35,561 nt of DNA, taken from positions 1 through 35,561 of the forward strand of contig JAJZZE010000054.1 in assembly GCA_021797735.1 (NCBI GenBank), read 5' to 3'. This DNA comes from Thermoplasmata archaeon. GTDB taxonomy: Archaea; Thermoplasmatota; Thermoplasmata; Thermoplasmatales; Thermoplasmataceae. Each line of letters opens with the position of its first letter. Position 1 is the stretch's first letter. Shown here in pieces: positions 1 to 35,561 of the stretch. The translations under genes and the position numbers were made by a program. A model generated the notes under the pieces. That model was not told the DNA's origin and made no database searches. It saw only the letters and a program-made list of their open reading frames with translations.

Positions 1-122
1 GGTGAATTTATATTAATGTTTATTGTATTCCGCTGTACACCCTCATTAACTGATATCCATGCCATAGAAATCATAATAAATATAACTACTACACTTAATA
101 ATATTTTGATTTTTTTACGCAT
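1..122 (-). CDS. N-terminal fragment of an exported or membrane-anchored protein
   Basis: An ATG at 122 reading leftwards opens a frame that runs off the window edge. It begins MRKKIKILLSVVVIFIMISM, a basic start followed by a hydrophobic stretch typical of a signal peptide or membrane anchor. The residues after it are polar and Asn-rich (QRNTINININ), as in exported archaeal proteins. About 40 codons are visible, too few to assign a family. Very AT-rich DNA with runs of TATATA lies just upstream (about 135-180) and probably holds its promoter. Confidence 0.6.
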   Translation of the reverse strand, partial: MRKKIKILLSVVVIFIMISMAWISVNEGVQRNTINININS

Positions 123-570
123 ATAAATATTAATGCATGATTATATATATATATATATTTATAGAACATATTTATATAATAATACTACTACTAAATAATT
201 TAATACTAAATTGATTAACATCTAAATATAGTATATTAATTAGAGGAAGTTTTGAGCGAATACAGTAAAATAGTGATCCCTCTGCCTTTTTACCATATAT
301 AATTTTTTTTCATAACTTTTCGACTATGACTGAGTACATGAATAAATACAAAAAGTAACCAACAGGCTGGCTGTACTTGCACGTAAAAGAGATTATTGGA
401 GTTTAATGTAACAATATCTCCCCATTTATGGTTATACTGTTACACAACACACATATACTATTAAAAATAATGTGTTAGAAGAGAGAGTTTCTTTGAACAT
501 TCCAGACCCGCTTTAGCGGTGATGAATGCCATGGTAACACATATTATATAAATGAAAGGGATTAAGTTTT
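123..570. other. Non-coding stretch with inverted repeats before pyrE
   Basis: No convincing coding frame is seen. A TGTAACA/TGTTACA inverted repeat lies at 407-413 and 438-444. A second, ATGTGTTA/TAACACAT, lies at 470-477 and 535-542 and encloses a perfect CCGC-TTTA-GCGG hairpin at 508-519, followed by TGATGAATGCC. A short hairpin with such a flank resembles the ends of IS200/IS605 elements, so a decayed insertion end is possible, but this is only resemblance by eye. The TATTATATAAATG sequence at about 543-555 is a plausible pyrE promoter box. Confidence 0.35.
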
Positions 571-1080
571 ATGCTTGGTCAGGATTTAATAAAAAGTGGG
601 TCCATAAAGTTCGGTGATTTTGTATTAACTTCCGGAAAAAAATCTGATTATTACGTTGATATAAAAGAAGGCGCTACAAAACCAGAATTATTAAATGAAA
701 TTTCTGTGGAATTATCAAAGAAATTAACTGCAAAAAAAATAGCTGGCATGGAACTGGGTGCGGTTCCATTAATTGTCGCAACTTCACTGAAGGCAAATAT
801 TCCCTATATAATAGTAAGAAAAGAAGAGCGTGAGCATGGAACAAAGAAGAGAATAATAGGAGAAATCAATAAAAATGAGGAAATAGATTTAATAGAGGAT
901 GTTGTTACAACTGGCAATTCATTATTAAAAACAGCAGATATACTGAGAAAGAATGGTGCGGTAATAAGGCATGCAATATGTGTTGTAGACCGTGAATCGG
1001 GTGGTTATGGTTTACTAAAATCAAATGGCATAGAACTTGAATCACTGGTTAAAATATCAGATATACTAAAATCAAGATAA
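571..1080 (+). CDS. pyrE: Orotate phosphoribosyltransferase
   Basis: Transfers the phosphoribosyl group of PRPP to orotate, giving OMP, in cytosolic de novo pyrimidine synthesis. The 169-residue length is normal for a compact archaeal enzyme. The PRPP-binding motif EDVVTTGNS is at residues 109-117, and the N-terminal segment with TSGKKSDYYVD (residues 20-30) matches the orotate/PRPP site strand. The mobile-loop region KEEREHGTKK (84-93) carries the expected basic residues. The ATG at 571 lies about 20 bases after a TATATAA-like box, with no clear Shine-Dalgarno, consistent with a short or absent leader. Its 3' end overlaps the convergent aIF6 gene by 9 bases. Confidence 0.93.
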   Translation: MLGQDLIKSGSIKFGDFVLTSGKKSDYYVDIKEGATKPELLNEISVELSKKLTAKKIAGMELGAVPLIVATSLKANIPYIIVRKEEREHGTKKRIIGEINKNEEIDLIEDVVTTGNSLLKTADILRKNGAVIRHAICVVDRESGGYGLLKSNGIELESLVKISDILKSR

Positions 1081-1728
1081 TGTATCATCTATTCTTCCAA
1101 GTTCTATTGATGTTGTGGCATTTCCTACTAAAATACCATTAGAATTTGTTATTATTGATGAACCTATATAATAGCTTCCATAATTTGCAGTTCCGGTATT
1201 TACATTTATACCAAACATTTCCTTTAAATTTTTTATTTCTTCATCTGTTGCTTCAGGTGATACCAGCATGCCCTTATCATTTAAAACGGCAACACTGCCC
1301 ACGGTTTTTACCCCTGCTATACTTGATTTTATTACTTCAACACCCAGTGTATCAGCTATTGCCTTTTCTGATGATTCCGTAAATGATGGATGTATTACTG
1401 CAGCCTTATCATTTGTTATCACATTATTGCCTATTGCATTTAATCTGTCCTTTAAAAATAATATATTCCTACCACCTATATCCAGGCCGGCAAACTCATC
1501 AGGGTTGGATAAACCCGATACAACAATTCCACTGGAATTAAATGCAATCATTGTACCTATTAAACTGAAATTATCTATAATAACATGCAATGTGTTTACC
1601 TTAAGTATATCCTTTATTATACCCTCTGCTTCTGGACTTATATTTTTAGGTACAAACGCTGTGTCTTTATAGGCTTTTACATAAACACCTATAAAATCAC
1701 TATCAAAAATCGAAAATTGTTTTATCAT
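1072..1728 (-). CDS. eif6: Translation initiation factor 6 (aIF6)
   Basis: Anti-association factor that binds the large ribosomal subunit and prevents premature joining of subunits. The 218-residue protein has the repeating five-fold pseudosymmetric pattern of the family: each repeat has a short strand, then an asparagine/glycine-rich turn (NDKAAVIHPSF, NDKGMLVSP, NSNGILVGN). The start MIKQFSIFDSDFIGVY is the typical N-terminus. It is the last gene of the minus-strand ribosomal operon, 5 bases after L31e. In many archaea the next genes are LX/L18ae, prefoldin alpha and ftsY; here the cluster stops at convergent pyrE. Confidence 0.95.
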   Translation of the reverse strand: MIKQFSIFDSDFIGVYVKAYKDTAFVPKNISPEAEGIIKDILKVNTLHVIIDNFSLIGTMIAFNSSGIVVSGLSNPDEFAGLDIGGRNILFLKDRLNAIGNNVITNDKAAVIHPSFTESSEKAIADTLGVEVIKSSIAGVKTVGSVAVLNDKGMLVSPEATDEEIKNLKEMFGINVNTGTANYGSYYIGSSIITNSNGILVGNATTSIELGRIDDTLS

Positions 1729-1733
1729 AATTA

Positions 1734-2006
1734 TTATGGAAGTAATATTTCCGTTGTTCCATCCTCTAATTTTATTATCTTTAAACTTATTTTTGTTTTT
1801 ATATGCTTTCTGCTCCTGTCCCAGAGCATTTCATTAACCTTGTTATCCATCCATATTTTATCCATGTCGGATTTTGTATATTTGGATACACTATCCTTAA
1901 TTATCTGCACTGCCGTATCTGCTCTTCTTGACTTTGATGAAAATCTTGCTTTTCTCAAAGATATATTTATTAACTCTTCATTTGTTAGTTCCTGGTTTTC
2001 AACCAT
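1734..2006 (-). CDS. rpl31e: Large-subunit ribosomal protein L31e
   Basis: Structural protein of the archaeal/eukaryotic large subunit near the exit tunnel. The protein is about 90 residues. It has the family core RKARFSSKSRRADTAVQIIKD followed by a helix and the DKIWMDNKVNEMLW segment, with the basic strand SRKHIKTKISLKI. The start chosen is ATG at 2006 (MVENQELT). A GTG at 2015 would add three residues, but it lies inside the GAGGTG sequence that looks like the ribosome-binding site for the ATG. It lies between L39e and aIF6 in the conserved archaeal order. Confidence 0.94.
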   Translation of the reverse strand: MVENQELTNEELINISLRKARFSSKSRRADTAVQIIKDSVSKYTKSDMDKIWMDNKVNEMLWDRSRKHIKTKISLKIIKLEDGTTEILLP

Positions 2007-2016
2007 TATAAACACC

Positions 2017-2172
2017 TCATAATTTTAGATGTGACCTTCTCCAGTTCCTTCTCCTGGGGTTCTGTGTCATTTTCCTGTCAGTTTTTAACATTACCCATCC
2101 CGGTACCCTTCTATTGGATTTTACCTGTTTCATCAATCTTATTTTCTTGCCCAGTGGCTTATTTCTACTCAT
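2017..2172 (-). CDS. rpl39e: Large-subunit ribosomal protein L39e (51 aa)
   Basis: A very small basic protein that lines the polypeptide exit tunnel. Reading leftwards from ATG at 2172 gives 51 codons and a TGA at 2017. The protein starts [20 protein letters not shown] and ends with [16 protein letters not shown], the standard L39e signature (KK-RL-K--K-NR-VP-W, then N-RRRNWRR--LK-). It is rich in Arg and Lys with two conserved Trp residues. It starts 2 bases after the PDCD5-like stop and ends just before L31e, the usual archaeal order. Confidence 0.96.
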
Positions 2173-2174
2173 TT

Positions 2175-2516
2175 CTATCTCCTCTCTATTTTTGTTTCAT
2201 GCTGATTTCCGATTAGCCTGGAAAGTATATTCTTTAATTCCTCATCGCCTATAACCCTATTTATTCTTCCCATACCTGCAAGCTGTATCAGTTGATTCTC
2301 CACATTATCAACAAGGTCAGGTCTTACAAGTTTTAATGTGTTCAGTCTTTCCCTTGCCTCTGAAGAAAGTATCTGACGTAGAACCTGCTGCCTTCTGGCC
2401 TCTTCCTGGTCAGACTGCTTTCTGTTCTCTTCTTCCATTTGATTTTCCTGAGCTGACCTCTGCATTTCCTCAAGTTTACGTTTCCTTATCCTATCCAACT
2501 CATCGTCATCGCTCAT
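2175..2516 (-). CDS. PDCD5/TFAR19-family DNA-binding protein
   Basis: Archaeal homologue of human PDCD5, a small helical, nucleic-acid-binding protein of uncertain role found in most archaea beside ribosomal genes. The N-terminal half is a charged helix rich in Glu, Gln and Arg ([20 protein letters not shown]). It leads into the family core [20 protein letters not shown] and then a short helical bundle ending in [10 protein letters not shown]. The start MSDDDE at 2516 gives a normal length of 113; an in-frame ATG at 2531 would add five residues. It sits between S19e and L39e, 46 bases after S19e. Confidence 0.93.
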
Positions 2517-2562
2517 AGATATCTTCTCCATATATTCCTATAATATTCATAAAATTTTTTAT

Positions 2563-3012
2563 TTATAAATATTTTTCAAATGTTTTATCCTTTTCGCTTA
2601 ATCCTTTCATTACTTCTTTTGATGCCTTATCAAGTAATGATTGGCCGGCAGGTGTTATTATTCTGCCCGTTTTATCCTTTTTCACATAGTTCATGGATTC
2701 CAGTGTCTGTAATATATTTCTTATTATAAACCTGCTACCTGAAACAGGATGGTATCTCTTTGTTCCCCTATCCTGCCTGCTCCCGTATTCCTGGCTTAAT
2801 CTTGATATGCCTATATTGCCCTTAAGGTATACCTTTCTGAGCACAGATGCTAATCTCGTATAATACCAGTCGTCCTGGGTCCACGCTTTTTCTCTTCCTA
2901 TTCCATCCTTAACATATTTTGTCCAGTCTGGAATGGGTACATTTTTTTCCTTAAATTCCGATGCAATTTTATTTATTAATAAATCTGCAGGTACTTCTTT
3001 TACATCTACCAT
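2563..3012 (-). CDS. rps19e: Small-subunit ribosomal protein S19e
   Basis: Structural protein of the archaeal/eukaryotic 30S/40S subunit, needed for small-subunit assembly. The 149-residue length is normal. Family landmarks are MVDVKEVPADLLI at the N-terminus, DWYYTRLASVLRKVYLKG, the YGSRQDRGTKRYHPVSGS segment, and a winged-helix-like C-terminal half (ILQTLESMNYV...GRIITPAGQSLLDK). The ATG at 3012 is preceded by GTGATAAA, a plausible short ribosome-binding site. It is the first gene of the S19e, PDCD5, L39e, L31e, aIF6 operon; the TTTATAAATAAAC upstream may be its promoter. Confidence 0.95.
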   Translation of the reverse strand: MVDVKEVPADLLINKIASEFKEKNVPIPDWTKYVKDGIGREKAWTQDDWYYTRLASVLRKVYLKGNIGISRLSQEYGSRQDRGTKRYHPVSGSRFIIRNILQTLESMNYVKKDKTGRIITPAGQSLLDKASKEVMKGLSEKDKTFEKYL

Positions 3013-3040
3013 TTTATCACGATATGGGTTTATTTATAAA

Positions 3041-4648
3041 CTATTTATAATATTTTCGTATTTCAAAAAAATTTTTATTCAGGACAGTTATTATAAATAT
3101 AATTATATTTATAAAAATATTAATTGAAACAAATGAAAATAGTGAATGGTAAACATTATGATATAAAATATATGATATACCGAGAACCGGCAATATTGAT
3201 GCTACAAGTACTATAATGGAAATTATAAATATGGGCAGTAAGGGATATTTGCCAAATGAATAATAATTCAGATTTGAAACCCCTGCAGGTAGTTTTTTAA
3301 TTAATTTCCTGATATTTGTATACAGGATAATATAAAATAATAATATTATATCAATAAATTCTATTATATCTATTACTCCAGGATTCCTGGTCAGTAATGA
3401 TAAAATTATTATAACTACTACTGCTATGACAGAAAAAATTATGAGACCAAATATGCTTTTATAATACGATATCTGGTTTCTGGTTACTGGCAATGAGTTT
3501 AATATTTCTATTCCCTTTCCTTCTATTACAAGTAAGAATAGTGAATAGAAGGATGAGACAAATATTGTAAGGTATATCAGTAATACAAGTGCCGATGAAA
3601 AAACACCCGTGCCTATTTCCAGAAATAGTGGTATTGTAAATAATACAGGCAAAAATATATACGTTAAATTCTGCGATTTCCTGAAGGTGCTTTTTATATC
3701 CTTTTTTAGAAAACCTTTGTATAATTTATCCGATTTTATTTTTGATAATATTATCTCACTTGAACTATTTTCCTCTGAGGTCATTAAAATATTATATAGC
3801 CTATACCTTATTTTTGAATATATAAATAAAAAGGCAAGGAGAATTATAATTGATACAGTAATTTCAATTACTCTTAAAAACAGTGGTGCATTATAATTTA
3901 AATATATTAAATATTCAAGATTTACCGGGAATATTAAATATTTTACATCGTATGGCAGTGAGTTAAGTGCTACTGTCACGTGGGAGAATATGGCTGGATT
4001 TTCCAGTATGGAATAAAAAGCTCCAAGAAATATGAATAAGGATAATATTTTTATCACGTTTTTAACCGATGAATGCTTCTTTGATTTCTGTCCTCCGTAT
4101 ATAAATATTACAGATGAGATAATAAAGCTTAATAGCAGTATTGCAAAGGAGAATAATACTCCTAAAAATATTGTCTGGTAATCAAATTTTAATAAAAAGA
4201 AGAATATTATTGATGGTATTACAATGAATATATATGATGATGCATTGTATATGAACCATGAGATAAGGGGGACATTGACATTAACCTTTATTGGTACAGA
4301 TTTTAATGGGCTCATAATATTATTTACATATATTGAATTTAAGAATACCAGTGAATTATAGATGCCCAGTATAAACAGATATATATAAAATATTAAACCT
4401 AATGATGCTATAGATGCATAATTTTTTTCCCCAAAGTACACTGAATTTAATAAAACCGAAAATAATGAAAAGGTCATTGCATTCATTGCATATGATGTTA
4501 ATATATACCTTGAAAAATACTGATTTTTGTTTTCATATTCCATTCTTCTCTGGAACTGCGGAGAATCTTTCAATGCAAGGTAACGCTGCTCCACCGTTAT
4601 AACCTTGCTTAAGAACATTATAGTATTCTTTTTATCCAATGCAAACAC
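3041..4648 (-). CDS. ABC-2 type membrane permease (large hydrophobic protein)
   Basis: A 535-residue membrane protein with roughly twelve hydrophobic segments spread from about residue 50 to the C-terminus. The N-terminal 45 residues and the middle loop (SKIKSDKLYKGFLKKDIKS) are polar. It is likely the membrane partner of the ABC ATPase at 4847-5635, being downstream of it on the same strand; the substrate cannot be read from sequence. The GTG at 4648 opens the frame. The TTG at 4639 is an alternative and would be spaced correctly from the GAAGGTG that overlaps the GTG. About 200 bases containing a likely transposon relic separate it from the ATPase gene, which is unusual for such pairs. Confidence 0.75.
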   Translation of the reverse strand: MFALDKKNTIMFLSKVITVEQRYLALKDSPQFQRRMEYENKNQYFSRYILTSYAMNAMTFSLFSVLLNSVYFGEKNYASIASLGLIFYIYLFILGIYNSLVFLNSIYVNNIMSPLKSVPIKVNVNVPLISWFIYNASSYIFIVIPSIIFFFLLKFDYQTIFLGVLFSFAILLLSFIISSVIFIYGGQKSKKHSSVKNVIKILSLFIFLGAFYSILENPAIFSHVTVALNSLPYDVKYLIFPVNLEYLIYLNYNAPLFLRVIEITVSIIILLAFLFIYSKIRYRLYNILMTSEENSSSEIILSKIKSDKLYKGFLKKDIKSTFRKSQNLTYIFLPVLFTIPLFLEIGTGVFSSALVLLIYLTIFVSSFYSLFLLVIEGKGIEILNSLPVTRNQISYYKSIFGLIIFSVIAVVVIIILSLLTRNPGVIDIIEFIDIILLFYIILYTNIRKLIKKLPAGVSNLNYYSFGKYPLLPIFIISIIVLVASILPVLGISYILYHNVYHSLFSFVSINIFINIIIFIITVLNKNFFEIRKYYK

Positions 4649-4846
4649 CTTCAGTTAATGCAATAGATATTAATCCTTTATAATTATAGTATTTCATCTG
4701 ATCATCCCCGGGATCCAGACCACAGGTCTGTGGAATACCTGTGGGTGTATCTCTCCTATCTAACTTCTGCCTTTCTTTTATATTTTTCATGCTTTCAAAG
4801 CCCTCTAATCAACTCTTGCGGTGCCTTCATGTAACAGACCCATACC
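4649..4846. mobile_element. Probable decayed IS200/IS605-type end between two ABC genes
   Basis: This non-coding spacer holds overlapping palindromes: CAGACC-ACA-GGTCTG at 4716-4730 and CCACAG-GT-CTGTGG at 4720-4733. It also has an imperfect hairpin at 4838-4858 (ACCCA paired with TGGGT) that runs into GTAGTTGAC at 4857-4865. On the minus strand this reads GTCAACTACCCAC followed by a hairpin, the form I associate with ends of archaeal IS200/IS605 elements. The hairpin overlaps the 3' end of the ABC ATPase gene, so its last residues (STTHE) and stop may come from the element. No transposase frame is left. The identification rests on resemblance by eye. Confidence 0.4.
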
Positions 4847-5635
4847 TTATTCGTGGGTAGTTGACTTTATTGTATCTTTCAGTGAGTTAAGGAGATTATC
4901 CAGATCTTCATCACCGGTTAATTTCAGGAAAACATCCTCCAGATCACTATTGCTTGAACCGGCTTCCTGCCTCAATGCCTCAAGATTTCCAGTTCCTGCA
5001 ATGTTTCCATTATATAATATAGAAATATTATCACATACAGTTTCAGCAATTTCCATTATGTGTGTGGAAAATATTACAGTTTTACCCTTTTCTGTAAGGC
5101 TTTTTAATAATTCCTTTATAATCTTTGATGATTTCGGGTCAAGGCCATTCATGCCCTCATCCATTATTATTAATTCAGGATCGTGTATTAATGCAGATAT
5201 TATTGCAACTTTCTGCTTTGTGCCGAAGGATAATGAACCGATAAATTCATTGAGATACTTTGTTAGTTCCAGTGCTGATGTAAATGCATTGATTCTCTGC
5301 TTTAAATCCTTATCATCAATATGGAATACAGACCCTATAAAGTTGAAAAATTCTACGGGTGTTAATGATTCATAAAGTGCTGGAGTTTCAGGTATATAGC
5401 CAATAATACTTTTTATTTTATCAGGATTATCATATGTTTTTATACCGTTTATATATACACTGCCGGTGGTCGGTGCAAGTATCGCTGCCATGATCTTCAG
5501 TAATGTTGTTTTGCCCGAACCGTTAGGGCCAAGAATGCCATAAATTTGACCTGATTCTATATTCAGGTTTATGCCATTAAGTGCCGTTGTTTGACCGTAT
5601 CTTTTATATAAATCCTTAATTTCTATAAAGCTCAA
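4847..5635 (-). CDS. ABC transporter ATP-binding protein
   Basis: ATPase subunit of an ABC transporter, cytoplasmic and membrane-associated. All catalytic motifs are present: Walker A GPNGSGKT (residues 36-43), the signature loop as LSFGTKQK (about 135-142, F-G-T-K instead of S-G-G-Q, common in ABC-2 exporters), Walker B LIIMDE (155-160) and the switch His in STHIME (about 192). The length of 262 is normal. It is transcribed with the MFS gene 32 bases upstream and probably with the permease downstream. The C-terminal residues STTHE overlap what looks like an IS605-like end, so the original C-terminus may have been altered. Confidence 0.92.
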   Translation of the reverse strand: MSFIEIKDLYKRYGQTTALNGINLNIESGQIYGILGPNGSGKTTLLKIMAAILAPTTGSVYINGIKTYDNPDKIKSIIGYIPETPALYESLTPVEFFNFIGSVFHIDDKDLKQRINAFTSALELTKYLNEFIGSLSFGTKQKVAIISALIHDPELIIMDEGMNGLDPKSSKIIKELLKSLTEKGKTVIFSTHIMEIAETVCDNISILYNGNIAGTGNLEALRQEAGSSNSDLEDVFLKLTGDEDLDNLLNSLKDTIKSTTHE

Positions 5636-5667
5636 TGTATTAGTAATGAAATATATTATATATAATT

Positions 5668-6867
5668 TTATATGGTACTACCGTTTGTTTTTCTTTCCTT
5701 ATTTAATGCAATTAATATTATTATGCCTGCTATTATGGAAACAAAGCCTGCATATGTGTATGAGTATGATGGTCTGAATTCGTATAATGCGCCCATAATT
5801 ATATTTGCTATAAAAAAGCCAATTGACCTTGATGATGATAGTATTCCCATTCCAGATCCCATTTTATCAGAACTTACAATTTTTGATATTATTGATGGTT
5901 CAAAGGTTTCTGTTATGCCAAAAGCTATTGCCACGACAGTAATTGATGCATAAAAACCCGGAAGTCCGAGGGAATATATTATGCTCAATGCAAAACCCAG
6001 GGTACCCAGACCTGCCAGTATATAACCATATAACCCCAGTGATAGGGTTTCATTTTTAATTGCCCTTTTACTTAATGCAAATCCAGTTAATGATGATATA
6101 CCTAAGAATATGCCGTATGAAATTACTCCTGACATAATTCTCAATGCTAATGAATTACCGGGATTCTCGGCTATTGTTATTATTGGGAACCCCATAGTGT
6201 ATGACCCGAAGCCAAAGAGCATTGTACCTATAATAATACCCTCAAAAACAAATTTGCCCTTTGTATTTTTTTTCTCTGTATTTTTATTGCCGCCGTTATT
6301 ATCTACACTGGTGTGTTTTTTGCCCCTTACAGATGCAATAATAATAGTTGATATTATCAGTGGAAATATTGAAAAAAAGAACAGGTATTTATATGAAACA
6401 TGTAGGAGGAGGAGTATAACTAAAATTATTATGGATACTATACCGCCACCAACATCCAGACCGTGTAAAACGCCAAAAGCAGAGGTCCTCTCACCTGTAT
6501 CAACATTTTCGGCTAAAAATGACCTTCTTGTGGGTGATCTTAAATTACGCATCCACCATCCAAAGGAGAATAGGGGAATTGCTATAAACGGTATATAACT
6601 GAAAGCTGTAAATGATAATAATGGTATTAAACTGTTGCCAAAAACCGTAATTTTTTTACTGCCGTATTTATCGGCTAATTTTCCACCCATGTATGAAAAC
6701 AGAGCACCAAAACCAAAAATAAAAGCCTCTACCACACCAAAAACGAAAAAATCAAGTTTTAAAACAAAAATTAAAAATATCGGTAATATTGCCATAGCAC
6801 CCTGATATCCCATATCCGCAAAAAATGCTGAAAAACCTATATAATATGATATTTTTGGTGCTTTCAT
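5668..6867 (-). CDS. Major facilitator superfamily transporter
   Basis: A secondary transporter of 399 residues with about twelve hydrophobic segments in two halves, split by a basic hydrophilic loop near residues 182-206 (RGKKHTSVDNN...KKNTKGK). The loop between helices 2 and 3 carries GGKLADKYGSKK, the MFS motif A pattern. A Gly/Ser-rich segment, KMGSGMGILSSSRSIGFF, late in the second half resembles drug/sugar exporters of the family, but the substrate is unknown. It is the first gene of a minus-strand group with the ABC ATPase (32-base gap) and permease. Its start at 6867 lies just beside a run of 8-base tandem repeats that probably sits in its promoter. Confidence 0.88.
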   Translation of the reverse strand: MKAPKISYYIGFSAFFADMGYQGAMAILPIFLIFVLKLDFFVFGVVEAFIFGFGALFSYMGGKLADKYGSKKITVFGNSLIPLLSFTAFSYIPFIAIPLFSFGWWMRNLRSPTRRSFLAENVDTGERTSAFGVLHGLDVGGGIVSIIILVILLLLHVSYKYLFFFSIFPLIISTIIIASVRGKKHTSVDNNGGNKNTEKKNTKGKFVFEGIIIGTMLFGFGSYTMGFPIITIAENPGNSLALRIMSGVISYGIFLGISSLTGFALSKRAIKNETLSLGLYGYILAGLGTLGFALSIIYSLGLPGFYASITVVAIAFGITETFEPSIISKIVSSDKMGSGMGILSSSRSIGFFIANIIMGALYEFRPSYSYTYAGFVSIIAGIIILIALNKERKTNGSTI

Positions 6868-6892
6868 TATATGATATTAATTTATATTATTA

Positions 6893-6932
6893 ATATTTTA
6901 ATATTTTAATATTTTAATATTTTAATATTTTA
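6893..6932. repeat. Five tandem copies of the 8-mer ATATTTTA
   Basis: Five exact head-to-tail copies of ATATTTTA fill 6893-6932. The last copy supplies the stop codon of the VIT-type gene (TAA on the minus strand at 6930-6932). The array occupies most of the 62-base gap before the MFS start at 6867. Such short repeats change copy number by slippage, and because the unit is TATA-like it could alter the promoter strength of the MFS gene. Confidence 0.9.
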
Positions 6933-7916
6933 TAGTAATGATATGTGGAATATTATATGGAAAATTTCTCCAACTATAAACGTTACTCCTGCGGCACCCA
7001 GTGCAAGGAATGCTGCCCTTAAACCGGATTTTAGCATTTTTGTATTCAGTGATAATGCAACTATTGCGTTGGATATTCCCTGTGCAAAGAATACGAGTAT
7101 AACCGCAAGTATTACTGCTGTATATTTTTCAAAAAATAGAAACGGCAGTATGGGTATTATTGCACCTGTTACATATGAAAATGCAGTGTTCAGTGCCGAG
7201 GTTGAAGCTTCTCCTGAATATTTATTGATTAAATTATCAATAGATGGGGTTTTTGAGAATATATGCTTCCTGTTTAATAGTGCTATTTTATATTCTGATT
7301 CTGATTTCTGTGCCAGATACGACCCTAATGTCATGCTAAATGTACCACTTATACCCACCACGGCACCACTCAATGCAATATATAAATGTGGTGTTATAAT
7401 TGCTGTTAAACCTGCTAAAGTTGCCAGAACCTCTACAAGGCCATCACTCATGCCATATAGAAAATCCCTGCCCTGTTTAACGTTTTTATCACTATTGGAT
7501 ATCTTATTTGCAAATATTTCTTCATGCTGCATTTCCTCTGTTATAAGTTCATTTACCCTTTTCCTGTATTCATCATCGTTTGTATAGTAATCCAGATATG
7601 ATTTGTATTTTATTATTGACTCATTTTCACCGTGCTCAAGTAAATTTATTATTAAACTTTTTCCCACAAAAAACCTTATCACCTTAAAAAGGTTATATTT
7701 TATTTTTCTATAATTAACCTTGTTCACATTTATGCTGGATGACTTTAATGCATTACCCCAGAAATTGGCATGCTCGCTTTCAATAGTCGCCAGTTTTTTA
7801 AAGTTCTCTTTAAGATCATTATCCCTGTACTTTCTGTATAAATAGGTATATATCACCATATCCGTTAATTCATCCCTTAAAAACCTTAACTGATAATTTG
7901 AATTTTTATCCATCAT
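6930..7916 (-). CDS. Ferritin-like plus VIT1/CCC1 fusion, likely iron/manganese transporter (MbfA-like)
   Basis: A two-domain protein of 328 residues. Residues 1-140 form a ferritin/rubrerythrin-like helical domain with likely diiron ligands: E16, the E46-S-E48-H49 cluster, and E128/H131/E132 in EEMQHEE. Residues 151-328 form a VIT1/CCC1 membrane domain starting at the typical DFLYGMSDGLVEVLATLAGL and ending in five or so membrane segments. Bacterial MbfA has this architecture and exports iron; plant VIT1 and yeast CCC1 move Fe/Mn into vacuoles. Here the ferritin part likely senses or oxidises Fe(II) before export across the cytoplasmic membrane. It is divergent from the aminotransferase gene. 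ATG codons at 7916 and 7913 are both possible starts. Confidence 0.88.
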   Translation of the reverse strand: MMDKNSNYQLRFLRDELTDMVIYTYLYRKYRDNDLKENFKKLATIESEHANFWGNALKSSSINVNKVNYRKIKYNLFKVIRFFVGKSLIINLLEHGENESIIKYKSYLDYYTNDDEYRKRVNELITEEMQHEEIFANKISNSDKNVKQGRDFLYGMSDGLVEVLATLAGLTAIITPHLYIALSGAVVGISGTFSMTLGSYLAQKSESEYKIALLNRKHIFSKTPSIDNLINKYSGEASTSALNTAFSYVTGAIIPILPFLFFEKYTAVILAVILVFFAQGISNAIVALSLNTKMLKSGLRAAFLALGAAGVTFIVGEIFHIIFHISLL

Positions 7917-7969
7917 CGGTGATTAATAACTCTATTATAAATAATATTTCCTATATGTTTTTATGAAAA

Positions 7970-7982
7970 AGTATATATTAAA
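7970..7982 (+). promoter_or_regulatory. TATA-like box of the class III aminotransferase gene
   Basis: AGTATATATTAAA is centred about 25 bases before the ATG at 8001, the spacing at which an archaeal TATA box would start transcription at or next to the start codon. No Shine-Dalgarno is visible, so the transcript is probably leaderless. Confidence 0.6.
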
Positions 7983-8000
7983 AAGTACATTATATTTAAC

Positions 8001-9353
8001 ATGAAAGAATTAAAGGCTATTAATAAAGTAAAAATTGTAACTGAAGTACCCGGACCAAAGGCAAGGGAAATTATAAAAAGGGATAAAAAGTATCTTGCAA
8101 CATCAACAAAAGTTTTACCCATTGTTGCCTATAAGGGATCTGGATGTTATATAGAGGATGTTGATAAAAATGTATTCCTGGATTTCTCAAGCGGGATAAG
8201 TACCACAAACGTTGGTTATTCAAATGAGTATTTAATTTCTAAAGTTGAGGAACAGTTGCACAAATTATGGCATTTCGCAGGAACGGATTTCTATTATGAG
8301 GAGCAGGTTAATGCTGCTGAGGCCCTGATAAATATAATGCCCGGAAGCAGGGATAAAAAGGTATTTTTTACAAACAGTGGGACGGAGAGCAATGAAGCAT
8401 CCTTAAAATTTGCCCGGAGTTATACAAAAAGGCCAGAGTTTATAGGGTTTATCGGTGGTTTTCATGGAAGAACAATGGGATCTTTAGCATTTACAGCTTC
8501 CAAGGCTGGACAGCACGAAAATTTCTTCCCTGAAATGGATGGTGTTACCCACATACCATACCCCGACCCATATAGAAACCCATTTAATATTGATGGTTAT
8601 GAGAATCCTGATGATTTAACCAATGCTGTTATTGATTATTTGGATGAGTATGTATTTGATAAATTTGTACCATCAAACAGTGTGGCAGGCATACTTGTAG
8701 AGCCTATTCAGGGAGAGGGAGGATACATAGTGCCACCTAAGGATTTCCATAAGAAACTGATGGAAATGGCACACGATAATGATATTTTATACATTATGGA
8801 TGAAGTCCAGACAGGCTTTGGAAGAACAGGACATTTCTTTGCATCCGAATACTTCGGTGTGGATCCGGATATAATGTCTATAGCAAAATCAATTGCATCC
8901 GGTATACCTATGGGTGCTTCGGTAGTAAAGGATAAGTACAACTTTGAAAAATCTGGTCTGCATTCCAATACCTTTGGTGGAAATCTATTGGCATCCGTGG
9001 CAAGTATGGCAACAATAGAAGAAATTAAGAAAAAGGACATGATAAAAAATTCAAAGGAAAATGGTGATTATTTAAATAAAAGATTGAGGGAATTGCAGGA
9101 AAAATACGATGCTATTGGAGATGTCCGTGGACTTGGGTTAATGCAGGCAATAGATTTCGTAAAAAACAGAAAAACAAAGGCCCATTTTGCATCATTAAGG
9201 GACAAAGTTGAGGAAAATGCTTACCGTAATGGCTTAATATTACTTGGAGCTGGAGAAAGTGCAATAAGGTTTATACCTCCACTGATAATTAAAAAGGAAG
9301 AGATAGATAATGCAATGGAAATACTTGATAGATCTATAAAAGATAGTTTATAG
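8001..9353 (+). CDS. Class III PLP-dependent aminotransferase (4-aminobutyrate / ornithine type, or amino acid racemase)
   Basis: A 450-residue fold type I PLP enzyme. Visible signatures are the substrate/PLP region FTNSGTESNEASLKFAR, GGFHGRTMGSL, the Asp-bearing IMDEVQTGFGRTG, and the Schiff-base Lys in SIAKSIASGIPMGA. A conserved C-terminal Arg is in ESAIRFIPPLI. The unusual N-terminal section (EVPGPKAREIIKRD) is shared with archaeal enzymes annotated as 4-aminobutyrate aminotransferases, some of which have been shown to be amino acid racemases. So the reaction may be transamination of an omega-amino acid or racemisation; sequence alone does not decide. It converges with the resolvase gene with a 6-base overlap. 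Confidence 0.9.
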   Translation: MKELKAINKVKIVTEVPGPKAREIIKRDKKYLATSTKVLPIVAYKGSGCYIEDVDKNVFLDFSSGISTTNVGYSNEYLISKVEEQLHKLWHFAGTDFYYEEQVNAAEALINIMPGSRDKKVFFTNSGTESNEASLKFARSYTKRPEFIGFIGGFHGRTMGSLAFTASKAGQHENFFPEMDGVTHIPYPDPYRNPFNIDGYENPDDLTNAVIDYLDEYVFDKFVPSNSVAGILVEPIQGEGGYIVPPKDFHKKLMEMAHDNDILYIMDEVQTGFGRTGHFFASEYFGVDPDIMSIAKSIASGIPMGASVVKDKYNFEKSGLHSNTFGGNLLASVASMATIEEIKKKDMIKNSKENGDYLNKRLRELQEKYDAIGDVRGLGLMQAIDFVKNRKTKAHFASLRDKVEENAYRNGLILLGAGESAIRFIPPLIIKKEEIDNAMEILDRSIKDSL

Positions 9354-9863
9354 ATCTATATAATCTATAAATTTTATCAGTGGTAAACCATTATTCCATC
9401 TCAATATAAAATTACCACTTTTTGTTATGTCCTGTTTCGGTAATATTTCATATAAACCACGCATTTTACCCTTATATTCATAATTGCTTTCAATTGAAAA
9501 AAATCTCCAGAAATCCCCTCTAAAACTTTTTAACCTGTATGCATATGTTATAAATAAACCTGATAACACACATTTATTATGCAATTTTATTGCCTGATCC
9601 TGCTTATTTCCTGAGGCTTCGCTGAAGGATAACTGATCCCTTTCGGAGGATTTTACCTCTATCACCAGTGAAAAATCATCTCTCAATGCAACCAGATCCG
9701 CACCGAATGAACCGGCTGCCCTTGCAACATAAAATGGTTTTTCAGTGAGTGTATACAGTATGTCCCTTGATAATGGATCTATGTTCTTGCCCATTCTTTC
9801 TATGGTATTCTTATTCCCTGATAGTATATTTGCCAGTTCCCTTTCATAAATACTTCCATTCAT
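9348..9863 (-). CDS. hjc: Hjc-like Holliday junction resolvase / PD-(D/E)XK nuclease
   Basis: An archaeal junction-cleaving nuclease of the restriction-enzyme fold. Catalytic residues are visible: E9 in YERELA, D56 in GSFGADLVAL, and E69-V-K71 in VIEVKSS, with the family segment YVARAAGSFGAD before them. Junction resolvases cut four-way DNA during recombination repair. At 171 residues it is longer than usual Hjc (about 120-140). The extra length is a loop between E9 and the core strand, plus a C-terminal extension after the FWRFFSIE strand. It starts at ATG 9863 and converges with the aminotransferase. Assignment to the fold is firm; exact substrate is inferred. Confidence 0.82.
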   Translation of the reverse strand: MNGSIYERELANILSGNKNTIERMGKNIDPLSRDILYTLTEKPFYVARAAGSFGADLVALRDDFSLVIEVKSSERDQLSFSEASGNKQDQAIKLHNKCVLSGLFITYAYRLKSFRGDFWRFFSIESNYEYKGKMRGLYEILPKQDITKSGNFILRWNNGLPLIKFIDYIDL

Positions 9864-9899
9864 GCTATAACCACCATAAATTATATGAAAATATAATTT

Positions 9900-10403
9900 T
9901 TATTTTCCCGTGTCTCCATTTTGTTTCAGGCTTTCTTTAGTTTCCTTCAGCGATTTTAATCTATTTTCATGCCTTAATAAACCATTATCAAACCTTTTCC
10001 TTTCCTCATCATTGCTGAGAATTAATCCCGGCACATCCGATGGTTTGCCGTTATCATCAATGGCAACATATGTAAAAAAGGCTTTTGTTGTTAACTGTTT
10101 TTCACCTGTGGTCAGATTTTCTGACGATACATCAATTTCTATTTCCATTGTAGACCTTGTTACATATGTAATAAAGGAATGTATATGTACTATGAAACTT
10201 AACTTTATCGGCGATAAAAAGAATAAATTATCTATACTCCCGGTGACAATTTTTTTTCTGCAGTGTTTAAACGCTGTTATGCTGGCAAGATTGTCCATCC
10301 ATTCCAGAAGCCTTCCACCGTACAGGTTATTAAACATATTTGTATCTTCAGGCAATACTAGCCTGCTCAATTCTGCCTCAGATTCCTTAACAGTTTTATC
10401 CAT
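9900..10403 (-). CDS. Acyl-CoA thioesterase, hotdog fold (YciA/BACH type)
   Basis: Hydrolyses acyl-CoA to free acid and CoA in the cytosol. The protein (167 residues) has one hotdog domain with the family motif LPEDTNMFNNLYGGRLLEWM; the N-x-x-G-G-x-(L)-(L)-x-(W)-(M)-D stretch carries the active-site region. Further landmarks are the strand TGSIDNLFFLSPI and FFTYVAIDDNGKP. The last 40 residues form a charged helix (ERKRFDNGLLRHENRLKSL). Substrate chain length cannot be inferred. It starts 78 bases from the divergent carbamate kinase gene. Confidence 0.9.
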   Translation of the reverse strand: MDKTVKESEAELSRLVLPEDTNMFNNLYGGRLLEWMDNLASITAFKHCRKKIVTGSIDNLFFLSPIKLSFIVHIHSFITYVTRSTMEIEIDVSSENLTTGEKQLTTKAFFTYVAIDDNGKPSDVPGLILSNDEERKRFDNGLLRHENRLKSLKETKESLKQNGDTGK

Positions 10404-10481
10404 TATGGTTAATGGCGGCTAAATTAATAATACTATCATAAATCTGTTCACTGTATTAATTTTATATTCCTAAATAATATA

Positions 10482-11357
10482 ATGAAATGTGATAAGTTGG
10501 AAAGAATTATAATCGCACTTGGGGGTAATTCAATAGATACTGGCAATAGCACAAATAATGACCAGATAAGATACATAGAAAATACATTCAAAAAACTTGA
10601 AAAAATAATTTCAGAAAACGAGGTTGTACTGACATACGGTAATGGGCCACAGGTGGGCAATATATATGATAGGATGAAGGAAGAATACAGTATAAACCTG
10701 TGCGATTCCATGTCACAGGGATTATTATCATATATTATTGCAAATGGGTATGATAAAATAAAATATGAATATGGTTTATCCAGGGATATAATTCCAGTAT
10801 TTACAAGAACGGTAATAGATGAAAATAATTATTCATTAAAACCAATAGGGAAATATTATAATGAGAAATTAAATGATAATATGGTAAAACTGATAAATAA
10901 GGGATATAGATTTGCGGTAAAATCCCCTGAACCACTGGATATACTTGAAAAATCAGCTATTTCATCGTTACTGGCAGATGGATATGTGCCACTTGCAATT
11001 GGTGGGGGTGGCGTACCTGTTGTTAGGGAGCTTGGCTATTATAAAAACTTTTATGGCATAGTGGATAAGGACCTGGCATCATCATTACTGGGCACATTAA
11101 TAGATGCGGACAGGCTTATAATAATAACCGGTGTAAATAATGTTTATATTAACTATGGTAAAAACAATCAGAAACCATTAAAAAAAATAAATTACAACCA
11201 ATTGCTGAATTATTATAATGAGAACCAGTTTGAGGAGGGTACAATGAAGCCAAAAATAAGGGCAGCATTAAATTTTATCCGGAAGGGCGGGAAAAGGGTA
11301 AATATTACATCAATAGAAAATGTAGATAGATTAGATGATGGTACCACGGTTTATTGA
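10482..11357 (+). CDS. arcC: Carbamate kinase
   Basis: Interconverts carbamoyl phosphate + ADP with carbamate + ATP, giving ATP in arginine or similar catabolism, or supplying carbamoyl phosphate. The 291-residue amino acid kinase fold has IIALGGNSI at the N-terminus, LTYGNGPQVGN as the substrate/nucleotide loop, AIGGGGVPV, and VDKDLASSLL(G) followed by ITGVNNVYINYG. The C-terminal EGTMKPKIRAALNFIRKGG holds the conserved Lys. Slightly shorter than the 310 or so of bacterial enzymes. No arginine deiminase or ornithine transcarbamylase gene lies in the window. It overlaps convergent tdk by 7 bases. Confidence 0.93.
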   Translation: MKCDKLERIIIALGGNSIDTGNSTNNDQIRYIENTFKKLEKIISENEVVLTYGNGPQVGNIYDRMKEEYSINLCDSMSQGLLSYIIANGYDKIKYEYGLSRDIIPVFTRTVIDENNYSLKPIGKYYNEKLNDNMVKLINKGYRFAVKSPEPLDILEKSAISSLLADGYVPLAIGGGGVPVVRELGYYKNFYGIVDKDLASSLLGTLIDADRLIIITGVNNVYINYGKNNQKPLKKINYNQLLNYYNENQFEEGTMKPKIRAALNFIRKGGKRVNITSIENVDRLDDGTTVY

Positions 11358-11962
11358 TTCATGAACCTTTTTATTTCCTCCACGGTTGGAGGGTTAAAGC
11401 AGTTTCTGCACCTTGGCTCATAGCTTTCCTTACCGCCTATTTTTATGGCCTCACCAAATGTTTCTTTTCCATTTAAAATCCGCTGTGTAAATGTTGCGTC
11501 TTCACCACATTTTGCACAGACTGCGGTTAATGAATATACCTGATCTGCCCTTGATAGTACTTCCATTGAAGTTTTAAATGGTAGCCCAAGATTATTTTTG
11601 TTCAATGCAGCAACATATACGATTTTATTTTCCCTTGCCATTTTATCAGCAATTTCCGGCAATATTGAATTGTGGTTCCAGAACTGTGCCTCATCTATTC
11701 CAATAACATCAACATTTTTTGATAACCTGTAAATCTTATCTATACCACTGTTATCGGTGCTAACAACAATTGCAGGTAATTTTATTCCCTTATGTGTTGT
11801 AACGGAATTATTATCATATCTGGTATCAATTTCGGGCTTGAATAGCAGTGTGTTTCTACCCGCCAGATTTTCACGTTCAAGCAATTCTATTAACCTTGAT
11901 GTTTTACCTGAAAACATCGGCCCGGTTATTACTATTAATTTGCCTATAATTATATTCTTCAT
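11351..11962 (-). CDS. tdk: Thymidine kinase
   Basis: Phosphorylates thymidine with ATP in pyrimidine salvage, type II (TK1-like) zinc enzyme. The P-loop GPMFSGKT is at residues 14-21, DEAQ at 90-93 (E91 the likely catalytic base), and a zinc site with C149-x-x-C152 and C185-x-x-C188. The lasso substrate loop with YEPRCRNC at the C-terminus is complete. The 203-residue length is normal. It is the only gene on the minus strand between arcC and the TnpB relic, so probably has its own promoter in the AT-rich DNA above 11962. Confidence 0.94.
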   Translation of the reverse strand: MKNIIIGKLIVITGPMFSGKTSRLIELLERENLAGRNTLLFKPEIDTRYDNNSVTTHKGIKLPAIVVSTDNSGIDKIYRLSKNVDVIGIDEAQFWNHNSILPEIADKMARENKIVYVAALNKNNLGLPFKTSMEVLSRADQVYSLTAVCAKCGEDATFTQRILNGKETFGEAIKIGGKESYEPRCRNCFNPPTVEEIKRFMNQ

Positions 11963-12002
11963 TTATTTCGTATTATTAACATGTATAATATTTTAACACC
12001 CG

Positions 12003-12242
12003 GGGCTTTGGGACATAATTATTTTATCCTTATTTTTAATTACGGTATGCGGGTCATAGACCCAAGCAGTACCGGGACGCTTAGTCTACTGTAATTCCTG
12101 TGATTCCATATCCGACAGGGATGTTACTGCCTATATTAATATTGCATTACGGGGTCGGATAAGGCTAAAACGATCCCAGCTATAGCTAAAAGGCGAGCCA
12201 GGTGAAGCAATGGTACTGGAATGTTCTGCCCCAGGCGGGTGA
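12003..12242 (+). pseudogene. tnpB: TnpB (IS200/IS605-type) C-terminal relic
   Basis: One reading frame, ending at TGA 12240-12242, spells the C-terminal zinc ribbon of an IS605-family TnpB: PGRLVYCNSCDSISDRDVTA, then YINIALRGRIRLKRSQL, then LKGEPGEAMV. The CxxC pair, the DRD motif with the catalytic Asp, and the K-G-x-P-x-E-A-M end are recognisable. The frame is broken by TAG at 12057-12059 and at 12183-12185, and the first zinc Cys pair has lost one Cys (VCGS). Everything upstream (the RuvC core) is gone. TnpB is the RNA-guided nuclease of IS605; this copy cannot be active. Flanking palindromes remain downstream. Confidence 0.75.
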
Positions 12243-12300
12243 ACTAATCCAGAGGGTCAATGGATATAAGGGGCTTTGTATCCCACAGCCAACACATGAA
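12243..12300. mobile_element. Probable right end of the TnpB relic (hairpin DNA, possible omega-RNA remnant)
   Basis: Just after the TnpB stop, GGATA (12262-12266) pairs with TATCC (12279-12283), and GGCT (12272-12275) can pair with AGCC (12287-12290). In IS605 elements the omega-RNA spans the tnpB 3' end and the right-end structure. So this stretch together with the preceding pseudogene may be the leftover of that RNA locus. Whether it is still transcribed cannot be seen. Confidence 0.4.
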
Positions 12301-12392
12301 GAATATGTGCTTACCATCTTTTATATTGCTTAAAGTTATATTAGAAAATATTATGTGTTTTGATAATATTATGTATCAATCCGGGTGAATTA

Positions 12393-12692
12393 ATGGAAGC
12401 TGAGATAACAAATTTCAAGGAATATTATGATAATAGGATAGTTACAGCGCTAATAGGTCTTGAAGTCGACATAAATAAGGTTGAAATAATAGGAAAAGCA
12501 ATAGCTGAAAACAAAAATGTTGAGGAGACTTTTATTGTAACCGGTGAATATGACATAATAATAAAGGTTAGATTCCCGGATTATATTTCCCTCGAAAAAT
12601 TCATAGTTAACAACCTGAATTCCATAGAAGGAATGAAAAAATCCAAAACAATGATGGTTTTATCCATCTTGAAGGATATTTATATGAGGTGA
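12393..12692 (+). CDS. Stand-alone Lrp/AsnC ligand-binding (RAM) domain protein
   Basis: The protein of about 99 residues is a single RAM domain, the amino-acid-binding C-terminal half of Lrp/AsnC regulators, with no DNA-binding domain. The fold pattern is visible: TALIGLEVDINKVEIIGKAI, the ETFIVTGEYDIIIKVRF strand pair with Gly and Asp, then SLEKFIVNNLNSIEGMKKS. Such small proteins form dimers or larger assemblies and may modulate full-length Lrp proteins. The ATG at 12393 is preceded by GGTGA at a correct spacing; the upstream in-frame TTG at 12360 is therefore unlikely. It lies 4 bases before UPF0147, likely co-transcribed. Confidence 0.85.
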   Translation: MEAEITNFKEYYDNRIVTALIGLEVDINKVEIIGKAIAENKNVEETFIVTGEYDIIIKVRFPDYISLEKFIVNNLNSIEGMKKSKTMMVLSILKDIYMR

Positions 12693-12696
12693 AAAA

Positions 12697-12954
12697 ATGG
12701 ACGAAAGATTATATGGTGAAGTTCTGGCTTTGATGGATGACCTTGCAGAAGATACTTCTATACCAAGGAATATAAGAAAGATGTCATCTGATTCAAAGGA
12801 AAAAATGCTTAATGAGAAAGAGAGCTTAGATTTGAGATGTGCCACAGTTATATCAGAACTTGATGATATATCCAATGACCCAAATGTACCATCACATGGA
12901 AGGGCTGCGATATATACAATAATAAGTAAACTTGAATCGCTTTCAAAATCCTGA
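12697..12954 (+). CDS. UPF0147 family protein
   Basis: An 85-residue helical protein of the archaeal UPF0147 family, function unknown. The family pattern is clear: a first helix ending in MDDLAEDTSIPRNIRK, a basic middle, and VISELDDISNDPNVPSHGRA then a C-terminal helix AIYTIISKLESL. The two D-x-(S/T)-(I/V)-P-R/S repeats are the family hallmark. The start ATG has GGTGAAAAA just upstream, a plausible ribosome-binding site. It is 4 bases after the RAM-domain gene. Family placement is firm; nothing can be said of role from the sequence. Confidence 0.9.
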   Translation: MDERLYGEVLALMDDLAEDTSIPRNIRKMSSDSKEKMLNEKESLDLRCATVISELDDISNDPNVPSHGRAAIYTIISKLESLSKS

Positions 12955-13047
12955 ATTTTTTTATTGAAAACGTCATAAAACATTATATTAATTTTATTTT
13001 AAACAGTTAAATATATATAATATTATATAATTATTATACTGATAATT

Positions 13048-13404
13048 ATGGCACTCTCTGAAGAGATTAATAAAGTAGCTAAGTACCTAATGGTATCAGA
13101 AATACCAAGAAGCGTTGCATATACACTGGTATATATAAAGGATAAGGGTGAAATAACATCCGTTGAAATAGAGAGAGAAACGGGTTTAAGACAGCCTGAA
13201 GTATCAATAGCGATGCAATGGTTAAGAAGGAAAGGCTGGATTATAAAACGCAATATGAAAAAAGAAGGAAAAGGAAGACCAATACACGGTTACAAGTTAT
13301 CCAAGGATTTCAACGAAATACTGGAAGAAATAATAAATGAAAGGGAAAAGAAAATAGATGAAATAAACAGTACAATAAGGGAATTAAAAAATTTTAAGAG
13401 ATAA
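13048..13404 (+). CDS. Winged-helix transcriptional regulator with C-terminal coiled coil
   Basis: The protein (118 residues) has a winged helix-turn-helix at about residues 20-85: the helix pair SVEIERETGLRQPEVSIAMQ-, followed by QWLRRKGWIIKRN as recognition helix and wing entry, and GKGRPIHGYKLS as the wing. Residues 90-118 form a charged heptad-like helix suited to dimerisation (ILEEIINEREKKIDEI). The shape resembles TrmB/MarR-like archaeal regulators. A TATATATAATATTATA run precedes the ATG. Target genes are unknown; no obvious operator is recognised near it. Confidence 0.82.
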   Translation: MALSEEINKVAKYLMVSEIPRSVAYTLVYIKDKGEITSVEIERETGLRQPEVSIAMQWLRRKGWIIKRNMKKEGKGRPIHGYKLSKDFNEILEEIINEREKKIDEINSTIRELKNFKR

Positions 13405-13607
13405 GTTAAATATTTTTAAATAAAATTTTTATACAGCATGGTAACGCTGTTAATTATGTACATAGTATTTCTATATGGTTTGAAATGCATTATACATTTA
13501 TTTTATTATATTTTTAATGAATATACTGATTATTAAGTGAATTACCGGCTATTTTAATATAACATTGAAATTAATAAAATATTAATTTTATGTAATAATG
13601 ATGGTAT

Positions 13608-14096
13608 ATGGGTGCAGTTAAAAATGGGGTAAAATCCGGATTATTATCGGGTTTCATATATTTTCTGATAAATTCTATTATTAATTTTGTTATAATAATA
13701 TTCTTCATAGGTGAAATTGTTATTGCTGAAGGGGTTCCGGAAACAACCAGGGATCTGTCTATATTTCTAACCCTGCTTATAAACCATCAGATAGAGACAA
13801 TTTTCATAACCGGTTTATTATCAGGCGTCTTATTCTCAATACTGTTATTGAAATATTATGAAACCATACCTGGAACAACACTGAAGGGAAAGACAAATTT
13901 TTTTATTATAATATACTGGATTGCCTTTTTCATTATAATACCGTTATACGAGCTGGGATTCTCAATAATTATTGCATTGCCATACCTAATAACATACATT
14001 GTTGCTAATTTTTTAACCTCACTGTTCTTTGGTTACCTTATTGCAAGGTATAATTCAAAATATATTACTCAGGATAAAAATAATCGTCCTTTATAA
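13608..14096 (+). CDS. Four-helix membrane protein of unknown family
   Basis: The 162 residues contain about four long hydrophobic segments (about 10-38, 62-82, 97-120 and 122-150) with short, polar linkers. The protein begins MGAVKNGVKSGLLSGFIYFL, where the small-residue Gly/Ser pattern suggests helix packing. No signature of a known transporter or enzyme is recognised. The ATG at 13608 follows an AT-rich upstream. Its last 32 bases overlap the convergent AMP-binding-like gene. A role in the membrane is likely; function is not assigned. Confidence 0.7.
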   Translation: MGAVKNGVKSGLLSGFIYFLINSIINFVIIIFFIGEIVIAEGVPETTRDLSIFLTLLINHQIETIFITGLLSGVLFSILLLKYYETIPGTTLKGKTNFFIIIYWIAFFIIIPLYELGFSIIIALPYLITYIVANFLTSLFFGYLIARYNSKYITQDKNNRPL

Positions 14097-15237
14097 TCAT
14101 TTTTTTATTTGTATTAAACCACTCATCATTTTTTATGTAGGTATCGTATAATAAATATGACGGCATCTGATCTGATTTAATTAGCATCACATCATTTTCA
14201 AATCTATAATCTACATTGCTCAGTATAATGCCTATTGAATTATCCCTTATATCATAGAATGGATTCATGTGGCTTGTTATAATTTCATCCATTGAAAAAC
14301 CACTTATTAAATCCTTATCAGCGTATGTTTTTATACTGTTAAATATTTCACTGTCATGATATGGTGAGATTAAATAATTTATATTATTTAAATCCATTTT
14401 TTTCTTTATAATAGAATTATATAATATTGAATCCCCTATTATAAAATCAGGATCGTTTCTATTTAAATGTTTAAGGTCATCGACTATAATTGTGCCAGAA
14501 AATGTTACCGGTAAAAGCAATGAATAAATAAATCCAATAGGGGTTGACATGGATAAACCTGAAAAAAAATAGGGTCTTTTATCAATCTTTGGAAGCCAGT
14601 AGTTTAGCGTAATCGCAGATGAGATGAGATTTTTCTCTGTAAATGCAAGTATTTTTTCATTGCGGATAAATAATATCCTTGGATCTGTAATTGAAAAGGT
14701 ATCCTTTATATTATTATCTGAATATATAAAATCATAGAATTTTAATGTGTTTTTATTATATTTGATTTTTATATGATTATGTATGCTGTTTTTTATTGCT
14801 TTCCCTAAGGTTAGAAAGTCATTTATATCGGATATTATATATTTTATATTGTTATAATTAAATTTATTATAATACTTTTTGGAGGTAATAAACAGTTTTA
14901 TATTATATTTTATTATTATGTCATTTAATTTATCATATGCTATATCATTATCTATTACTAAGGCAACAGCATTTATTTTTATCAGTGAAAATATAGATAT
15001 TATAAATTCCGGCGAATTATCCAGCATTATTAATATGATGTCATTTTCTGATGTGTTTAAATCACTTTTAAGTTTGAATGCCATTGAATTAATGTATGAT
15101 AAAAATCTATGGTATGTTATATACTTATTATAAAACACCATTAAAGGCTGGCTCTTGCGTATCTCCGCATTTTTTAATAGGAGGGAATAAAGTGGAAGTT
15201 CCGGTATTTTTATATTTCCTTTAAGAGGGTTAAACAT
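14065..15237 (-). CDS. Degenerate AMP-binding (acyl-CoA synthetase-like, ANL) protein
   Basis: A protein of 390 residues aligned by eye to the N-terminal domain of ANL adenylating enzymes. Landmarks are ENDIILIMLDNSPEFIISIF (early sheet), IKINAVALVIDNDI, a FSMDEIIT that fits the A5 position, and a C-terminal WFNTNKKMIIKDDYFYPE where active enzymes have W-x-x-T-G-D-I. The phosphate-binding loop TSGTTGxPKG is replaced by FIRNEKILAFTEKN, and TGD is replaced by TNK. The C-terminal mobile domain is absent. It is therefore unlikely to adenylate a substrate by the usual route. It follows the nnr gene after 24 bases on the same strand, suggesting co-transcription. The gene is intact, so it may have another role. 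Confidence 0.7.
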   Translation of the reverse strand: MFNPLKGNIKIPELPLYSLLLKNAEIRKSQPLMVFYNKYITYHRFLSYINSMAFKLKSDLNTSENDIILIMLDNSPEFIISIFSLIKINAVALVIDNDIAYDKLNDIIIKYNIKLFITSKKYYNKFNYNNIKYIISDINDFLTLGKAIKNSIHNHIKIKYNKNTLKFYDFIYSDNNIKDTFSITDPRILFIRNEKILAFTEKNLISSAITLNYWLPKIDKRPYFFSGLSMSTPIGFIYSLLLPVTFSGTIIVDDLKHLNRNDPDFIIGDSILYNSIIKKKMDLNNINYLISPYHDSEIFNSIKTYADKDLISGFSMDEIITSHMNPFYDIRDNSIGIILSNVDYRFENDVMLIKSDQMPSYLLYDTYIKNDEWFNTNKKMIIKDDYFYPE

Positions 15238-15261
15238 TAAAGTAATAATCGTAAATTACTT

Positions 15262-16635
15262 TTAAATTTTATTGTTTAATATTTTTGGTATGTTTGACAG
15301 CATGTCGTTTATATTATAATAATAACCATTATCATTAAATGATAATTCACCAGATCTTTTGTTTATGTATGTACCAATTAAACCACATTTAAACAAATCT
15401 ATCTTCTTAGATGATAACGCCGATATTATTCCGGATAATAGATCTCCAGTACCACCCATTGTCATTCTGGCATTTCCCCCTGCTGTGTACATTGTTTTAT
15501 TACCATCTGTTATTATATCTGTAGGCCCCTTTAAAACTGTGATAATATTATACTTTTTTGAAAACTTTACTGCATTTTCTTCATTTGCGTCCATACCTGT
15601 AAAGGTTTTAAATTCCATTTTATGCGGGGTTATCAAAACTTTTTTATTCCTTAAATCTTCAGGTTTTAATAATTTTAATGCATCGGCATCTAAAATTATA
15701 TTATTATTATAACTGTCTATAATTTTTTTCAGCAATGATTTATATTCATCATTTAACCCGAGACCCGGACCAATTAATAAGGAATCACTTTTGTTTATTT
15801 CATTTAAATCTATTTCGTCTATATCCCTTACTATTATACTGTAATCGTATGATGAGATGATATTGTAATTATATTTTTTTGTGTAAATTTTGACCAGATC
15901 TATTCCGATTTTATATGCACCCAGAGCAGAAATAATTGAAGAACCATAATATGTAAAACCGCCTATGAAATTTAGGATGCCGTTCATCCCCTTGTGCGAG
16001 TCAACATCTGGCTTTTTAATATATATTAAATCACCCGGACCTGAATATTTTAATACATCTTCTGGTATGCCTATATTGGAAACGGTGATTTCACCACTAT
16101 TGCTGGAGTCCATACCGGTCTTTATATCCGTAAACGTGATGGTATAATCCGGTTTTACCGCTATGTTTGATGGAAAACCTGATGGCACATCAACAGCTAT
16201 TATTTTTTTATTGCTTTTATTTATTTTGTTTATTATTTCATTATAGGGTTCTCCCGGTTCCCCCCTTATCCCAATTCCAAATATTGCATCTACTATAACA
16301 TCCGCTTCATGAATTAAATCATCAAAAGAATTAATATCATAATATTTACCATTATATTCATTAAACGCCCTTCTCGCCTCATATGTTTTTATACCTTTTA
16401 TTCCCTTTATCAGAAGTATATTTGTACTGTATTCATTATTTAACAGTGAACCTGCATAAATTGCATCCCCACCGTTATTACCGGTACCGCATACTATCAG
16501 TATATTTGTTTTTGTACTGAATTTGCCTTTTATAAATTTATATATAGCATTGCCCGCGTTTTTCATTAAATTGTATGTGTCTTTATATTTATATGAATAA
16601 TTTATATCATCCCTTTTTACTTCCAGATAATCCAT
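15262..16635 (-). CDS. nnr: Bifunctional NAD(P)HX epimerase / ADP-dependent NAD(P)HX dehydratase
   Basis: Repairs hydrated, inactive NADH and NADPH (NADHX, NADPHX) in the cytosol. The N-terminal epimerase domain (about 1-210) carries CGTGNNGGDA at residues 49-58 and IVAVDVPSG-like KKIIAVDVPSGFPSN. The C-terminal ribokinase-like dehydratase domain (about 215-457) has the NILNFIGG strand, ILDADALKLLKP, ITPHKMEFKTFTG and the ARMTMGGTGDLLSG motif with the catalytic Asp. The 457-residue length is a little shorter than bacterial Nnr (about 500) because of compact loops. It lies upstream of the AMP-binding-like gene on the same strand. Confidence 0.93.
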   Translation of the reverse strand: MDYLEVKRDDINYSYKYKDTYNLMKNAGNAIYKFIKGKFSTKTNILIVCGTGNNGGDAIYAGSLLNNEYSTNILLIKGIKGIKTYEARRAFNEYNGKYYDINSFDDLIHEADVIVDAIFGIGIRGEPGEPYNEIINKINKSNKKIIAVDVPSGFPSNIAVKPDYTITFTDIKTGMDSSNSGEITVSNIGIPEDVLKYSGPGDLIYIKKPDVDSHKGMNGILNFIGGFTYYGSSIISALGAYKIGIDLVKIYTKKYNYNIISSYDYSIIVRDIDEIDLNEINKSDSLLIGPGLGLNDEYKSLLKKIIDSYNNNIILDADALKLLKPEDLRNKKVLITPHKMEFKTFTGMDANEENAVKFSKKYNIITVLKGPTDIITDGNKTMYTAGGNARMTMGGTGDLLSGIISALSSKKIDLFKCGLIGTYINKRSGELSFNDNGYYYNINDMLSNIPKILNNKI

Positions 16636-16796
16636 AAATTTAAATTAATTCTAAATACTTAAATATAGCCATTTGGGAATTTGTATAGTTTAATATTATA
16701 TTCAGGGAACTCCCTTTTCCAGGCAGTAAATAACAGTCTGTGCGTATTTGAACGAACAAAATTGTAAACCAAAAACAAGGACACAGAAAACATCAG

Positions 16797-17279
16797 TTAA
16801 GGCTGCTTCCGGTCAGGACTCTTCTCTCTCCTTATGTAGGTACCAGGTATTGCCTTAAAAGCAACATTAAGTCTGTTCCATGAGTTTATGGCAACCACAG
16901 CAGCAGTAAGAGCCACAAGTCCGGCTTCACCGAATTCCTCAATGGCCCTATCATAAAGATCATCACTCACATCCTGCTGTGATATCCTTGTGACTGTTTC
17001 GCACCATTCCAGCGCTATTTTTTCCCTTTTACTGAACTGTGGTGCCTCTCTCCACGAACTGACCAGAAAAAGTCTCTGTGGCTCTTCACCTTCGGCTATT
17101 GCATCCTTTGTATGCATATCTATGCACCAGCCACAGCCATTTATCTGTGAAGCCCTGAGTGTTATGAGATTAAGAATTCTGGAATCCAGTCCAGATGAAT
17201 GCACAAATCTCTCCAGGTGAAGTAAAGATCTGTATAATTCAGGGGAAATTTTTGTATAATCAAGTCGCTTGCTATCCAT
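16797..17279 (-). CDS. AhpD / carboxymuconolactone decarboxylase-like peroxidase
   Basis: A 160-residue helical protein of the AhpD-like family. The redox motif C49-G-W-C52-x-x-x-H56 (NGCGWCIDMH) is intact, so it is probably a thiol peroxidase that reduces organic or hydrogen peroxides, or a related disulfide protein. The core helices include RASQINGCGWC and GLVALTAAVVAINSWNRLNV. GC content and codon use look richer than the neighbours, as if acquired from a donor with higher GC; this family is common in bacteria. Genes for the partner reductase or dihydrolipoamide proteins are not in the window. An extended gene-poor stretch lies upstream. Confidence 0.88.
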   Translation of the reverse strand: MDSKRLDYTKISPELYRSLLHLERFVHSSGLDSRILNLITLRASQINGCGWCIDMHTKDAIAEGEEPQRLFLVSSWREAPQFSKREKIALEWCETVTRISQQDVSDDLYDRAIEEFGEAGLVALTAAVVAINSWNRLNVAFKAIPGTYIRREKSPDRKQP

Positions 17280-17912
17280 ATCTCTAAAATGTGCATGGAA
17301 TAATTAATATTTTCTATACATCTTTTCATAAAAATATATAGAGAATAACTCATGAACATTCATGAAGCATCTGTAACTGACCATACAAATCGTTGAAAGG
17401 CATCTTCGGGGAAACATATAATAAATGTTGAATATAGTTAACGCAGAATTTCAGTAATTTTACCCATAGTAGTCATAATAGAGACAATTTAACAATAACC
17501 ATTAAATTCTAAATGATTTAACGGTTTTCCAGAAATAAATTCAATAGAATCCGGGTGTGAACTATATCACAAAAACCCTGACACTTTGTGACCAATTTTA
17601 ATGGGTACTTTCCATTACTTTTTTATTTTTTTATACCTTCTATGCTTTCTTTCAATTTTTTTAAATATAACCTGTATTCTTCCATGAAACATACAAACCA
17701 GACCCGAACGAAGATTATAGTGAGATGCCGGCGAAATAATATTACCTAAAACCCTTATAATCAATATTATTAAAATTGATATTTAACAGAGAACTAAATA
17801 TAAAAAGCATAATTTAGACATTATATCAGTTATAGGACTCCAATCCTGCTTAATGGCATCAGGGACAGGTTTTTATAAAAACTCTTCAATATTAGCGTTT
17901 TAATTTTAAAAT
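17280..17912. other. Gene-poor stretch with a possible transposase C-terminal remnant
   Basis: No convincing gene is seen in this 630-base gap. On the minus strand, roughly 17625-17760, a frame reads HYNLRSGLVCMFHGRIQ followed by VIFKKIERKHRRYKKIKK and a stop. The dense basic tail resembles the C-terminus of some archaeal transposases, but no catalytic residues remain, so this is a weak call. The rest is AT-rich and without clear repeats. The other frame at 17162-17359 on the minus strand overlaps the AhpD gene and looks like a shadow. Confidence 0.3.
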
Positions 17913-17925
17913 ATTTTAAATAGGT
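17913..17925 (+). promoter_or_regulatory. TATA-like box of the CDGSH gene
   Basis: ATTTTAAATAGGT at 17913-17925 is centred about 24 bases before ATG 17943. That spacing fits a leaderless transcript, and no Shine-Dalgarno is visible. Confidence 0.55.
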
Positions 17926-17942
17926 ATATACAATTAATAGTT

Positions 17943-18146
17943 ATGGCAAGAATAGTACTGCATGAGAGAAATAGACCATACGTTGTTAAAGTAGGAGACC
18001 AGGAATTACATTTATGTGGATGTGGATTATCAGAAAATAAACCATACTGTGATGGCACCCATATGAAAACGGTAGATGAGGGATCAAAACTATATATGTA
18101 TGATAAAAGCGGCAACAGGGTGGAAATTGAATCATTTTATAAATAA
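17943..18146 (+). CDS. CDGSH iron-sulfur domain protein
   Basis: A 67-residue protein with a single CDGSH ([2Fe-2S]) motif: C25-G-C27, P34-Y-C36-D-G-T-H40, that is three Cys and one His ligand as in mitoNEET. Its His gives the cluster a pH- and redox-sensitive character in known members; roles include Fe-S or electron transfer. The protein has no membrane anchor, so it is likely cytosolic. It has its own TATA-like box and is alone between the gene-poor stretch and tRNA-Pro. The length is typical of stand-alone archaeal CDGSH proteins. Confidence 0.93.
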   Translation: MARIVLHERNRPYVVKVGDQELHLCGCGLSENKPYCDGTHMKTVDEGSKLYMYDKSGNRVEIESFYK

Positions 18147-18252
18147 CCCATAAATTTTATTTAATTTTTATTATCGCTCAGCTTGCCCGTCATTAATCAT
18201 GTATTCATTTTTTATAAATATTCATCATAGCGATAAGTTTATTTTAAATATA

Positions 18253-18325
18253 TGGGGCTGCCCGAATTTGAATCGGGGTCTCAGGCTCCCAAAGCCCGTA
18301 GGATGCCAAGCTACCCCACAGCCCC
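18253..18325 (-). tRNA. tRNA-Pro (anticodon UGG)
   Basis: The minus strand folds to a full cloverleaf. The acceptor GGGGCTG pairs with CAGCCCC, with discriminator A (18253). The anticodon stem CGGGC/GCCTG closes the loop TTTGGGA, giving anticodon TGG, read as Pro. The T-arm is CCCGA-TTCGAAT-TCGGG. No intron is present. CCA is not encoded. A promoter box lies upstream on this strand. Confidence 0.95.
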
Positions 18326-18344
18326 TTAACTGCATATTACAAAA

Positions 18345-18358
18345 ATGTATTTAATTTT
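18345..18358 (-). promoter_or_regulatory. TATA-like box of tRNA-Pro
   Basis: On the minus strand AAAATTAAATACAT is centred about 25 bases before the tRNA 5' end at 18325, the usual archaeal spacing. It suggests the tRNA has its own promoter although it is downstream of cydB. Confidence 0.6.
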
Positions 18359-18377
18359 ATTTAATGAAAAAGTATAT

Positions 18378-19433
18378 TTAATTTGTTTTTTTGGTTTCTT
18401 TAGCCGGTTTTTTCTCTGTTTCTGGTATGAGTTTTGCTATTCTATTATTTGATACATAGCCATAGTAGATCATCATAAGTATTAGCCATATTCCACCGAT
18501 AACGCTTATTATAAAGTTCAGATGCTGCATTGCAGAATTCGTTATTACAAATGGTATATATATCTTCATATTGGAGAATCCGTATACATATGGGTATGTC
18601 ATTAATTCAAGAAATGTTATGGAAATGATAAACAGTATTATAACAAATGGCTTATATGATGCAATATATGTTGTCTGCCTGAACATGTATAGTACCGGTA
18701 TAATTAATGTTAATACTACCGGTATTATTATTAAACCGCCATTTACTACTTTATCTCCGGATGATAGTACTGTATATGATACGCTGTCTATTATCAATCC
18801 TATTACAGTGAGTATCAATGGCAATATCCTCCCTTTTACTGTTTTAATGTCCGATATTCTGTAGAATATTAAAGATATGCCATTGAATAGAATTAAACTG
18901 CCTATTATTAAACCGTAAACGGCTGGTTCTGAATAAAATACCGCATAGTTTGTGTAACTTGATGAATAGTTAATAAGGTTTACATGTGTACCATACCCGC
19001 TTGTTACGGCCGCCAGTATTGATAATGCCATTAATCCCATTATAAACGTCGATATACTGTATATATAATACAGTTTCTTTTCATCAAAATATTTATTATC
19101 ATGCCATACAAACTCAGCATATATTATGATTGAATTTCTCATTAGCAGGAAGAATATAAATACTGCAAATAAGGGGAATAACGTGTATGATATGGCCGGC
19201 ATAAATTCCGGTATCACGTTTTCCATATCAACAAGCCAGAGAACAAAGAATGTACCAACAACCTCCCATACCGGTACTACATACTTAAGCAGGCTTTCCC
19301 TTACTTCCGGTTTTTTGTATCCTGTTAGCATTGGAACTACTGCCATAACTTCCGTTGAAAACATCGCCACCATGGAAGCTATTACGATTATTAAAAACAG
19401 CACATCAATATTTATAGAAAATAATGGGTTCAT
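18378..19433 (-). CDS. cydB: Cytochrome bd-type quinol oxidase subunit II
   Basis: A membrane protein of 351 residues with about nine hydrophobic segments, immediately downstream of cydA (5-base gap), and so called the second subunit of the bd-type terminal oxidase. Charged, polar C-terminal tail (PETEKKPAKETKKTN) is cytoplasmic. Its sequence is far from E. coli CydB, as is usual in Thermoplasmatales, and the call rests mainly on operon position and topology. The start MNPLFSINIDVLF at 19433 is the first ATG after cydA. In the complex it helps stabilise the heme-bearing CydA. Confidence 0.8.
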   Translation of the reverse strand: MNPLFSINIDVLFLIIVIASMVAMFSTEVMAVVPMLTGYKKPEVRESLLKYVVPVWEVVGTFFVLWLVDMENVIPEFMPAISYTLFPLFAVFIFFLLMRNSIIIYAEFVWHDNKYFDEKKLYYIYSISTFIMGLMALSILAAVTSGYGTHVNLINYSSSYTNYAVFYSEPAVYGLIIGSLILFNGISLIFYRISDIKTVKGRILPLILTVIGLIIDSVSYTVLSSGDKVVNGGLIIIPVVLTLIIPVLYMFRQTTYIASYKPFVIILFIISITFLELMTYPYVYGFSNMKIYIPFVITNSAMQHLNFIISVIGGIWLILMMIYYGYVSNNRIAKLIPETEKKPAKETKKTN

Positions 19434-19438
19434 ATATA

Positions 19439-20920
19439 TTACCTCATACCTGTTTTCACTGGATTTAATTTCCTGTTCCTTCTTTCCTCTTCCATTTTTA
19501 TATCGTTTCCCCCAACCTCCAGGTCTGCTCTGGTGTCAGATATTTTCATTACCTTTCCTGCATAATAGAATGTTAGTGGGAATATTATAGCATAGAAGAA
19601 TATTATTGCCAATCCTATAGGAAACACAACGGGTGAGGTTGAAGCTGCCTGTGCTATGGTCATTGTACCGTAATATTTTACACCGTTAACAACCAGACCA
19701 CCTGCTACAGGTGATTTTATTATAAACGGTACTCTTCCTACCTCTGCTGTGTACCAGCCATCCTCCATTGTAAATATACCCATTGCCGCAAATAAGATTC
19801 CGGCTATCAATGTTTTTTTATTGCTTAAGGGATCCTTCCTCCTGAAGTACTGTATTACCACATATAGCCAGTAGAATCCCATTAATACCCCGAATCCCAC
19901 CATTAAATCCAGTGTATCATGTATTATTGATGGTGGCCATACGCTGTAATTGGTTACACCATGGTATGTTGTTAATGGAACCAATCCCGGTATAGACCCA
20001 TGACCGAACGTAAATGGATATGCCAGTAATGATTGGGCCAATGGCAGATTAATATAATATGCAGGATGATGATTTACCAGTATGCCGAATATATGCTCGG
20101 GTGCACCATATGTTACAGGATACAGATCAAGCTCCATTGCTGAATATTTTATAGGCTCTATAGCCAGTAATGTTGTTAATTCCACTGATCCGGTTATACC
20201 CTGATATATTATATCCAGTATTAAGAAAGCTGATGCAATGTTTATTGCCCTCCTATCTATCATTTTTTCGTCCATGTTTTTTGCTTTTAGGTATTTATAT
20301 ATAAAGTAACCTAAAATAAATGCCATACCTGCATAATAAACACCGCCTGACATATGAAGTTCCTCTGCTGCTGTTGATGGTGTCAGGAAGGGTGCAAGTG
20401 GATTAACATCTGTAACATTTCCAGTAGCCAGATAATGTGGTATATTAAAACCATTGGGCGTATTCATCCATGCATTAATTTCCGTTACTGTAAACGCCGA
20501 TAGATATGTGCCTACTGTAACTGCAATAGACAACCCCCAGTGTTCCCATCTGTTTTTGAAATCCTTCCAGAAGTAAACATACATTGGTAATGCTATGGCC
20601 TCTAAAAGGAATGAGAATACCTCCACATAGAATGGTCCAATGGAAACCTCACCAACCAACTTCATAAAAGCCGGCCAGAACAAAAACAATTCCATAGCCA
20701 TTACGGTTCCAGAAGCCGTGCCCACTGCAAAGAATATGACCAGTGCCTTTGATAACTTATATGCCAGTGCATCGTAATATTTATCTTTCTTTTTAAGTGC
20801 AAGAAACTCTGCTATTGTGATGGTTATTGCCAGACCCATGCTTAAGGTTACCAGTAATATATGTGCTGAAATTGTATATGCAAACATTGCTGCGTCCCAA
20901 TTTGGATATGATATGGACAT
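19439..20920 (-). CDS. cydA: Cytochrome bd-type quinol oxidase subunit I
   Basis: Quinol:O2 oxidoreductase subunit that carries the hemes in the cytoplasmic membrane. From the ATG at 20920 (MSISYPNWDAAM) it is about 493 residues with about nine hydrophobic segments. H20 in ISAHILLV matches the conserved N-terminal His heme ligand. The AEVGRVPFI block fits the C-terminal GRQPW-type quinol-oxidase motif (with V and F instead of Q and W). ASGTVMAMELFLFWPAFM carries the conserved early Glu. An ATG 51 bases upstream (20971) is less likely, because the TATA-like box at 20946-20958 lies within that extension and is correctly placed for 20920. Confidence 0.9.
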   Translation of the reverse strand: MSISYPNWDAAMFAYTISAHILLVTLSMGLAITITIAEFLALKKKDKYYDALAYKLSKALVIFFAVGTASGTVMAMELFLFWPAFMKLVGEVSIGPFYVEVFSFLLEAIALPMYVYFWKDFKNRWEHWGLSIAVTVGTYLSAFTVTEINAWMNTPNGFNIPHYLATGNVTDVNPLAPFLTPSTAAEELHMSGGVYYAGMAFILGYFIYKYLKAKNMDEKMIDRRAINIASAFLILDIIYQGITGSVELTTLLAIEPIKYSAMELDLYPVTYGAPEHIFGILVNHHPAYYINLPLAQSLLAYPFTFGHGSIPGLVPLTTYHGVTNYSVWPPSIIHDTLDLMVGFGVLMGFYWLYVVIQYFRRKDPLSNKKTLIAGILFAAMGIFTMEDGWYTAEVGRVPFIIKSPVAGGLVVNGVKYYGTMTIAQAASTSPVVFPIGLAIIFFYAIIFPLTFYYAGKVMKISDTRADLEVGGNDIKMEEERRNRKLNPVKTGMR

Positions 20921-20945
20921 TTTTATCGAATCACTAATACAAAAA

Positions 20946-20958
20946 TCATATATAAACT
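20946..20958 (-). promoter_or_regulatory. TATA-like box of the cydAB operon
   Basis: The minus strand carries GTTTATATATGAT about 32 bases before the chosen cydA start at 20920. A short leader or none is implied. It supports that start over the ATG at 20971. Confidence 0.45.
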
Positions 20959-21033
20959 TAATTTTATCCATAAAAAATGTTTTTATAATAAAAATACTAT
21001 TTTATGAGTTTTTAGTCATATATTAAGATACAG

Positions 21034-22335
21034 TTATTTAAATATATTAAGGTATTGATAGGGCTTAAATTTGCCGAAACAGTATTCTACTTCCTTAAAC
21101 TGTGATTTAAATTCTATTGCATCATTTTTTACAGAACTTATATCCCTATTTTTTATTACTGCATCGTTTATAAGTTCAGCCAGATATTTTATATCTGATT
21201 CCTTAAATCCTATTCTTGTTGCTTCCTGCGTTCCCAGTCTAATACCACTTGGATTCATTGATTTTTTATTGTCATCGTACGGTAAAAGATTCTTATTTAC
21301 TATTATATTGCATTTTTCTAACGTTTCTGCAACATACTTACCTCCACCATTCTTTGAAACATCAATAGCCAGGGTGTGTGATTTTGTAAATCCATTCTTT
21401 TCGCCTAAAACCTTAAATCCATATTTATTTAATTCCTCTCCAAGTAACTGTGCATTTTTTATTATCTGTTTTGCATATGCTTCCCCAAATTCCAGATGCT
21501 CAGCCATGGTTACACCTAAAGCAGCCATTGCGTTTATATGGTGATTGCTTAATGTTCCAGGGAATACCCCTCTCTGAACCCTTTTCCAGTCCTCTTCACT
21601 GCCATTGCCTATAATTATTCCATGCTGTGGTCCCGGTAATGTTTTGTGTGTACTTCCCGTTAATATTTCTGCACCTTCTCTCAATGGATCCTGAAACTGC
21701 TTACCTGCTATTAATCCGAGAACGTGTGCAGCATCATAAACAACCTTGCAGTTAACTTCATTAAAAACATTCTTTAATTCCTTTAACGGCGTTGGAAATA
21801 AAAATACAGACTGACCAAACCAGCATATCTTTGGTTTATTTTCCCTTATTACCTTTATTGTACCATCTATATCTATATTCATTTCATCAATATCAAATGG
21901 GTAATTTACGGTTTTTAATCCCCTAAAACCAACTGCACCAAATGGTGCTGAGCTTATATGGCCACCACCTGATAAAGATGGTGTAGATATTAAATCCCCG
22001 GGCTTTGTAAAAGCATACAGAACAGCCATATTTGAATTTGTGCCTGATAGCGGCCGGGGATCAACGTACTTAGAATTGAACAGGGCTCTACCTAAATCCA
22101 TTACCTTATCTTCCAGTGAATCGACATAATAATTACCCTGGTAATACCTTTTATGCGGTAACCCTTCTGCATATCTGAAACCAAAATCTGTTAATAGCAT
22201 TTCCATTGCCATTGGGCTCATTATATTCTCTGAAGCAATTAATGGTATACTATTCTCAAAAAACTTATTGTGTTTTTTTGCCAGATCCCTTATATACATT
22301 GCGTCTTCTAAAAATTCATCATTTTTATTGATCAT
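21034..22335 (-). CDS. glyA: Serine hydroxymethyltransferase
   Basis: Converts serine and a tetrahydropterin or tetrahydrofolate to glycine and the methylene carrier, the main one-carbon entry. The 433-residue PLP enzyme (fold type I) has the Schiff-base Lys in TGSTHKTLPGPQHG, the substrate motif IPLIASENIMSP and the glycine-rich YAEGLPHKRYYQGNYYVD. A C-terminal NPSGIRLGTQEATRIG holds the conserved Arg. It starts at ATG 22335 with a TATA-like box (AAATTAAATATAC) 21-33 bases upstream and no Shine-Dalgarno. It is separated from cydA by about 110 bases and probably has its own transcript. Confidence 0.97.
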   Translation of the reverse strand: MINKNDEFLEDAMYIRDLAKKHNKFFENSIPLIASENIMSPMAMEMLLTDFGFRYAEGLPHKRYYQGNYYVDSLEDKVMDLGRALFNSKYVDPRPLSGTNSNMAVLYAFTKPGDLISTPSLSGGGHISSAPFGAVGFRGLKTVNYPFDIDEMNIDIDGTIKVIRENKPKICWFGQSVFLFPTPLKELKNVFNEVNCKVVYDAAHVLGLIAGKQFQDPLREGAEILTGSTHKTLPGPQHGIIIGNGSEEDWKRVQRGVFPGTLSNHHINAMAALGVTMAEHLEFGEAYAKQIIKNAQLLGEELNKYGFKVLGEKNGFTKSHTLAIDVSKNGGGKYVAETLEKCNIIVNKNLLPYDDNKKSMNPSGIRLGTQEATRIGFKESDIKYLAELINDAVIKNRDISSVKNDAIEFKSQFKEVEYCFGKFKPYQYLNIFK

Positions 22336-22354
22336 TAAATAGATAATATAAAAA

Positions 22355-22369
22355 AGTATATTTAATTTT
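22355..22369 (-). promoter_or_regulatory. TATA-like box of glyA
   Basis: AAAATTAAATATACT on the minus strand is centred about 27 bases before the glyA ATG at 22335, suggesting a leaderless transcript. The same AATTAAATA core is in the tRNA-Pro promoter. Confidence 0.55.
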
Positions 22370-22391
22370 ACATTAAAAAAATAAAAGTAGT

Positions 22392-23708
22392 TTATTTCCT
22401 TTTCTTTATAACTACTGCAGCTATGCCTATTATTGCTATTACTCCTATTATTCCACCTATTACATAGTACTCCGTTACATTAGGTATAGTTGGATATGCC
22501 GTGTTTGATACCTCTACTGTATGATTTGAGAAGTGTGGAACATACACAAATACATACATCCCGGAGCTTGTATTTACATCAGAGTAATATGCTTTGCTGG
22601 TGCTTGTTTCGTTTACCAGTGTGCTCAATGAAACTTCTGTTATGGTGCTCCCATCAAATTTAACAAATGCGTGGCCTGTGTCCTTGGTTGCATTTTTACC
22701 TATGAATATTGATATTATTGTTGAATGATGTGCAGTTGAATTTACATTAAATGTGTTTGTTGTTGATGTGCCCTTTGCATATTTTAATCCTATTGATGAG
22801 TTATAATTTATTGTTGAGTTTGTCATTGTCCCATTAACAAGATTTAATGCTGCTTCAGCTGATATTTTACCATTAAATATGTTCTTCATAACCATTTTAC
22901 TGTGTGACATGTTCTGTAATCCTGGTGGTGCTACTATGCTTACCATAGCAGTATGGCTTGAGGATATTGTTATCATGTTGTGTTTAATAACAAAATTACC
23001 GTTATGGACAAAAATCATTGCCACTGTACCATTGTTATCTATCATTATCATCTTTCTTCCGGCACTTATATGATTATTTAAATCTAACATCATTTTTGTT
23101 GATGTTGAAACTTTGCTGAACATACTTGAGTTGATATTTGCATTAAATTTTGCATCTGCAGAGGTATTTACCTGTGTATTGTTTGTTGTATTGTATATTG
23201 TTGCAGATGATGGTATATTCAGATACAGTTCTCCATCATGAACGGCTATATTTGTTTCTATAGATGGATTGTTATGCAGTGCAAAAAATGATGTGGTGTT
23301 CATATGCAAGAATAGATTTCCCATTGTATATGTGCCATTATTTATCAATAAATGTTGATTCGATTTAAGGAAATTAGGTAACTTAAAAACTGAAGTTCCA
23401 TTTGCATACATTTTGCTTATGAGCGTTGTTGATGTCTGGTTATCTGTTAAATTCGTGAAAACACCATTTTTAAATTTTGCATGCAGATACTGACCTGATA
23501 TCATACCGGTTGATGAGTTATACTTTAGTTTTGCACCGTAATTATGTTCATTTTTAAAGTGTGTACCGATAGTATTATTTATCGATGAAGATTCATTTGC
23601 ACCGTTTGGTGTATAACTTGTCGAATTCCCATTAACAGGTAATACCATTACCATTGACAAAACAATTATTGCCACCATTATTAACGAAATCATTAATTTA
23701 TATTTCAT
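22392..23708 (-). CDS. Sequon-rich exported surface protein with C-terminal membrane anchor
   Basis: From ATG 23708 the protein has about 438 residues. An N-terminal signal (MKYKLMISLIMVAIIVLSMV...) leads to an extracellular region of about 380 residues with more than twenty N-x-S/T sequons and almost no Cys. It ends with a single membrane helix (VIGGIIGVIAIIGIAAVVI) and a KKRK cytoplasmic tail. This is the layout of archaeal S-layer or surface glycoproteins. No homologous domain is recognised. The in-frame ATG at 23723 would add five residues; GGTG lies correctly before 23708, so the latter is chosen. A TATA-like box (ACTTTAAATA) precedes it at about 23731-23740. Confidence 0.82.
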   Translation of the reverse strand: MKYKLMISLIMVAIIVLSMVMVLPVNGNSTSYTPNGANESSSINNTIGTHFKNEHNYGAKLKYNSSTGMISGQYLHAKFKNGVFTNLTDNQTSTTLISKMYANGTSVFKLPNFLKSNQHLLINNGTYTMGNLFLHMNTTSFFALHNNPSIETNIAVHDGELYLNIPSSATIYNTTNNTQVNTSADAKFNANINSSMFSKVSTSTKMMLDLNNHISAGRKMIMIDNNGTVAMIFVHNGNFVIKHNMITISSSHTAMVSIVAPPGLQNMSHSKMVMKNIFNGKISAEAALNLVNGTMTNSTINYNSSIGLKYAKGTSTTNTFNVNSTAHHSTIISIFIGKNATKDTGHAFVKFDGSTITEVSLSTLVNETSTSKAYYSDVNTSSGMYVFVYVPHFSNHTVEVSNTAYPTIPNVTEYYVIGGIIGVIAIIGIAAVVIKKRK

Positions 23709-24027
23709 AAAAACACCATACAAATTTTTCTATTTAAAGTTTTATACATAAGCTATGGTGTTTATTTTCCATTGCTTTTTAACTGCCGTGAAATGGCATA
23801 TTCTGTTCATAAATCTATAAGTGCATGGTGAATTTACATATTTTACATTAACCGGTTTTTACGTACTTTTATAGATGGTTTCCAAAAACACCAGTTTTTA
23901 GATTTTTTGAGTCCGTATAAGTTCTGTTACTCCGTATAAATAAGTCTTTCCCGGGCTGTTAGATAATATCTGTTTATCACACACATAATTGTTAAAAGAT
24001 TATATCCGATATTTTAATTCCATTACT
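23709..24027. other. Intergenic region between divergent genes with direct repeats
   Basis: Non-coding spacer of about 320 bases between the surface protein gene (minus) and dtdA (plus). It has a 10-base inverted repeat, AAACACCATA near 23711 and TATGGTGTTT near 23755. It also has two copies of TCCGTATAA at 23912-23920 and 23931-23939, spaced 19 bases, which could be a tandem regulator site. A GATTATATCC-like box about 27 bases before the dtdA ATG is a plausible promoter. No gene is seen. Confidence 0.5.
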
Positions 24028-24795
24028 ATGATTTTAATTATAGCATCAAAAAAGGATAATGCAAGCATGAATATGGCAAACAGATTACTGGAATCGTATG
24101 ATTTTACCAGAATAAATGATGAATACTTTTATAAAAATTATAAATTGAGATTTATAAATACATTGCATATATATACAGACCTCGATGACCTGAATGATAT
24201 CGATTCGGTAATATTTTTATCCAAACATTCCTCTGCTGCAGATATTAAATCATTAACTGTTCATGCAATAGGCAATTTCAGAAAGGCAGAATTAGGTGGC
24301 CATGATAATCAAATTGTATGCTCTGACCCTGAACGTATGAGTTCTTCGTTAAGGTATATAAAAAACAATTACAGTGATAATTATTTTGAAATTACATTTG
24401 AGGCAACCCATCATGGACCATACATTGAGAAACCCTCATATTTTATTGAGATAGGTACAACTGAAAATGAATGGAATAAGGATGAAATACTGGATTTAAT
24501 GGCACATTCAATAATTGATAATGAGATTAAAAATTATGGAAATTTTATCGGTGTTGGTGGTGGCCATTATGCACCTAAAATAAGTGATTACTTCTTTAAG
24601 AATGAGATTAATATAGGTCATATAATACCCAAATACGTACATGAGTATATAGAAAAGCAGGAAATAATAAATGCTGTTAAAAAAACACCGAACTGTAAAG
24701 GCTTTTTAATGGATAATCATGGTACAAAATCCAGGGTTAAAACTTTTGTAAATGAAATCTCCGATTCGGATGGGTTGGAAGTTATAAAAATATAA
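24028..24795 (+). CDS. dtdA: D-aminoacyl-tRNA deacylase (archaeal DtdA type)
   Basis: Hydrolyses D-aminoacyl-tRNAs, recycling tRNA that was mischarged with D-amino acids. The archaeal/plant type (DTD2) is recognised by MILIIASKKDNASMNMAN at the N-terminus, EATHHGPYIEKPSYFIEIGT in the middle, and FIGVGGGHYAPKISD, with the His and Gly residues of the active site. About 255 residues from ATG 24028, a normal length. An in-frame TTG at 23989 would add an AT-rich, unlike-family stretch and is rejected. The gene lies 252 bases before the PLP/DUF1611 cluster, which is notable given a possible D-amino acid link. Confidence 0.93.
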   Translation: MILIIASKKDNASMNMANRLLESYDFTRINDEYFYKNYKLRFINTLHIYTDLDDLNDIDSVIFLSKHSSAADIKSLTVHAIGNFRKAELGGHDNQIVCSDPERMSSSLRYIKNNYSDNYFEITFEATHHGPYIEKPSYFIEIGTTENEWNKDEILDLMAHSIIDNEIKNYGNFIGVGGGHYAPKISDYFFKNEINIGHIIPKYVHEYIEKQEIINAVKKTPNCKGFLMDNHGTKSRVKTFVNEISDSDGLEVIKI

Positions 24796-25047
24796 TTGGG
24801 GTATCTCACAATGGTTGGTACTATACCTGAAACACTTCAGAAAGGATAAACGGGAAAAGGGACACTGTAAGCTGTGAATGGGGATATGAACACAATGATG
24901 TACAGTTCCCGGTTGATACCCTTCACGCCTGAAATGATGAATAAACTCTATGAATTGTATAAAAATGGATGGGCTAACGGCAGAAAATCACCCTATTTAA
25001 ATACTAAAACTTTAAATATAAATTTAGATTATTATTTTTGAAATAAA
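24796..25047 (+). other. Intergenic stretch with a short open frame and a promoter
   Basis: GGGTATC (24799-24805) and GATACCC (24915-24921) form an inverted repeat. A 51-codon open frame (24886-25041, starting MNTMMYSSRLIPFTPEMMNK) is seen but has no recognised family and ends in the promoter region, so I do not call it a gene. TTTAAATATAAAT at about 25011-25023 is a TATA-like box around 30 bases before the ATG at 25048. Confidence 0.4.
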
Positions 25048-26010
25048 ATGGAAACTGAAGCAAACATAGATGCAGAGGATGAACCACCAGGTAGTCCATT
25101 AATAAGAGAAAGTAATATAGGCAATTTTTTAGATAAAGAGAATATGCTTTTAAAATATGAGGGTGCAAATCCTACAGGCACACAGAAGGATAGAATATCA
25201 AGGAAACATGTTGAAAATGCTATTTCTAAGGGCTATGACAGGATATCTGTTGCAACATGCGGCAATTATGGTGCTTCAATAGCATATTATGCAGAAAAAT
25301 ATGGTATAAAGGCCATAATAGGAATTCCCTCAGATTATTCAAATATAAGGTATGATGAAATAAAAGAATATAATGCGGATATTATTGAAAAACCATTGAA
25401 ATATGAGGAAATGGTTGAATACATAAGGGATTTATCAAATAAAAATAACTGGTATGATGCAAGCCCCGGATCTAAAAATAAGAAAATAGATATAGAGGGT
25501 TACAGTGAAATTGCATATGAGATATATAACCAGCTGTCGTATATTCCAGATTATATATCTATTCCTGTGGGCAATGGAACAACACTATACGGAATTTATA
25601 GGGGTTTTTACGATCTTTATAAGAATAATAGGACAGATAAGATTCCAGAATTTATTGCATCGAGTACAGTAAATGGAAATCCTATAATTGACTCATTTTT
25701 AAATGATTATAAAAAAATTCATGAAATAAACCCAGAAAATATAATGGAAACAGAAATAAATGAACCGCTGGTATCATACAGGTCATATGATGGACAGAAT
25801 GCATTAAATGTTTTATATAAAACTGGTGGAAAGGCGGTTTATGTGACAGATGATGAGATGTATGAACTATCCAGAGACTTTAAAAAATATGATGATTTAT
25901 CTGTGCTGCCGGCATCCACAGCAGCAGTAGCTGCAGCTTTAAGAATAGTAGATGATGAAACCTGTGTAATTGTTTTAACTGGAAGTGATAAAATATGGAA
26001 AAGGCAGTGA
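25048..26010 (+). CDS. Threonine synthase-like fold II PLP enzyme
   Basis: A 320-residue PLP enzyme of fold type II (threonine synthase/cysteine synthase group). Visible elements are LKYEGANPTGTQKDR with the PLP Lys at K47, TCGNYGAS (70-77) as the substrate/PLP phosphate loop, PVGNGTTLYGIYRG as the glycine-rich loop, and LPASTAAVAAAL near the C-terminus. Threonine synthase itself is usually over 350 residues and has an N-terminal extra domain, so this may act on another substrate. It overlaps the next gene by 16 bases, suggesting obligatory co-translation. It heads a three-gene operon with DUF1611 and PP-loop genes. Catalysis is likely; the product is not known. Confidence 0.82.
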   Translation: METEANIDAEDEPPGSPLIRESNIGNFLDKENMLLKYEGANPTGTQKDRISRKHVENAISKGYDRISVATCGNYGASIAYYAEKYGIKAIIGIPSDYSNIRYDEIKEYNADIIEKPLKYEEMVEYIRDLSNKNNWYDASPGSKNKKIDIEGYSEIAYEIYNQLSYIPDYISIPVGNGTTLYGIYRGFYDLYKNNRTDKIPEFIASSTVNGNPIIDSFLNDYKKIHEINPENIMETEINEPLVSYRSYDGQNALNVLYKTGGKAVYVTDDEMYELSRDFKKYDDLSVLPASTAAVAAALRIVDDETCVIVLTGSDKIWKRQ

Positions 26011-27023
26011 TATTATCCGAGGGAGTTTTTGCAACAACTTATGGCAAAACGGCAAATGGCCTTGTAAGGTATAGCAAACGTTATGATATAGTTGCAGTTA
26101 TAGATTCAAGATATTACGGCCTGGATGCAGGATATGTTTTAATGGGCAAGGAAACGGGAATAAAAATTATAAGCAATATAACTGAGGCAAAAAATCTTGG
26201 CTGTGAAACATTGATAATAGGTGTTGCAACGGATGGTGGCTATTTACCACTTGAATACAGAAAATATGTTTCCGACGCCATAGCGGCTGGAATGAATATA
26301 GTGAGTGGTTTACACCAGTATATAAGTGATGACCCGGAATTCAGTAAATTAGCAAAAATATATAATGTAAAAATAACGGATGTAAGAAAAATTTTTAATA
26401 AATATGAATATACGTTTACAGGTAAAATAGAGGGAGTAAAATCAAAGAAAATAGCTGTTTTAGGGACTGATAGTGCTATAGGAAAAAGAACCACAGCAGT
26501 TTATTTAAATAAGGCAATGAATGATATCGGTAAAACCTCTGAGTTAATAGGTACAGGTCAAACATCGTGGATGCAGGGATTTAAATATACCGTGGTTATG
26601 GACTCAATAATAAATGATTTTGTTGCAGGTTCTTTAGAGTATATAACATACCAGGCATGGCTGGAGAAAAAACCGGAATATATGTTTCTTGAGGGGCAGG
26701 GGTCTATACTGCATCCTGCTTACCCGGGGGGATTTGAAATCATAGGTGCAATGAGGCCTGACGCAATAATACTGCAGCATGCACCGAAAAGGAAATACTA
26801 CGATGGGTTCCCTGAATATCCTATAGAATCACTGGATAAATATATCAAGGTTCTGGAACTTGTATCAAATAAAAAGGTTATGGCAATATCACTGAATACA
26901 GAAAACATGAAGGATAATGAAGTGTCTATAGAAAAAGAAAAACTTAGAAAAAAATATAATATACCTGTTTTTGATCCACTGGAAGAATTTGAGAAAATTA
27001 CGGATGCAATCGTTGATTTATAA
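25995..27023 (+). CDS. DUF1611 family P-loop protein (DgcN-like)
   Basis: A protein of 342 residues. Residues 1-140 form a Rossmann-like N-terminal domain (VILSEGVFATTYGKTANGL, then AVIDSRYYG). The second half has a P-loop at 157-166 (GTDSAIGKRT), the family motif FLEGQGSILHPAYPG at 231-245, and RPDAIILQHAPKRKYYDGFP. This is the DUF1611 pattern. One member, DgcN, is a D-glutamate N-acetyltransferase in a bacterial/haloarchaeal D-glutamate pathway; others lie beside dipeptide epimerases. Whether this copy does that is inferred. The gene overlaps the PLP gene by 16 bases and the PP-loop gene by one base (TAATG). Confidence 0.85.
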   Translation: MEKAVILSEGVFATTYGKTANGLVRYSKRYDIVAVIDSRYYGLDAGYVLMGKETGIKIISNITEAKNLGCETLIIGVATDGGYLPLEYRKYVSDAIAAGMNIVSGLHQYISDDPEFSKLAKIYNVKITDVRKIFNKYEYTFTGKIEGVKSKKIAVLGTDSAIGKRTTAVYLNKAMNDIGKTSELIGTGQTSWMQGFKYTVVMDSIINDFVAGSLEYITYQAWLEKKPEYMFLEGQGSILHPAYPGGFEIIGAMRPDAIILQHAPKRKYYDGFPEYPIESLDKYIKVLELVSNKKVMAISLNTENMKDNEVSIEKEKLRKKYNIPVFDPLEEFEKITDAIVDL

Positions 27024-28435
27024 TGTATATCGATAATATAATTTCATTCAATAATATTGAGGTAAATGTAACCGGAATAGAGAAAAAAAGGATAATAGGA
27101 AATATAAAAATTGATGGGCGTGATTTTAAATTAATTTTTACATATAATGATGAAATAAATGTAAATGAAAATATAGCAGGTTTAATATTAACAATGCCTG
27201 TTATAAATTTCACATATTTTTCCAGAAAATTAACATTAAATTATCCAGTTTCGGAAAATGATAGGGATTTAATAAATAAATTTATGAAAATAAATGCACA
27301 TGAAGTTTTTATAAATAAAATAATAAACAGAAGGTATGATTTTATAAAGGAGGAATATTTACCTGAAGAAAAGGATATAAATGAGTATAACGCCTCGGGT
27401 ATTACGGAATTGGTCTGCAATAAAAATTTTGATGATAATTATAATAATATTGTTGATAAACAGAAAGTAATGATAATGTCCTCCAGTGGCAAGGAAAGTT
27501 TACTTGCATATGGAATTTTTAATGAGATAAATAGTAATGATAAAAATTATTCATTTTATTTTGAGGAATCTGGATCACACTGGCTTACTGCTAAAACCGC
27601 ATATGATTACTATAATAAAAATTTTAATAATGTGAAAAAGGTATGGTCAAATGCTGATAGATTTTATCATGAAACATTAAAATATATAAAAATCATAAAA
27701 ATGGAGAATATAGATATAAGATCAGATGATTATCCCATTACAGTTTTTATATTTCCAGTTTATATATTTCTGTTAATCCCATTACTATTAAAATATAACA
27801 TAGGCAATATAATAATGGGTGATGAATTAGATGACCCCAGAGAGATGAATGATTTTCATGGATTAAAATATTATTATGGAATATTTGACCAGACATACGA
27901 TTTCAATGAAATGATTTCTGAATACTTTAAAAACAAAAAAATTGGTTCATATGTTTATTCAGTAGTTTATCCTGTTACCGGTTACATGGAGGAAAAAATT
28001 TTGATGGACAGGTATCACAGTTTGTATTTAAACCAGAGGTCATGCCATTCATGCCATGAAAAGGATAATAGAATATATCCGTGTGGCAAATGCTCTAAAT
28101 GTTTAGGCATTTTATTGTTTATAGATGCAAATAATGGCAATCCTCAGGAGATCCTGTATAACAGTGATGATGTAAGGTTATTAAAAAAAAGGGTAAAAAA
28201 TTCAAGACTGAGACTTGATCCGGATGAGATAAATTATACTGAAATGAAACTTAAATTTATTGATGGTAATTACCGTGATTACGATCATGTGGATGGAATA
28301 CATATAATGCCATATGAAAATGAACCATTTTCAGTAATACCTGATAATTTTAGAAATGAGGTATATGAAATATTTAATAAGTATTCTAACGGTATATATA
28401 AATTAAAAAACAGTGAGTGGGTAAAATTAGATTAA
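27023..28435 (+). CDS. PP-loop ATPase with Cys cluster, MurL-like by eye
   Basis: 470 residues. An N-terminal domain of about 145 residues has no recognised family. A PP-loop SSSGKES follows at 153-159 (cf. SGGKDS of ATP-pyrophosphatases), so ATP is split to AMP and PPi. Downstream are NADRFYHETL (210-219), GDELDDPREMNDFH (266-279) and YSVVYPVTGYMEEKIL (312-327), then five Cys: C341-x-x-C344 and C354-x-x-C357-x-x-C360 (RSCHSC...PCGKCSKC). This arrangement is close to MurL, which epimerises the terminal glutamate of UDP-MurNAc-L-Ala-L-Glu with ATP; I judged this by eye. Murein is absent in archaea, so the substrate must differ. Start codon overlaps the DUF1611 stop. It is last in the operon. 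Confidence 0.7.
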   Translation: MYIDNIISFNNIEVNVTGIEKKRIIGNIKIDGRDFKLIFTYNDEINVNENIAGLILTMPVINFTYFSRKLTLNYPVSENDRDLINKFMKINAHEVFINKIINRRYDFIKEEYLPEEKDINEYNASGITELVCNKNFDDNYNNIVDKQKVMIMSSSGKESLLAYGIFNEINSNDKNYSFYFEESGSHWLTAKTAYDYYNKNFNNVKKVWSNADRFYHETLKYIKIIKMENIDIRSDDYPITVFIFPVYIFLLIPLLLKYNIGNIIMGDELDDPREMNDFHGLKYYYGIFDQTYDFNEMISEYFKNKKIGSYVYSVVYPVTGYMEEKILMDRYHSLYLNQRSCHSCHEKDNRIYPCGKCSKCLGILLFIDANNGNPQEILYNSDDVRLLKKRVKNSRLRLDPDEINYTEMKLKFIDGNYRDYDHVDGIHIMPYENEPFSVIPDNFRNEVYEIFNKYSNGIYKLKNSEWVKLD

Positions 28436-28777
28436 TTATCTAATCCACCAGAAAATTTTTTGACCACACCGGCTCTGGTATAATATTATTTTATCTGTGA
28501 CTTTCTGGGATTTCTGCAACCAGTTTACTCGTGAACTCTGCTTCAATAGTTTCATCACTCATATGATAAGTATTTATTACACTGCTTAAACTTATATAAA
28601 TGTGCCATGTACCGTTCATCCCGGTATTATGATTTTTAAGTTAATCTGTAATATGGAGGTGGCTAATATTAGCACTGGCTTAACTGCCAAGTTTATTGTT
28701 AACATAAACTGCCCACAGTAATCCAATACAGGTTATCTGCTGCTGCAAAATTGGGTTCCAATATGCAGGACTAAAAT
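28436..28777. other. Non-coding stretch with gene fragments on the minus strand
   Basis: On the minus strand, 28491-28562 has a 23-codon frame (MSDETIEAEFTSKLVAEIPE...) with a TTTATATAAG box at 28591-28600, about 33 bases upstream. This could be a tiny gene or the start of a broken one. A second fragment, about 28680-28769, reads PAYWNPILQQQITCIGLLWA and WAVYVNNKLGS before a stop, like the end of a membrane or transport protein. The frame is open back into the end of tsr3, so it may be chance. No intact gene is seen. Confidence 0.3.
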
Positions 28778-29272
28778 TTAAAAATATAGCTTTTCTGTTT
28801 CAATGCAATCTTCATTGCTATTACACTTTGTATAATCATTTAATGGCTCTATATTTGTTTTTATAAAGTTCTGGGACCATGAATACTTTGATATAATATC
28901 TCCGGCAGGGTCATTGTACCCCATAATAAAAAGTGCCGCTGCCAGGGCTTCCAGAGATGATAGTTTACCGGGCTTGCCGTAATTAACGGGATTAACAGGC
29001 AATAACAATGGTAATTTTCTAGAATTTTTACTTTTTATATTTTCTATTGTGCTTATTAAATTCCAGGAGCCATCTATTACAACAATGCCCTTCTCTTCAT
29101 AGATAAATCTATCCCTATTTAATATATAATTATCTGAATATGGTGTCAGAAATAATTTATTATAAATTTTGCTTAACGGTATCCTCTTTGTAATATTATA
29201 CCTTTCAAGTTTTTTCATTGTGGATTTTTTTGGGTCGTCCTGCTTTAAATAAACGTAAAAAATTTTTGCCAT
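28778..29272 (-). CDS. tsr3: rRNA aminocarboxypropyltransferase Tsr3 (DUF367)
   Basis: Transfers the 3-amino-3-carboxypropyl group of S-adenosylmethionine to a hypermodified uridine of small-subunit rRNA. The 164-residue length is normal for archaea. Family motifs are VVIDGSWN, KLPLLLPVNPVNYGKPGKLS, EALAAALFIMGYNDPA, and the C-terminal FSWSQ-type stretch YSWSQNFIKTNIEPLNDY. The start at 29272 (MAKIFYVYLKQDDPKKST) has the family N-terminus with the K-C/K-S-T part. It is divergent from pyrG by about 180 bases. Confidence 0.92.
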   Translation of the reverse strand: MAKIFYVYLKQDDPKKSTMKKLERYNITKRIPLSKIYNKLFLTPYSDNYILNRDRFIYEEKGIVVIDGSWNLISTIENIKSKNSRKLPLLLPVNPVNYGKPGKLSSLEALAAALFIMGYNDPAGDIISKYSWSQNFIKTNIEPLNDYTKCNSNEDCIETEKLYF

Positions 29273-29390
29273 TTATGTTAAATTATATGTTAATATTTAA
29301 TGATATTTTTTATTCTTCAAAAAAATAGCATCGATAAGACCATAGAAATAATTCAGATAGGAATAATAAATGTATGATATAATTTTAAGT

Positions 29391-29405
29391 ATTAATATAT
29401 AAATA
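29391..29405 (+). promoter_or_regulatory. TATA-like box of the pyrG operon
   Basis: ATTAATATATAAATA is centred about 22 bases before an ATG at 29420 and about 59 before the pyrG ATG. Transcription would then start close to 29420-29425, leaving a leader of about 35 bases before pyrG that contains the short frame described separately. Confidence 0.55.
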
Positions 29406-29419
29406 CATAAATAATTAAA

Positions 29420-29452
29420 ATGAAAAAATTTATTAAAGAATTTTTATTATGA
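29420..29452 (+). CDS. Possible 10-codon leader peptide upstream of pyrG
   Basis: ATG 29420 to TGA 29450-29452 encodes [10 protein letters not shown], out of frame with pyrG and ending 4 bases before its ATG. The TATA-like box upstream would place the transcription start near this ATG, so it could be a leaderless peptide whose translation brings ribosomes to pyrG. AT-rich DNA gives such short frames by chance often, hence low confidence. No ribosome-binding site is visible for pyrG itself. Confidence 0.35.
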
Positions 29453-29456
29453 GATA

Positions 29457-31058
29457 ATGCATTATATAGTTATTACTGGAGGTGTAATTTCCGGTTTAGG
29501 CAAGGGAACAATAACCTCAAGCTTATCATATCTTTTAAAGAACAGTGGCTTTAGGGTAACAAATATTAAAATAGACCCGTATTTAAATTACGATGCAGGT
29601 ACAATGAATCCGTACCAGCATGGTGAGGTATTTGTTTTAAATGATGGTGGGGAAGTGGACCTGGATCTGGGAAATTATGAGAGATTCCTGGATACAGATT
29701 TAACCTCGGACAATAATATAACTACAGGAAAAATTTACAAGGAGGTAATAGAGAAAGAAAGGCGTGGCGACTATTTAGGAAGCACGGTTCAGATAATACC
29801 CCATATAACGAATGAAATAAAAAACAGGATAAAAAAGGCTGCAAAGGGTTATGATATTGCCCTGATAGAAGTTGGAGGCACTGTCGGTGATATAGAATCA
29901 ATGCCATTTTTAGAGGCTTTGAGGCAGATGAAGGGCGATAAAGATAATGATATTATTTTTGGCCATGTTACACTGATTCCAGAATCCGGTGGAGAACAGA
30001 AAACAAAGCCAACACAGCACAGTGTAAAGGAGTTGCGGTCTATAGGAATACAGCCAGATATACTGTTCTGCAGATCAGGGAAAAAATTAAACGAAGAGGC
30101 CAGAAAGAAGATATCATTATTTACCGATGTCTCCGAAAATGGAATAGTAAGCGTTTATAATGTAAATAATGTTTATATGGTTCCTGAATTAATGGAAAAA
30201 CAGAATATACTTGGATATGTAAGAGATTTATTTAATTTTGATGACCATACCCTGGATTATACCTTTAAAAATTTTGTTGAAAACATAAAAAACCCAAAGG
30301 AAACGGTAACTGTAGCCATAGTAGGCAAATATATTGATATGGAGGATGCGTATATAAGCCATAAGGAGGCATTTTCGCATATAACGGGGAATACTGGAAT
30401 AGCTGTAAATATAAAATGGGTAAATTCAGATAATCTGGTTAAAAGCGTAGAGGATCTGAAGGATGTTGATGGTATATTAATTCCAGGGGGATTTGGTTAC
30501 CGTGGTGTTGAGGGTAAAATTATTGCAGGAAAATATGCAAGGGAAAATAAAATACCGTATCTTGGCATATGTCTGGGTTTCCAGGTTTCCGTTATTGAAA
30601 TAGCGAGAAATGTTTTAAACCTGGAAAAAGCAAACAGTACTGAATTTGATGAAAATACGGGATACCCTGTTATAGCATTATTACCAGAACAGGAGAAAAT
30701 AAAAGACCTTGGGGGTACCATGAGACTGGGGTCAAAAAAGGTTTTAATAAAAAAAGATACACTGGCATATAAAATATATAATAAGGATACGATATATGAA
30801 AGGCACAGGCACAGATTTGAGGTAAATCCTGAATATATAAACAGATTTGAAAAGTCGGGTGTTATATTTTCCGGAACAGATGATGAAAAACTTAGGATGG
30901 AAATACTTGAATTAAGGGATAATGATAATTACATTGCCACACAGTATCATGCCGAATTTACATCAAGGCCATTAAATCCATCAAAGGTACATTTATATTT
31001 TATAAAAAAATCACTGGAATACAAGAGGGGTAAAATATATGAAAGAAGTATTGAATGA
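29457..31058 (+). CDS. pyrG: CTP synthase
   Basis: Makes CTP from UTP with ATP and glutamine, last step of pyrimidine nucleotide synthesis. The 533-residue enzyme starts [20 protein letters not shown] with the synthetase P-loop and has [20 protein letters not shown]. The glutaminase domain has the catalytic Cys in YLGICLGFQ and the C-terminal His in HAEFTSRP with a Glu further on. Both domains are complete. The 3' end overlaps the next gene (SCP2 domain) by 20 bases. Preceded by a leader with a possible short peptide frame. Regulation by CTP or UTP is known in the family but cannot be seen here. Confidence 0.98.
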
Positions 31059-31371
31059 ACTGGTAAAAAAAATGAATGACAGGATAGCAAAAGACCCAAA
31101 TTATTCAAAGAAATTGTCCGGGGTAAACAAAACAGTAGAGATTATATTTGACGGAAAGGATTCCTATTATTTTAAAGCGGAAAATGGCCATGTAACAGAA
31201 CCTGTTGAGGGAAAAATTGATGCAAATATAACGGTTGAGGTTAGTTCAGATACTTTTAATAAGATATTATCAAAGGAAGTTAATGCAATGGATGCATATA
31301 TGAAGCAGCAGTTAAAAATAAAAGCATCATTATTAGATAAACTTTTATTAAGTGATCTGCTTAAAGCGTAA
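31039..31371 (+). CDS. SCP2 sterol/lipid-transfer-like domain protein
   Basis: A 110-residue protein of the SCP2 fold. The visible pattern is [20 protein letters not shown], then [20 protein letters not shown], then [20 protein letters not shown], the classic helix-strand end. SCP2 proteins bind lipids or fatty acyl-CoA in a hydrophobic tunnel; in an archaeon the ligand is unknown. It overlaps pyrG by 20 bases and ends one base before polC's ATG, so all three genes are probably translated together. Confidence 0.85.
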
Positions 31372-31372
31372 C

Positions 31373-34300
31373 ATGATAGACAAAAATCTTGATGATTACA
31401 GTAACAATCTGCGTAAAAAAGTAAAGGAATGCTATGAAGTCGCAGAAGAAGCCAGATCGCAGGGAAAAGATGTTTCTACAGAAGTTGAGATACCGTTAGC
31501 CAATGATATGGCTGAAAGGGTTGAAGAATTAATACATATAAAGGGTATAGCAAATAGTATAAGGGAACTGAGCAAAAAAATGTCCAGGGAAGAGGTTTCA
31601 TTATACGTATCGAAGGATGTTGCAAATTTATTAAAAAACGATAAAAGAGAAGCCCTGGATAAATCCGTAAGGGTTGGCCTGGCAATTTTAACTGAGGGGA
31701 TTTTGGTAGCACCATTAGAGGGCATAAAGGAAGTAAATATAATAAAAAATGATGATGATACAGAGTATGCGGATATAGTATATTCTGGTCCAATAAGAAG
31801 CGCAGGTGGAACTGCACAGGCTTTAAGCGTTTTAATAACGGATATAGTAAGAAGGGAACTGGATATAGGGTCTTTTAAGGCCACGGATGAGGAGGTGGAA
31901 AGGTATATAGAAGAGGTTCAGGCATATAACAGATCAAAACATCTACAGTATTTACCAACACCGGATGAAATAAGAACGGTAATAAAAAATTCACCGGTGA
32001 TGATTGATGGCGAGGGCAGTGAAGAGGATGAAATTTCAGGCCACAGGGATATGAAAAGGATCAAGACAAATAATATTCGTGGCGGTATGTGCCTGGTTCT
32101 ATGTGAGGGTTTGATTCAGAAAGCAAGGAAGGTTTTAAAATACACAAATATAATGAACTTAAAGGAATGGGATATTTTAGAGAATATAGGTAAAAATAAA
32201 AAGGAAGAGAAGGATAATAAATCAGAAAAATATTTAAAGGATATAATAGCAGGGAGACCTGTTTTTGGCTATCCCAACAGACCGGGTGGCTTCAGATTAA
32301 GATACGGTAGATCAAGACTATCAGGACTGGCAGCCGCATCCATAAATCCCATTACAATGTATATTCTTGATGAATTTATAGCCATAGGCTCCCAGATAAA
32401 GGTAGAACTGCCAGGAAAAGCAGCGGCAATTACTCCCTGTGATACCATTGATGGGCCGACGGTTTTATTAAAAAGCGGTGAACATAAAAGGGTAAGAACG
32501 ATTGAAGAGGCATTAAGTATAAGGGATGATATAGACCTGATAACTGACCTGGGTGAAATATTAATTGCCTATGGCGATTTTCTGGAAAATAATAAAAATC
32601 TGGTAAGATCCCCATTTACACTGGAATGGTGGTCATATTATCTAAATGATGATTTAAAAAAATATTTAAATGAAAAACCTGATCAGTACGAAGCAATAGA
32701 TATATCAAGAAAATATAATATACCGTTATACCCGGAATATGATTATTACTGGCATGATATAAGCATGGATGAATTAAATTATCTAATAGATTTAATGGAA
32801 AATTCAAGACTTGCTGATAATAAATTATATATTGATTTACAGGCAAAGGACATATTAATAAAATTGGGAATTGAATTTACAGTAGACAGTAATAGCATAA
32901 TTATAAATGAATACTATCCACTAACTGTATCACTGGGCTTTGATATGGATAAAGACCGGTTAAGTAAAATAAATTCTACAGATAAAGATAATGTTATGGA
33001 TGCTGTAAATGACCTGTCAAAAATAGTAATAAAACCAAGGTCTCCAGTAAGAGTGGGTGCCAGGCTTGGAAGACCTGAAAAGGCTGGAGACCGTAAAATG
33101 AAACCAAAAGTGCATGTTTTATTCCCGATATTGAATTATGGTGATAATAGAAGGTCTATAATCAATGCGGCAAAAAACAGAAGCGAGTATGAAATGGAGT
33201 TAAATTCAAGGCAATGTAAAAATTGTGGAAATAAAACACCGTTTACAATATGCGAGAAATGCGGATCTGTAACATATAGTGAAGATGAAAAAAAGAGGGT
33301 CAAAATAAATCTAAAAGAGGCTTTAGAAAAAGCAGAAACAAGACTGAATGTGTATGATATAAAGGAATTAAAGGGTGTTAAAAAATTAATGTCAAAAATG
33401 TATACCGTTGAACCACTGGAGAAGGGAATATTGAGGTCAAAACATGATATAAGCATTAATAAGGATGGCACATGCAGATATGATATGTCAGATATACCGA
33501 TTACACATTTTAAGAAAAAGGAGCTGAATTTAACCTCTGAACAGTTAATAAAACTCGGTTATAATGATAGGGAAATAAATGAGATATATCCACAGGATAT
33601 AATAATCCCGGAAAATTCTGCAAAATACCTGCTGAATGTTGCCAATTTTATTGACGATTTGCTGATAAAATATTATAATATGGAGCCATATTACATGTGT
33701 AATACCATTGACGATTTAATAGGGCATATAGTAATAGGCCTTGCACCACATACATCAGGCGGTATAGTCAGCAGGGTTATAGGATTTTCAAAGGTTAATG
33801 GCTGTTATGCACATCCCTTTTACCATGCAGCAAAAAGAAGAAACTGTGATGGTGATGAGGATAGTATAATGCTCTTGCTCGATGGTTTATTGAATTTCTC
33901 AAAGAGTTTTCTGCCATCCACTACAGGAGGTTTAATGGATGCACCCTTAGTATTAACGGTATTGCTGGATCCGGAAGAAATTGACAAGGAAGCCATGAAT
34001 GTTGATACGCTGTACAGGTATCCATTAGAATTCTATGAAGAAACAGAAAAGCATAGTTCTCCAGCAAAGGTTGAAAATATAATGAAAACCATGAAAATAA
34101 AAATGAAGGAAGAAAATAAATATACGGATTATGGATTTTCATTCGATACGTCGGATTTAAACGAGGGTGTTGGTTTATCGGCATATAAAACAATTGATTC
34201 CATGGAGGAGAAAATAGAAAAACAGCTTGGACTGGCAACAAAATTAAGGTCTGTGGATGAAAATGACGTTGCCGCCAGGGTTATTTCATCACATTTCCTG

Positions 34301-34612
34301 CCGGATATGTTCGGTAACATGAGGAGCTTCTTCACACAGGAATTCAGATGCACGAAATGCAATACAAAATACAGAAGGATTCCATTATCAGGAAAATGCC
34401 TGAAATGTGGTTCATCAAATATGATACTGACAATACACCATGGCAGTATAGTAAAATATTTAAAAGAAACAGAGAAGGTTATGGATGAATATAAATTACC
34501 GGAATATTTACAGTACCAGATCAGGCGTTTAATAGATTCAATAGATGATACATTTGATATGGGTGAAATTCCTGAGGAAAAGGAAGAAACCACACTTGAA
34601 TCATTCAAATAA
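31373..34612 (+). CDS. polC: DNA polymerase D large subunit (DP2)
   Basis: Catalytic subunit of the archaeal family D replicative polymerase. About 1,079 residues from ATG 31373, a normal length with no intein. Motifs include YSGPIRSAGGTAQAL, the catalytic-site segment RRNCDGDEDSIMLLLDG (Asp residues for metal ions), and two zinc sites (CKNCG...CEKCG and CTKCN...CLKCG). The C-terminal region carries GEIPEEKEETTLES-like acidic residues that in other archaea contact PCNA or DP1. The GTG at 31352 adds seven unlike-family residues and is rejected. The small subunit DP1 gene is not in the window. It follows the SCP2 gene directly. Confidence 0.97.
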   Translation: MIDKNLDDYSNNLRKKVKECYEVAEEARSQGKDVSTEVEIPLANDMAERVEELIHIKGIANSIRELSKKMSREEVSLYVSKDVANLLKNDKREALDKSVRVGLAILTEGILVAPLEGIKEVNIIKNDDDTEYADIVYSGPIRSAGGTAQALSVLITDIVRRELDIGSFKATDEEVERYIEEVQAYNRSKHLQYLPTPDEIRTVIKNSPVMIDGEGSEEDEISGHRDMKRIKTNNIRGGMCLVLCEGLIQKARKVLKYTNIMNLKEWDILENIGKNKKEEKDNKSEKYLKDIIAGRPVFGYPNRPGGFRLRYGRSRLSGLAAASINPITMYILDEFIAIGSQIKVELPGKAAAITPCDTIDGPTVLLKSGEHKRVRTIEEALSIRDDIDLITDLGEILIAYGDFLENNKNLVRSPFTLEWWSYYLNDDLKKYLNEKPDQYEAIDISRKYNIPLYPEYDYYWHDISMDELNYLIDLMENSRLADNKLYIDLQAKDILIKLGIEFTVDSNSIIINEYYPLTVSLGFDMDKDRLSKINSTDKDNVMDAVNDLSKIVIKPRSPVRVGARLGRPEKAGDRKMKPKVHVLFPILNYGDNRRSIINAAKNRSEYEMELNSRQCKNCGNKTPFTICEKCGSVTYSEDEKKRVKINLKEALEKAETRLNVYDIKELKGVKKLMSKMYTVEPLEKGILRSKHDISINKDGTCRYDMSDIPITHFKKKELNLTSEQLIKLGYNDREINEIYPQDIIIPENSAKYLLNVANFIDDLLIKYYNMEPYYMCNTIDDLIGHIVIGLAPHTSGGIVSRVIGFSKVNGCYAHPFYHAAKRRNCDGDEDSIMLLLDGLLNFSKSFLPSTTGGLMDAPLVLTVLLDPEEIDKEAMNVDTLYRYPLEFYEETEKHSSPAKVENIMKTMKIKMKEENKYTDYGFSFDTSDLNEGVGLSAYKTIDSMEEKIEKQLGLATKLRSVDENDVAARVISSHFLPDMFGNMRSFFTQEFRCTKCNTKYRRIPLSGKCLKCGSSNMILTIHHGSIVKYLKETEKVMDEYKLPEYLQYQIRRLIDSIDDTFDMGEIPEEKEETTLESFK

Positions 34613-35113
34613 AATTGTATAAAACGTTTATACGATACGTTAAATGGTGAATGTTGTGATAAGTAGTTAACACAATTAATAGAGACTTAAATTGGAATAT
34701 TACCAAATATTTAATTATTGATTTTTTCATAGTAATCACTTATCTAATATATTACCGCATATTTTATGGAAATTAAATCAAGTTTAGCTGATAGCCTTCA
34801 GGATATAATTATAATGAAAGTACTGTTCTTTCCCATCAAAGTGGTATATATACATATTATATACCGGTATTATACTGAATGAAACAGATATCGACTTATT
34901 ACCAGGTGAAGAAAACATACTCTCCATACACGTTTCAATAGTATTGTTATATATACACGTTTTGAGGGGAAGGTTACCTGCTAAAAGCGAAGAATGAGAA
35001 GAACGATTTTCCAGTTTAATATTTTTTATTTCAAGTGATATTCCTGTTATTGGAGAACTTAGGCATTGTGAATAAATAGCATTTCTATTTATACAAGTAT
35101 TGCTTATTCATAT
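34613..35113. other. Gene-free stretch before the transposase
   Basis: No coding frame is seen in this 500-base AT-rich stretch. Two copies of ATACACGTTT lie at about 34927 and 34955. GAATAAATAGCA and the reverse-like TTGCTTATTC occur near 35070-35109, close to the transposase start; they may belong to the left end of the element, but the terminal inverted repeat cannot be defined without the right end. Confidence 0.4.
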
Positions 35114-35561
35114 ATGGCTGAAGTAAAGGGGATCAATGAGATGGTACTCAAGACAAGAGAGAAATATCTCAGAGTTTCAGAATCTCTCGATGAACTGTCA
35201 CGAAGGTTATGGGCAGCTAATGAAAGTCTGTCTATAGGTTATGGTGGAATAGAAATTGTTGCAAGGGCAACCGGGTTGTCCAGGCCAACAATTAGGAAGG
35301 GTATTTCAGACATAACCGAGAAGAAATACCCTAAAGGAAGAAAACGCAGGGAAGGTGGAGGTAGAAAGGATCTTGCCATAAAGAACCCCGATATTGCAAC
35401 AAAGTTGAAAGAAATCATAGAACCTGTTGAATCGGGGAATCCCGTATCATCAGTGAGGTGGATTAGCAGGAGTGTGCGTCATCTTGAATCTGATATGAAG
35501 GAATTGGGATATCAAATAAGTTATGGGAAGATTGATCATATGCTTCATGACATGGGATACA
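35114..35561 (+). CDS. ISAzo13-type transposase, 5' part (cut by window edge)
   Basis: The frame from ATG 35114 is open to the window end, giving 149 residues. The N-terminus matches ISAzo13-family (Rhodopirellula-type) transposases: LDELSRRLWAANESLSIGYG, GIEIVARATGLSRPTIRKG (helix-turn-helix), KGRKRREGGGRKD, PVESGNPVSSVRWISRSVRH and GYQISYGKIDHMLHDMGY. The DDE catalytic domain lies beyond the window. Codon use and AT content are a little richer in GC than the neighbours. Whether the element is intact cannot be told. Confidence 0.8.
   Translation, partial: MAEVKGINEMVLKTREKYLRVSESLDELSRRLWAANESLSIGYGGIEIVARATGLSRPTIRKGISDITEKKYPKGRKRREGGGRKDLAIKNPDIATKLKEIIEPVESGNPVSSVRWISRSVRHLESDMKELGYQISYGKIDHMLHDMGY

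What the first reader, a model, noticed from the sequence alone, without database searches (positions are those of the whole stretch)
12003..12300. Dead TnpB with preserved zinc ribbon, DRD motif and right-end hairpins
A single frame preserves the TnpB C-terminal zinc ribbon and ends in the typical K-G-x-P-x-E-A-M block, but has two internal TAG stops and no RuvC core. The sequence after the stop still holds hairpins. Because the omega-RNA of IS605 elements is transcribed from this part, a guide-RNA remnant could outlive the protein and be used by other TnpB copies.
Basis: partly seen in the sequence, partly recalled or inferred. Interest (0 to 1): 0.55.

Follow-up and report, generated by a model that had tools for sequence, protein, structure and literature searches.

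The report
TnpB fossil in IS5-type transposon
The stretch is the shrunken remains of a jumping gene that carried an RNA-guided DNA cutter (TnpB) between the ends of an ordinary DNA transposon, and the places where such copies sit look as if the cutter helped decide which of them survived.

Summary
The TnpB remnant is real: the window frame matches a profile of intact relatives at 48.6 bits, against 2.1 bits for the best of 1000 shuffles. It is not an IS605 remnant. It is a 287-bp, internally deleted copy (12004-12290) of a transposon with inverted-repeat ends and 9-bp target duplications; a sister species holds the empty site. The same ends bound an IS5-family insertion sequence, complete in the sister species. 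Relatives in other Thermoplasmatota carry an intact TnpB as the only gene between comparable ends. A second, distant TnpB clade does so too. In four intact genes the last 36 codons are nearly frozen at synonymous sites, which fits an omega-RNA. TTTY lies directly 5' of the target copy in 36 of 37 anchored TnpB-derived copies, against 4 of 14 left ends of IS copies with the same terminal repeat. In the empty allele that is a TAM followed by the predicted target. I infer that TnpB favoured copies next to its TAM. The second clade lacks the signature (0 of 18), so a transposase preference is not excluded. The window copy itself is dead.

The parts
11991..11994 (+). TTTT directly 5' of the target duplication (candidate TAM)
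   Evidence: TTTY 36/37 anchored clade-1 copies, 4/14 IS left ends; present in the empty allele of the sister species
11995..12003 (+). 5' copy of the 9-bp target duplication (AACACCCGG, 6/9 to the 3' copy)
12004..12029 (+). Left end (GGCTTTGGGACATAATTATTTTATCC); first 12 bases shared with an IS5-type IS of the genus
12043..12049 (+). Deletion junction at the short direct repeat CGGTATG; most of tnpB is missing here
   Evidence: read against the longer copy on contig C49
12042..12212 (+). TnpB C-terminal remnant: part of the zinc ribbon, DRD motif, KGxPxEAM block; TAG at 12057-12059 and 12183-12185
12150..12290 (+). Omega-RNA-like 3' part (aligned to the constrained 3' end of intact relatives)
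   Evidence: no sign of upkeep in this family's short copies
12270..12290 (+). Right end (reverse complement GGCTGTGGGATACAAAGCCCC)
12291..12299 (+). 3' copy of the target duplication (AACACATGA, identical to the empty site)
12291..12310 (+). Predicted guide if the RNA were made (target copy plus flank); in the empty allele it lies directly 3' of TTTT
   Evidence: inference from anatomy
17685..17743 (-). Remnant of an end of the IS5-type partner element

Best explanation
This is a non-autonomous, internally deleted copy of a TIR transposon whose ancestor carried a tnpB gene. SHOWN: inverted repeats matching an IS5-family IS, a 9-bp target duplication, an insertion absent from the sister species, TnpB-only relatives with comparable anatomy. 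INFERRED: an IS5-type transposase moves the TnpB elements in trans. TnpB makes an omega-RNA from the 3' end of its own mRNA, and the guide begins right after the right end, so it reads target copy plus flank. In the empty allele this target lies directly 3' of TTTY, which acts as the TAM. In the filled allele the 5' copy has the TAM but only 9 matching bases, and the 3' copy has the match but no TAM. So TnpB cuts empty alleles only, and repair from a filled copy keeps or spreads the element. Only insertions next to TTTY gain from this, hence the signature. The window copy has lost the protein and is now a fossil. Confidence is about 0.92 for the anatomy and about 0.6 for TnpB causing the TTTY signature.
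For: Own-genome copies share both ends around differing TnpB pieces. Empty sites in the sister species with 95-99% identical flanks for four insertions. IS5-type partner of 1492-1494 bp, TIR 18-19 of 20; perfect 9-bp duplications in 2 of the 5 copies for which both ends were found (9 loci examined). TnpB-only elements with 8-11 matching target bases in several copies, not in all, e.g. not in L096 and L099. TnpB identity: NCBIfam guided_TnpB E 3e-25, 89 bits under a cut-off of 100; Pfam Cas12f1-like_TNB 62 bits over its cut-off; PDB profile hits to Cas12f and TnpB; model residues 2-157 align to Cas12f at Z 14.7 and to ISDra2 TnpB at Z 12.3; D/E/D and four Cys invariant in 7 of 7. Codon identity at same-residue codons 0.97 and 0.94 in the last 36 codons against 0.43-0.79 elsewhere; 8 of 28 predicted pairs with two-sided changes. 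TTTY: 36/37 against 4/14 IS left ends (p 8e-7) and 1/13 IS right ends. The mirror motif after the 3' copy: 2 of 22.
Against: The distant clade with the same anatomy has TTTY in 0 of 18. IS left ends show it in 4 of 14, while TTTT alone has a local background of 2.1%, so the transposase itself seems to like T-rich sites. A copy of about 50 bp without any RNA part (C22c) also has TTTT. Counting as failures the three clade-1 copies whose left end could not be anchored gives 36/40. No transposase was matched to the ACATTGTCAA/TTGACAAAGTC-type ends of the intact clade-1 elements. Left-end anchors in other genomes were set by eye. No RNA or nuclease data exist.
Confidence: 0.68

Rival explanations
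1. TnpB is a passive passenger. The transposase that moves these elements (perhaps a relative of the IS5-type one found here) itself prefers TTTY next to the cut, and TnpB plays no part in where copies lie.
For: IS left ends show TTTY in 4 of 14 and a promoter-like TA step at -19 in 8 of 14; C22c, without the RNA part, also has TTTT; the distant TnpB clade lacks TTTY.
Against: The IS with the same terminal repeat shows it far less often (36/37 against 4/14). The motif is one-sided (mirror 2 of 22), while a transposase dimer usually gives two-sided preferences (established knowledge).
Confidence: 0.27
2. It is a decayed IS200/IS605 element whose hairpin right end and RNA belonged to a Y1 TnpA system.
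For: The genome does hold one IS200/IS605-type element with TnpA and TnpB.
Against: Inverted repeats and 9-bp target duplications; no DNA similarity of the window element to the three loci with longer TnpB frames (no match in L048-L050 at E 1e-3); the same ends bound a DDE-type IS.
Confidence: 0.02
3. The RNA part is kept as a working guide RNA used today by another TnpB.
For: The 3' part is present in 10 own-genome copies, the window copy included; several sit next to TTTT.
Against: Only remnants of this TnpB clade in the assembly. No extra conservation of the RNA part in copies with one shared deletion. Window copy z -0.56.
Confidence: 0.03

Closest known systems
Fanzor in TIR/TSD DNA transposons of eukaryotes and their viruses, including IS4-type elements (PMC3627910, PMC10711439; passages seen)
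   Same: A TnpB-type RNA-guided nuclease gene as the only or an extra gene between TIRs of a DNA transposon, flanked by short target duplications.
   Different: Eukaryotic; here the nuclease is a TnpB in archaea and the ends are IS5-type with 9-bp duplications. [quoted passage not shown]
IS200/IS605 and IS607 elements with TnpB; TnpB-only IS1341-type elements
   Same: TnpB with RuvC and zinc ribbon, omega-RNA at the 3' end, TAM next to the left end (general knowledge).
   Different: Those lack TIRs and target duplications (PMC3627910 passage). In IS605 the TAM coincides with the TnpA target (recalled); here transposase target and TAM would be separate things.
IS5 family, IS903-like group
   Same: DDE transposase (NCBIfam IS5_2 E 2e-13), ends GGCTTTG.., 9-bp duplications (the likeness to IS903 is recalled).
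   Different: The IS itself carries no tnpB; the TnpB elements carry no transposase.
MITEs
   Same: Short, internally deleted, multi-copy, ends shared with an IS present in the genome.
   Different: Derived from a TnpB-bearing element, not from the IS by simple deletion.

Membership tests
TnpB (Cas12-like RNA-guided nuclease), relatives | RuvC D..E..D triad and C4 zinc ribbon | tested here: met
   D168, E252, D339/D341 region and four Cys invariant in 7 of 7 (motif names recalled)
TnpB (Cas12-like RNA-guided nuclease), relatives | WED/REC N-terminal fold | tested here: met
   model residues 1-160 to Cas12f and TnpB chains, Z 11.9-14.7; the rest of the model is too poor
TnpB, window copy | Complete open frame with RuvC core | tested here: not met
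   C-terminal piece only, two TAG stops
Omega-RNA | Structured RNA over the 3' end of tnpB ending at the right end | tested here: inconclusive
   searches support it in relatives; no RNA data; window copy z -0.56; no Rfam match in the window at gathering score
IS200/IS605 | No TIRs, no target duplication, subterminal hairpins, Y1 TnpA | tested here: not met
   the one Y1 gene found in the genome lies in another element
IS5 family (partner IS) | DDE transposase of the IS5 group | tested here: met
   NF033579 E 2.1e-13 (50 bits, cut-off 140); no Pfam match; structure model unusable. Family-level assignment only
IS5-type TIR element (window TnpB family) | Inverted terminal repeats matching a transposase-bearing IS, 9-bp duplications | tested here: met
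   not shown for the other clade-1 genomes, whose partner IS was not found
IS5-type TIR element (window TnpB family) | Moved by that transposase | not testable with these tools
   needs a transposition assay

The most novel reading that the evidence does not exclude
Prokaryotic TnpB has been taken up by IS5-type DDE transposons, in two distant TnpB clades of Thermoplasmatota. In one clade RNA-guided cutting of empty sites has filtered insertions so that survivors sit exactly 3' of the TAM. That would be the prokaryotic counterpart of Fanzor in eukaryotic transposons, and a natural record of RNA-guided retention in which transposase target and TAM can be told apart.
Probability: 0.58. Interest if true: 0.82.

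Novelty: new variant of a known kind. Interest (0 to 1): 0.66.

Why it matters
[quoted passage not shown] These elements suggest TnpB is not so confined. In IS605 elements the TnpA target and the TnpB TAM coincide (recalled), so insertion preference and nuclease-driven retention cannot be separated. Here they can: the same kind of ends occur with and without tnpB. The RNA-guided retention model becomes testable from insertion sites.

Tried and rejected
IS605 origin: rejected on inverted repeats, target duplications and empty site.

Chance frame: rejected.

T-run as plain AT-richness: TTTT background 14 of 660 positions at -80..-20 of the own-genome copies; of the 25 TTTY in other genomes 13 are TTTC.

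T-run as a two-sided transposase preference: mirror motif 2 of 22.

TATA-box-like targeting as the full cause: a TA step at -19 is seen in 15/18 distant-clade copies, 8/14 IS left ends, 8/13 IS right ends, 11/26 clade-1 copies of other genomes and 1/11 own-genome copies (7/11 at -18). Promoter-like targeting may be real, but it does not predict TTTY at -13..-10, which the distant clade lacks.

Upkeep of the RNA in the short copies: not seen. Special folding of the window 3' part: not seen.

AlphaFold models: TnpB mean pLDDT 55.7, only about residues 1-150 usable; transposase 45.4, not used. Rfam: no match in the window at gathering scores. One search found no ORFs because of my search pattern; redone.

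In the phylum search only 4 of 14 candidates of the own genome were scored, so the absence of an intact clade-1 copy rests (N-terminal query, 13 of 13 scored). Repeats break this assembly, so a hidden copy is possible. The partner IS is likewise seen in the own genome only as ends and fragments.

Literature: searches listed no title or abstract that I recognised as a prokaryotic TnpB in a DDE TIR element; I looked at passages of three papers only. The large 2023 TnpB/Cas12 survey (PNAS) is not held, and many subscription papers are missing.

Rows dropped before the TTTY count: C14 (left end eroded; a failure), L102 and L227 (left end not found), the G025 orthologues of C9 (TTTT) and C48 (TTTG at the exact offset) as the same insertion events. 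Copies without a left end (C42, three of G025) and a short left-end-like fragment in G021 were not counted. L214 is counted as a failure. G061 copies b and d share their first target bases and may not be independent. One search counts 28 IS ends (5 TTTY), one search counts 27 (one remnant left out).

Full report
1. The observation. The frame from 12003 does hold a TnpB C-terminus. Against a profile of seven relatives it scores 48.6 bits, E 3e-17; the best of 1000 shuffles of the same residues scores 2.1 bits. Two TAG stops and the lack of a RuvC core are as described. The hairpins are drawable but not remarkable (z -0.56).

2. What the unit is. Searching the own genome with window 11960-12400 gave strong matches to the 3' part (window about 12119-12291; 10 copies with the window's own) and separate short matches to the first 45-50 bases, with varying middles between them. 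Laid side by side, copies share a left end GGCTTTGGGACATAATTATT and a right end ..CTATTGTCCCACAGCC, which are inverted repeats. Many have a 9-bp direct repeat outside. Read by eye for the 11 own-genome copies with a clear left end: 9/9 in four (C49, C26, C22c, C48), 8/9 in three (C22a, C22b, and C9 if its left end starts one base earlier), 6/9 in the window copy, none in C10 and C15 (whose flanks look exchanged between them), and no right end seen in the 700 nt read for C49x. Inside are pieces of TnpB: an N-terminal piece in several, a C-terminal piece in others, with different deletions. C10, C26, C22a and C22b share one junction. The window copy is joined at CGGTATG, which occurs on both sides of the deletion in the longer C49 copy.

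3. Empty sites. I searched seven insertion sites in the genus relatives and aligned six. In the sister species G025 four are empty, with 95-99% identical flanks: C49, C22a, C22b and the window site. The window site there reads ..AATATTTT AACACATGA AGAATATGTGC.. once; the window carries AACACCCGG before and AACACATGA after the element. C9 is filled in G025 (same site, a different internal deletion) and lacks the element in G023, where the target bases do not align cleanly. For C26 only the left flank aligned. So the window insertion is absent from the sister species and target copies are 9 bp.

4. The partner. A pattern search for the end found further sites, several at contig ends. These are the two ends of an IS. 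A complete copy lies in G025 (L160: 510-2001, 1492 bp, TIR 19 of 20) and others in G029 of another genus (1493-1494 bp, TIR 18 of 20); in the own genome only ends and fragments are assembled. Of nine loci examined both ends were found in five; two of these have perfect 9-bp duplications, TAAGATGCC and GTAGCAATA. Its 368-aa protein matches NCBIfam IS5_2 at E 2e-13, below the curated cut-off, and no Pfam family. At E 1e-10 relatives, many remote, occur in 39 of 117 genomes of the order. The IS and the TnpB elements share about the first 12 bases, with scattered identity beyond.

5. Relatives with intact TnpB. Open frames of about 370-460 codons without stops were found by the N-terminus in other genomes of the order (9 of 117 genomes have a match, remnants included) and by the whole protein in 12 of 389 genomes of the phylum, distant relatives included. 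The five named loci are from Thermoplasmatales, Thermoplasmata or Candidatus Thermoplasmatota assemblies. In G061 the element is about 1.25 kb and tnpB fills most of it; two further copies are shortened. Ends differ (left ACATTTG.. or ACATTGTCAA.., right ..TTGACAAAGTC/GCC), but the anatomy is comparable: inverted repeats, target duplications of about 9 bp in several copies (not in L096 or L099, for example), stop codon inside or next to the right end. One relative with a broken frame, L229, has ends GGCTTTGAGACAAAATTATT like the window family.

6. A second clade. TnpBs at 26-29% identity in another family of the class also lie between GGCTTTGGGATT-type repeats with 9-bp duplications (22 of 103 genomes of that family have members). 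Of 30 loci, 17 had both ends. Of these 17, 10 score 18 or more of 21 for repeat plus duplication, against 5 of 272 non-cognate pairings; 6 of 17 score above 18, against 0 of 272. The other 7 give no such support.

7. RNA. Across four intact genes, codons for the same residue are identical at 0.43-0.79 in 25-codon windows, but at 0.97 and 0.94 in the last 36 codons. That is what an overlapping RNA would give. Nine 3' ends give a consensus fold of 28 pairs, 8 with changes on both sides; nine sequences are few, and no separate covariation test was run. In the short own-genome copies the RNA part shows no such upkeep: in 5 of 6 pairs of copies sharing one deletion it is less identical than the dead coding part.

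8. The TTTY signature. Counted at the four bases directly 5' of the 9-bp target copy: own-genome TnpB-derived copies 11 of 11 (all TTTT), other genomes 25 of 26 (12 TTTT, 13 TTTC); IS left ends 4 of 14, IS right ends 1 of 13, distant TnpB clade 0 of 18. Fisher 36/37 against 4/14 gives p 8e-7; own-genome 11/11 against the same control gives p 5e-4. An earlier count with one eroded copy gave 11/12 against 5 of 28 IS ends, p 2e-5, and against 3 of 18 IS ends of G000 and G025 alone, p 9e-5. Copies are related, anchors in other genomes were set by eye and many controls are single ends at contig breaks, so these p-values are rough. In the four clean empty alleles the T-run is present without the element. 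The mirror motif beyond the 3' copy is nearly absent (2 of 22).

9. Mechanism. Because a TnpB guide is the sequence just 3' of the right end (established for IS605), here it would be target copy plus flank. Its match in the empty allele begins directly after TTTY. This fits the rule that the TAM is directly 5' of the target, and it spares both junctions of the filled allele. The rival is a transposase preference. The IS control argues against it; the second clade, which lacks TTTY, and the RNA-less copy C22c, which has it, argue for caution. A promoter-like TA step at -19, strongest in the GC-rich second clade (15 of 18; AT 0.80 at -22..-16 against 0.34 further out), suggests that the transposase itself picks promoter-like sites.

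10. Known or new. Bao and Jurka (PMC3627910, passages) describe Fanzor in TIR transposons and say TnpB-only prokaryotic elements lack TIRs and target duplications. Yoon et al. [quoted passage not shown] Two passages of PMC9956272 on TnpB elements of six bacteria mention only IS605 and IS607. My searches of the held library showed no counter-example (listings), but the main TnpB survey could not be read. I file it as a new variant of a known kind.

11. Verdict on the given finding. The window feature is a fossil. Its value is as the entry to the family: TnpB in IS5-type elements, with a signature that could tell RNA-guided retention from insertion preference.

Noticed in passing
L294-L323 (second TnpB clade), -22..-16 from the left end: A TTTAA/TATA-like box lies at a fixed distance (TA step at -19 in 15 of 18) upstream of the left end, in the orientation of tnpB, in otherwise GC-rich sequence: possibly promoter-directed insertion.
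   Followed up: partly
L038 (G000 C15) and L039 (G000 C10): Two short copies appear to have exchanged flanks (target copies GTTTTTGTT and ATATAATA swapped), as if recombination between them rearranged the chromosome, or the assembly joined them wrongly.
   Followed up: no
L040 and L079: The same insertion (C9 site) in two sister species has lost different internal parts, so internal deletion happened in place and independently.
   Followed up: partly
L046 about 1018-1068 (G000 C22): A mini-element of about 50 bp, little more than the two ends, with a perfect 9-bp duplication TAATCATAT and TTTT before it.
   Followed up: partly
L048, L049: An IS200/IS605-type element with Y1 TnpA and a 433-aa TnpB on contig C15, and a near-identical TnpB split into two frames on C1.
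   Followed up: no
window 17685-17743 (-): Decayed end of the IS5-type partner element; a matching remnant occurs in G025 (L223).
   Followed up: no
L160 528-851 (-): The partner IS holds a second, divergently oriented ORF of about 100 aa with no Pfam or NCBIfam match.
   Followed up: partly
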